From assembly GCA_021800155.1 (NCBI GenBank), contig JAJYZG010000009.1, positions 1 to 34,905 of the forward strand: 34,905 nucleotides of DNA, in the 5' to 3' direction. This document shows positions 1 to 34,905 of this stretch, piece after piece. Position numbers and translations under genes: made by a program. Each line of letters opens with the position of its first letter. Position 1 is the first letter of the stretch. The notes beneath the pieces are model-generated. The model saw only the letters and a program-made list of their open reading frames with translations, did not search any database and was not told where the DNA came from. Source of the stretch: a bacterium. GTDB taxonomy: Bacteria > Patescibacteriota > Saccharimonadia > Saccharimonadales > UBA4665.

Positions 1-382
1 AAGATTTCGCCAGTTTCTGCGGATAGCTAACTTTAATATCTTCTGAGCCAAGTTGAGTTATCTCTAGTTCAAGAAGTTTTCCGTCTCCTCCACTACATGC
101 TTCCTTGCTTTGAGGGGATAGTCGCCGGCTCAGTTATATCATTAAAGTCCGTAAAGCCAACCATATATACTGCCGGTATCTGCTGGATTTATTGAGTGTA
201 CCAGAGCTTACTCATTATAGTGCAGAGACTAGGTACCGACGATATTCAGGCAACAATTCTACACTTTGGTTTAAATGATGTCAGCCTAACCACTAGCTTC
301 GGGGATGAGCTGCTCATACTAAGATAATCAAAATAAGCAACTATTCCATGCTTGCCCAATATGATGATTGAATTCTTCCCGG
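1..382. other. no recognisable gene at left window edge
   Basis: No reading frame on either strand looks like a protein here: stops are frequent in all frames, and the longest open stretch (minus strand, about the first 130 bases) is short and unremarkable. No tRNA or other RNA fold was recognised. It lies downstream of the response regulator and may be an intergenic end or a low-quality contig edge. Confidence 0.5.
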
Positions 383-883
383 CTATCGCTGTTGGTGCGT
401 TCCGAGTGAAATTGTACCTTCTTCGCCTGAGTTGTCTTTAGTTTCAAGCACGACATCTTCAGTTTGTTCAGCTGGTTTTAAGATATTATCTACCAGTTGG
501 TCAAGCTGATTGTTAGACAGATTGGCTTTAACAGCATAACCCTCGATGCCCATTTCGCGCAGCCCGGCCGGCGCGTCTGCCTCGTTGAGGTTTGAGATAA
601 TAAACACAGGTATGCTACGCCCCCAAGCGCTCTTACGCATTGTCTCTAAAATCTGATCACCAGCGATTTTCGGTACCATTAAATCCAATAGAACCAAATC
701 CGGGAGCTCGTGCTCAATTATATTAAGCGCTGCAATGCCATCATACGCCGTAAAGCACTTATAGCCGAGTAGCTCAAGTCGAGTCTTATAGATATCCGCC
801 AAACTAACATTGTCCTCGACAATGACAATCTTCTGAGATTTACCGAATTGATCGTCTTGCATATCTAAAGCTATTGTAGACAT
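383..883 (-). CDS. single-domain response regulator
   Basis: CheY-like receiver of 166 aa, expected to be phosphorylated by a histidine kinase that is not in this window. The receiver domain spans about residues 17-136. All signature positions are present: the acidic pair E23/D24 in IVEDN, phosphoacceptor D67 in LLDLMVP, S97 at the Thr/Ser switch position, and K119 in YAVKA. There is no DNA-binding or enzymatic output domain; residues 137-166 are an acidic, polar tail. It may therefore act through protein-protein contact or as a phosphorelay intermediate. No Shine-Dalgarno precedes the ATG; a -10-like TTAGAT ends 7 bases upstream, so the mRNA may be leaderless. A second Met at residue 8 is an alternative start. 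It lies apart from the gene upstream (starting 1558), with about 66 bases between them. The family call is secure; the pathway is unknown. Confidence 0.9.
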   Translation of the reverse strand: MSTIALDMQDDQFGKSQKIVIVEDNVSLADIYKTRLELLGYKCFTAYDGIAALNIIEHELPDLVLLDLMVPKIAGDQILETMRKSAWGRSIPVFIISNLNEADAPAGLREMGIEGYAVKANLSNNQLDQLVDNILKPAEQTEDVVLETKDNSGEEGTISLGTHQQR

Positions 884-949
884 AACCGGAATCTAACACA
901 ACTACCTTAATGCTTTCTCTGTCAGTCACTGGCAAAAAATAAAACCTAG

Positions 950-1558
950 CTAAGTTTTTCTGGGCTTAATTAAGCGCTTATATACCAAGCGCGCCGCTAT
1001 TAAGATAACGACCGCGATTGTAATATATAGATCAACGTGCAGGAAGGTTGTTATATGTTCTCCGCCATAGTACCCAACTAACGACCAGAACGTTACCCAA
1101 ACCGCTGCACCGATGGCATTGAAAGTAATAAATTTTAGCCAGCGCATCTCGCTAATCCCGGCAATGATTCCATTTAATTGGCGCAAACCGTCAATAAAGC
1201 GCGCAACCGCCACTATTTTACCGCCGTGGCGATTAAAGTAGTGTTCAGCCTTATCCAGGCGCTCTTTAGTCAGTAGCACATAACGACCAAAGCGTTCTAT
1301 AAGCGGTCTTCCGCCGTACTCTCCGATTGCAAAGCCGACGTTATCTCCAACCACCGCAGCCGAAAATCCAATTAATATGATGAATAAAATATTGAGTTGG
1401 CCGAGACCCGCATAAAACGCCGCGGCTATCAGGACAGTTTCGCCTGGCACCAGGATTCCGAAATCCTCAAGAAACAGTAAACCGGCGACCGCCAGATAAC
1501 CATATTGGTCAACTACGGGCGCTAAGGTCTGAATGTAGCTAGGAATATGTTGTACCAT
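950..1558 (-). CDS. DedA/SNARE-associated family membrane protein
   Basis: Integral membrane protein of 202 aa of the DedA (VTT/SNARE-assoc) family. Members are linked to lipid-carrier scramblase activity and membrane homeostasis in other bacteria. Hydrophobic segments lie at about residues 20-50, 55-75, 140-165 and 175-195. Family motifs are visible: FLEDFGILVPGE near residues 29-40 (re-entrant segment with the acidic residue) and GDNVGFAIGEYGG near 71-83. The Arg-rich ARFIDGLRQLNGIIAG near 119-134 corresponds to the usual GRFIPGVR motif, with D in place of P. It starts 10 bases beyond the stop of the phosphoesterase gene, which lies downstream of neither promoter nor terminator that I can see, so the genes from 3349 to 950 may be one transcript. 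The exact substrate cannot be read from sequence. Confidence 0.88.
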   Translation of the reverse strand: MVQHIPSYIQTLAPVVDQYGYLAVAGLLFLEDFGILVPGETVLIAAAFYAGLGQLNILFIILIGFSAAVVGDNVGFAIGEYGGRPLIERFGRYVLLTKERLDKAEHYFNRHGGKIVAVARFIDGLRQLNGIIAGISEMRWLKFITFNAIGAAVWVTFWSLVGYYGGEHITTFLHVDLYITIAVVILIAARLVYKRLIKPRKT

Positions 1559-1568
1559 GAGTTTAAGT

Positions 1569-2564
1569 TTAACTTTTAGTAAGCAGGCTGGTCATCAGCG
1601 GTGCGTTCTGGTCGTTGGCAGTCAGCGGCTTGAGACCCCAAACATACTCAATCGTATGCAGAAGTGAGTAGTGGTTAAAAGCGGTGCTGTTCTGGTAGCC
1701 ACTTTTTGCAGCCGAACCGGCGAAAATCGTAGCAATATGATTATCGGCTGCATTTCCTTCATCCCAGGTAATCACCAGCAGCGACGGTGAAGATGTGAAC
1801 GCAGGGGAGTTCAAAATTATGGGAACATTAGCGGACAGCCAGGTATCACCCACGCTAGTTGAACAGTCGTGCATGTCATTACATAAGTTTGGTGTGATAA
1901 ATGCAAAATTTGGCGTAGTTTGAGCGGATTTTAGATCGGTTGCCAGTTGGCTATAGGATACGACATGGCTATCGCAACGCTGATTATTGGAAACTATGTC
2001 GTTATAGTAAAGAAACGGCACATGCTTAGTTGCAAAGTTAGTGCTTAAATTGTTTAGCATATAGCAAGGAGAGGGCATACCTTCTGCGTAGGCTTTCCAG
2101 GTTCTACCGCTATTTTGAATTGAGTCGGCGATATTGGTTACATTAACGATACAGCCAGCGCCGGGAGGGTTACAATCAGTAGTCGTAGAGTCAGTTGAGC
2201 CACTGGTTACTGCTAGATAGTTGGGCAAGCTCGGATGAGTAACGCCAAAATAGTTAGTCGCTAGAGCCGAGTGAGCAATTAAACTGTTAAGGTAAGGTGC
2301 GCTTGGATTACCGACAATCGAGCTATAAGTCCGGTTTTCCATCATAATTATAAAAATGTGGCCGATACTACCTCCCGCACTTATAGGCTTTGTGCTTTTC
2401 TTGGGAGTAGCAGTAGTGGTAACCGGTAGGCTCTTAGTAGCAGTCTTAGTCGTATTCTGACCATTAGTCAGGGCATGAAGATAATATGCACCACCCCCAA
2501 AGATAATAGCGGCCAGCAAAGCCAGCGCTATAATCTTTAAACTATGTTTCGAGCTTGCTCTCAT
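1569..2564 (-). CDS. membrane-anchored phosphoesterase (AcpA/phospholipase C family)
   Basis: Secreted or surface-anchored hydrolase of the phosphoesterase family (PF04185), which includes bacterial phospholipase C and the acid phosphatase AcpA. An N-terminal hydrophobic helix (residues 9-28) acts as signal or anchor. A Thr/Ser/Lys-rich linker (about 35-62) follows, then the catalytic domain. Family motifs are in order: IIMMENRTYSS (E76, N77), HPSLPNYLAVTSG (residues 110-122, with N115), TPNLCNDMHD, and ITWDEG near the C-terminal third. These supply the metal and phosphate ligands in the family. The length of 331 aa suits the small AcpA-like subgroup rather than long phospholipases C. The upstream methyltransferase ends 2 bases before this start, so translation may be coupled. 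Substrate (phospholipid or phosphomonoester) is not decidable from sequence. Confidence 0.82.
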   Translation of the reverse strand: MRASSKHSLKIIALALLAAIIFGGGAYYLHALTNGQNTTKTATKSLPVTTTATPKKSTKPISAGGSIGHIFIIMMENRTYSSIVGNPSAPYLNSLIAHSALATNYFGVTHPSLPNYLAVTSGSTDSTTTDCNPPGAGCIVNVTNIADSIQNSGRTWKAYAEGMPSPCYMLNNLSTNFATKHVPFLYYNDIVSNNQRCDSHVVSYSQLATDLKSAQTTPNFAFITPNLCNDMHDCSTSVGDTWLSANVPIILNSPAFTSSPSLLVITWDEGNAADNHIATIFAGSAAKSGYQNSTAFNHYSLLHTIEYVWGLKPLTANDQNAPLMTSLLTKS

Positions 2565-2566
2565 TG

Positions 2567-3349
2567 CTAGTTCTCGGGCTTTTTAAATAAAATAAAAATA
2601 CTCGGTCCGAAATTGATCAGCGAAAACGGACGTTGCAGCATGCGTTCCCCCAGTAGTAGAACTTTCATCGGTATATGCTGCTTAAATAAACTGTGGCGAA
2701 AATTAGACACGCTTAGTTTGCCAATCCGCCGCAAACCGAGCTCAGCAAACGCCTGCTCTATCGTTAACGGATTATGATTAACAAACGGCGTGCGGTCTTC
2801 TTTTCCGTTAGCGTGAACACCAATTGGCACCGCTTCTTTGGGAACGGCCTTGAACCGTCTTAAATAACGCAGCCTATTCACAAAATGCGCCTCATTGGCT
2901 ATTTCAATCAAAGCCTCACCGCCCGGTCTTAGTACCCGGTTAATTTCATTGATGACCGGTCCTGGGTCGGGTAAATGGTGCGAGACTCGAATCATGACCA
3001 GTAGATCAATTGAAGCGTCCTTGGCAGGAACATTGTCCTTTTTTTCTTGGATTACAAAGCTTACAGCCGGTCCATGTAGCTGTTTTTTGGCCAAATTTAA
3101 CTGTTTGACTGAGGGATCGACCAGAATAACTTCTTCGGCATAGCGCGTAATGGTCGGGGTAAGCCGTCCGTAGCCGCCGCCATAATCCATCGCCAGCTTG
3201 TAATGACGATTTTTTAGCAGTTTGTGAATCGCCATCAATTCGGATTCATGCTCGTAATCACGCCCTGCCCAGAAGTCAACATAATTATGTTTCTTGTCGT
3301 CATAGTAGTTAATTTTATCTGCTGGCGTAGTTACCATAGCTTGAACCAT
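2567..3349 (-). CDS. class I SAM-dependent methyltransferase
   Basis: Cytosolic methyltransferase of the UbiE/Methyltransf_11 type, 260 aa. Motif I is DYGGGYG (residues 55-61), the SAM-binding glycine loop. D78 in ILVDPS is the acidic residue that normally holds the SAM ribose. A motif IV-like LLVMIRVSHHLPDP lies near residues 115-128, followed by NRVLRPGGEALIEIAN. The acceptor is unknown. The start is well supported: a strong GAGGAG ribosome site lies 6 bases before the ATG, and a TATAAT sits just upstream (about 3364-3369). It is the first gene of a tight group with the phosphoesterase (2-base gap). The C-terminal part after residue 170 is not one I recognise and may bind the acceptor. Confidence 0.88.
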   Translation of the reverse strand: MVQAMVTTPADKINYYDDKKHNYVDFWAGRDYEHESELMAIHKLLKNRHYKLAMDYGGGYGRLTPTITRYAEEVILVDPSVKQLNLAKKQLHGPAVSFVIQEKKDNVPAKDASIDLLVMIRVSHHLPDPGPVINEINRVLRPGGEALIEIANEAHFVNRLRYLRRFKAVPKEAVPIGVHANGKEDRTPFVNHNPLTIEQAFAELGLRRIGKLSVSNFRHSLFKQHIPMKVLLLGERMLQRPFSLINFGPSIFILFKKPEN

Positions 3350-3388
3350 CTATTGCTCCTCAAATTATATGTCAAAACCATAACTTCT

Positions 3389-4909
3389 CTAGGCATAACC
3401 ACTAAAGAAGTCAACCTTAATGTTAGCACGAGGTACGCCAAGCTTAACTAATGTACCCTTTATGTCCTTGATCATAGTAAATGGTCCGGATATGTAAAAT
3501 GTGCGCTCCAAATAGTCTGGGACTAAACGCTCAATCATCACTCGATTAATACGCCCGTTAAGTTCATTCGGCCTCTTAACGGACCGTTTGCGGCTAAATA
3601 TGTAAGTAGCCTTAACGCCTAGCTTATCCCTGGCTGCATCGATAGTCTCTCGATATGCAATATCTTCAGGAGAGCTCACCGCATAAAGCAGTGTAATATC
3701 CCGTATTTGATGCTTGTCGATCAGAAACTTGAGCATGCTTCTAAAAGGTGTAATGCCGATACCCCCGGCAATAAACACCAGCTTAGTTTTCTGATCTTTT
3801 GGCAACACAAAATCGCCACTGAGCTGCGCGGCAGTAATATAGTCACCCGGATCCATGTTAGATAGAGCAGATTTATAGCTACTACCCTTCTTGTAGAAAC
3901 GTACACCGATCTTAATATCCGGTTCGGTCGGTGATGAAGACAGACTGAAATAGCGGCGTGATCCACGACTGTCAGTGCTTTCATGCGGTAAAGTGAATTC
4001 CATATACTGACCTGGCTGATATGCAACCTGCGCGTTAGTTGCGAACACAAACTCAGCGCTGTTTTTGGCAATCAGATACTTGCGCCTTAAGACCGGAAAC
4101 AACTTGGTCTTATCGCTTATGAAAAATGCAAACAAATTACCTATAACCAATGCGGCTTCCGGAGTCGTATAATAATGCCCGATATGAAACAGCGGAGCAA
4201 TCAGAACTCCTACCAGAGCACCATAGAATAAGCGCTTGGTCTTAGTATCAGGTGAGGTATATGGTTCAGTCAGCATTACAAAGCCTAAAAAGAAGGCTGC
4301 CGAAGTTAACGCCATGTCCTTTAAGTCACTAAGCAAATTGGCATGGGCAGCCAAAGCAAAAAGGGCAGTCGTGATGATCGTAGCTATTAGATAGGTTATA
4401 ACCATCGATTCTCGCCTGATTTTGCGTACTAGCAATAGACCGCCGGCAATTACAAAAGGCAGCATCGCAACAGTACCAACCCACCAATCCGCCGTCTGGT
4501 GAGGACCAATTGCAGTCAAGAACACGGCAATTGCCGCCGGATTAAAGATGTGCTTGCGTTTATATGTAAGAATGTACTTGCTGCCCATAGCTAGCCCTGC
4601 GGCAGCCAGCATAAACAATAGATTAAACCCGGTTGGATTAGGCTGAATAATGAGCGCCAGTATTAGACCGGTGAGAATCGAAGACTCCGGGTTGACTGGA
4701 GCATCAAAAATACTCGCTAGTATCTTATTGATGATCCAGCAAGCGAACACTAATACGGCAGCCGAGATCACTATGTCAACAGCGGCATATTGCATCACTC
4801 CACTCGCGCTTAACACCACCGCCACAATAATCAGGCCCGTCAGGTAATAAAGCAGTAGCCTATACATTGTAATGTGATCAATGATTTTATCTATCGATTT
4901 AAGCCACAT
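3389..4909 (-). CDS. RnfD/NqrB-like membrane domain fused to FAD/NAD(P) reductase domain
   Basis: A 506-aa fusion. The first ~265 residues are a polytopic membrane domain resembling RnfD/NqrB: YKRKHIFNPAAIAV and MLTEPYTSP match conserved stretches of that family. The last ~220 residues are a ferredoxin-NADP-reductase module: PGQYMEF, RYFSLSSSP (RxxS flavin motif), FIAGGIGITPFRS (pyridine nucleotide binding) and a C-terminal FYISGPFTMI / VDFFSGYA. It should pass electrons from cytosolic NAD(P)H through FAD into a membrane flavin domain. I chose the ATG at 4909, with GAGG close upstream; a GTG at 4948 would give 519 aa. The start overlaps the 3' end of apbE by 11 bases. With apbE and the FMN-binding gene upstream it forms a minimal Rnf/Nqr-like set; no RnfA, B, C or E is present. 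The acceptor is unknown. The fusion boundary is near residue 275. Confidence 0.8.
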   Translation of the reverse strand: MWLKSIDKIIDHITMYRLLLYYLTGLIIVAVVLSASGVMQYAAVDIVISAAVLVFACWIINKILASIFDAPVNPESSILTGLILALIIQPNPTGFNLLFMLAAAGLAMGSKYILTYKRKHIFNPAAIAVFLTAIGPHQTADWWVGTVAMLPFVIAGGLLLVRKIRRESMVITYLIATIITTALFALAAHANLLSDLKDMALTSAAFFLGFVMLTEPYTSPDTKTKRLFYGALVGVLIAPLFHIGHYYTTPEAALVIGNLFAFFISDKTKLFPVLRRKYLIAKNSAEFVFATNAQVAYQPGQYMEFTLPHESTDSRGSRRYFSLSSSPTEPDIKIGVRFYKKGSSYKSALSNMDPGDYITAAQLSGDFVLPKDQKTKLVFIAGGIGITPFRSMLKFLIDKHQIRDITLLYAVSSPEDIAYRETIDAARDKLGVKATYIFSRKRSVKRPNELNGRINRVMIERLVPDYLERTFYISGPFTMIKDIKGTLVKLGVPRANIKVDFFSGYA

Positions 4910-5633
4910 AAGCCTCGAATCCTGGGGTATAAATTGCCTTGCCGTCACTATTGATTTGGTAGGCTTCGAGTCCCGGTAGTTGTCGTATTAAATTGATCCC
5001 CTTCATGCCCATTGCATAAGCGGCAGTCGCGAACCGATCAGCATCCAAAATATCGGTAGCGATAACGGTAATACTAGCTACTCCCTTAGGACTGGTGTAA
5101 TTATTAAGTGGATTGTACACATGCTCGCCGCGAATATATGCTCCGCTAGTTGCTACACCTTGGCCGCTAATGCTTAGTACCTTGACAATTTCATCAATTT
5201 TAAACGGATTGCGAATCCCGACTAACCATCCTTCGCCTTTGGCGGCGTGGCCTTCAGCTTGAATATCTCCGCCGGCTTCAACATAAAAATCCACTAAACC
5301 GTGTTTTTTTAACCGCTTGGCAGCTTGAGCTATTGACCAGCCCTTAACTATACCCGAGGGATCCAGTTTGCCGCTGCGGTTAATGTCGAAATAACCATAA
5401 GTGATCTGCTTCGTCTGCTCACTTAAACGCATCACTTCTTTCATCTCTTTTGACCACTTATCTTGTGGCAGCCCCTGGTTAATTTTTGCCAGTTCGCTAT
5501 CGTTTTTGTAGGGGCTAAAGCGGCAGTCAACGGCACGAAAAAAGTTAAACAAATCCGCCACAAAACTTCGAGAAGCATTATTCACAATTTCGATTGTTAT
5601 TGGCATACCCATAATAATTTCGGTTCGGCGCAT
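4899..5633 (-). CDS. apbE: FAD:protein FMN transferase ApbE
   Basis: Flavin transferase that cuts FAD and links FMN to a Thr or Ser of a target protein. Seen motifs: MGMPITIEI at the start, KLDPSGIVKGWSIA (typical DPSGxxKGW), YVEAGGDIQAEG (GGD), GVATSGAY, HVYNPLNN in place of the usual HIxDPxTG, and TDILDADRFATAAYAMG (metal-binding D and family signature). I start at the ATG at 5633 (244 aa), which matches where ApbE proteins normally begin and has AAGGA 10 bases upstream. The longer frame from 5708 would overlap the preceding gene by 62 bases with unrelated residues. No signal peptide is evident in this form, so it may act in the cytoplasm or rely on another route. Its likely substrate is the adjacent FMN-binding protein. 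The 3' end overlaps the RnfD-like fusion. Confidence 0.9.
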   Translation of the reverse strand: MRRTEIIMGMPITIEIVNNASRSFVADLFNFFRAVDCRFSPYKNDSELAKINQGLPQDKWSKEMKEVMRLSEQTKQITYGYFDINRSGKLDPSGIVKGWSIAQAAKRLKKHGLVDFYVEAGGDIQAEGHAAKGEGWLVGIRNPFKIDEIVKVLSISGQGVATSGAYIRGEHVYNPLNNYTSPKGVASITVIATDILDADRFATAAYAMGMKGINLIRQLPGLEAYQINSDGKAIYTPGFEAYVA

Positions 5634-5646
5634 CAAATATAAATCC

Positions 5647-6126
5647 TTATGCTTTAGCAAGTGCCGACTGGAGTGATTGTATGAACGCTTCAGACGTAAA
5701 AGTCGCACCAGTGATAATTTGAACGTTGGAGTTTTGGGCTTGAATAGTTTCCTCTTTCAGATAAGGCATCGCTTGCTCGTTGATATAGACCGAGGCCGAA
5801 TGAGAATTCGGGTATTGCAGGAACTTCACGCCAACTATCCTGCCCCCGCTAATAGTAACCGCCACCTGGACATTACCGTAATAGGCATTAGCTACCGACC
5901 CGGTATAAGCGCCGTTTCGGTAAATCCCTTTGGAGTTCGAAGGCGGCGCACTGCTGCCCGCCGAACCGCTGCCGCTAGAACTTGAACTGGTTCTAGCAAG
6001 AGCGGAGTTGGACTTAGTCCCTTGCAACGAGAGTGGCGGAGCAATAGTCGGATGCTGATGACGTACCCCCACAGAATAAATCCCGTAAACTCCTAAAACA
6101 GCGGCGCCCAAGATAGTTTTTTTCAT
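5647..6126 (-). CDS. FMN-binding domain protein (RnfG/NqrC-like), membrane anchored
   Basis: Small exported flavoprotein, 159 aa. Residues 3-21 form a hydrophobic signal-anchor. Residues 40-66 are a Ser/Gly/Ala-rich linker. Residues 68-159 are an FMN_bind domain: GIYRNGAYTGSVANAYYGNVQV, then ISGGRIVGVKF, ending with IITGATFTSEAF. The TGAT motif (residues 139-142) is the ApbE flavinylation site, with T142 the expected acceptor for FMN. It thus looks like a soluble extracytoplasmic FMN carrier tethered to the membrane, fed by the RnfD/reductase fusion. It heads the three-gene unit (this gene, apbE, fusion) with short gaps and overlaps, strong context for one electron pathway. The 66 bases between it and galU on the other strand must hold two divergent promoters. 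There is no Cys lipobox. Confidence 0.88.
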   Translation of the reverse strand: MKKTILGAAVLGVYGIYSVGVRHQHPTIAPPLSLQGTKSNSALARTSSSSSGSGSAGSSAPPSNSKGIYRNGAYTGSVANAYYGNVQVAVTISGGRIVGVKFLQYPNSHSASVYINEQAMPYLKEETIQAQNSNVQIITGATFTSEAFIQSLQSALAKA

Positions 6127-6135
6127 TGACGCCGC

Positions 6136-6141
6136 TATAAT
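6136..6141 (+). promoter_or_regulatory. possible -10 element for galU
   Basis: A perfect TATAAT on the plus strand lies 50 bases before the first galU ATG, in the short divergent gap. No good -35 hexamer is seen 16-18 bases upstream, so this is a weak call. Confidence 0.3.
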
Positions 6142-6191
6142 CCCAATACTAACTGTAAAATCGCTGATAGACTATCCGCGGCTGTGATAGT

Positions 6192-7094
6192 ATGACTGCT
6201 ATGGCCAGTATCACCAAAGCCGTAATTGCCGCAGCCGGGTTCGGCACGCGCTTTCTGCCTCAAACAAAAGCCATGCCCAAAGAGATGCTGCCGCTTGTCG
6301 ACAAGCCGATAATCCAGTACGTAGTAGAGGAGCTAGTGAGCGTCGGCATTGAGGATATCGTCATCGTCACGAACCAGAATAAACGCAGCATCGAAGACCA
6401 CTTTGACCGTCCCGGGGAAGACTTAATCGCCAACCTCAAGCAAGGCGGCTCGGCTAAGCGGCCGCTGCTGAAAATGGTTGAAGACATTGCGCGTATGGCA
6501 AACTTTGTCTATGTCAGGCAAAAAGGACCCTATGGCAATGGCACGCCACTGCTTAATGCTGAACATTTAATCCGCGATGAACCTTTTATTTATACCTTTA
6601 GTGACGATTTTATACGCTCGACTCCACCCCGTTTCGCCCAGATGATCGATGTTTATGATCACTACCATGCGCCAGTTCTAAGCGTTATCCAAACCAAAGA
6701 AGAAGCAGATTACAAGAAATACGGTTATGTTGGCGGAACAGTGATAGAAGACGGAGTGATTAACATTGACCAAATCATTGAAAAGCCGGGCAAAGCCAGC
6801 GCTCCGAGCAGTATGGCAAGTGTTAGCGGCTACATACTGACTCCGGATATTTTTACTTACTTGCGCAAGGCGCGGCGTCAGCTTCCTTCAGGTAGTGAAC
6901 TATATAGCAACGAGGCATTAAAAATGATGCTGAAAGATGGCAAACGCGTGATGGCATGTAAAATTAAAAACGGCAGTTATTTTGATGCCGGCAACAAGCT
7001 GGATTACATAAAAGCCGTAATCGAGTTTGCGCTTGAGCAGCCGGACATTAAAGAAGACCTTAGGGATTATTTGCGCCAGCTGTCACTTAGTTGA
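6192..7094 (+). CDS. galU: UTP-glucose-1-phosphate uridylyltransferase
   Basis: Makes UDP-glucose from UTP and glucose-1-phosphate for cell-surface glycans, in the cytosol. The 300-aa length is typical of bacterial GalU. Motifs: AAGFGTRFLPQTKAMPKEML (nucleotide-binding loop with the catalytic Lys/Arg set), LPLVDKPIIQY, the sugar-binding region KKYGYVGG and IIEKPG, and the closing YFDAGNKLDYIKAVIEFAL. Two in-frame ATGs exist: 6192 and 6201. The second matches where GalU homologues begin and follows a weak extended -10 (TGTGATAGT, ending 6191), so the true start may be 6201. A perfect TATAAT lies at 6136-6141. It is alone on its strand, flanked by divergent and convergent genes. Confidence 0.95.
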   Translation: MTAMASITKAVIAAAGFGTRFLPQTKAMPKEMLPLVDKPIIQYVVEELVSVGIEDIVIVTNQNKRSIEDHFDRPGEDLIANLKQGGSAKRPLLKMVEDIARMANFVYVRQKGPYGNGTPLLNAEHLIRDEPFIYTFSDDFIRSTPPRFAQMIDVYDHYHAPVLSVIQTKEEADYKKYGYVGGTVIEDGVINIDQIIEKPGKASAPSSMASVSGYILTPDIFTYLRKARRQLPSGSELYSNEALKMMLKDGKRVMACKIKNGSYFDAGNKLDYIKAVIEFALEQPDIKEDLRDYLRQLSLS

Positions 7095-7148
7095 TCGCCG
7101 AACTATCTATGAAGAACGTTCAAGCATGATGGTTAAAACTTTTTTAGG

Positions 7149-8717
7149 CTAAGCTGCTTCACCGGCTTCTAGCTCATAGCCGCGTCTTAATAAATACAGA
7201 GCCCCTGATACTAAAGCCACTATAAGCAACAAGAACCCTGCTATATTGAGGGCAATCGTCAATCCGTGCCCAAATGCTGCGTATGCCACTAGCGTCACAC
7301 TTTGGACAAGCGAGGCATGACTGGCCAATTCAGATATGGATATACGAGCATTGGTCGGAACATGGCCACCATGAGTGATGGCATAGATAACGAACGCCTG
7401 GAAGTTGGTAGGTAAATTCAGGGCCTTAAGCTTGCCAACCAGACCGGAAGTCAGTTGAGCGTTAACGATCGACCCGAGCACGGCCACCCCAAACACACCC
7501 CCTAATTCACGAAAGGTATTTACGGTTGAGGAAGCCATGCCCGAGCGCTTAGCGCTGACAATGTTCAATACGCTAGAAGTCATAGTCACAAGTAAAATAC
7601 CGAAGCCAAGACCGGTTAGTGCCAGTACCCATGACAACTCAGCTGCCGTCACGTCCGGTTTAATAATCTGATTTAAGACAATAATGCCCGCACCCGAGAG
7701 AATACCGCCTAATACAACAAGGGGCAAAGTACGGGTAAACGAGTAAATCCGCCCTGTAATTAATGCTGCTATTACTATCGCTACCGTCATCGAAATGAAG
7801 GCCTCCGCGATTTGATAGCCTGAGAACCCGACTATAAACTGCAGGTATAAAGCCACGAAGAAAAAAACAGCGAAAATCCCGAAATTGGCAGTAAAAGCGA
7901 CAGTGTTAGCAATTGAAAAACGCAGCTTCTTAAACAGCCTGAGCGGCAGAACCGGATCCTTCTGTTGTCGTTCGATGAGCGCAAAAACCAAGGCGGACAC
8001 ACCGGACAAAACAAATAGCGCTACGATCAGATGACTGCCATAGCCGGAATTCTCTCCCAATATTACGGCCGTAGCTGCTGCACATATGGCAATGCCGCCG
8101 CTAATTAAGCCGTAAACGTCTAAATGACGACTTCCAGGATCGGAGCTCTCAGGCAGGAAACGCCAGCCGGCAATCAGCGCAATTAAGCCGAAAATGATGT
8201 TAAACACAAAAACTCCGCGCCAGTCTGAAAAGCCGATTATAATGCCGCCAATGATTGGCCCAAAAGCCAGCGCAATACCGCTGACGGCCGCCCAAACCCC
8301 TAACGCCTTGGCTCGCGCGCGGCTTTCTGGATAAAGCTGACGGATCATCGACAATGTGCCGGGCTCACTGCCGGCGGCGCCCAGTCCCATAACCACACGG
8401 CCGGCAATCAGCATATCTACCGAATGAGCTAGCACAGCAATCAACGAACCAATTACAAACAGGCTGACTCCGGAGAGCATCACTTTCTTACGACCCAGTA
8501 AATCCCCGAGTGTACCACCACTTAACATGAATACAGCGAAGGCTAGCATGTAGCCGTCGACCACCCACTGCAAAGCCTGCACTCCTGCCGCAAGAGTCGA
8601 CTGCACGTTAGCTAGCACTACCGCAACGATCGTATTGTCTAAAAATGTTAGGAAAAGTATGACGCTAAGAACCGCCAATGAATGACTGGCAACTCTCTTG
8701 GTCAACCAAGCCAACAT
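7149..8717 (-). CDS. MFS exporter, DHA2 (EmrB/QacA) family
   Basis: Drug:proton antiporter-type transporter, 522 aa, with about 14 predicted membrane segments, as usual for DHA2. Family motifs: FLDNTIVAVVLANVQSTL in helix 1 (motif D1), GGTLGDLLGRKKVML (motif A, loop 2-3), GRVVMGLGAAG (motif B with the Arg), and GIALAFGPIIGGIIIG (motif C of antiporters). It probably exports toxic or amphipathic compounds; the substrate is unknown. It begins 13 bases after the stop of the MTB12-like gene, so both probably share one transcript. It ends convergently with galU, 55 bases apart. I see no frameshift or missing segment. Confidence 0.92.
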   Translation of the reverse strand: MLAWLTKRVASHSLAVLSVILFLTFLDNTIVAVVLANVQSTLAAGVQALQWVVDGYMLAFAVFMLSGGTLGDLLGRKKVMLSGVSLFVIGSLIAVLAHSVDMLIAGRVVMGLGAAGSEPGTLSMIRQLYPESRARAKALGVWAAVSGIALAFGPIIGGIIIGFSDWRGVFVFNIIFGLIALIAGWRFLPESSDPGSRHLDVYGLISGGIAICAAATAVILGENSGYGSHLIVALFVLSGVSALVFALIERQQKDPVLPLRLFKKLRFSIANTVAFTANFGIFAVFFFVALYLQFIVGFSGYQIAEAFISMTVAIVIAALITGRIYSFTRTLPLVVLGGILSGAGIIVLNQIIKPDVTAAELSWVLALTGLGFGILLVTMTSSVLNIVSAKRSGMASSTVNTFRELGGVFGVAVLGSIVNAQLTSGLVGKLKALNLPTNFQAFVIYAITHGGHVPTNARISISELASHASLVQSVTLVAYAAFGHGLTIALNIAGFLLLIVALVSGALYLLRRGYELEAGEAA

Positions 8718-8730
8718 ACTTGCCTAGTTT

Positions 8731-9222
8731 CTAGCTGATGTTTTTGCAGATCGATGGTGTTGATCCGCTTAGGCTGAACAGCTGGCAAAGTGTTGAGTCG
8801 CTAACCAGCCACTTACCGTTAACTTCTACGGCTTCACCTTTTTGATCTTTTAGCACCGGCTGACCGTTAAGATTGACAGTGTAATTGACTTGTGCAGTTG
8901 TGGCGTTCGACAGAGAAACGCTGTTGATTGTCAAGCTAGGTTTTTGACCGGCAAGAGCGGTAAACTCTGCCTGCATCGGCTGCGCAAATTGACTGCCGTT
9001 TTGTAACAGCGCTTGTCGCTCCGACATTGTGGTATTGGCCGCAAAGAAACTGGCAAAATTAGCTTTTATAGTATTAATGATAGCTGTATTTTTGGTATTA
9101 GTAGCACTACTGTTTGTAGGCTTTTTGCTACTTGAGCCGTTCGGGACGAAAATGATAATTAGCACTACAGCGACTATGACTACCACTATCCCCGCAATGC
9201 TCCAGATTGTCGACTTTGACAT
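8731..9222 (-). CDS. MTB12-like secreted protein (NTF2-like fold)
   Basis: Exported protein of 163 aa with one N-terminal hydrophobic helix (about residues 7-26), a Ser/Asn/Lys linker and a globular domain from about residue 45. The domain resembles the actinobacterial low-molecular-weight antigen MTB12 family: FFAANTTMSERQALLQNG, SVSLSNATTAQVNYTVNLNG, VEVNGKWLVSDSTLCQL and a final PSICKNIS. The two C-terminal cysteines (in STLCQL and SICKN) probably form the family disulfide. The role is unknown even in mycobacteria. The start has a strong AAAGGAG site 6 bases before the ATG. A perfect 7-bp inverted repeat lies in the leader. It precedes the MFS exporter with a 13-base gap. The family match is from memory of the pattern, not a search. 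Confidence 0.62.
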   Translation of the reverse strand: MSKSTIWSIAGIVVVIVAVVLIIIFVPNGSSSKKPTNSSATNTKNTAIINTIKANFASFFAANTTMSERQALLQNGSQFAQPMQAEFTALAGQKPSLTINSVSLSNATTAQVNYTVNLNGQPVLKDQKGEAVEVNGKWLVSDSTLCQLFSLSGSTPSICKNIS

Positions 9223-9240
9223 GTCATCTCCTTTCTTAAT

Positions 9241-9257
9241 ATAAGCTGAGAGCTTAT
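9241..9257. repeat. 7-bp inverted repeat in leader of MTB12-like gene
   Basis: ATAAGCT and AGCTTAT flank a 3-base loop (GAG on plus strand). The hairpin lies about 10 bases before the AAAGGAG ribosome site of the minus-strand gene starting at 9222. It could be an operator or an RNA hairpin controlling translation; no T-run follows, so it is not a standard terminator. Confidence 0.45.
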
Positions 9258-9439
9258 CCTCTAAAAAATACTATAACATGCTAAGGCAAATACGTTTAGG
9301 GAGCCGGGACTAATTCAGCGCAATATTGGCATAAGTCGTAAATACTAATTGGTTAAAAAGTCAGGCTTCGCTGATTAATTTAAATTTGTTTAAAGCGTCA
9401 TAACTAGAGCTGCTGTGCATAAAACGGCATCTTTGCTCT

Positions 9440-9445
9440 ACAATT
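9440..9445 (+). promoter_or_regulatory. -10 element (TACAAT) next to DMT transporter start
   Basis: TACAAT ends 8 bases before the ATG at 9454. Transcription would start at about the ATG, giving a leaderless mRNA; no Shine-Dalgarno is present. No convincing -35 hexamer was found. Confidence 0.45.
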
Positions 9446-9453
9446 AGTTAACG

Positions 9454-10326
9454 ATGCTTGCGATTGTTTATGCTGGGGCCGTCGTTGCGGCAATGTTTAA
9501 TGCAGCGGCAGCCGTAATTCAGCGGGTTGCAACGGCTAAGCCTGATGCGCGGCGGTTGTTCAGCCACCGCTTTGTTTATGAGATGATTCGAAACCGGCTG
9601 TTTCTGTTTGGCTTACTGCTGCAGGTGGTCGCTTTTGCAGCGCAGGCCATAGCGCTTAAAAACGGCCCCTTGATCATCGTCGAGCCGTTACTCACCTGTG
9701 ACCTGGTATTTTTGTTAGTGCTGATCCATTGGAAGCTCGGCATTCATATAAAGCCACGTGATTTGCTCGCAGTAACAGCAATCATCCTTGGGCTAACCGG
9801 TATCTTCGTCGCCGCTAACCCGACTGGTGGTCATCTTAATTACTCCGCCGAACCTTGGATAATATTAGTATCGATTGTTACTCCTATAACTATAGTTTTA
9901 GCGGTAGTCGTACGCCGATTACGATCCGCTAATCTGCGCGCGTTGTTAGCTGGGACCGCTGCCGCTACCACTTATGCTATGAACGCCGCCTTCGTCAAAC
10001 TGAGTCTGAACGACCTGAACCGGCATGGGGTCTTATCCATGCTGACGAGCTGGCCGATTTTTGCTTTTATTTTATCGGGTATTGCTTCGCTATATCTGAT
10101 GCTCAACGCTTACGGAGCCGGACCGCTAGCGGTCTCGCAGCCGGTCATGGAGGTATTTGAGCCCACAATCGCTGTTGTTATCGGTATCATGATCTTCGGT
10201 GACAGTTACAACAGTTCATTTAAGGCGTTAACGTTAGCTTCAGTTTGTGCGCTTTTGCTTGTTGGCGGCATCATTACCCTAGGCAGCTCGCCAAGAATCC
10301 AAGAAGCCAGCGCCCGGGGAATTTAA
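9454..10326 (+). CDS. DMT-superfamily transporter (EamA/NIPA-like)
   Basis: Polytopic membrane protein of 290 aa with about nine hydrophobic segments over its whole length and a short hydrophilic C-tail. It resembles the multidrug/metabolite transporters of the DMT superfamily, particularly the actinobacterial NIPA-like group: an N-terminal helix with small residues (AVVAAMFNAAAAVIQRVA), the loop GPLIIVEPLLTCDLVF near residues 69-84, and the mirrored GPLAVSQPVMEVFEPTIAVVIG in the second half, showing the internal duplication of the family. The substrate is unknown. It is monocistronic, divergent from the MTB12-like gene, and convergent with the hypothetical gene ending at 10348. Confidence 0.8.
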   Translation: MLAIVYAGAVVAAMFNAAAAVIQRVATAKPDARRLFSHRFVYEMIRNRLFLFGLLLQVVAFAAQAIALKNGPLIIVEPLLTCDLVFLLVLIHWKLGIHIKPRDLLAVTAIILGLTGIFVAANPTGGHLNYSAEPWIILVSIVTPITIVLAVVVRRLRSANLRALLAGTAAATTYAMNAAFVKLSLNDLNRHGVLSMLTSWPIFAFILSGIASLYLMLNAYGAGPLAVSQPVMEVFEPTIAVVIGIMIFGDSYNSSFKALTLASVCALLLVGGIITLGSSPRIQEASARGI

Positions 10327-10347
10327 CCGCATATTCTCTTAAAGCCG

Positions 10348-10839
10348 CTAGACGCCATGATCTAAATTTATATCATAGCCGCTTAATCCGGTAGCAACAG
10401 CCAGCCTAAGCAGCCGGTTTGGCAAATCACCCCATCTGTCCTTGTCTAGTTGACCAATCTCAAGAGTCGCTAAAGTTAAACGCGCTTGGTAATTCTTGGC
10501 TCTACTATTTAACATCCCCACCAGATCATCCATCGCTTCTTTGTAAACAGGTAGTTCATGCTCAAAACAAGCTACCTCGTAGCTAAAAGACGGACTACCT
10601 TCCTTGGCGGCTGTATGTAGCAGGTGATTAAATTGATTAAGAGTCTTGCGCCGAACCATATCCTTATCTGGAGGATTATTGCGGCGCAGGTCCAAAGACA
10701 CTGCGACTAATTCATCAAACTCTTCTGCCGGCACCACCTCCGTAAAGTCAAGCATCCCCCTACCTACTTCTCGATACACTTTAACAGAATGTGAGATTTT
10801 TTGAGGTTCGCTTCTATACGGCTGCTTTTCTCTCTCCAT
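10348..10839 (-). CDS. hypothetical protein, 163 aa
   Basis: I do not recognise this protein. It is hydrophilic, without a signal peptide or membrane segment, and probably cytosolic. The N-terminal 20 residues are charged; residues 30-160 look alpha-helical, with mixed charged and hydrophobic positions (for example EEFDELVAVSLDLRRNN and KEAMDDLVGMLNSRAKN). There is no cysteine cluster or obvious catalytic motif. The ATG at 10839 lacks a Shine-Dalgarno; a TTAGAT lies 13 bases upstream. It stands 80 bases downstream of the Mrr-like nuclease gene in the same direction and may have its own promoter. It is probably real, given even codon use over the full length. Confidence 0.6.
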   Translation of the reverse strand: MEREKQPYRSEPQKISHSVKVYREVGRGMLDFTEVVPAEEFDELVAVSLDLRRNNPPDKDMVRRKTLNQFNHLLHTAAKEGSPSFSYEVACFEHELPVYKEAMDDLVGMLNSRAKNYQARLTLATLEIGQLDKDRWGDLPNRLLRLAVATGLSGYDINLDHGV

Positions 10840-10919
10840 ACAACTTTTTTACATCTAATTGCACCTCGATTGCAAGCTTAAGCAAAGGTTTTGACCGGCT
10901 TTATTTTCAGCTTGCGGGC

Positions 10920-11477
10920 TTATGGCTTTAGCGCAGCCTCAGATGTCAACTGAACCCCGTCAACCAGGCTGCATCCGTTATCCCTGGCCAGCCGCTTGGC
11001 CTGGGCAGTAAAGGTTGAATTAGTCACCACCATCGCCTGATTACAACCATAGCTGTTAATCCCCGCAACTGCCGCCCGCACTGCCGCAATACCAACCGGA
11101 CGGCTTGCCCGCTTAACTTGTGCGCCGAGCATAATTCCGGGCTTAGCGGCAATAATATCTATACCCCGGTCATAATATTCTGTTTTTACTACCTGATTAA
11201 AGCCTCTGTGCTTTAACCACAGTACCACTTGATCTTCAAACTCAGCCCCGGTCATATTTTGCCAACGAGCCGGTTTAAGTCTTGGTCGATGTTTCAAATG
11301 AATCTGCTTCCAAAAGAGCAAGAACGCCGCTGCGCAGCCTCCACTTAATACTAACAATACCCAGAAACTATTAAGTAACCGTCCTAAACTTGCAAGATGG
11401 CGCCAAACGTATATTAGGATTAAAGCTGCGCCTATCAGTATTGCGAAGTCGTCGCTAGAGTCAAGCTCGCCCTTCAT
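10920..11477 (-). CDS. membrane-tethered Mrr-type restriction endonuclease-like protein
   Basis: Two N-terminal hydrophobic helices (about residues 10-26 and 37-56) are followed by a nuclease domain of the Mrr_cat/PD-(D/E)xK type (about residues 73-178). Visible elements: TGAEFEDQV (E79/E81), the catalytic Asp D107 in DRGIDIIA, then Q120-V-K122 in LGAQVKR, the QxK form of the core. VVTNSTFTAQAKRLA follows, as in Mrr relatives. Mrr enzymes cleave modified DNA, but membrane-anchored relatives have unknown roles; here it would face the cytoplasm if both helices cross. No methyltransferase or specificity subunit is near. The Nudix gene upstream ends 48 bases away. A TATACT lies 10 bases before the ATG, next to an AGGTGAT that sits too close for a normal ribosome site. 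Confidence 0.8.
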   Translation of the reverse strand: MKGELDSSDDFAILIGAALILIYVWRHLASLGRLLNSFWVLLVLSGGCAAAFLLFWKQIHLKHRPRLKPARWQNMTGAEFEDQVVLWLKHRGFNQVVKTEYYDRGIDIIAAKPGIMLGAQVKRASRPVGIAAVRAAVAGINSYGCNQAMVVTNSTFTAQAKRLARDNGCSLVDGVQLTSEAALKP

Positions 11478-11487
11478 ATCACCTGGC

Positions 11488-11493
11488 AGTATA
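11488..11493 (-). promoter_or_regulatory. -10 element (TATACT) next to Mrr-like gene start
   Basis: TATACT on the minus strand ends 10 bases before the ATG at 11477, so the predicted transcript start is only a few bases before the start codon. The -35 region (TTTAGG, 17 bases upstream) is poor. Confidence 0.4.
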
Positions 11494-11525
11494 GCTGTTA
11501 TGGTCGCTTCCTAAAAAGACCGGTT

Positions 11526-12032
11526 TCAGAACTGGTTCAGGTTGCTAATCTCTACCTCTAACAACGTAGCGATGTGATAATCTAGCAGCCTATCTTGATT
11601 ATCGAAGTAGAAGACACCGGCTATTTTCTCGTTAGCTAATACCCTGGGCAGCCAGTAGCTATCGCCTTCCCACATTTTGTCATATGGAATATCGCTGAGA
11701 TTAAACCATTTTGGTATCATCTCTTCGCTAGTTGATGGGGTGCCGGCCCATTGGTCGCAGCTAAAGGCAAATACCAGATTGTCAGCATACCGCTGATTAA
11801 TAAAGCTCAGTTTGGCTATCGGATTAAGTCTGTGCGGCCTCACTTGAATCTCTTCCATACATTCCCGAGTTGCCGCTTCTAAAATATCTTCACCGGATTT
11901 AACTTTGCCACCAATCCCGTTAAATAGCCCTTGACCAAATCCGCGGCGCTTCATCCCTAGCAAAAGCTGTTCGCCGCGTATCAAAAAGACCAGGCTCTTG
12001 ATGAGTTGCGGGCGCTTTACGGTTTCGCTCAT
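11526..12032 (-). CDS. MTH1/NUDT1-like Nudix hydrolase
   Basis: Cytosolic Nudix enzyme, 168 aa, probably a sanitizer of oxidized purine nucleoside triphosphates (8-oxo-dGTP or 2-OH-dATP). The Nudix box runs G42-x5-E48-x7-R56-E57-CM-E60-E61, but the usual Gly near the end is Q63 (EEIQV). Recalled against human MTH1 the likeness is extensive: LLLGMKRRGFG, FNGIGGKV (N38 matching the base-contact Asn33), KWFNLSDIPYDKMW, GDSYW and DNQDRLLDY. Of the MTH1 base-recognition Asp pair (119/120), only the second is kept (D124; G123 replaces the first), which may change substrate choice. The ATG overlaps the stop of the upstream membrane protein by 4 bases (ATGA), so translation is coupled. Confidence 0.88.
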   Translation of the reverse strand: MSETVKRPQLIKSLVFLIRGEQLLLGMKRRGFGQGLFNGIGGKVKSGEDILEAATRECMEEIQVRPHRLNPIAKLSFINQRYADNLVFAFSCDQWAGTPSTSEEMIPKWFNLSDIPYDKMWEGDSYWLPRVLANEKIAGVFYFDNQDRLLDYHIATLLEVEISNLNQF

Positions 12033-12820
12033 AATCCGCTGACAATTGTTTCGGCCGCGTTTTGGGCTGCATCAATATCTAGCTTGGCCGCAGTCAGATT
12101 GGCTTTTAAACGCGATATCATTACTCCATTTGCAGCCAATGCGTTTTCGCTAACTGCCGACAGTTTCGCTCCTCTCGTGACATCAGACATTAAGGTGGTC
12201 AGATCTGCTTCATAGTCAGTTGCATCTACCCCCTTAACTCCGGCCTGGATTATCGCGCGGCTTAGAATGCCGGATAATTGCATAAGTAAGCTTTCGGCTG
12301 CCTGCTGATCATCAAAAACTTTAATTTCGGCTATTTTGGGCAGTAAAATCAGGTATTCATTGACGAATGTTTTTTGGTGATTCAGACTAACTAGCTTGGT
12401 CTTATAAGGAGTAAGCTCCGCCTGCAAACGGCTCAGCTCAAATACTAGCTGACCTTGAGCTGCCGGACTTAAAAATTCAGTGACCGATAATTCACCCCTC
12501 GCCAAGTTTAGCCAGCTACTTATCAATTGGGTATGAACACTCAATGAGTCCGGTTTAAGGCTGCTCATTGTTGAGGTAGCTTGAATATCTCTATTCTCCT
12601 GTTCAATTGCTAGATTAATAGTCTTTAAATCTTTACTCAGATTAATAAAATCTGGGCTTGCATTGAGCCTATCAGTTAATTTAGCTTGCAGATAGCTACT
12701 GGTTGCACTTGTGCTAAGATGTTTGGTCAATGACCAGCCGACATATGCCAACCCGGCTAGCACCACCACTGCTAATCCTACATTTATCGGGCTAAACCGC
12801 TTACGTTTAGACATAAACAT
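12029..12820 (-). CDS. single-pass membrane protein, function unknown
   Basis: 263 aa. A basic N-terminus (SKRKRFS) and one hydrophobic helix (residues 13-30) anchor it. The remaining ~230 residues should lie outside and are almost entirely helical, with heptad-like stretches (LKTINLAIEQENRDIQ, LSRLQAELTPYKTKLVSLN, SRLKANLTAAKLDIDAAQNA) suggestive of coiled coils or a helical bundle. No Cys and no catalytic motif. I cannot assign a family. An ATG at codon 3 is an alternative start. It overlaps the MTH1-like gene by 4 bases and is likely co-transcribed with it, though a shared function is not obvious. Confidence 0.65.
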   Translation of the reverse strand: MFMSKRKRFSPINVGLAVVVLAGLAYVGWSLTKHLSTSATSSYLQAKLTDRLNASPDFINLSKDLKTINLAIEQENRDIQATSTMSSLKPDSLSVHTQLISSWLNLARGELSVTEFLSPAAQGQLVFELSRLQAELTPYKTKLVSLNHQKTFVNEYLILLPKIAEIKVFDDQQAAESLLMQLSGILSRAIIQAGVKGVDATDYEADLTTLMSDVTRGAKLSAVSENALAANGVMISRLKANLTAAKLDIDAAQNAAETIVSGL

Positions 12821-12862
12821 AATTAACTGTTTTTAGTTTAACAGACGTCAGTTGTAAGTACT

Positions 12863-13084
12863 TCAGGAGGAAGAACGATTCCGGCGGCGATCAATCGCAT
12901 AAACTAAGCAAGTGCCGCCAGCCATAGCTAAATCGCCGAGCCGGCTGTAAAACTGAACTGGCCACGGCGCATGCAACAATGTTTCCGAAGCACAAATACC
13001 CGCTCCTCCAATGGCATAAAAAATACCAGACATAGTTAATGGATATCTGGACTCCCGCGGCAGTTTTTCGTAATAAGGAGACAC
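12863..13084 (-). CDS. small membrane protein, 73 aa
   Basis: Small unrecognised protein with a GTG start. Two weak hydrophobic, Gly-rich segments (about residues 17-32 and 48-64) precede a basic tail (DRRRNRSSS), so it may be a two-helix hairpin with cytosolic ends. A TAAAAT hexamer (13091-13096) ends 6 bases before the GTG, consistent with a leaderless transcript. It lies upstream of the coiled-coil membrane gene in the same direction with a 42-base gap. Small size makes this call less certain. Confidence 0.45.
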   Translation of the reverse strand: MSPYYEKLPRESRYPLTMSGIFYAIGGAGICASETLLHAPWPVQFYSRLGDLAMAGGTCLVYAIDRRRNRSSS

Positions 13085-13257
13085 GTTAAAATTTTACATG
13101 ATATACACCTCTTATCCATGAGCACTATGCCAGCTTAAGTGTAAAGCGCACACCTAAGCCTTAGTTGATAGATGTATAACTCATGCTACTGCTGGCCGGC
13201 AGTAGCAAATCCGAGCTTTGGCATAACGCACGGCTAGAAGAAGATTTACTTACTTGC

Positions 13258-13263
13258 TATACT
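13258..13263 (+). promoter_or_regulatory. -10 element (TATACT) for GT2 gene
   Basis: TATACT ends 12 bases before the preferred ATG at 13276. This supports the shorter start of the glycosyltransferase and a very short leader. No good -35 was found. Confidence 0.4.
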
Positions 13264-13275
13264 AACATTAAAGTT

Positions 13276-14250
13276 ATGAAGCTTGTGATCATGATACCGT
13301 GCCTCAACGAAGAGGCTACTCTACCCTTGGTGTTAAAGTCTTTGCCCAAAAAAATCTCAGGCATCGATAATATTGAGGTTTTATTAATTGACGACGGCTC
13401 AACTGATAAAACAATTGGAGTCGCCAAAAAGTACGGTGTCAAACAATTTTTAATCCATACTACCAATCAAGGACTATCGCGCAGTTTCAGGCATGGTCTC
13501 AATCGGGCCCTGGAAATGGGTGCAGATATTATAGTGCTGACCGAAGGCGATAACCAATACCCGCAGGAACGGATTCCGGATTTGATCAAGCCGATTTTAG
13601 ACGGGAAAGCTGACACCGTTATTGCTGACCGGCAAACTCAAACCATTAACCACTTCTCGCGGCGCAAGAAGTTCTTTCAAAAATTCGGAACAATGGTACT
13701 TAATTTCGCAGCTGGGACTAACATACCGGATGCGATCAGCGGATTCCGGGCTTACTCGAGACGAGCCGCCATGCAGCTGAACCCTATTGCCGACTACAGC
13801 TGGGCAACCGAAACCACAATTCAAGCGGCTCATAAAGGTCATGCACTGGCAATTTTACCAATTACAACCAACCCTAAACTACGCGAGTCGCGCCAATTTA
13901 AGAGTTCTTGGGAACATATCCGCAAAAGCAGCGTGACAATTATCCGCGCGTTTATAATGTACCGCCCGTATGCACTCTTCTTTAGTGTAGGTGGAATTTT
14001 GTTGGTCATCGGTCTAATACCACTAATCAACTTCACGGTTTTGACAATTACGACCAAAAACCCGTTCGGTCCTCACCACCTGCAAAGTCTATTAATTGGG
14101 TCGATGTTCGTCGTGATCAGTTTCGTTAGTTTTGCCCTTGGCGTAATCGCCGACTTAATCCGCATCAATCGCATTATGACTGAAGATTTACTTGAGTTGC
14201 AGAAGCGTCAGCTGTACGGAGATAATAGCAGCCTAGTTAAAGAACCATAG
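13276..14250 (+). CDS. GT2 family glycosyltransferase with C-terminal membrane helices
   Basis: Inverting GT-A transferase of family 2, 324 aa, resembling dolichyl-phosphate-mannose synthase or GtrB: it would move a sugar from a nucleotide donor to a polyprenyl phosphate. The start MKLVIMIPCLNEEATL is the standard N-terminal motif; D39/D40 in LIDDGSTDKT bind the nucleotide. The metal-binding DxD region appears as VLTEGDNQYP. ADRQ and SGFRAYSRRAA follow. Two hydrophobic helices (about residues 235-255 and 270-295) anchor the C-terminus. A longer frame from 13183 adds 31 residues without family likeness, so I start at 13276. The 3' end overlaps the convergent GT-C-like gene by 18 bases. That neighbour could use the lipid-linked sugar made here (inference). 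Confidence 0.88.
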   Translation: MKLVIMIPCLNEEATLPLVLKSLPKKISGIDNIEVLLIDDGSTDKTIGVAKKYGVKQFLIHTTNQGLSRSFRHGLNRALEMGADIIVLTEGDNQYPQERIPDLIKPILDGKADTVIADRQTQTINHFSRRKKFFQKFGTMVLNFAAGTNIPDAISGFRAYSRRAAMQLNPIADYSWATETTIQAAHKGHALAILPITTNPKLRESRQFKSSWEHIRKSSVTIIRAFIMYRPYALFFSVGGILLVIGLIPLINFTVLTITTKNPFGPHHLQSLLIGSMFVVISFVSFALGVIADLIRINRIMTEDLLELQKRQLYGDNSSLVKEP

Positions 14251-15765
14251 TTTAGACGAATAACTTTTAGGGCCGCTAACGACCACAAGCTGAACGGCCT
14301 TACGTGCAGTATTATTGATCGTAACGACAGTTTTGTTATTGATGTCCCAAGAGGCATTGCTGCGCAAAATGAACGTAAACACCCCTCCGCCTTCAAGAAA
14401 AAGAAACAGCGCCATAACAGCAAACACCACCTTGCGGTTTTGTTGGCGACGTAAAGTTAAACTGATAGCCTGAGCGCACATTACCGCGCCAAACAGCATA
14501 ATCGGGATTAAATAACGCCCGTTCATATTTTCAAGTACGTCTGTATATCTATAGGTATAGTAGCCTTGACCCATCAGTGCTATGAGATAAGTCGCCGTTA
14601 CCGTTAGGAGCAGCTTAAGCCGTAAATTGCCTTTAAACAGCTTGCGGCGCCACCTAATGAGCGCTGCTATTCCGCCAACAATCAAGACTAGCGCTGCCGC
14701 ACTCGGAAGCGGTAGGGGCGGATAGTTTTTAAAGTGGCTCTCTGGCCCATTAACCGCAAAAAACAGCCTGTACCACATCCAGTACAGCCACTGGAATGGA
14801 TAGACAATCGGGTTGCCTAGAATCGATGATCCTCCCTTAGCGATAAGTTCCGCATGCTTTTTGTAATTGTAGGCCCACGGGCTATATGCCATACAGCTCT
14901 TTACCGACAGCACTTCACTGCAGTTTGGTTCAATCGAGTGATAAGCCACTAGGTTCACCAAGTCCCGCTGGCAAAACATCCCGAGCGGCACCATGAAAGC
15001 TAACACCAGTCCCAATTTTACAAAGTTACTTTGTCGATGCCAGTTCTTAATTAGTTGGGAAAAAAAGTTCTTAAGTTTTTTGTGGTTATAGTGGTAAGCT
15101 ACTCCAATCAGAAAAAGAAGCAGTCCGGCAAAGATCGGCAAAAAGGCATATTTAACCAGACTCACTAGGAGACCTGACCCTAAAAATAACGTAATACTTA
15201 AAATTGATGCCCGACGGGATTTAATTTCATCCATTACCTTAAAGCCAAATAGGATCATGGCCGCAGTCAGCGAAAAAAGTAAATTGTCATAGCTAATCTG
15301 ACCCGCTAATTGGGGAACAATCGGGATAAAAATAAACAGGGTTAGTATAAGGTTAGTCAGGGCCTTTGAGGTACCGACTTTAAGAAGGATTTTGCGGAAC
15401 AGGACAAGCCCGAAAGCAAAAAATCCAATGTTAATAAAACGTAAGATAATGACTTGCACTGTCTGCCCTTTGACAAACAGGTTAATTAAGCGGTAAGGAA
15501 AGCTCATCAGATAGTGATAAAGATATGATGGATCGCGCGCTACGGCCCCATAGGCATCAGCATGCGGAGGCTGAGTAGTTAAAAAAGGCAGCCAATAATG
15601 CGCGTAGATTTTGATTAAGCCAAAGTGGAAGTTTTCATCAAACGCCTGCGGATACTTGGCCGATAACGCAATCCAGGATGCCTCAATAACGAAGACAATA
15701 AGAATCAAACGATAAAACTTATTCGAGCGCAGGTACTCGTTAAACCGCGCAAGGACTTTTGACAT
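14233..15765 (-). CDS. polytopic GT-C-like membrane glycosyltransferase
   Basis: 510 aa with about 10-12 hydrophobic segments. The first extracytoplasmic loop holds QAFDENFHF (near residues 41-49), an acidic Asp-Glu motif in the place where GT-C enzymes (ArnT/PMT, DUF2142-like) keep the catalytic acid. A long loop between helices (about residues 255-330) contains a Cys-x8-Cys pair (PNCSEVLSVKSCMAY), probably outside. These features suggest transfer of a sugar from a polyprenyl-phosphate carrier to a glycan or protein on the outer face; the exact family is uncertain. The convergent GT2 gene may supply the lipid donor. A consensus TATAAT ends 11 bases before the ATG; no Shine-Dalgarno is present. 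Confidence 0.65.
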   Translation of the reverse strand: MSKVLARFNEYLRSNKFYRLILIVFVIEASWIALSAKYPQAFDENFHFGLIKIYAHYWLPFLTTQPPHADAYGAVARDPSYLYHYLMSFPYRLINLFVKGQTVQVIILRFINIGFFAFGLVLFRKILLKVGTSKALTNLILTLFIFIPIVPQLAGQISYDNLLFSLTAAMILFGFKVMDEIKSRRASILSITLFLGSGLLVSLVKYAFLPIFAGLLLFLIGVAYHYNHKKLKNFFSQLIKNWHRQSNFVKLGLVLAFMVPLGMFCQRDLVNLVAYHSIEPNCSEVLSVKSCMAYSPWAYNYKKHAELIAKGGSSILGNPIVYPFQWLYWMWYRLFFAVNGPESHFKNYPPLPLPSAAALVLIVGGIAALIRWRRKLFKGNLRLKLLLTVTATYLIALMGQGYYTYRYTDVLENMNGRYLIPIMLFGAVMCAQAISLTLRRQQNRKVVFAVMALFLFLEGGGVFTFILRSNASWDINNKTVVTINNTARKAVQLVVVSGPKSYSSKLWFFN

Positions 15766-15776
15766 AACGTGTACCC

Positions 15777-15782
15777 ATTATA
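15777..15782 (-). promoter_or_regulatory. -10 element (TATAAT) for GT-C-like gene
   Basis: A perfect TATAAT on the minus strand ends 11 bases before the ATG at 15765, placing the transcript start about 4-6 bases before the start codon. No convincing -35 was found. Confidence 0.5.
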
Positions 15783-15817
15783 CATTCATCTCTAAACTAC
15801 TCCTTAAGAGAGTCGTG

Positions 15818-16885
15818 TTAGTTGGGGGAAAGATAGTAAACTAAACCGCCGGCGCTGCCGTCATTAACGATCTGATTTTTGGCCATATCACCGTTCCCGG
15901 TAAGCGGATCAATGGTTGCTGAATCTCCATAAATGAACGTTGGATGCCTGCCTCCGCTAACCACTATTTCAACATGACCACCCAAATAATTAAAGTAAGC
16001 CACGTCGCCAGGTTTAGGTTGATAGCCGCTATTAGCTGAATGATAAGTGAACATCCCTGTATCTATAATATTATTTGCGTTATATTCATCCCAGCCGCCG
16101 ATACCCCGTTCTCCGGTCGTAAAAGGTGAACCGGCCTGCAGATATACATAGCTAACGAAATCTGCACACCACTCTTCATTCGAATTACCGGCAGTATAAT
16201 CAGACATCAATACTGGTTGGAGTTTAGGCTCGGTCTGCCACGCCAACCATTGCTGCTCGGCTACGCAAGCCACACGTGCCCCTAATGAGTTCTGCTTACA
16301 CTCCGGACTTGAGATATTGCTCAGCGGAACTCCCGACCAATCATCAGGCGTCCAGTTTTCTCCTAGAGTATTGACATAAGTACAGCTGGCTGTGACAAGT
16401 GGTAAACCAGTCATGCCTTTAGGCAATGCCATGCACTGTCCGTTTTGATTATTCTTGAAGCCGACACCGTAACGCAACCAGTTTTGATACGGGGTTGTAC
16501 TGCAAGGAACTATTGCAATTTTTGATCTTTCAACCGCCAGGCAGTACTTGCCCGCATGCTCAATTTTGCCACCGCTAAAACTCCAGTCTTGGGCCGTAGT
16601 TCCGTTGCAAACCCAAGCTTGTACATAACCACTCCTGGTAAAGTCGGCGTGGTGAGCATCGAGACAATAATTACTAACTCCTGAGCGTATTTCCGGAATC
16701 GGCGCGTCGGCGCTAACTGACCCCAATGACGCAATGGAAAGCCCGCCCCAAACCATTAAAACGAGCAGTGTTAGGGTCGTAATTATGCCAAATACAGTGC
16801 GGACTGCTTGCAATACCGGACGCTTTTGAGACGGCAGCATTTGCCGATATGAAACTGATCTTACTCTATTCTGGCTGATTTGCAT
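15818..16885 (-). CDS. ricin-lectin and CHAP domain cell-wall hydrolase
   Basis: Secreted or anchored protein of 355 aa. A basic N-terminus and a hydrophobic helix (residues 31-54) form signal or anchor. Residues 70-183 look like a ricin-type beta-trefoil: SNYCLDAHHA, QDW (99-101), KYCLAV, QNW (134-136) and paired cysteines; such domains bind sugars. Residues 225-325 are a CHAP domain: nucleophile C240 in EEWCADFVSYVY, the catalytic His H304 in GGHVEIVV, and D321 in YGDS as possible third residue. CHAP domains act as amidases or endopeptidases on peptidoglycan. The lectin could dock it on wall glycan of the cell itself or, in an epibiont, of its host (inference). A TATATAAT lies at about 16911-16918; there is no clear Shine-Dalgarno. 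Divergent from the next gene. Confidence 0.85.
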   Translation of the reverse strand: MQISQNRVRSVSYRQMLPSQKRPVLQAVRTVFGIITTLTLLVLMVWGGLSIASLGSVSADAPIPEIRSGVSNYCLDAHHADFTRSGYVQAWVCNGTTAQDWSFSGGKIEHAGKYCLAVERSKIAIVPCSTTPYQNWLRYGVGFKNNQNGQCMALPKGMTGLPLVTASCTYVNTLGENWTPDDWSGVPLSNISSPECKQNSLGARVACVAEQQWLAWQTEPKLQPVLMSDYTAGNSNEEWCADFVSYVYLQAGSPFTTGERGIGGWDEYNANNIIDTGMFTYHSANSGYQPKPGDVAYFNYLGGHVEIVVSGGRHPTFIYGDSATIDPLTGNGDMAKNQIVNDGSAGGLVYYLSPN

Positions 16886-16994
16886 GTTTGTTTTTTTTGA
16901 CTGTCGTAATTATATAATAGCTCAACTGTAGACTACTAGCCCATCATCGTTTAAACTGATTGATATATCGAACATATTTTAGCAGGTAAACCAA

Positions 16995-17399
16995 GTGATT
17001 AAGACAGATTTAGAGGAAATGCCTCGATATAAGAAGACTAAACCCGACAGCACAGCCGAGTTAACAACAATTAGCCAGCGGGCGGCATTAGCTTACAGCG
17101 GATTTGTATTTTTGGTAATTATTGGCGGCCTAATCGTCTATTTAACTACTAATAGCAGTTCGCCAGTACGTCCCGGGATCGAACGCCCGCTAGGAAACCA
17201 GCCGGCTCTTTCAATCACACCGACAACGTCTTCTAATACCGGCCAGACCGCTGCTGCACCTAAAAACTTGAGCGGCAGCGCAATTAACCTTCAGGACAAC
17301 TTGCCGTCAGGGCAGGGTGGAGCAAAAACCAGTCTAATTCAATCTGCCAACCAAGCCCAAAGTACTGGGCAAGGCATTAACCAAACGCAGCCTTATTAG
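16995..17399 (+). CDS. small membrane protein with Thr/Ser/Gln-rich exterior
   Basis: 134 aa starting with GTG. One hydrophobic helix (residues 33-51) follows a charged cytosolic N-terminus; the ~80 residues after it are low complexity, rich in Ser, Thr, Gly, Asn and Gln (for example QTAAAPKNLSGSAI and SANQAQSTGQGINQTQPY) and probably extend into the envelope. I recognise no family. AGCAGG lies 8 bases upstream of the GTG; an ATG at 17019 is an alternative start, but its purine-rich stretch is too close. It is divergent from the CHAP gene and lies 37 bases upstream of marR. Confidence 0.55.
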   Translation: MIKTDLEEMPRYKKTKPDSTAELTTISQRAALAYSGFVFLVIIGGLIVYLTTNSSSPVRPGIERPLGNQPALSITPTTSSNTGQTAAAPKNLSGSAINLQDNLPSGQGGAKTSLIQSANQAQSTGQGINQTQPY

Positions 17400-17401
17400 T
17401 A

Positions 17402-17430
17402 TTTACTTTCCCGAAGTAACTATTTATACT
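17402..17430 (+). promoter_or_regulatory. promoter of marR (TTTACT-17-TATACT)
   Basis: -35 TTTACT (17402-17407), a 17-base spacer, and -10 TATACT (17425-17430). The GTG start of the MarR gene comes 6 bases after the -10, so the transcript should begin at or very near the start codon. Confidence 0.55.
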
Positions 17431-17436
17431 AAGGTT

Positions 17437-17901
17437 GTGCATAGCGATGAAGAATTAGATCGACTGGAAACAGCTTTATTTAAATGCATGCGCACCGCCA
17501 AACGTCCATACTACTGGGAAGAATTACAGAGAAGAGCCGACGTTTCAATTGACCGCCCCGCTGCTGCGATAATTTTAAGCCTGCTCAATGGACCGCTGCA
17601 GTTCCAGAAGCTCGTACACCGTTTAGGCGTTGAAGCTCCCTCTATTAGCCGCAAGGTACATGAGCTCGAGAACAACAATATAATCAAGCGCGTACCGACT
17701 GAAGATAAGCGGATTCACCTCTTGAGCTTGACTGAGGAAGGCAACGCGATAGGCGACAACATCAAACGAGCCCGCCGTGAAATGCTAGCTGATATCTTAT
17801 CCGATTGGCCGAGCGGTAAACGTCATGAGTTAATCGCGCTGGTTGAAAGCTTGGCTAAAGCCATGCAAGAATACTTCGGTTCCAAAGACAGGGTGGTTTA
17901 A
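17437..17901 (+). CDS. MarR-family transcriptional regulator
   Basis: Winged-helix DNA-binding protein, 154 aa, usual MarR length. The wHTH covers about residues 35-105: ILSLLNGPLQFQKLVHRLGV (helix and turn), EAPSISRKVHELENNNIIKR (recognition helix) and the wing PTEDKRIHLLSLTEEG, which carries the typical D-x-R motif (EDKR). Dimerization helices lie at both ends (residues 3-30 and 120-148). MarR proteins usually repress nearby transporter genes and respond to small ligands. Here a DrrAB-like exporter begins 342 bases downstream on the same strand, the natural target. The start is a GTG behind a promoter that leaves no leader. Confidence 0.9.
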   Translation: MHSDEELDRLETALFKCMRTAKRPYYWEELQRRADVSIDRPAAAIILSLLNGPLQFQKLVHRLGVEAPSISRKVHELENNNIIKRVPTEDKRIHLLSLTEEGNAIGDNIKRARREMLADILSDWPSGKRHELIALVESLAKAMQEYFGSKDRVV

Positions 17902-18243
17902 CCAAATATGTTCAACTTATTAACCATTGACTGTGGGTGGATCGCGCGGTCACCCAATCAGCTATACGAACATCATCAAAAAAGCCCGTCCTTATGCAGA
18001 ATGGTGCAACTAAAAGCGTCAGGTCAATACCTTGTGCGCGCATTACCGCCTTGCAGCATTATTGCTCAAGGTTTTGCTGATTTTCAAGAGAGCACAAGCT
18101 AACACCAATGATCAGCGCGTTATCTACAGCTATGCTTATTAGTGCACCGACAATGATCACATTATCTTTTTTAGGTATGTCTAATGCTCAACACAAGTTG
18201 CTAACCCTATTGACTACCCTACGCGAAAAAGGAATCGTGAGCC
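17902..18243. other. 342-base gap between marR and the ABC exporter
   Basis: No recognisable gene. A 64-codon frame (17908-18102) has an unlikely composition and no motif. A 48-codon frame from the ATG at 18108 to 18254 encodes a hydrophobic start (MISALSTAMLISAPTM) and a basic end and overlaps the ABC ATPase start; it has no ribosome site that I can see. The region could be a decayed gene or a regulatory region for the exporter. AAAGGA near 18228 serves the ATPase ATG at 18244. Confidence 0.4.
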
Positions 18244-19047
18244 ATGGCAGATAACACAATGATCAAGGTTGAACATCTAAGCAAGCGTTTTGGCCATTTC
18301 ACGGCTGTCGATAATATATCTTTTAGCGTATCTCGCGGCGAATTATTCGCCTTACTCGGGCCGAACGGTGCCGGTAAGTCGACAACCATTAAAATGCTGA
18401 CCACCCTGCTTAAACCGAGCTCTGGCAAACTTGAGCTTAACGGCCACGACGTCGTAGCTCGCCCCGACCTAACGCGGCACAGCTTCGGCATCGTCTTTCA
18501 GGATCCAACGTTAGATAACGATTTAACAGCCTACGAAAATATGGAGTTACATGCCGTGATGTACAGCGTACCTCATAACGAAACAGCGCCTCGAATTGAA
18601 GCACTTATGCGCTTAGTGGAGTTGTGGGACCGGCGCAAAAGCTTGGTTAGGACATTCTCTGGCGGCATGAAGCGACGGCTTGAGATTGCCCGCGGATTAC
18701 TGCATCATCCTCAAGTTCTGTTTTTAGACGAACCAACGCTCGGTCTAGACGCTCAGACGCGTACTTTGCTCTGGAACTATGTCGGGAATTTGGCTAAAGA
18801 AAAAGAAATGACCATCCTCTTTACTACCCATTACCTTGAAGAGGCTGAAGCCAATGCCAGCCGGATCGGGATTATCGACCACGGCAAACTATTAGTTATC
18901 GGAACGGCACCGGAACTCAAGCAGGAAACCAAGACCAATTCGCTAGAAGAAGCCTACTTGGCTCTGACTGGACGCGAACTGCGCGATGAAGAGGTCAATT
19001 CCCATGAGGTCTGGCGGCAACGGCAGCGTTCGAGGAATATGCGATGA
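18244..19047 (+). CDS. ABC exporter ATPase, DrrA-like
   Basis: Cytosolic ATPase subunit of an ABC-2 type exporter, 267 aa. All nucleotide-binding motifs are present: Walker A GPNGAGKST (residues ~40-48), Q-loop FQDPTLDND, signature FSGGMKRR (Phe replaces the usual Leu), Walker B VLFLDEPTLGLD, and H-loop TTHYLEEAE. The C-terminal part (LKQETKTNSLEEAYLALTGRE) matches the DrrA/daunorubicin-resistance type. It overlaps the permease gene by 4 bases (ATGA). MarR upstream is the likely regulator. Exported compound unknown; drugs, lipids or glycans are possible. Confidence 0.93.
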   Translation: MADNTMIKVEHLSKRFGHFTAVDNISFSVSRGELFALLGPNGAGKSTTIKMLTTLLKPSSGKLELNGHDVVARPDLTRHSFGIVFQDPTLDNDLTAYENMELHAVMYSVPHNETAPRIEALMRLVELWDRRKSLVRTFSGGMKRRLEIARGLLHHPQVLFLDEPTLGLDAQTRTLLWNYVGNLAKEKEMTILFTTHYLEEAEANASRIGIIDHGKLLVIGTAPELKQETKTNSLEEAYLALTGRELRDEEVNSHEVWRQRQRSRNMR

Positions 19048-19790
19048 GAGTAGTTTATATACTCTGGCTTAGGCAGATTAAGCGCTATGTGCGCAGCCGA
19101 TCAAGAGTAGTCGGCGCGATCGCGCAACCATTGCTGTTTTTGTTGGCGCTTGGCTACGGCCTGGGAGCTGTGTTTAAGGCGGCCGGCAGGGGTGATTACC
19201 TGCAATTTTTAGTACCGGGGATTATGGCACAGACAGTGTTATTTTCTTCAATGTTCTATGGAGCAATGATTATCTACGACCGTCAGTTCGGATTCTTAAA
19301 AGAAACTATGGTAGCTCCGGTAAGCCGGCTTAAAATTATGCTGGGGGGCGCATTGGGGGGCGCTACGACATCTGTTTTCCAGGGAGCATTAGTATTCTTT
19401 ATCGCCTTGGCACTCGGTTTCCACCCACTACATTGGGTGATGACATTAGTGGCGCTGGCGTTTATGATTTTGCTAGCCATTGCTATTACCAGCTTCAGTT
19501 CAGGTCTTGGCTCCTTCGTCCAAGACATGCAGGGCTTCCAGGCCATCAATCAGTTTCTGGTATTCCCCCTATATTTTTTAAGCGGTGCGTTATATCCGCT
19601 CGATAATGTACCGACCTGGCTCCGGCTAATTGCGGAAGTCAATCCGATTTCTTACACCGTCGACGCCATGCGCTGGTCAATAATTGGCACCTCTAAGTTC
19701 GGGATTGGCAAAGACCTGATAGCCCTGGCTATAACTACCATAGTATTAATTACATTTGGCGCGATTCGCTTCCGACATATTGAAGCCTAG
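19044..19790 (+). CDS. ABC-2 type permease, DrrB-like
   Basis: Membrane subunit of the exporter, 248 aa, with six predicted helices. After a basic start (LRQIKRYVRSRSR) the first helix is QPLLFLLALGYGLG. The ABC-2 signature spans FPLYFLSGALYPLDNVPTWL and IAEVNPISYTVDAMRW near residues 170-210, typical of DrrB and NodJ. Translation is coupled to the ATPase by a 4-base overlap. Two such ATPase-permease pairs would dimerize to form the full transporter. The 3' end overlaps the convergent sodX-like gene by 4 bases. Confidence 0.92.
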   Translation: MRVVYILWLRQIKRYVRSRSRVVGAIAQPLLFLLALGYGLGAVFKAAGRGDYLQFLVPGIMAQTVLFSSMFYGAMIIYDRQFGFLKETMVAPVSRLKIMLGGALGGATTSVFQGALVFFIALALGFHPLHWVMTLVALAFMILLAIAITSFSSGLGSFVQDMQGFQAINQFLVFPLYFLSGALYPLDNVPTWLRLIAEVNPISYTVDAMRWSIIGTSKFGIGKDLIALAITTIVLITFGAIRFRHIEA

Positions 19791-20113
19791 TGGTTGTGGA
19801 CTAAAGGCCAAACTACTTTGGCAAGCACTGCGCCTTTTTCAACCCAGCCGAAGTGACGGCTATCGGTGCTATATCTTAAATTATCTCCTATAAAGAAAAC
19901 TTTATGTTTCCTCACCCGCTCTACCCGCTTGATCTTTTCCTTGCCATCCTGCAAAAAAATGTAGACCTGTCCCGGACGAATTGACTTAAACCAACCGCTG
20001 ACAACTATTATCTGCCCCGGCTTAAGCCTGGGGCTCATGCTACTGCCCACCACCCGGCGTAGCGTTACCGGCTTACGCCTTCTTGGTTTCCCAGAATATT
20101 TCAGCGATGGCAT
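19787..20113 (-). CDS. sodX: S26-family peptidase, probable NiSOD maturation protease
   Basis: Small signal-peptidase-like serine protease, 108 aa, expected to remove the leader of nickel superoxide dismutase so that its His1 can bind nickel. Motifs: VVGSSMSPRLKPG with nucleophile S25, the Ser-Lys general base in KIKRVERV (K62), and GDNLRYSTDSRHFG (box E). No membrane helix, unlike LepB, which fits a cytosolic SodX. I use the ATG at 20113; a TTG at 20125 is also open. It overlaps the end of sodN by 41 bases, an unusually long overlap that ties both genes together. The function is inferred from this neighbour and the size. Confidence 0.82.
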   Translation of the reverse strand: MPSLKYSGKPRRRKPVTLRRVVGSSMSPRLKPGQIIVVSGWFKSIRPGQVYIFLQDGKEKIKRVERVRKHKVFFIGDNLRYSTDSRHFGWVEKGAVLAKVVWPLVHNH

Positions 20114-20456
20114 CGACTTGATCAATCAACTTTTGCGCTTCGCCGGGATCGAGAGACCGCTTGCAGGTGCTAGCCTGTTTAATGGCCAGCCAGAACTGCT
20201 GGTGCAAGTCAGGGTATTTCTCGATATGCTCAGGCTTAAAATAGTCCGCCCAAAGCACCATTAAATGATATTTTACTAATTCGGCGCGTTGTTCCTTGAT
20301 GATGATTGCCCTGATCTTATCCTGTTCGTCCGCCGCTAGATACTTCTTCATTATTTCGCGCACGCTTTCCGCTTCAATCTTTGCCTGGGCCGGATCATAC
20401 ACACCGCACGGCAAATCACAGTGGGCATAAACCGGTTTAATGTTAAAAATCTTCAT
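20073..20456 (-). CDS. sodN: nickel superoxide dismutase precursor
   Basis: Ni-type superoxide dismutase, 127 aa, disproportionating superoxide in the cytosol. The nickel hook is intact: HCDLPCGVY, with H12, C13 and C17 of the precursor becoming His1, Cys2 and Cys6 after removal of an 11-residue leader (MKIFNIKPVYA). The following DPAQAKIEAESV and the four-helix part (AELVKYHLMVLWADYFKPEHIEKYPDL) match the family closely; the mature length of 116 aa is normal. sodX overlaps its 3' end. A TATAAT lies at 20507-20512, giving a leader of about 45 bases. NiSOD is known mainly from actinobacteria, cyanobacteria and some marine bacteria. Confidence 0.95.
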   Translation of the reverse strand: MKIFNIKPVYAHCDLPCGVYDPAQAKIEAESVREIMKKYLAADEQDKIRAIIIKEQRAELVKYHLMVLWADYFKPEHIEKYPDLHQQFWLAIKQASTCKRSLDPGEAQKLIDQVDAIAEIFWETKKA

Positions 20457-20506
20457 TTGTTTAAGTGACCCCCTACTTGAGATTAAATAACTAACCCTGT
20501 CGACCT

Positions 20507-20512
20507 ATTATA
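20507..20512 (-). promoter_or_regulatory. possible -10 element for sodN-sodX
   Basis: A perfect TATAAT on the minus strand between trmD and sodN. The -35 region is not convincing. It would give the dismutase pair its own transcript apart from trmD. Confidence 0.4.
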
Positions 20513-20525
20513 CCTTGTTGCATAT

Positions 20526-21188
20526 TCAAGACGTAAATGGCGACTTATGCTGCTGTTTTTTGCGCCAATCTTCAATCGCTTGGTGATGGCCGCTCAAGAG
20601 AACCGAAGGTACCTTCAGACCCCTGTATGCTTTAGGGCGGGTATACTGAGGAAATTCTACCTCATTACCAGCCTGGAAGGACTCGATTGCAGCTGACGAT
20701 GCACCCCCTAAAACCCCCGGCAATAGCCGAACAACCGAATCAACTATCACTAATGCCGGTAATTCTCCCCCAGTCAGAACATACTCCCCGATACAGTAAG
20801 CAGCGTCCACCCAATTAGTCACCCGCTCATCATAACCTTCATAATGCGGACAGATAATAATTAATCCTTTGTTAGATTCGGCAAGCGTATTAGCCTGAGC
20901 CTGGCTATATGTCTTACCTCTAGGCGAAGGCAAGATAACGTTGGCGTTGGGATCAAGGGCTTTAGCATGCTCGATCGCTTTGACTAACGGATCAACCATT
21001 AAGAGCATGCCGTCGCCGCCGCCGTAGGGTGTATCGTCGACCCGCTTACGTACTCCTTTGCCAAACTCACGTAAATTAATTAAGTTATAGCTAACAATGC
21101 CGCGTTCTTTGGCCTTAAGTAGCATGCTAGTATCAAGAAACGCACTCAGCATATCCGGAAATAGTGTAATTAGCTGAACTTTAATCAT
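20526..21188 (-). CDS. trmD: tRNA (guanine-37-N1)-methyltransferase
   Basis: SPOUT-fold enzyme that methylates G37 of tRNAs with SAM and prevents frameshifting. 220 aa, slightly short but complete. Conserved stretches: ITLFPDML, YGGGDGMLLMVDPL, LPSPRGKTYSQAQA, CPHYEGYDERV, and the knot region IGEYVLTGGELPALVIVDSV; then LPGVLGG and the C-terminal YTRPKAYRGLKVPSVLLSGHH, including the catalytic region Asp in IVDSV-like context and SGHH. It lies downstream of khpA and rpsP as in most bacteria, but rimM, normally between khpA or rpsP and trmD, is absent here, as is rplS after it. Confidence 0.96.
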   Translation of the reverse strand: MIKVQLITLFPDMLSAFLDTSMLLKAKERGIVSYNLINLREFGKGVRKRVDDTPYGGGDGMLLMVDPLVKAIEHAKALDPNANVILPSPRGKTYSQAQANTLAESNKGLIIICPHYEGYDERVTNWVDAAYCIGEYVLTGGELPALVIVDSVVRLLPGVLGGASSAAIESFQAGNEVEFPQYTRPKAYRGLKVPSVLLSGHHQAIEDWRKKQQHKSPFTS

Positions 21189-21219
21189 CTTAAGTAATTA
21201 AGGCTGACCTCAGCTTAAG
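21189..21219. repeat. inverted repeat in trmD leader
   Basis: CTTAAG occurs at both ends (21189-21194 and 21214-21219), and GCTG-ACCT-CAGC (21203-21214) forms a short hairpin between them. It lies directly upstream of the trmD ATG and could influence its translation; there is no T-run. Confidence 0.3.
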
Positions 21220-21259
21220 GATATATTGCGGTCACAAGGATTTAGTGAAACTAACAATC

Positions 21260-21712
21260 CTATAAGTCCAGGTCATCCATTTCTTCCAGCTCACGGCGGG
21301 TTTTGCTATAACGATCGGATCCGGACTCGCCATCTTCGTCGCCTTCCTCAGCACCCGGCAAGCTGCTCTCCAATTCAGGCTCTTCTTCATCTGGCGCCGC
21401 CGGTTCCGTATGATCGATGCGTTCCGTTTCACGCTTTGGCCGGGCTTCGCGCTGTTCTATCGGTAATCCATTATCTATAATTTTCAGATTGTAGCGGGCA
21501 TCGTTCTTGGTTCCTAGAGCTCTAAGCAGTGTCCTTAAGCTCTGGGCCGTAGCACCGTGCTTACCTATCACCCTGCCCAGATCTTCAGGATCGACTGTCA
21601 GCTCGAGCAAAACTCCTTTTTCATCAATTCTGCGTTCGATTTTAACAGCGTCAGGATTGCTGACAAGAGACTTTACCACGTATTCGACAAATTGTTGGTC
21701 TATGCTGCTCAC
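21260..21712 (-). CDS. khpA: KH-domain RNA-binding protein with acidic tail
   Basis: KhpA-type single KH domain, an RNA chaperone-like protein linked to cell division and translation in other bacteria. The domain covers about residues 5-80: FVEYVVKSLVSNPDAV, a beta strand region, and the GxxG loop IGKHGATAQSLRTLLRAL. The family is usually ~75-85 aa; this one has 150, because a charged, Glu/Asp-rich tail (from about residue 82 to the end: EPAAPDEEEPELE and similar) is added. I chose the GTG at 21712, because GGGAGG sits 8 bases before it; a TTG at 21730 would put that site inside the gene. It lies between rpsP and trmD, as usual. Confidence 0.88.
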   Translation of the reverse strand: MSSIDQQFVEYVVKSLVSNPDAVKIERRIDEKGVLLELTVDPEDLGRVIGKHGATAQSLRTLLRALGTKNDARYNLKIIDNGLPIEQREARPKRETERIDHTEPAAPDEEEPELESSLPGAEEGDEDGESGSDRYSKTRRELEEMDDLDL

Positions 21713-21776
21713 TTCGGAATCCTCCCACAAGTTAGTAACTTTTAGTATATCATTTATTAATGCTCAGCTTTAGAGG

Positions 21777-22226
21777 CTAAGGCTGATCAGTAGTGACTGT
21801 TTCGGCTTCAACCGCACTGGCTGGGGCGTTTGCCGGCTCTGGCGACTGTGCATTACTACCCTTTGGCGTTTCAGCCGGCGCTTCGGTGACAGCGGCCTGG
21901 ATTGCGGCCGATGCCGGCTGAGTTGAACGGCGTTTGTCAGGATTTTTAACTTCACGCTTTTTGAGCTGGATGTCGTTGACCCATTCCGGCAGCTTAATTT
22001 GTTCCCGCTTTAAAATTAACACCATTCTGGGCGAAGGCTGTGCCCCGTGACTAAGGTAAAAACCAACCTTTTCTTTGTCTAAGTTAAGTGTTTTGCTATG
22101 AGGGTCATAGCTGCCTAAATAAGCCACTACTTTACCACTCAGTGGTGTTCGCCGGGAGTCTTGAACGACCATGCGAAACATGGCGTGACCTTTGCGGCCG
22201 GTGCGCTGCATCCGTATAACTAGCAT
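21777..22226 (-). CDS. rpsP: 30S ribosomal protein uS16 with C-terminal extension
   Basis: Small-subunit protein S16. The core (about residues 1-84) is canonical: MLVIRMQRTGRKGHAMFRMV, VQDSRRTPLSGKVVAYLGSYDP, KEKVGFYLSHGAQPSPRM. The usual length is 75-90 aa; this one has 149. The extension is low complexity, first basic (LKKREVKNPDKRR) and then Ala/Pro/Thr/Glu-rich (AAVTEAPAETPKGS...). Such tails are common on ribosomal proteins of this lineage in my experience, but the role is unknown. First gene of rpsP-khpA-trmD, with a near-consensus promoter upstream and a GAGGAT purine-rich site 13 bases before the ATG. Confidence 0.95.
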   Translation of the reverse strand: MLVIRMQRTGRKGHAMFRMVVQDSRRTPLSGKVVAYLGSYDPHSKTLNLDKEKVGFYLSHGAQPSPRMVLILKREQIKLPEWVNDIQLKKREVKNPDKRRSTQPASAAIQAAVTEAPAETPKGSNAQSPEPANAPASAVEAETVTTDQP

Positions 22227-22280
22227 TTTGCTTCAGTTATCCTCTTTAGCTCTTTTGAAATAGATTGGCAACGGTTTCCT

Positions 22281-22309
22281 ATTGTACAGATTAGCTAAGG
22301 GGCAGTCAA
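22281..22309 (-). promoter_or_regulatory. promoter of the rpsP-khpA-trmD unit (TTGACT-17-TACAAT)
   Basis: On the minus strand: -35 TTGACT (22304-22309), a 17-base spacer, and -10 TACAAT (22281-22286). Each hexamer matches five of six sigma70-type consensus bases. The leader to the rpsP ATG is about 48 bases. This is the clearest housekeeping promoter of the window. Confidence 0.7.
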
Positions 22310-22341
22310 ATTTTACTGGGCCTGCATAACCTTAATAAAAA

Positions 22342-23049
22342 CTAATGCTCAATTGAGTTTTTGTAATTTAAAAGAGCACTTTCAGCAGCCTGTTGCTGGC
22401 CGGCTTGCTTACTGGGGCCCTTGCCTTTCCCGAGCAATCTGCCGCTAGCATAAACACCGAGTGTAAACAGCTTGTCGTGATCAGGCCCTTCTTCAACCAT
22501 AACCTTATATACAGGAGTAACACCTTCACGACTTTGCACCAGCTCCTGCAGTTGGGATTTGGGATCAACCCACGCGCCGCTAGTTAAGATGTCATTAAAA
22601 GTAACAATAACTGTTTTTTCAATAAATTCTTTGGCTTTAGCATAACCATGGTCAAGATAAATCGCGCCAATGACAGCCTCAAATGTATTGGCTAATATTT
22701 GCGCTCTGGCTCGCTTTGTCCCCCGTTTTTCCCCGCGACTCAACCGTAGCAAAGGTTCGAAGCCGGCCTTTTCAGCAGCCGCCGATAAACTTTCTGTCCG
22801 CACCAGTGCGCTGCGCCAGTTGGTCAATATACCCTCTTGTTCCTGATAGTTACCGTATAGGTATTCAGTTACAACCAGCTCCAGTACGGCATCGCCTAGG
22901 AACTCTAGCCGCTCATTATGTTCAAGTACGGATTTCTTATGCTCATTTAAGTATGAGCGGTGGGTAAATGCGGTTATTAACAGCCCGATATCATTAAAGC
23001 TAAAACCGAGGTTCGATTGGGCAAATTCGACGTATGAATTAGTATCCAT
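22342..23049 (-). CDS. rnc: ribonuclease III
   Basis: Double-strand-specific endoribonuclease processing rRNA and mRNA, 235 aa. The signature HNERLEFLGDAVLELVV includes catalytic positions E46/E49/D53; the second motif is ILANTFEAVIGAIYLD with E124, the essential Glu. N121 stands where E. coli has Asp114; that substitution is, to my knowledge, found in other bacteria too and need not abolish activity. The double-stranded RNA-binding domain covers about residues 160-232 (DPKSQLQELVQSREG ... GKGPSKQAGQQQAAESALL). It starts 10 bases after the stop of the Nudix gene and follows nusB, a sensible RNA-processing cluster. The smc and ftsY genes often found after rnc are absent. Confidence 0.96.
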   Translation of the reverse strand: MDTNSYVEFAQSNLGFSFNDIGLLITAFTHRSYLNEHKKSVLEHNERLEFLGDAVLELVVTEYLYGNYQEQEGILTNWRSALVRTESLSAAAEKAGFEPLLRLSRGEKRGTKRARAQILANTFEAVIGAIYLDHGYAKAKEFIEKTVIVTFNDILTSGAWVDPKSQLQELVQSREGVTPVYKVMVEEGPDHDKLFTLGVYASGRLLGKGKGPSKQAGQQQAAESALLNYKNSIEH

Positions 23050-23059
23050 AGCACTCTCT

Positions 23060-23557
23060 TTAGAGTTTAGCTTCCCGCACCCGCTTTAACCCGATCAGTA
23101 TCAGCTTGCCGATATCTTCATAGGCAATTTTGTCGATAGCTTCACTGGCTGACATCCACCGCATTCCGCTCAGCCAATCCTCTCCTTTTAAATTCTGGGT
23201 ATCGCCAAGTCCATGGACTAAATAGATGTGCATGGTCATCAAAACCAACGTCCGGTTTCGGCGGTAACGGAAGTGTACCTTGCCCAACCAACCTATTACT
23301 TGCATTTCTTGTAGACCAGTTTCCTCGCGAATTTCACGCTCAGCCGTAATTTTGGGATCCTCGCCGGGTTCAACATGGCCCTTCGGGATTGTCCAGCGTT
23401 TTTTAGCATCTTGGATCAATAACAGCTCAATTGCCTTGGTCTTAGAATTCCGGCGCCAAATTACACCGCCCGCAGTGGTTTCATGAACCGCTTCGGCAAT
23501 TTCAGGCCGCCGCCTAACTAACCGTCTGATACCGTTGATCGGTTTAGGACGGTGCAT
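23060..23557 (-). CDS. Nudix hydrolase
   Basis: Cytosolic Nudix enzyme, 165 aa. A full Nudix box is present: GHVEPGEDPKITAEREIREETGL (about residues 60-82), with the G-x5-E-x7-REIxEETG pattern. The preceding RWTIPKGH resembles Ap4A hydrolase and RNA 5'-pyrophosphohydrolase relatives rather than MutT. The basic N-terminus (residues 1-20: PKPINGIRRLVRRRP) could bind nucleic acid. Its position between nusB and rnc, with its ATG directly abutting the nusB TAA, suggests a link to RNA turnover, as an inference. The substrate is undetermined. Confidence 0.88.
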   Translation of the reverse strand: MHRPKPINGIRRLVRRRPEIAEAVHETTAGGVIWRRNSKTKAIELLLIQDAKKRWTIPKGHVEPGEDPKITAEREIREETGLQEMQVIGWLGKVHFRYRRNRTLVLMTMHIYLVHGLGDTQNLKGEDWLSGMRWMSASEAIDKIAYEDIGKLILIGLKRVREAKL

Positions 23558-24064
23558 TTACTTCTTCTCAGCCTTAACTTTGGTTTTAGTTTTAGTTCGG
23601 GCCTCAGTTTTTTTGGTCTTGGATTCGGCCGTCTCTTGTTCTTCGGATTGTCGGAATAATGTTCCTAACACGCCGTTAACAAACTTTGAAGAATTCTCGC
23701 CGCCGAAAGCCTTGGCTAGTTCTACGGCCTCATTTATAACGACCTTGGGCGGGACGTCAGGCTCATGCTTGAGTTCCCAAAGACCCATTCTGAGTATGAT
23801 GCGGTCAATCCGGGCAATTTGCCTGATTGGCCACTCAGGCGCGACCGGCTGCAGGCGTTTGTCCAGTGTTTTAGATGACTTAACGACCCCTTTAACTAAC
23901 CGGTCAATAAACTCGGTATCTTCTACCGTTTCGGCATAACGCATAATATTACGTTTGGTAATATTATCGAGGTTCAGTTTGCGATCACCGGCTTCGGCAC
24001 GAAAATCCTGCTCATACAGCGTTTGTAGCGCAATTATGCGGCCTAAATGTCGATTAGATGCCAT
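23558..24064 (-). CDS. nusB: transcription antitermination factor NusB
   Basis: RNA-binding protein of the rRNA antitermination complex, partner of NusE (S10) and boxA. All-helical protein; the conserved stretches are RIIALQTLYEQDF near the start, VKGVVKSSKTLDKRLQPVAPEWPIRQIARIDRIILRMGLWEL in the middle and PPKVVINEAVELAKAFGGENSSKFVNGVLG near residues 110-140. A C-terminal Lys/Thr/Glu-rich tail (about residues 148-168) is added beyond the normal ~140 aa. Together with the Nudix gene and rnc it forms a tight unit; rpmF lies 70 bases upstream. Confidence 0.95.
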   Translation of the reverse strand: MASNRHLGRIIALQTLYEQDFRAEAGDRKLNLDNITKRNIMRYAETVEDTEFIDRLVKGVVKSSKTLDKRLQPVAPEWPIRQIARIDRIILRMGLWELKHEPDVPPKVVINEAVELAKAFGGENSSKFVNGVLGTLFRQSEEQETAESKTKKTEARTKTKTKVKAEKK

Positions 24065-24134
24065 TGCTTATGTTAAATGATCCCTTTGTTATTAAAGTAA
24101 TGCAAGTGCTAATTGAGGCTTAAACTGACAGGAT

Positions 24135-24281
24135 TCAAGATTTCGCTTTAGCGGATTCACGTTTGGTGGTTTTAACCAGCACAGGCGATTTAGCGTTGAC
24201 CTTTCGAGCCAGTTGCAGTACTAGGTGGCTGCGACGGGCGCCGGTAGCTCGTGGACTCGTCCGCTTTTTGGGTTTTCCCAT
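24135..24281 (-). CDS. rpmF: 50S ribosomal protein bL32
   Basis: A 48-aa gene between leuS and nusB. The protein begins MGKPKKRTSPRATGARRSHL and ends RESAKAKS before a TGA. The N-terminal pattern of Pro-Lys-Lys-x-Thr-Ser followed by basic residues (R11, R16, R17) and His19 corresponds to bL32 (PKRKTSKSRRRMRRAHW in many species). The zinc-binding Cys pairs found in some bL32 proteins are absent, so this is the Cys-free form. AGAGGGGAG lies about 8 bases upstream of the ATG, a strong ribosome site. The usual length of bL32 is 55-60 aa, so it is short. The identification relies on pattern and basic composition, supported by translation-gene neighbours. Confidence 0.8.
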   Translation of the reverse strand: MGKPKKRTSPRATGARRSHLVLQLARKVNAKSPVLVKTTKRESAKAKS

Positions 24282-24358
24282 TTAGTTCTTCTCCCCTCTT
24301 TAGGGTGAGGATTAAGTTTTTACTTCAGTTCTACTTTAGCAGATACAGCCGTCACTTT

Positions 24359-27250
24359 TCAATCAGGCGAGGGTTTTTCGGTAACCAGACTGAGCAGCTT
24401 ACCTTTAACATAGATGCTGCGGGCGATCTGCGCTCCATTAAGATAAGCCTGTACCTTGGGATCAGCAGCGGCGGCGGCGTCAATAGTAGCTTGATCGGCG
24501 TCAGCCGGCACTATCAGCTGTGTCCTAACCTTGCCGTTTATCTGAACCGCAATGGTTTGGGAATCTGACTTAATATAGTTTTCATCGTATCCCGGCCATG
24601 GCTGAATGTGAACCGACTCTTCACCGCCCAAGCTTAAGTAAAGTTCTTCTGCAATGTGCGGTGCAAATGGCGCCAGCAGCAATACCAGGCTTTCAAGCGC
24701 CCACTGCCATTCGCTCGAACTGAAGTTATCTTTAGCCTTAATCAGGTAGAGCTGATTCGTGCACTCCATCAAGGCAGCTACCGCGGTGTTATAGCCCATA
24801 TTCAGCAAATCTTCGCTGACTTTTTTGATCGTACGATGCATAACCTGCTTAAGCTTCAGGTTGTCTTTAGTCCCGCCATCTGCGGCATTATATTCTTCAA
24901 TAAGGTTCCATACGCGCTGCAAAAAGCGATAGGTACCTCCAAGAGATTCCGGACTCCAGGGTGTAGTTTGGCTATATGGGGCCAGGAAAGCCACAGCCAG
25001 TCTTAAACTATCCGCTCCATAACCGCTCTCGATAACTTCCATAGGGTCAACTATATTACCTTTACTTTTGCTCATTTTGCTGCCATCGGCCGCCTGGATA
25101 ATCCCCTGGCTGCGGCGAGCAAGATATGGTTCGGGTGTCGGTACCAGGCCCTGATCAAATAAAAACTGATGCCAAAACCGGGAATATAGCAAGTGCAGGG
25201 TAATATGTTCAACGCCCCCAAGATAAAGATCAACCGCACCCCAATAATTCAGTTTATCTTTAGTGGCAAATTCATGAGCAGTTTTCGGGTCATAGTAACG
25301 CAAGTAGTACCAGCTGCTGCCGGCCCAGTTAGGCATCGTGTCAGTTTCCCGTTTAGCTGGTGAGTGGCAAAGCGGACAAGTCGTATTGACCCATTCTTCA
25401 ACCCTGGATAACGGGCTCGAACCGTCCAAAGATGGCAAATAGTCGACGACGGGGGGCAGGATAACCGGCAAGTCTTCATCTGCTACTGCAACCGGACCGT
25501 GCTTTGGACAATGAATAATCGGTATTGGTTCACCCCAATAACGCTGCCGGCTAAAGATCCAGTCACGCAACCGGTAGTTAGTTCTCTCTTTAGCCAGTCC
25601 CTTGAGACTAAGTTCCTCTACGATTGCATCACGCGCAAGTGTGCTGCTTAAACCGTTGTGCTTACCGCTTTGAGCCATTAGTCCTTCTTTGGTATATGGC
25701 GCCGGTGACATTAAAGAATCGAACACATAGCGATGAGCTGCATCGTCCGCAATAGCTCTACCAATTGGCAGCCAAGTTAACTTGAATTTATTCTTTTCAC
25801 CCTCGTCAAGTTTAGTAGATATTTGATGATCGCTGGTAAGATCAAATAACAAGCCGTGGATATGCACATAATAATCTGCCTTTTTAACATTGCTATAAAA
25901 ATGGTTGTGCACTATAAAAGGGAGCTCAGCCTTCAATTCAAAATCCGTGTATCCGGTTTCTTCCGTAATTTCACGCCGGGCACAGCTAAGCACATCTTCA
26001 TCGCCATCCTTACCACCGCCGATAAACAACTTGCCTCCGTAACTATCCTGACGTGGACCCCAATCTAGCATCAGCACCTCCTGGGATTTGGGGTTACGCA
26101 GCACCGCTACAATTGCCTCTTTAGTTTGCTCATTCGGCTTAGATTTACTAAATTCCGGCTCAATTACGTACTTAATTGGCAGGCCGTACTTATTGGCAAA
26201 GGCAAAGTCCCGTTCATCGTGCGCCGGTACGCCCATAATCGCTCCCGTACCATACCCCATCAGGATATAGTCGGCTATCCATACAGGCATCTTGTCTCCA
26301 GTCGCCGGATTAATGGCGAAGGAGCCACTGAAAACGCCAGTCTTATCTTTTGCTTCAGCTTCCTGCCGCTCTAGCTCAGTCTTAGTCGCTGCTTCACGGA
26401 CGTAAGCGTTGACGACTTCCTTTTGTTCTTTAGTGGTAATTTCCCCGACAAGAGGATGTTCTGGTGATAAAGCTATAAATGTTGCACCGAATAATGTATC
26501 AGGTCTGGTGGTAAAGACCGAAACCTCCTCTTTAATCGTCGCCAGAGAGAATTTAATCTCGGCCCCTTTAGAACGACCGATCCAGTTAATCTGCTGCTGT
26601 GCTATCCAGTCCGGATAATCCACGTCAGCCAGACCGTCAATCAAGCGATCTGCATAATCTGTAATTCTAAGCATCCACTGCTTGAGTAGCCTTTTTTCAA
26701 CTAAGGTGTCACAGCGTTCATGGCGACCGTTAATGACTTCTTCGTTAGCTAGCCCGGTGCGACAAAATGGACACCAATGGACAGCTACTTCTTCCTGGTA
26801 AGCCATTCCGGCTTCAAAAAAACGCAAAAACAGCCACTGCGTCCATTTGTAATAATCCGGGTCAGAGGTTTTAAAGCTACGGCTCCAATCGAAGCTAAAA
26901 CCCATGCTCTCCAGTTGCTGCTGAAAGTTTTTAGTGTTATCTTCAGTTGCCTGCTGCGGCGGGATTTTAGTTTTGATAGCATAATTTTCTGTCGGCAATC
27001 CAAAAGCATCATAACCCATTGGGAAAAGTACGTTAAAGCCGCTCATTCTTTTTTGTCGGGCAATGATATCCCCGAGTGTATATTCACGCATATGCCCGAT
27101 ATGCATACCTGACCCTGAAGGATATGGAAATTCGGTCAGCATGACATATTTAGGGCGTAATGGATCAAAGTCAACCGCTCTATAGATGCCAGACTCTTGC
27201 CATATTTGCTGCCATTTCGGCTCAATGTCTTTAGGATTATAGCGTCTCAT
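24359..27250 (-). CDS. leuS: leucyl-tRNA synthetase with an inserted Nudix domain
   Basis: Class I synthetase charging tRNA-Leu, 963 aa against about 800-880 usually. Catalytic motifs are intact: PYPSGSGMHIGHMREY (HIGH at 50-53) and GSKMSKSKGN (KMSKS about 725-729). The CP1 editing region shows TTRPDTLFGATF and GTGAIMGVPAHDERDFAFANKYGLPIKYVI, with the Asp of HDERD important for editing in the family. Directly after that, residues ~376-515 are a Nudix domain: AIVAVLRNPKSQEVLMLDWG, a complete Nudix box G412-x5-E418-x7-R426-E427-IT-E430-E431-T-G433, then a beta-rich end. LMAQSGKHNGLSS resumes the synthetase. The anticodon-binding and C-terminal domains (QINGKVRTQL) follow. The frame is continuous, so this is not a merge artefact. 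ddl is 26 bases upstream. Confidence 0.95.
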   Translation of the reverse strand: MRRYNPKDIEPKWQQIWQESGIYRAVDFDPLRPKYVMLTEFPYPSGSGMHIGHMREYTLGDIIARQKRMSGFNVLFPMGYDAFGLPTENYAIKTKIPPQQATEDNTKNFQQQLESMGFSFDWSRSFKTSDPDYYKWTQWLFLRFFEAGMAYQEEVAVHWCPFCRTGLANEEVINGRHERCDTLVEKRLLKQWMLRITDYADRLIDGLADVDYPDWIAQQQINWIGRSKGAEIKFSLATIKEEVSVFTTRPDTLFGATFIALSPEHPLVGEITTKEQKEVVNAYVREAATKTELERQEAEAKDKTGVFSGSFAINPATGDKMPVWIADYILMGYGTGAIMGVPAHDERDFAFANKYGLPIKYVIEPEFSKSKPNEQTKEAIVAVLRNPKSQEVLMLDWGPRQDSYGGKLFIGGGKDGDEDVLSCARREITEETGYTDFELKAELPFIVHNHFYSNVKKADYYVHIHGLLFDLTSDHQISTKLDEGEKNKFKLTWLPIGRAIADDAAHRYVFDSLMSPAPYTKEGLMAQSGKHNGLSSTLARDAIVEELSLKGLAKERTNYRLRDWIFSRQRYWGEPIPIIHCPKHGPVAVADEDLPVILPPVVDYLPSLDGSSPLSRVEEWVNTTCPLCHSPAKRETDTMPNWAGSSWYYLRYYDPKTAHEFATKDKLNYWGAVDLYLGGVEHITLHLLYSRFWHQFLFDQGLVPTPEPYLARRSQGIIQAADGSKMSKSKGNIVDPMEVIESGYGADSLRLAVAFLAPYSQTTPWSPESLGGTYRFLQRVWNLIEEYNAADGGTKDNLKLKQVMHRTIKKVSEDLLNMGYNTAVAALMECTNQLYLIKAKDNFSSSEWQWALESLVLLLAPFAPHIAEELYLSLGGEESVHIQPWPGYDENYIKSDSQTIAVQINGKVRTQLIVPADADQATIDAAAAADPKVQAYLNGAQIARSIYVKGKLLSLVTEKPSPD

Positions 27251-27276
27251 ATCTTGAACTTTAGCACATACTCGTT

Positions 27277-28431
27277 TTAATACTGTTTTAGGTAGCTGCT
27301 CTTAAAACCGGTCGCTAGCTTGCTGTAGCTTTTGTGTCGTTCAAGCGCTAAATCAATCAACTCATCAACCAGCTTAACGTTAGACAATCCCTTAGCGCGC
27401 CAATTATGTGCATAAAGACTGCCCGGTAACGGGTTGACCTCATTGAAGTATACTTTTTTAGTTTTTCCATCAATTAACAAGTCGACCCTGGCAATACCGC
27501 TGCAGCCAATCGCTTTATATACGGCTAGAGCGGTCGCTTCAGCTTCCTTATACAGTTTAGACGGCAAGTCAGCCGGTAGCTTGCTATATCCTTGAGACAC
27601 GTCTTTACCACCGCCGGTTTTCTTGCCGCCATGCAGGTATTTGCTGTCAAAGTCGAAGAAGTCCTGGCTTTTAAGCAACGGCTGCTCGACCAAAGCCACT
27701 TGTAGTTTATCGTTCCCGATGATCGGTACCGTCACCTCAATTAAATCATTGACAGCTTCCTCGACTAAAACTTTGTCATCGTAATGTGCTGCTACTTCTA
27801 TGGCATTGATCAGTTCTTTAGGATTACTGACACGAGCGATGGCAATGCTTGACCCAAGATGCACCGGTTTGACAAACAGGGGGTATTTGAGCTCACTTAA
27901 CTTAGATAGTACCGCGTTGTTGTCGCGGCTAAAGTCGATTGAGTAAAACCAAACATATTTAGGTGTCAGTATACCTTCGCTTAAGGCAATGGTTTTACAT
28001 AACGCTTTATCCATTGCGACGGCGCTTGCAGGCATATCGCAGCCGACGTAAGCGACGTTCGCCATCTCAAGCAGCCCCATCAGCTCACCGTCTTCGCCGT
28101 GGGTGCCGTGGGTCGCGGGAAAGGCTACGTCGATTTTCACGCTTTTCGGACGCAATCCCGGCCACACCAATTCGAAACGACCGTTCATTTTTAGCTGCAG
28201 TGGCTTGAGCCTTGATAGAAACCCGTCAAGATTGCCTTTAGTATATAGCTCGATTGAGGCGAGTTCGGGATCCGAAAACCAACGTCCCCCTTTATCGATA
28301 TAAACCGGATATACGATGTACTTACCGCTGAGTTCGAGCGGCCTTATAACGCTTGAAATAGCGGTAATGATCGAAACGTCATGTTCCGTCGAGCGCGAAC
28401 CGAAGATAACAGCAACAGCTAACTTTTTCAT
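27277..28431 (-). CDS. ddl: D-alanine--D-alanine ligase
   Basis: ATP-grasp ligase making D-Ala-D-Ala for peptidoglycan, 384 aa. N-terminal motif AVIFGSRSTEHDVSIIT, FPATHGTHGEDGELMGLLEM, the ATP-grasp lysine region YPLFVKPVHLGSSIAIARV, IARVDLLIDGK, and the closing VYFNEVNPLPGSLY, which carries the Mg ligands E and N. The omega loop reads DFFDFDSKYLHGG with an extended Gly/Lys insertion after it. The NPLPGS ending differs from the common NTLPGFT, so D-Ala-D-Ser or D-Ala-D-Lac products cannot be excluded. murF-like gene is directly upstream (37-base gap) and leuS downstream. Confidence 0.92.
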   Translation of the reverse strand: MKKLAVAVIFGSRSTEHDVSIITAISSVIRPLELSGKYIVYPVYIDKGGRWFSDPELASIELYTKGNLDGFLSRLKPLQLKMNGRFELVWPGLRPKSVKIDVAFPATHGTHGEDGELMGLLEMANVAYVGCDMPASAVAMDKALCKTIALSEGILTPKYVWFYSIDFSRDNNAVLSKLSELKYPLFVKPVHLGSSIAIARVSNPKELINAIEVAAHYDDKVLVEEAVNDLIEVTVPIIGNDKLQVALVEQPLLKSQDFFDFDSKYLHGGKKTGGGKDVSQGYSKLPADLPSKLYKEAEATALAVYKAIGCSGIARVDLLIDGKTKKVYFNEVNPLPGSLYAHNWRAKGLSNVKLVDELIDLALERHKSYSKLATGFKSSYLKQY

Positions 28432-28468
28432 GGGTATTAAAAGCTAGTATAACGAAAAATTGTCCGGT

Positions 28469-29914
28469 TTAGGCGTAATTATCCGTCCAATCATTTTGCA
28501 TCAGCACCAGATCACCGGCAGCCACTAGCTGATCCAGGTGTTCATAGAAGCTAAGCGGATCATCTACGATCTGTATCTCGCCTTTGTAACCAGAGCGTTT
28601 AAGACCATCTTTAATAAAGCCGGTAACTGAATTCCGCATTAATACCACTAGGTCCGGCTTGGCGCTAGCAATAAACTCGCCCATGAGATTATGAATCCGC
28701 TTAGTGTCTTGGCCCTGATCAACTAATCCCGGAGTTACATAAATTTTGCGTCGGGCCGACAGTTCCCGAAGCAACGCCGTCCCAGCTCTAATCCCTTCTA
28801 TATTTCCGTTATATGTATCGTCTATCACCCGGGCGCCAGCTAGCTCATACGGCTGCATGCGGTGCATAAAAGGCTCGCCTTTAGCGACGCCGGCAATCAC
28901 CTGATCCCGAGTCAGCCCAAGTTCAAGTCCGATGACTGCCGCTAACGACAAAGCCCCGATCTGGTGTTTCCCAAGCAGTTTAGAGTTTAGATTAAGCTTG
29001 GTCTTCCCGTCAGATAGACTGAAGCTGACCCCATCAATACTCAAATTGACTTCACTTACCTGCCATTTGCCAACGCCCTCAGGACCATAGGTAACATATC
29101 CTGGCTTAACATAGGCTTTGACTGGTGGCGATTCATGATTGACATAGACATTCTCGCCCTTTAAATACTCGCCCAGCGAAAAGATATCTGCACCGGCTGC
29201 CTCAAGCGTCTTATACTGATTCAGATGTGCGGGCGCGAGCCCGGTAATAATACCATGGGTCGGATGGGTATTGAAGGCAAACCGTTTAACATCACCCGGA
29301 GCCCCTTCGCCGTACTCAATAATGAGTACTTCTTCGTCCCCATTCAAACTTTTAGCGAACTTGGCGTGCTCGCTTAAAACATTCTTATTGGCAACCGTTG
29401 CTTTAACTTTCAGCCCCTCACTTAAAACTGTCTTCAGCAGCTCTTTCATGGTAGTCTTGCCATAGCTGCCAGCGACCGCAATTTTAACTCCCGGGTGATT
29501 TCGGTAAATAGTTTTGGCAGTTTTAACCTGCTTATTGAGTTTAGGCTCTACAATCAGCGCCCGGCCAAACTCAAGTGGTAAAACAACCAGATGCGACCAT
29601 ATAAAAGGATAGGCGATCAACAGCGCCGCTCCGATTTCCCAGGCCCAAGCATTATACCCGCTTAAAGCTCCATAAAATATAAGGGCCAGACCAGCTAAGA
29701 TTTCAATTAACATACCTACTGCCAGAAATATTTCAAGCATTCTGGCTTTTGCAGTCCGCTTCAGCGTCCGCCGCCGCGCCACGCCTGAAAAGTCGACCGT
29801 CCGCCACAGCCATTTTAAATACGGCTCGCTCTGGTATTCGCTGGCTTGTAGCATATAGGTAATAGTGGATGGAAAGCGCGGTGAATAAACCGATGTAATA
29901 ATTCTTATGTTCAT
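28469..29914 (-). CDS. murF: membrane-anchored MurF-type Mur ligase
   Basis: Mur ligase, 481 aa, likely adding D-Ala-D-Ala to the UDP-MurNAc-peptide. The ATP P-loop is AGSYGKTT (residues 148-155), followed by the lysine-rich VKATVANKNVLSEHAKF. The central part has EYGEGAPGDVKRFAF, PTHGIITGLAPAHLNQYKT and LNSKLLGKHQIGALSLAAV. The C-terminal domain has IDDTYNGNIEGIRAGTALL, where MurF has DxYNANP, and YVTPGLVDQG. Unlike classical MurF, the N-terminus lacks a UDP-binding domain and instead has two membrane helices (about residues 60-83 and 92-113). Anchored relatives exist, I believe, in actinobacteria and CPR. The neighbour ddl supports the MurF role. It begins 7 bases after the alpha/beta hydrolase stop; Met21 is an alternative start. 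Confidence 0.8.
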   Translation of the reverse strand: MNIRIITSVYSPRFPSTITYMLQASEYQSEPYLKWLWRTVDFSGVARRRTLKRTAKARMLEIFLAVGMLIEILAGLALIFYGALSGYNAWAWEIGAALLIAYPFIWSHLVVLPLEFGRALIVEPKLNKQVKTAKTIYRNHPGVKIAVAGSYGKTTMKELLKTVLSEGLKVKATVANKNVLSEHAKFAKSLNGDEEVLIIEYGEGAPGDVKRFAFNTHPTHGIITGLAPAHLNQYKTLEAAGADIFSLGEYLKGENVYVNHESPPVKAYVKPGYVTYGPEGVGKWQVSEVNLSIDGVSFSLSDGKTKLNLNSKLLGKHQIGALSLAAVIGLELGLTRDQVIAGVAKGEPFMHRMQPYELAGARVIDDTYNGNIEGIRAGTALLRELSARRKIYVTPGLVDQGQDTKRIHNLMGEFIASAKPDLVVLMRNSVTGFIKDGLKRSGYKGEIQIVDDPLSFYEHLDQLVAAGDLVLMQNDWTDNYA

Positions 29915-29921
29915 AGTCAGA

Positions 29922-30674
29922 TTATGTTAAAAAGTCCTCTATCAAGCTTACTACGTCTTTAGTATTAGTTTGATGGATAAAGTGGCTGGGGGATGGCACG
30001 ACCTCCAGTCTCGAGTTGTTAATCAGCTCATGGAAACGCTCGCCGTCTTTTAGTGGAATTGCCGGATCATGATCCGCATTTATAATTAAGGTCGTAAGCT
30101 TCAGCAGCGACGCATCGGCTTGGACATCCTGCTTCACCGTCCGCTTGAAAGTTTCTTCTAGCGCCGGCACCGCCAACATATCCGAACCGACGCTCCCGTA
30201 TAACTTCTGGCGCAACTGCTGGCGCCTAGCTTCAGGCAGCCAGAAAGTGGTCGCTTTTCCGACTTTAGCTACCGACTTGGTAGCTACACGTTTCGCTGGC
30301 TGGCTGTTTCTAATACCGGCTGAAGCTAGCAGCACTAACTTATTTGCCTTAAGTACTCCGGTTGCTAGCGCCCTAATTGCTAACGCCCCACCGTTGCTGT
30401 GCCCAATAATGGCATAAATAGGATTTAAACCGAGTTTTTCGATAAAATGCGCCGTCAGCTCGGCATAATTATCTAGATTCCATGGTTGTTTTGGCGGTTC
30501 ACTCCCGCCGAATCCGGGCAGATCGAATGCCGCCAGCTGATACTTATTCTCGAGTGCGCTCATCAAACCGATATAGGTCTGATGATCATCACCCCAACCG
30601 TGCAGTAGCAGCAGCAGGCGGCCGTGGCCCTTTAACTCATACCTAATGTCTAGATCATCAACAATAACGTTCAT
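29922..30674 (-). CDS. alpha/beta hydrolase
   Basis: Cytosolic alpha/beta-hydrolase fold enzyme, 250 aa. Oxyanion-hole motif LLLLHGWGDDHQTY (H25-G-W-G), strand and loop AAFDLPGFGGSEPP, nucleophile elbow IIGHSNGGALAIRAL (S93), acid in IINADHDPAIPL, and the catalytic His in PSPSHFIHQTN. The triad is complete. The substrate is unknown: esters, lactones or similar are possible. It is the first gene of a likely operon with murF, ddl and leuS. TATAAT (30684-30689) ends 9 bases before the ATG, with no Shine-Dalgarno, pointing to a leaderless message. Confidence 0.9.
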   Translation of the reverse strand: MNVIVDDLDIRYELKGHGRLLLLLHGWGDDHQTYIGLMSALENKYQLAAFDLPGFGGSEPPKQPWNLDNYAELTAHFIEKLGLNPIYAIIGHSNGGALAIRALATGVLKANKLVLLASAGIRNSQPAKRVATKSVAKVGKATTFWLPEARRQQLRQKLYGSVGSDMLAVPALEETFKRTVKQDVQADASLLKLTTLIINADHDPAIPLKDGERFHELINNSRLEVVPSPSHFIHQTNTKDVVSLIEDFLT

Positions 30675-30683
30675 TTAAGGGCC

Positions 30684-30689
30684 ATTATA
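30684..30689 (-). promoter_or_regulatory. -10 element (TATAAT) for the alpha/beta hydrolase-murF-ddl-leuS run
   Basis: A perfect TATAAT on the minus strand ends 9 bases before the ATG at 30674; the transcript would start 2-3 bases before the start codon. The -35 region (TTAGTG, 17 bases upstream) is poor. Confidence 0.5.
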
Positions 30690-30855
30690 CGGCAACCGGT
30701 TAAACCACTAACGCATTAATTTAGGCATCATAGGTGGTGGTAGCCAAATTATCTGAACTCATGAGGGTGTAGGCACGAAGACACCAGGGGGCACTTCAAT
30801 CACGGTAACACTGACAGAGCTGAGAAACATTATGTTGATAGCCGCATTCAGCACC

Positions 30856-30884
30856 TTGATATATCCCCTAAATCCAACTAGAAT
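30856..30884 (+). promoter_or_regulatory. promoter of the giant surface protein (TTGATA-17-TAGAAT)
   Basis: -35 TTGATA (30856-30861), a 17-base spacer, and -10 TAGAAT (30879-30884), each matching five of six consensus bases. The leader is about 41 bases and contains a 6-bp hairpin and the AAAGGA ribosome site. Confidence 0.6.
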
Positions 30885-30892
30885 TAATCTAA

Positions 30893-30908
30893 TAAAGCAT
30901 TAGCTTTA
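30893..30908. repeat. 6-bp inverted repeat in leader of surface protein gene
   Basis: TAAAGC and GCTTTA flank a loop ATTA. It lies just after the predicted transcript start and 23 bases before the ATG at 30932. It could stabilise the mRNA 5' end or be an operator. Confidence 0.4.
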
Positions 30909-30931
30909 AGTTTGCTAAACACAAAGGACTT

Positions 30932-33900
30932 ATGATTGGTGTTAGTTTGCGACGTCACGTTTTCGGGCTAGGTGTACATCTTCGGTCAAAAAGCCTACGT
31001 TTTAAACTAGAGCTTGCCGGTCTGATTGTTATCTTACCGCTTGCCGGCTTGTTTATATTATTCTGGCTCAGCTCGCCCAATTATCATTTGTCAGACGCAG
31101 CCCGACTATTAATCGGCCCGGGCGATACCGCTATGCAAAAGGAACTTAGCTATCATTCTAAACAAGCCGCCTTCTATCTCAACCAAAAAGGCATGTCGGC
31201 TCTATCGAGCACTAGCAGCTTGTCCATCGGGGGTAATTTCAGCTCTACCCTGCCATCTAAATTAAGCCGCGGGATGACGATCTATGACGATACCAGCGGA
31301 CTATCTTTTAGTATCATCCCCGAGATTAATGCCGCTAATGGCAAAGAAGTTGGCGGCCATATAGTTTATCCGTCCGGCAGCGGCATCCAGGCGGTCTATA
31401 CCGTCTTAAGCGATGGCATTAAAGAAGATCTGATATTAAACCATAGTATTGGTAATAACGCCAGTTATTCATTCGACTTGAAGATCCCGAGCAACATGGT
31501 CGCCCGCCAAAACGGTAACGGCGTAGGCATCTACTCTGCCAATCCAGTACTGTTTGGCAATATTAGCTACGGAAGTCCTCAAGATGAACAAAGAGTGATG
31601 GAAGCCCGGGCTAACGGGCCAAAAGACCACCTGGCCTTTGAACTACTACCGCCCATTATTAATCAAAGCAACGGACATGTTGGCGGGATTGGTGCCGACG
31701 CTAGAGCCGTTTTATCCCTACACGGCAACCGGGTAACAGTTGCCGCCTCTAATTTAAGCCGGCTCAGCTATCCGATATCTATCGACCCGAGCGTGGTAGT
31801 TACTTCCTCGATGTTCACGGCCGGTAATAATGAAGGCGATGTCAGTTTTTCGAACGGTCAACTCAGTGAGGCGGGGTTGACAGGAGGCAGCGTCAGCAGC
31901 TGGAACTATACCAGCGCCGGCGCGAATAACGGCACTACCTTCTCGGCTGGCTTTAATGTGCCGCGCTCAAACTTTGCCAGTGTCGCCTATAACGGTTACT
32001 TATACGTTTTAGGCGGGCAGGCGGCGAGCTCAAGCGGCGGCTGTACATCAGGCAGCGGTCCTTATTACTGCAACGACGTCCAATACGCCGCGATTAACTC
32101 AAACGGCACAATCGGCACCTGGTATTACACCTATAACGGAGTTTCAAGCAGCAGCTATAGCGGCGGGTTTACGCTTGCTAGAACCGGTTTGGCGGCAGTT
32201 ACCTATAACGGCTATTTATATGTCATCGGCGGCCAGGCGGCGAGCTCGACCGGCAGCTGCAGCGCCACTGGCAGTTACTGTAATGACGTCCAGTATGCCT
32301 TAATATGCAACGGTAATAACGCCGGACAGGGCGGCTGTTCTTCAACACCCGGGACAGTCGGAATCTGGAATTCTACCTCAACCTTCTTAACCGCCAGATC
32401 CAGTATGGGCGCAACTGTTTTTAATGATTACCTATATATTGTCGGCGGCCAGACGGCAACTTCAGCTGGAGATTGCACTTCAGGGACCAACCCCTACTAC
32501 TGTAACGGTGTCGAGTTTGCCGTGATTCATGCAGGCGGTACACTCGGCAGCTGGAATTACACAGCAAATAATACTAATAATGGCAGCACATATTCGGGCA
32601 GCGGTGTATTTAGCACCCCTCGCTCAGGAACCAACGCCTTAACCTACAATGGCTACCTCTACATTTTAGGAGGGCAGACGGGTAGTTCAAGCGGTGCCTG
32701 TACTTCCGGCAGTGGGCCGTACTACTGTGATGACGTTCAGTATGCACCGCTTAATAGCAACGGCACCGTCGGCACCTGGAACACTACAAACGCTTTTGTT
32801 AACGGACGCGCATTGCTTGGTGCTACTGTTTATGATGGCTATATCTACATTAGTGGCGGCCAAGTTTATCAGTCTCAGTCCCAATCCTACAGCACTCCCG
32901 GATCGTATACCTTTAGCGTCCCAGGTGGTGTCTCTTCCGTAAACGTTACATTAAATGGAGCCCAAGGAGGTGCCAGCGGTAACGCTGGTTCGGGTGGAGA
33001 TGGAGGAGAGGTATCAGGAACCCTAACCGGCCTAAGCAGTGGCGTAACCTCATTAACGGTTGTAGTTGGCAGCTCCGGTAATAGCGCTTCAGGCGCAACC
33101 GCCGGCGCAGCCAGTAGTTACGGTGGTGGTGGCGCAGGCGGTAACGGATATTCTTATGGTGGTGGTGGCGGTGGTGGTGAAAGCTATATTGAAAACGGCA
33201 CTACTTATCTAGCCATAGCACCTGGGGGTGGCGGTGGTGGGGATACTGCCAGTGGCGGTACGGGCGGCGGGACAACCGGTGCCAGTGGTGGTGGCGGCGC
33301 ACCGGGCGGCGGCGGTACGCAAACGGCTGGCGGTACGGCCGGAAGTGGGGCTACAGCAGGAGCTAGTAACAGCGGCGGTACAGGGGGCAGTGATACAGCA
33401 AAGCATGGTGATGACGGGGGTGGTGGCGGCGGCGGCGGATACTGGGGTGGCGGTGGCGGCGGTGGTGGTTCGGGCACAGGTGCGGGTAGCGGCGGCGGCG
33501 GCTCGGCCTTAGTGCCTAGCGGCGGCAGCACGGCTTCGGGAACGAACTCGGGGAATGGCTCTGTAACTATAACGTGGACTGGTCCTAGTTACTATAGCGA
33601 TACCCAATACGCCTCCATAAATAGCGATGGTACACTTGAGCCGTGGCAGAGTAGTAACAGTATCAATAGCCCTAGATCGGGCTTGAATGTCTTAGCATAT
33701 AACGGTTATCTCTATTCTCTAGGCGGACAAAATGACTCTAGCGGCGGTGATTGTACTACTGTTACTAGTATATTCTACTACTGTAACGGCATCCAGTATG
33801 CTCAGATCGATCCTGCGGGTATTATTGGAATGTGGACAGCCTCGACTTCTACCTCTAACGGCAGTTTGCCGGTGGCGACAGATGTCGCCACGTCAGTGGT

Positions 33901-34905
33901 ATATAACGGGTACGTTTATGAAATTGGCGGGCATGACGGGACCGGGAGTAAAATGGCAGTAGTGGATTATGCTGCATTATCTAGCAGCGGCGCGCTCAGC
34001 GCTCCGGCAAGCTGCAGCGGTACAGTCGCCGGGGTTTGGTGCGAATCGACTTCGACCTCTAACGGCAGTTTGCCGGTGGCGACAGGTTACGCAACGTCAG
34101 TGGTATATAACGGGTACGTTTATGAGATTGGGGGTGGTACGAGTAGTGGCGCTACGGCAGTGGTGGATTATGCAGCATTATCTAGCAGTGGCGCGCTCAG
34201 CGCTCCGGCAAGCTGCAGCGGTACAGTCGCCGGGGTTTGGTGCGAATCGACTTCGACCTCTAACGGCAGTTTGCCGGTGGCGACAGAAAACGCCACTTCA
34301 GTGGTATATAACGGGTACGTTTATGAAATTGGCGGGTATACAAGTAGTTATACGGCAGTAGTAGATTATGCCGCATTATCTAGCAGTGGCACGCTCAGCG
34401 CTCCGGCAAGCTGTAGCGGTACAGTCGCCGGGATTTGGTGCGAATCGACTTCGACCGCTAACGGCAGTCTGCCGACGGCAGAAGATGACGCCACGTCAGT
34501 GGTATATAACGGCTACGTTTATGAGATTGGGGGGGATACGGTTGGCGTTACGGCGGTAGTTGATTATGCCCCTATAAATAATGGTGGCCCTGGCACAACC
34601 AGCTCGTGGACAGCTTCGACTTCGACCTCTAACGGCAGTCTGCCGGTGGCGACAGAAAACGCCACGTCAGTGGCATATAACGGCTATGTTTATGAGATTG
34701 GGGGGTCTACAAGTAGTGGCTATACGGCAGTTGTGGATTATGCAGCATTATCTAGCAGCGGCGCGCTCAGTGCTCCGGCCAGCTGTAGCGGGACGCTAGT
34801 TGGGGTGTGGTGCGAATCAACTTCGACCGCTAATGGCAGTCTGCCGGTGGGGACAGATGAAGCCACGTCAGTGGTATATAACGGGTACGTTTATGAGAAG
34901 GGGGG
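30932..34905 (+). CDS. giant secreted protein with kelch-like repeats and Gly-rich domain (partial, 3' end missing)
   Basis: Open from the ATG at 30932 to the window end: at least 1324 codons, no stop. AAAGGA precedes the ATG by 3 bases. One hydrophobic helix (residues ~27-46) is a signal or anchor. Residues ~50-285 form a beta-rich domain (GVxEDL-like GIKEDLILNHS; closing LSYPISIDPSV) like the N-terminal region of large secreted Rhs/WapA-type proteins. From ~290 come kelch-like blades, each with YNGYLYVLGGQ, a Cys pair (CTSGSGPYYC) and NGTIGTW. Residues ~653-884 are a glycine-rich domain (starting YTFSVPGGVSSVNVTLNGAQGG) set between blades. From ~965 the blades become near-identical tandem units. 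It probably folds as a beta-propeller outside the cell and binds a ligand or partner cell (inference). The gene is certain; binding partner and total length are unknown. Confidence 0.9.
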   Translation, partial: MIGVSLRRHVFGLGVHLRSKSLRFKLELAGLIVILPLAGLFILFWLSSPNYHLSDAARLLIGPGDTAMQKELSYHSKQAAFYLNQKGMSALSSTSSLSIGGNFSSTLPSKLSRGMTIYDDTSGLSFSIIPEINAANGKEVGGHIVYPSGSGIQAVYTVLSDGIKEDLILNHSIGNNASYSFDLKIPSNMVARQNGNGVGIYSANPVLFGNISYGSPQDEQRVMEARANGPKDHLAFELLPPIINQSNGHVGGIGADARAVLSLHGNRVTVAASNLSRLSYPISIDPSVVVTSSMFTAGNNEGDVSFSNGQLSEAGLTGGSVSSWNYTSAGANNGTTFSAGFNVPRSNFASVAYNGYLYVLGGQAASSSGGCTSGSGPYYCNDVQYAAINSNGTIGTWYYTYNGVSSSSYSGGFTLARTGLAAVTYNGYLYVIGGQAASSTGSCSATGSYCNDVQYALICNGNNAGQGGCSSTPGTVGIWNSTSTFLTARSSMGATVFNDYLYIVGGQTATSAGDCTSGTNPYYCNGVEFAVIHAGGTLGSWNYTANNTNNGSTYSGSGVFSTPRSGTNALTYNGYLYILGGQTGSSSGACTSGSGPYYCDDVQYAPLNSNGTVGTWNTTNAFVNGRALLGATVYDGYIYISGGQVYQSQSQSYSTPGSYTFSVPGGVSSVNVTLNGAQGGASGNAGSGGDGGEVSGTLTGLSSGVTSLTVVVGSSGNSASGATAGAASSYGGGGAGGNGYSYGGGGGGGESYIENGTTYLAIAPGGGGGGDTASGGTGGGTTGASGGGGAPGGGGTQTAGGTAGSGATAGASNSGGTGGSDTAKHGDDGGGGGGGGYWGGGGGGGGSGTGAGSGGGGSALVPSGGSTASGTNSGNGSVTITWTGPSYYSDTQYASINSDGTLEPWQSSNSINSPRSGLNVLAYNGYLYSLGGQNDSSGGDCTTVTSIFYYCNGIQYAQIDPAGIIGMWTASTSTSNGSLPVATDVATSVVYNGYVYEIGGHDGTGSKMAVVDYAALSSSGALSAPASCSGTVAGVWCESTSTSNGSLPVATGYATSVVYNGYVYEIGGGTSSGATAVVDYAALSSSGALSAPASCSGTVAGVWCESTSTSNGSLPVATENATSVVYNGYVYEIGGYTSSYTAVVDYAALSSSGTLSAPASCSGTVAGIWCESTSTANGSLPTAEDDATSVVYNGYVYEIGGDTVGVTAVVDYAPINNGGPGTTSSWTASTSTSNGSLPVATENATSVAYNGYVYEIGGSTSSGYTAVVDYAALSSSGALSAPASCSGTLVGVWCESTSTANGSLPVGTDEATSVVYNGYVYEKG
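33120..33560 (+). repeat. Gly-rich low-complexity segment within the surface protein gene
   Basis: Runs of GGT/GGC codons encode stretches of 6-9 glycines broken by Ser, Thr, Ala and aromatic residues (for example GYWGGGG). It continues a beta-strand module that starts at about 32886 and ends with the strand GSVTITWTG near 33554-33583. The reverse strand reads as a false Pro-rich frame. Confidence 0.85.
33834..34905 (+). repeat. tandem repeats of about 200 bp in the surface protein gene
   Basis: Six units, with the anchor ACCTCTAACGGCAGT (or a variant) at 33851, 34055, 34256, 34454, 34625 and 34826, so periods of 204, 201, 198, 171 and 201 bases. All periods are multiples of three and stay in the reading frame. 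Each unit encodes NGSLPVAT, ATSVVYNGYVYEIGG, TAVVDYAALSSSG and a CSGTVAGVWC pair; the fourth is shortened and lacks the Cys pair. Long stretches are identical in DNA between units. The array runs into the window end. Confidence 0.95.

Follow-up and report, generated by a model that had tools for sequence, protein, structure and literature searches.

How Patescibacteria recognize and hold on to their particular hosts is still largely an open question (PMC12206443). In Nanosynbacter lyticus (TM7x), the pilin PilX2 carries a seven-bladed RCC1 propeller and is required for the function of T4P-2, which tethers the host, and further close-range adhesins have been proposed by the same authors (PMC12206443). 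The Bap1 and RbmC adhesins of Vibrio are secreted matrix proteins in which an eight-bladed beta-propeller is combined with separate binding elements, a beta-prism and a 57-aa loop (PMC10102183). Kelch propellers (PF01344), such as Keap1 and the designed SAKe6, bind targets with the participation of their b-c (beta2-beta3) loops (PMC11882444). A glycine-rich domain (GRD; PF12810; PDB 7mzy, 7lrz, and 7nwz) is found in the receptor kinases ALK (human) and LTK, and the poly-Gly-II domain of the gp38 tail-tip adhesin of phages S16 and PP01 bears receptor-binding loops (PMC12892980). For kelch proteins of Saccharibacteria or CPR bacteria, the open-access literature returned nothing relevant. Here, we describe a giant kelch-propeller protein, interrupted by a GRD, that we take to be a membrane-anchored, surface-exposed, modular host-contact adhesin of Saccharibacteria, with a probability of about 0.62. 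Its family offers a defined, testable candidate for host recognition.

The gene lies at the end of the window, the 34,905-nucleotide stretch analyzed, which is the whole of contig C6 (G000:C6:1-34905) in a 1.1-Mb genome of 68 contigs (95% complete, 3% contaminated). It occupies positions 30932 to 34903 of the forward strand and is open at the contig end; as the first-pass annotation had noted, the frame is long and continuous, 1324 codons from ATG without a stop. Nor does an in-frame stop lie near the edge, and homologs run on for hundreds of codons. A ribosome-binding-like AAAGGA (30923 to 30928, forward) was read from the sequence at a spacing of 3 from the ATG at 30932. The near-consensus promoter once credited to the gene does exist, as a 10/12 match of the form TTGATA-17-TAGAAT (30856 to 30884, forward), but it is weak evidence because 0.8 sites of that quality are expected by chance in that stretch and 1 was observed. 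G036 is a genome of the window's genus. L071, from a same-genus genome, has an abhydrolase-Mur ligase-Ddl-LeuS block beside its kelch gene, as the window does, which indicates that the locus belongs to this lineage. We note that the 3' end of the kelch gene faces the abhydrolase in L071 (1-2270) and the 5' end faces it in the window (29922-30932), the result of either inversion or independent insertion. Elsewhere in the window, a reverse-strand gene (15818 to 16885) encodes a product that looks secreted and has Ricin_B_lectin and CHAP domains.

The 3' end of the gene is probably held by contig C62, the contig break being due to repeats. C62 ends in an open 340-aa frame of type B blades followed by the conserved C-domain described below. 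Blade 11 of the window shares 92% identity with the first full blade of C62, and the C62 blades resemble the type B blades of the window (0.75) more than those of the C59/C7 paralog (0.64). No exact overlap of 20 bases or more was found between contig ends.

How the protein is held at the cell surface is suggested by its N terminus. After a basic N terminus comes a single hydrophobic segment (residues 27-46; 31010 to 31069, forward) without an obvious signal-peptidase site; hydropathy peaks at 2.64 at residue 28, nothing past residue 60 exceeds 1.6, and the position of the segment is conserved in the N-domain alignment. The segment is suggestive of a signal anchor, the remaining protein lying outside, and from it we infer the membrane topology and surface exposure. 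The 1324-codon frame and the one N-terminal hydrophobic segment agree with an earlier description of a giant secreted or anchored protein. Next lies a conserved beta-rich N-domain (residues 47-330; 31070 to 31921, forward), which defines the family and has invariant residues in an 18-row alignment. A supposed likeness of this domain to Rhs/WapA proteins found no support: the 18 aligned members gave no Rhs/WapA match and no significant match of any kind in Pfam or PDB, and a fold search found no match at an E of ≤0.001 (mean pLDDT of the AF2 model, 52).

The blades that follow are kelch-like, as the first-pass annotation had it. Both Kelch_1 (PF01344; E = 6e-23, 80.4 bits against a cut-off of 20.1, 9 stretches) and PF24681 (E = 1.8e-17, 63.9 bits against a cut-off of 50) exceed their Pfam gathering scores, and the repeats are visible even in the DNA, as a 35-nt core in 11 copies and a 290-nt unit in four copies of 66-87% identity. 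Propeller 1 (31877 to 33862, forward) consists of six type A blades with Cys loops plus the glycine-rich insert, blade 6 being the last of that type (33656 to 33862, forward), and propeller 2 (33863 to 34903, forward) consists of blades 7-12, which are of type B and near-identical, the last being truncated by the contig end. Mean blade identity is 0.48 within blades 1-6, 0.78 within blades 7-12, and 0.33 between the two types; thus, the near-identical blades noted earlier are confirmed for the second ring only. The AF2 model, the alignment for which comprised largely internal and homologous repeats, gives a propeller with most blades at a pLDDT of 87-96, and its best Foldseek matches in PDB were SAKe6 and Keap1, both six-bladed (E of roughly 1e-15 to 1e-13, probability 1.00, TMt about 0.68). 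The blades of the window are accordingly modeled as a propeller, a ring of blades, and six per ring is suggested because the two blade types divide at 1-6 and 7-12, the PDB matches are six-bladed, the blades of G049 fall into strong/weak/strong runs of six (6/6/6), and the blades of the fibre protein G007g are grouped into five runs set apart from each other (6, 6, 6, 6, and 5). The complete gene of the window probably encodes three propellers (18 blades). Moreover, VKOR and a thioredoxin-fold oxidoreductase (thioredoxin_4) are present as disulfide machinery, and together with the Cys pairs of the blades they fit a protein that would be exported and disulfide stabilized.

The protein resembles Keap1 and SAKe6 in its above-cut-off kelch motifs and six-bladed structural matches, but it is bacterial and apparently surface anchored, sets several rings in series, has near-identical blades in ring 2, and holds a domain of 234 residues within a beta2-beta3 loop. 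PilX2 likewise places a propeller on a Saccharibacterial surface (PMC12206443), where exposure of the window protein is presumed; the window protein, however, is kelch rather than RCC1, six-bladed rather than seven-bladed, far larger, and apparently provided with its own anchor, where the PilX2 propeller is borne on a pilin. A propeller of the PilX2 RCC1 type was rejected, as the match is to kelch and not to RCC1. A protein of the Bap1/RbmC type, alike in being a propeller adhesin with separate binding elements (PMC10102183), was rejected, as the kelch blades of one type number six, the PDB matches likewise have six blades, and no prism was seen; Bap1 and RbmC, for their part, do not have the combination of kelch and GRD.

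The glycine-rich module said to interrupt the propeller is real, but it lies inside a blade and not between blades. This ALK/LTK-type GRD (residues 653-886; 32888 to 33589, forward) sits in the beta2-beta3 loop of blade 5, between a first part comprising beta1-beta2 (VYDGYIYISGGQ; 32756 to 32887, forward) and a second comprising beta3-beta4 (YYSDTQYASINSDGTLEPW; 33590 to 33655, forward), and alignment with other propellers places it exactly between beta2 (YDGYIYISGGQ) and beta3 (SYYSDTQYASINSDG). Sibling blades have a Cys-x6-9-Cys loop at this point, and they read YYC where the second part of blade 5 reads YYS. By direct reading, the flank GPSYYSDTQYA is similar to SGPYYCNDVQYA, the motif of sibling blades, and therefore the GRD occupies what was a Cys loop.

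By profile comparison, the window GRD is related to that of ALK/LTK. A profile of nine GRD copies matched ALK structures over almost the full length (227 positions, E = 3e-7), and the match disappeared with a column-shuffled control profile (5 of the 9 rows, realigned), which rules out an artefact of composition. Searched alone, the window GRD passes the cut-off of no Pfam family; PF12810 recognizes 5/9 of the GRD members, and a relative on contig C32 of the same genome passes it (28.2 against 24.5 bits). Non-glycine anchors are conserved among the aligned GRDs (TFxVP, G-x-GG, TIxVTPGExLTIxVGG, LAIAxGGGGGG, and GNGxVTI). The domain differs from ALK and LTK in its setting, which is a kelch blade or a fibre protein and not a receptor kinase, and the likeness is one of sequence profile. 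It may adopt the fold of the ALK/LTK domain, a beta-sandwich with a poly-glycine-II helix bundle; in the predicted model, its pLDDT is mostly <50, in a region without alignment depth. Such a fold would recall gp38 by analogy only, as gp38 joins a poly-Gly-II domain to receptor-recognition loops in a phage protein of another overall fold (PMC12892980).

How the GRD reached blade 5 can be read from two trees. The N-domain tree splits into two deep clades (100/100), and the window is the sole GRD carrier among the 16 members of its own. Across the 40 N-domain genes in that tree, the GRD lies in blade 1 in 17, all in the other clade, in only the last blade in 1, and in blade 5 in the window alone. 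The GRD tree, though built on low-complexity sequence, groups the window with GRDs of fibre proteins (100/99), including that of C32, and separately from the 20 sampled copies borne by kelch proteins. The two trees agree that the window copy was acquired independently, so the GRD entered the same beta2-beta3 loop on at least two occasions. Listed insertion sites have beta2 before the GRD (such as GYIYxxGG) and beta3 after it (such as VxWAxF, VYISPQL, and TQYASI); for the GRDs of L073, L074, and L075, and for the first GRD of L076 and of L080, the site was assigned from profile position. Some family genes carry a second GRD in a late blade. We note that the kelch ORF of L073 (G184) stops inside a last-blade GRD (...GGGRRC), as though a G-rich tract had undergone a frameshift, which could be either phase variation or an assembly error. 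In viral contigs, 600 pattern matches to the GRD were found and none was confirmed by tblastn, possibly through low-complexity masking.

The family is patchy. Its N-domain occurs in 47/295 genomes of the class (Saccharimonadia, judging by named relatives; 28/128 genera), and a 380-genome sample of the phylum gave only weak, partial matches outside the class. With 16% of class genomes represented, it is therefore not a general host-binding system, and the conserved N-domain could serve as a genome marker for it. Members are giant ORFs, mostly of 1300-2500 aa, and by a blade profile built in this analysis most complete members have 15-19 blades, with 18 the commonest and 21 in L067. Most are closed by a conserved C-domain, which ends in LQSLDxPP in near relatives and found nothing significant in Pfam or PDB; a search with its alignment recovered 8 loci among GTDB-derived contigs, two labelled Candidatus Saccharibacteria. 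Homologs carry other modules in their arrays, loops, or linkers, namely, PA14 (L085 and L086), laminin-G with DUF2341 (G035), and CBM_4_9 (G024). PA14, laminin-G, and CBM modules commonly bind carbohydrates. Two irregular arrangements were also seen. A short paralog in the window's genome (G000:C36; L060 1562-3070) has the N- and C-domains, one blade, and an in-frame TAG upstream, reflecting either deletion between repeats or assembly collapse. In the arrays of L069 and L071, the start of the C-domain (e.g., YAGLQSIPRIGYYS) is followed by more blades and then by the remaining C-domain, which might be a duplication within the array or a misassembly.

What such a protein does need not involve a host. 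It might bind or remodel the cell's own envelope or matrix polysaccharide in the manner of Bap1/RbmC anchoring, a role that we find doubtful. The Bap1 propeller does bind its own VPS, while other Bap1 elements bind foreign surfaces (PMC10102183). Laminin-G and CBM_4_9 modules in homologs would likewise suit the handling of a matrix, but the N-terminal hydrophobic segment suggests that the protein already has a membrane anchor. Moreover, we know of no biofilm-matrix role in the Saccharibacteria group. A spacer function for the GRD is unlikely as well. The domain is very rich in glycine and poorly predicted, and the G184 ORF (L073) ends inside it just as a G-rich frameshift would dictate, all of which might be expected of a low-complexity, slippage-prone stretch that recognizes nothing in a structural surface-layer or matrix protein. 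Conservation of non-glycine anchors, loss of the ALK match on column shuffling, and independent recurrence of the insert in one structural loop each argue against a mere spacer. Finally, a giant, secreted, beta-rich protein with an N-domain once described as Rhs/WapA-like could be a polymorphic toxin or delivery protein, in which a beta shell bears a variable toxic tip. We consider this highly improbable, and Rhs/WapA identity was rejected, as no YD/Rhs match was found and the homologs end in a conserved C-domain (...LQSLDxPP in near relatives) instead of a variable tip.

The simplest account is a surface adhesin in which the GRD is the recognition module. Adhesion and host contact are plausible because homologs carry modules of binding type (PA14, laminin-G, and CBM_4_9), N. 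lyticus needs a propeller pilin to tether its host (PMC12206443), and Bap1 is a propeller adhesin (PMC10102183). The cell itself is ultrasmall and probably a host-dwelling epibiont, as judged from cultivated Patescibacteria (PMC12206443) rather than from the window's genome. The basic N terminus and one transmembrane helix would hold the adhesin in the cytoplasmic membrane, and the beta-rich N-domain would extend away from the cell and be followed by six-bladed kelch propellers in a row and then by the conserved C-domain. The propellers may serve as a stiff display scaffold with binding modules grafted into beta2-beta3 loops, here an ALK-type GRD in blade 5 of propeller 1. The GRD would most likely bind a molecule of the host bacterium or of a matrix and thereby aid host contact.

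That one and the same loop has captured this module independently points to selection for display there, and the module is a discrete, swappable one whose presence and position on the conserved scaffold differ between lineages. We speculate, and only tentatively, that kelch propellers of Saccharibacteria are an exchangeable display scaffold into which GRD, PA14, laminin-G, and CBM cassettes are swapped, with the GRD entering the same beta2-beta3 loop repeatedly and one such GRD having come from giant fibre proteins of the lineage itself, and that the cassette sets which host is bound.

Two further open frames deserve mention. The giant fibre-like protein of the window's own genome (L061; G000:C32) combines a GRD with six successive kelch blades (residues 470-700 and 1017-1319), and a 7672-aa open frame in another genome (G116:C4:309852-322727) contains nine PF12810 glycine-rich domains.
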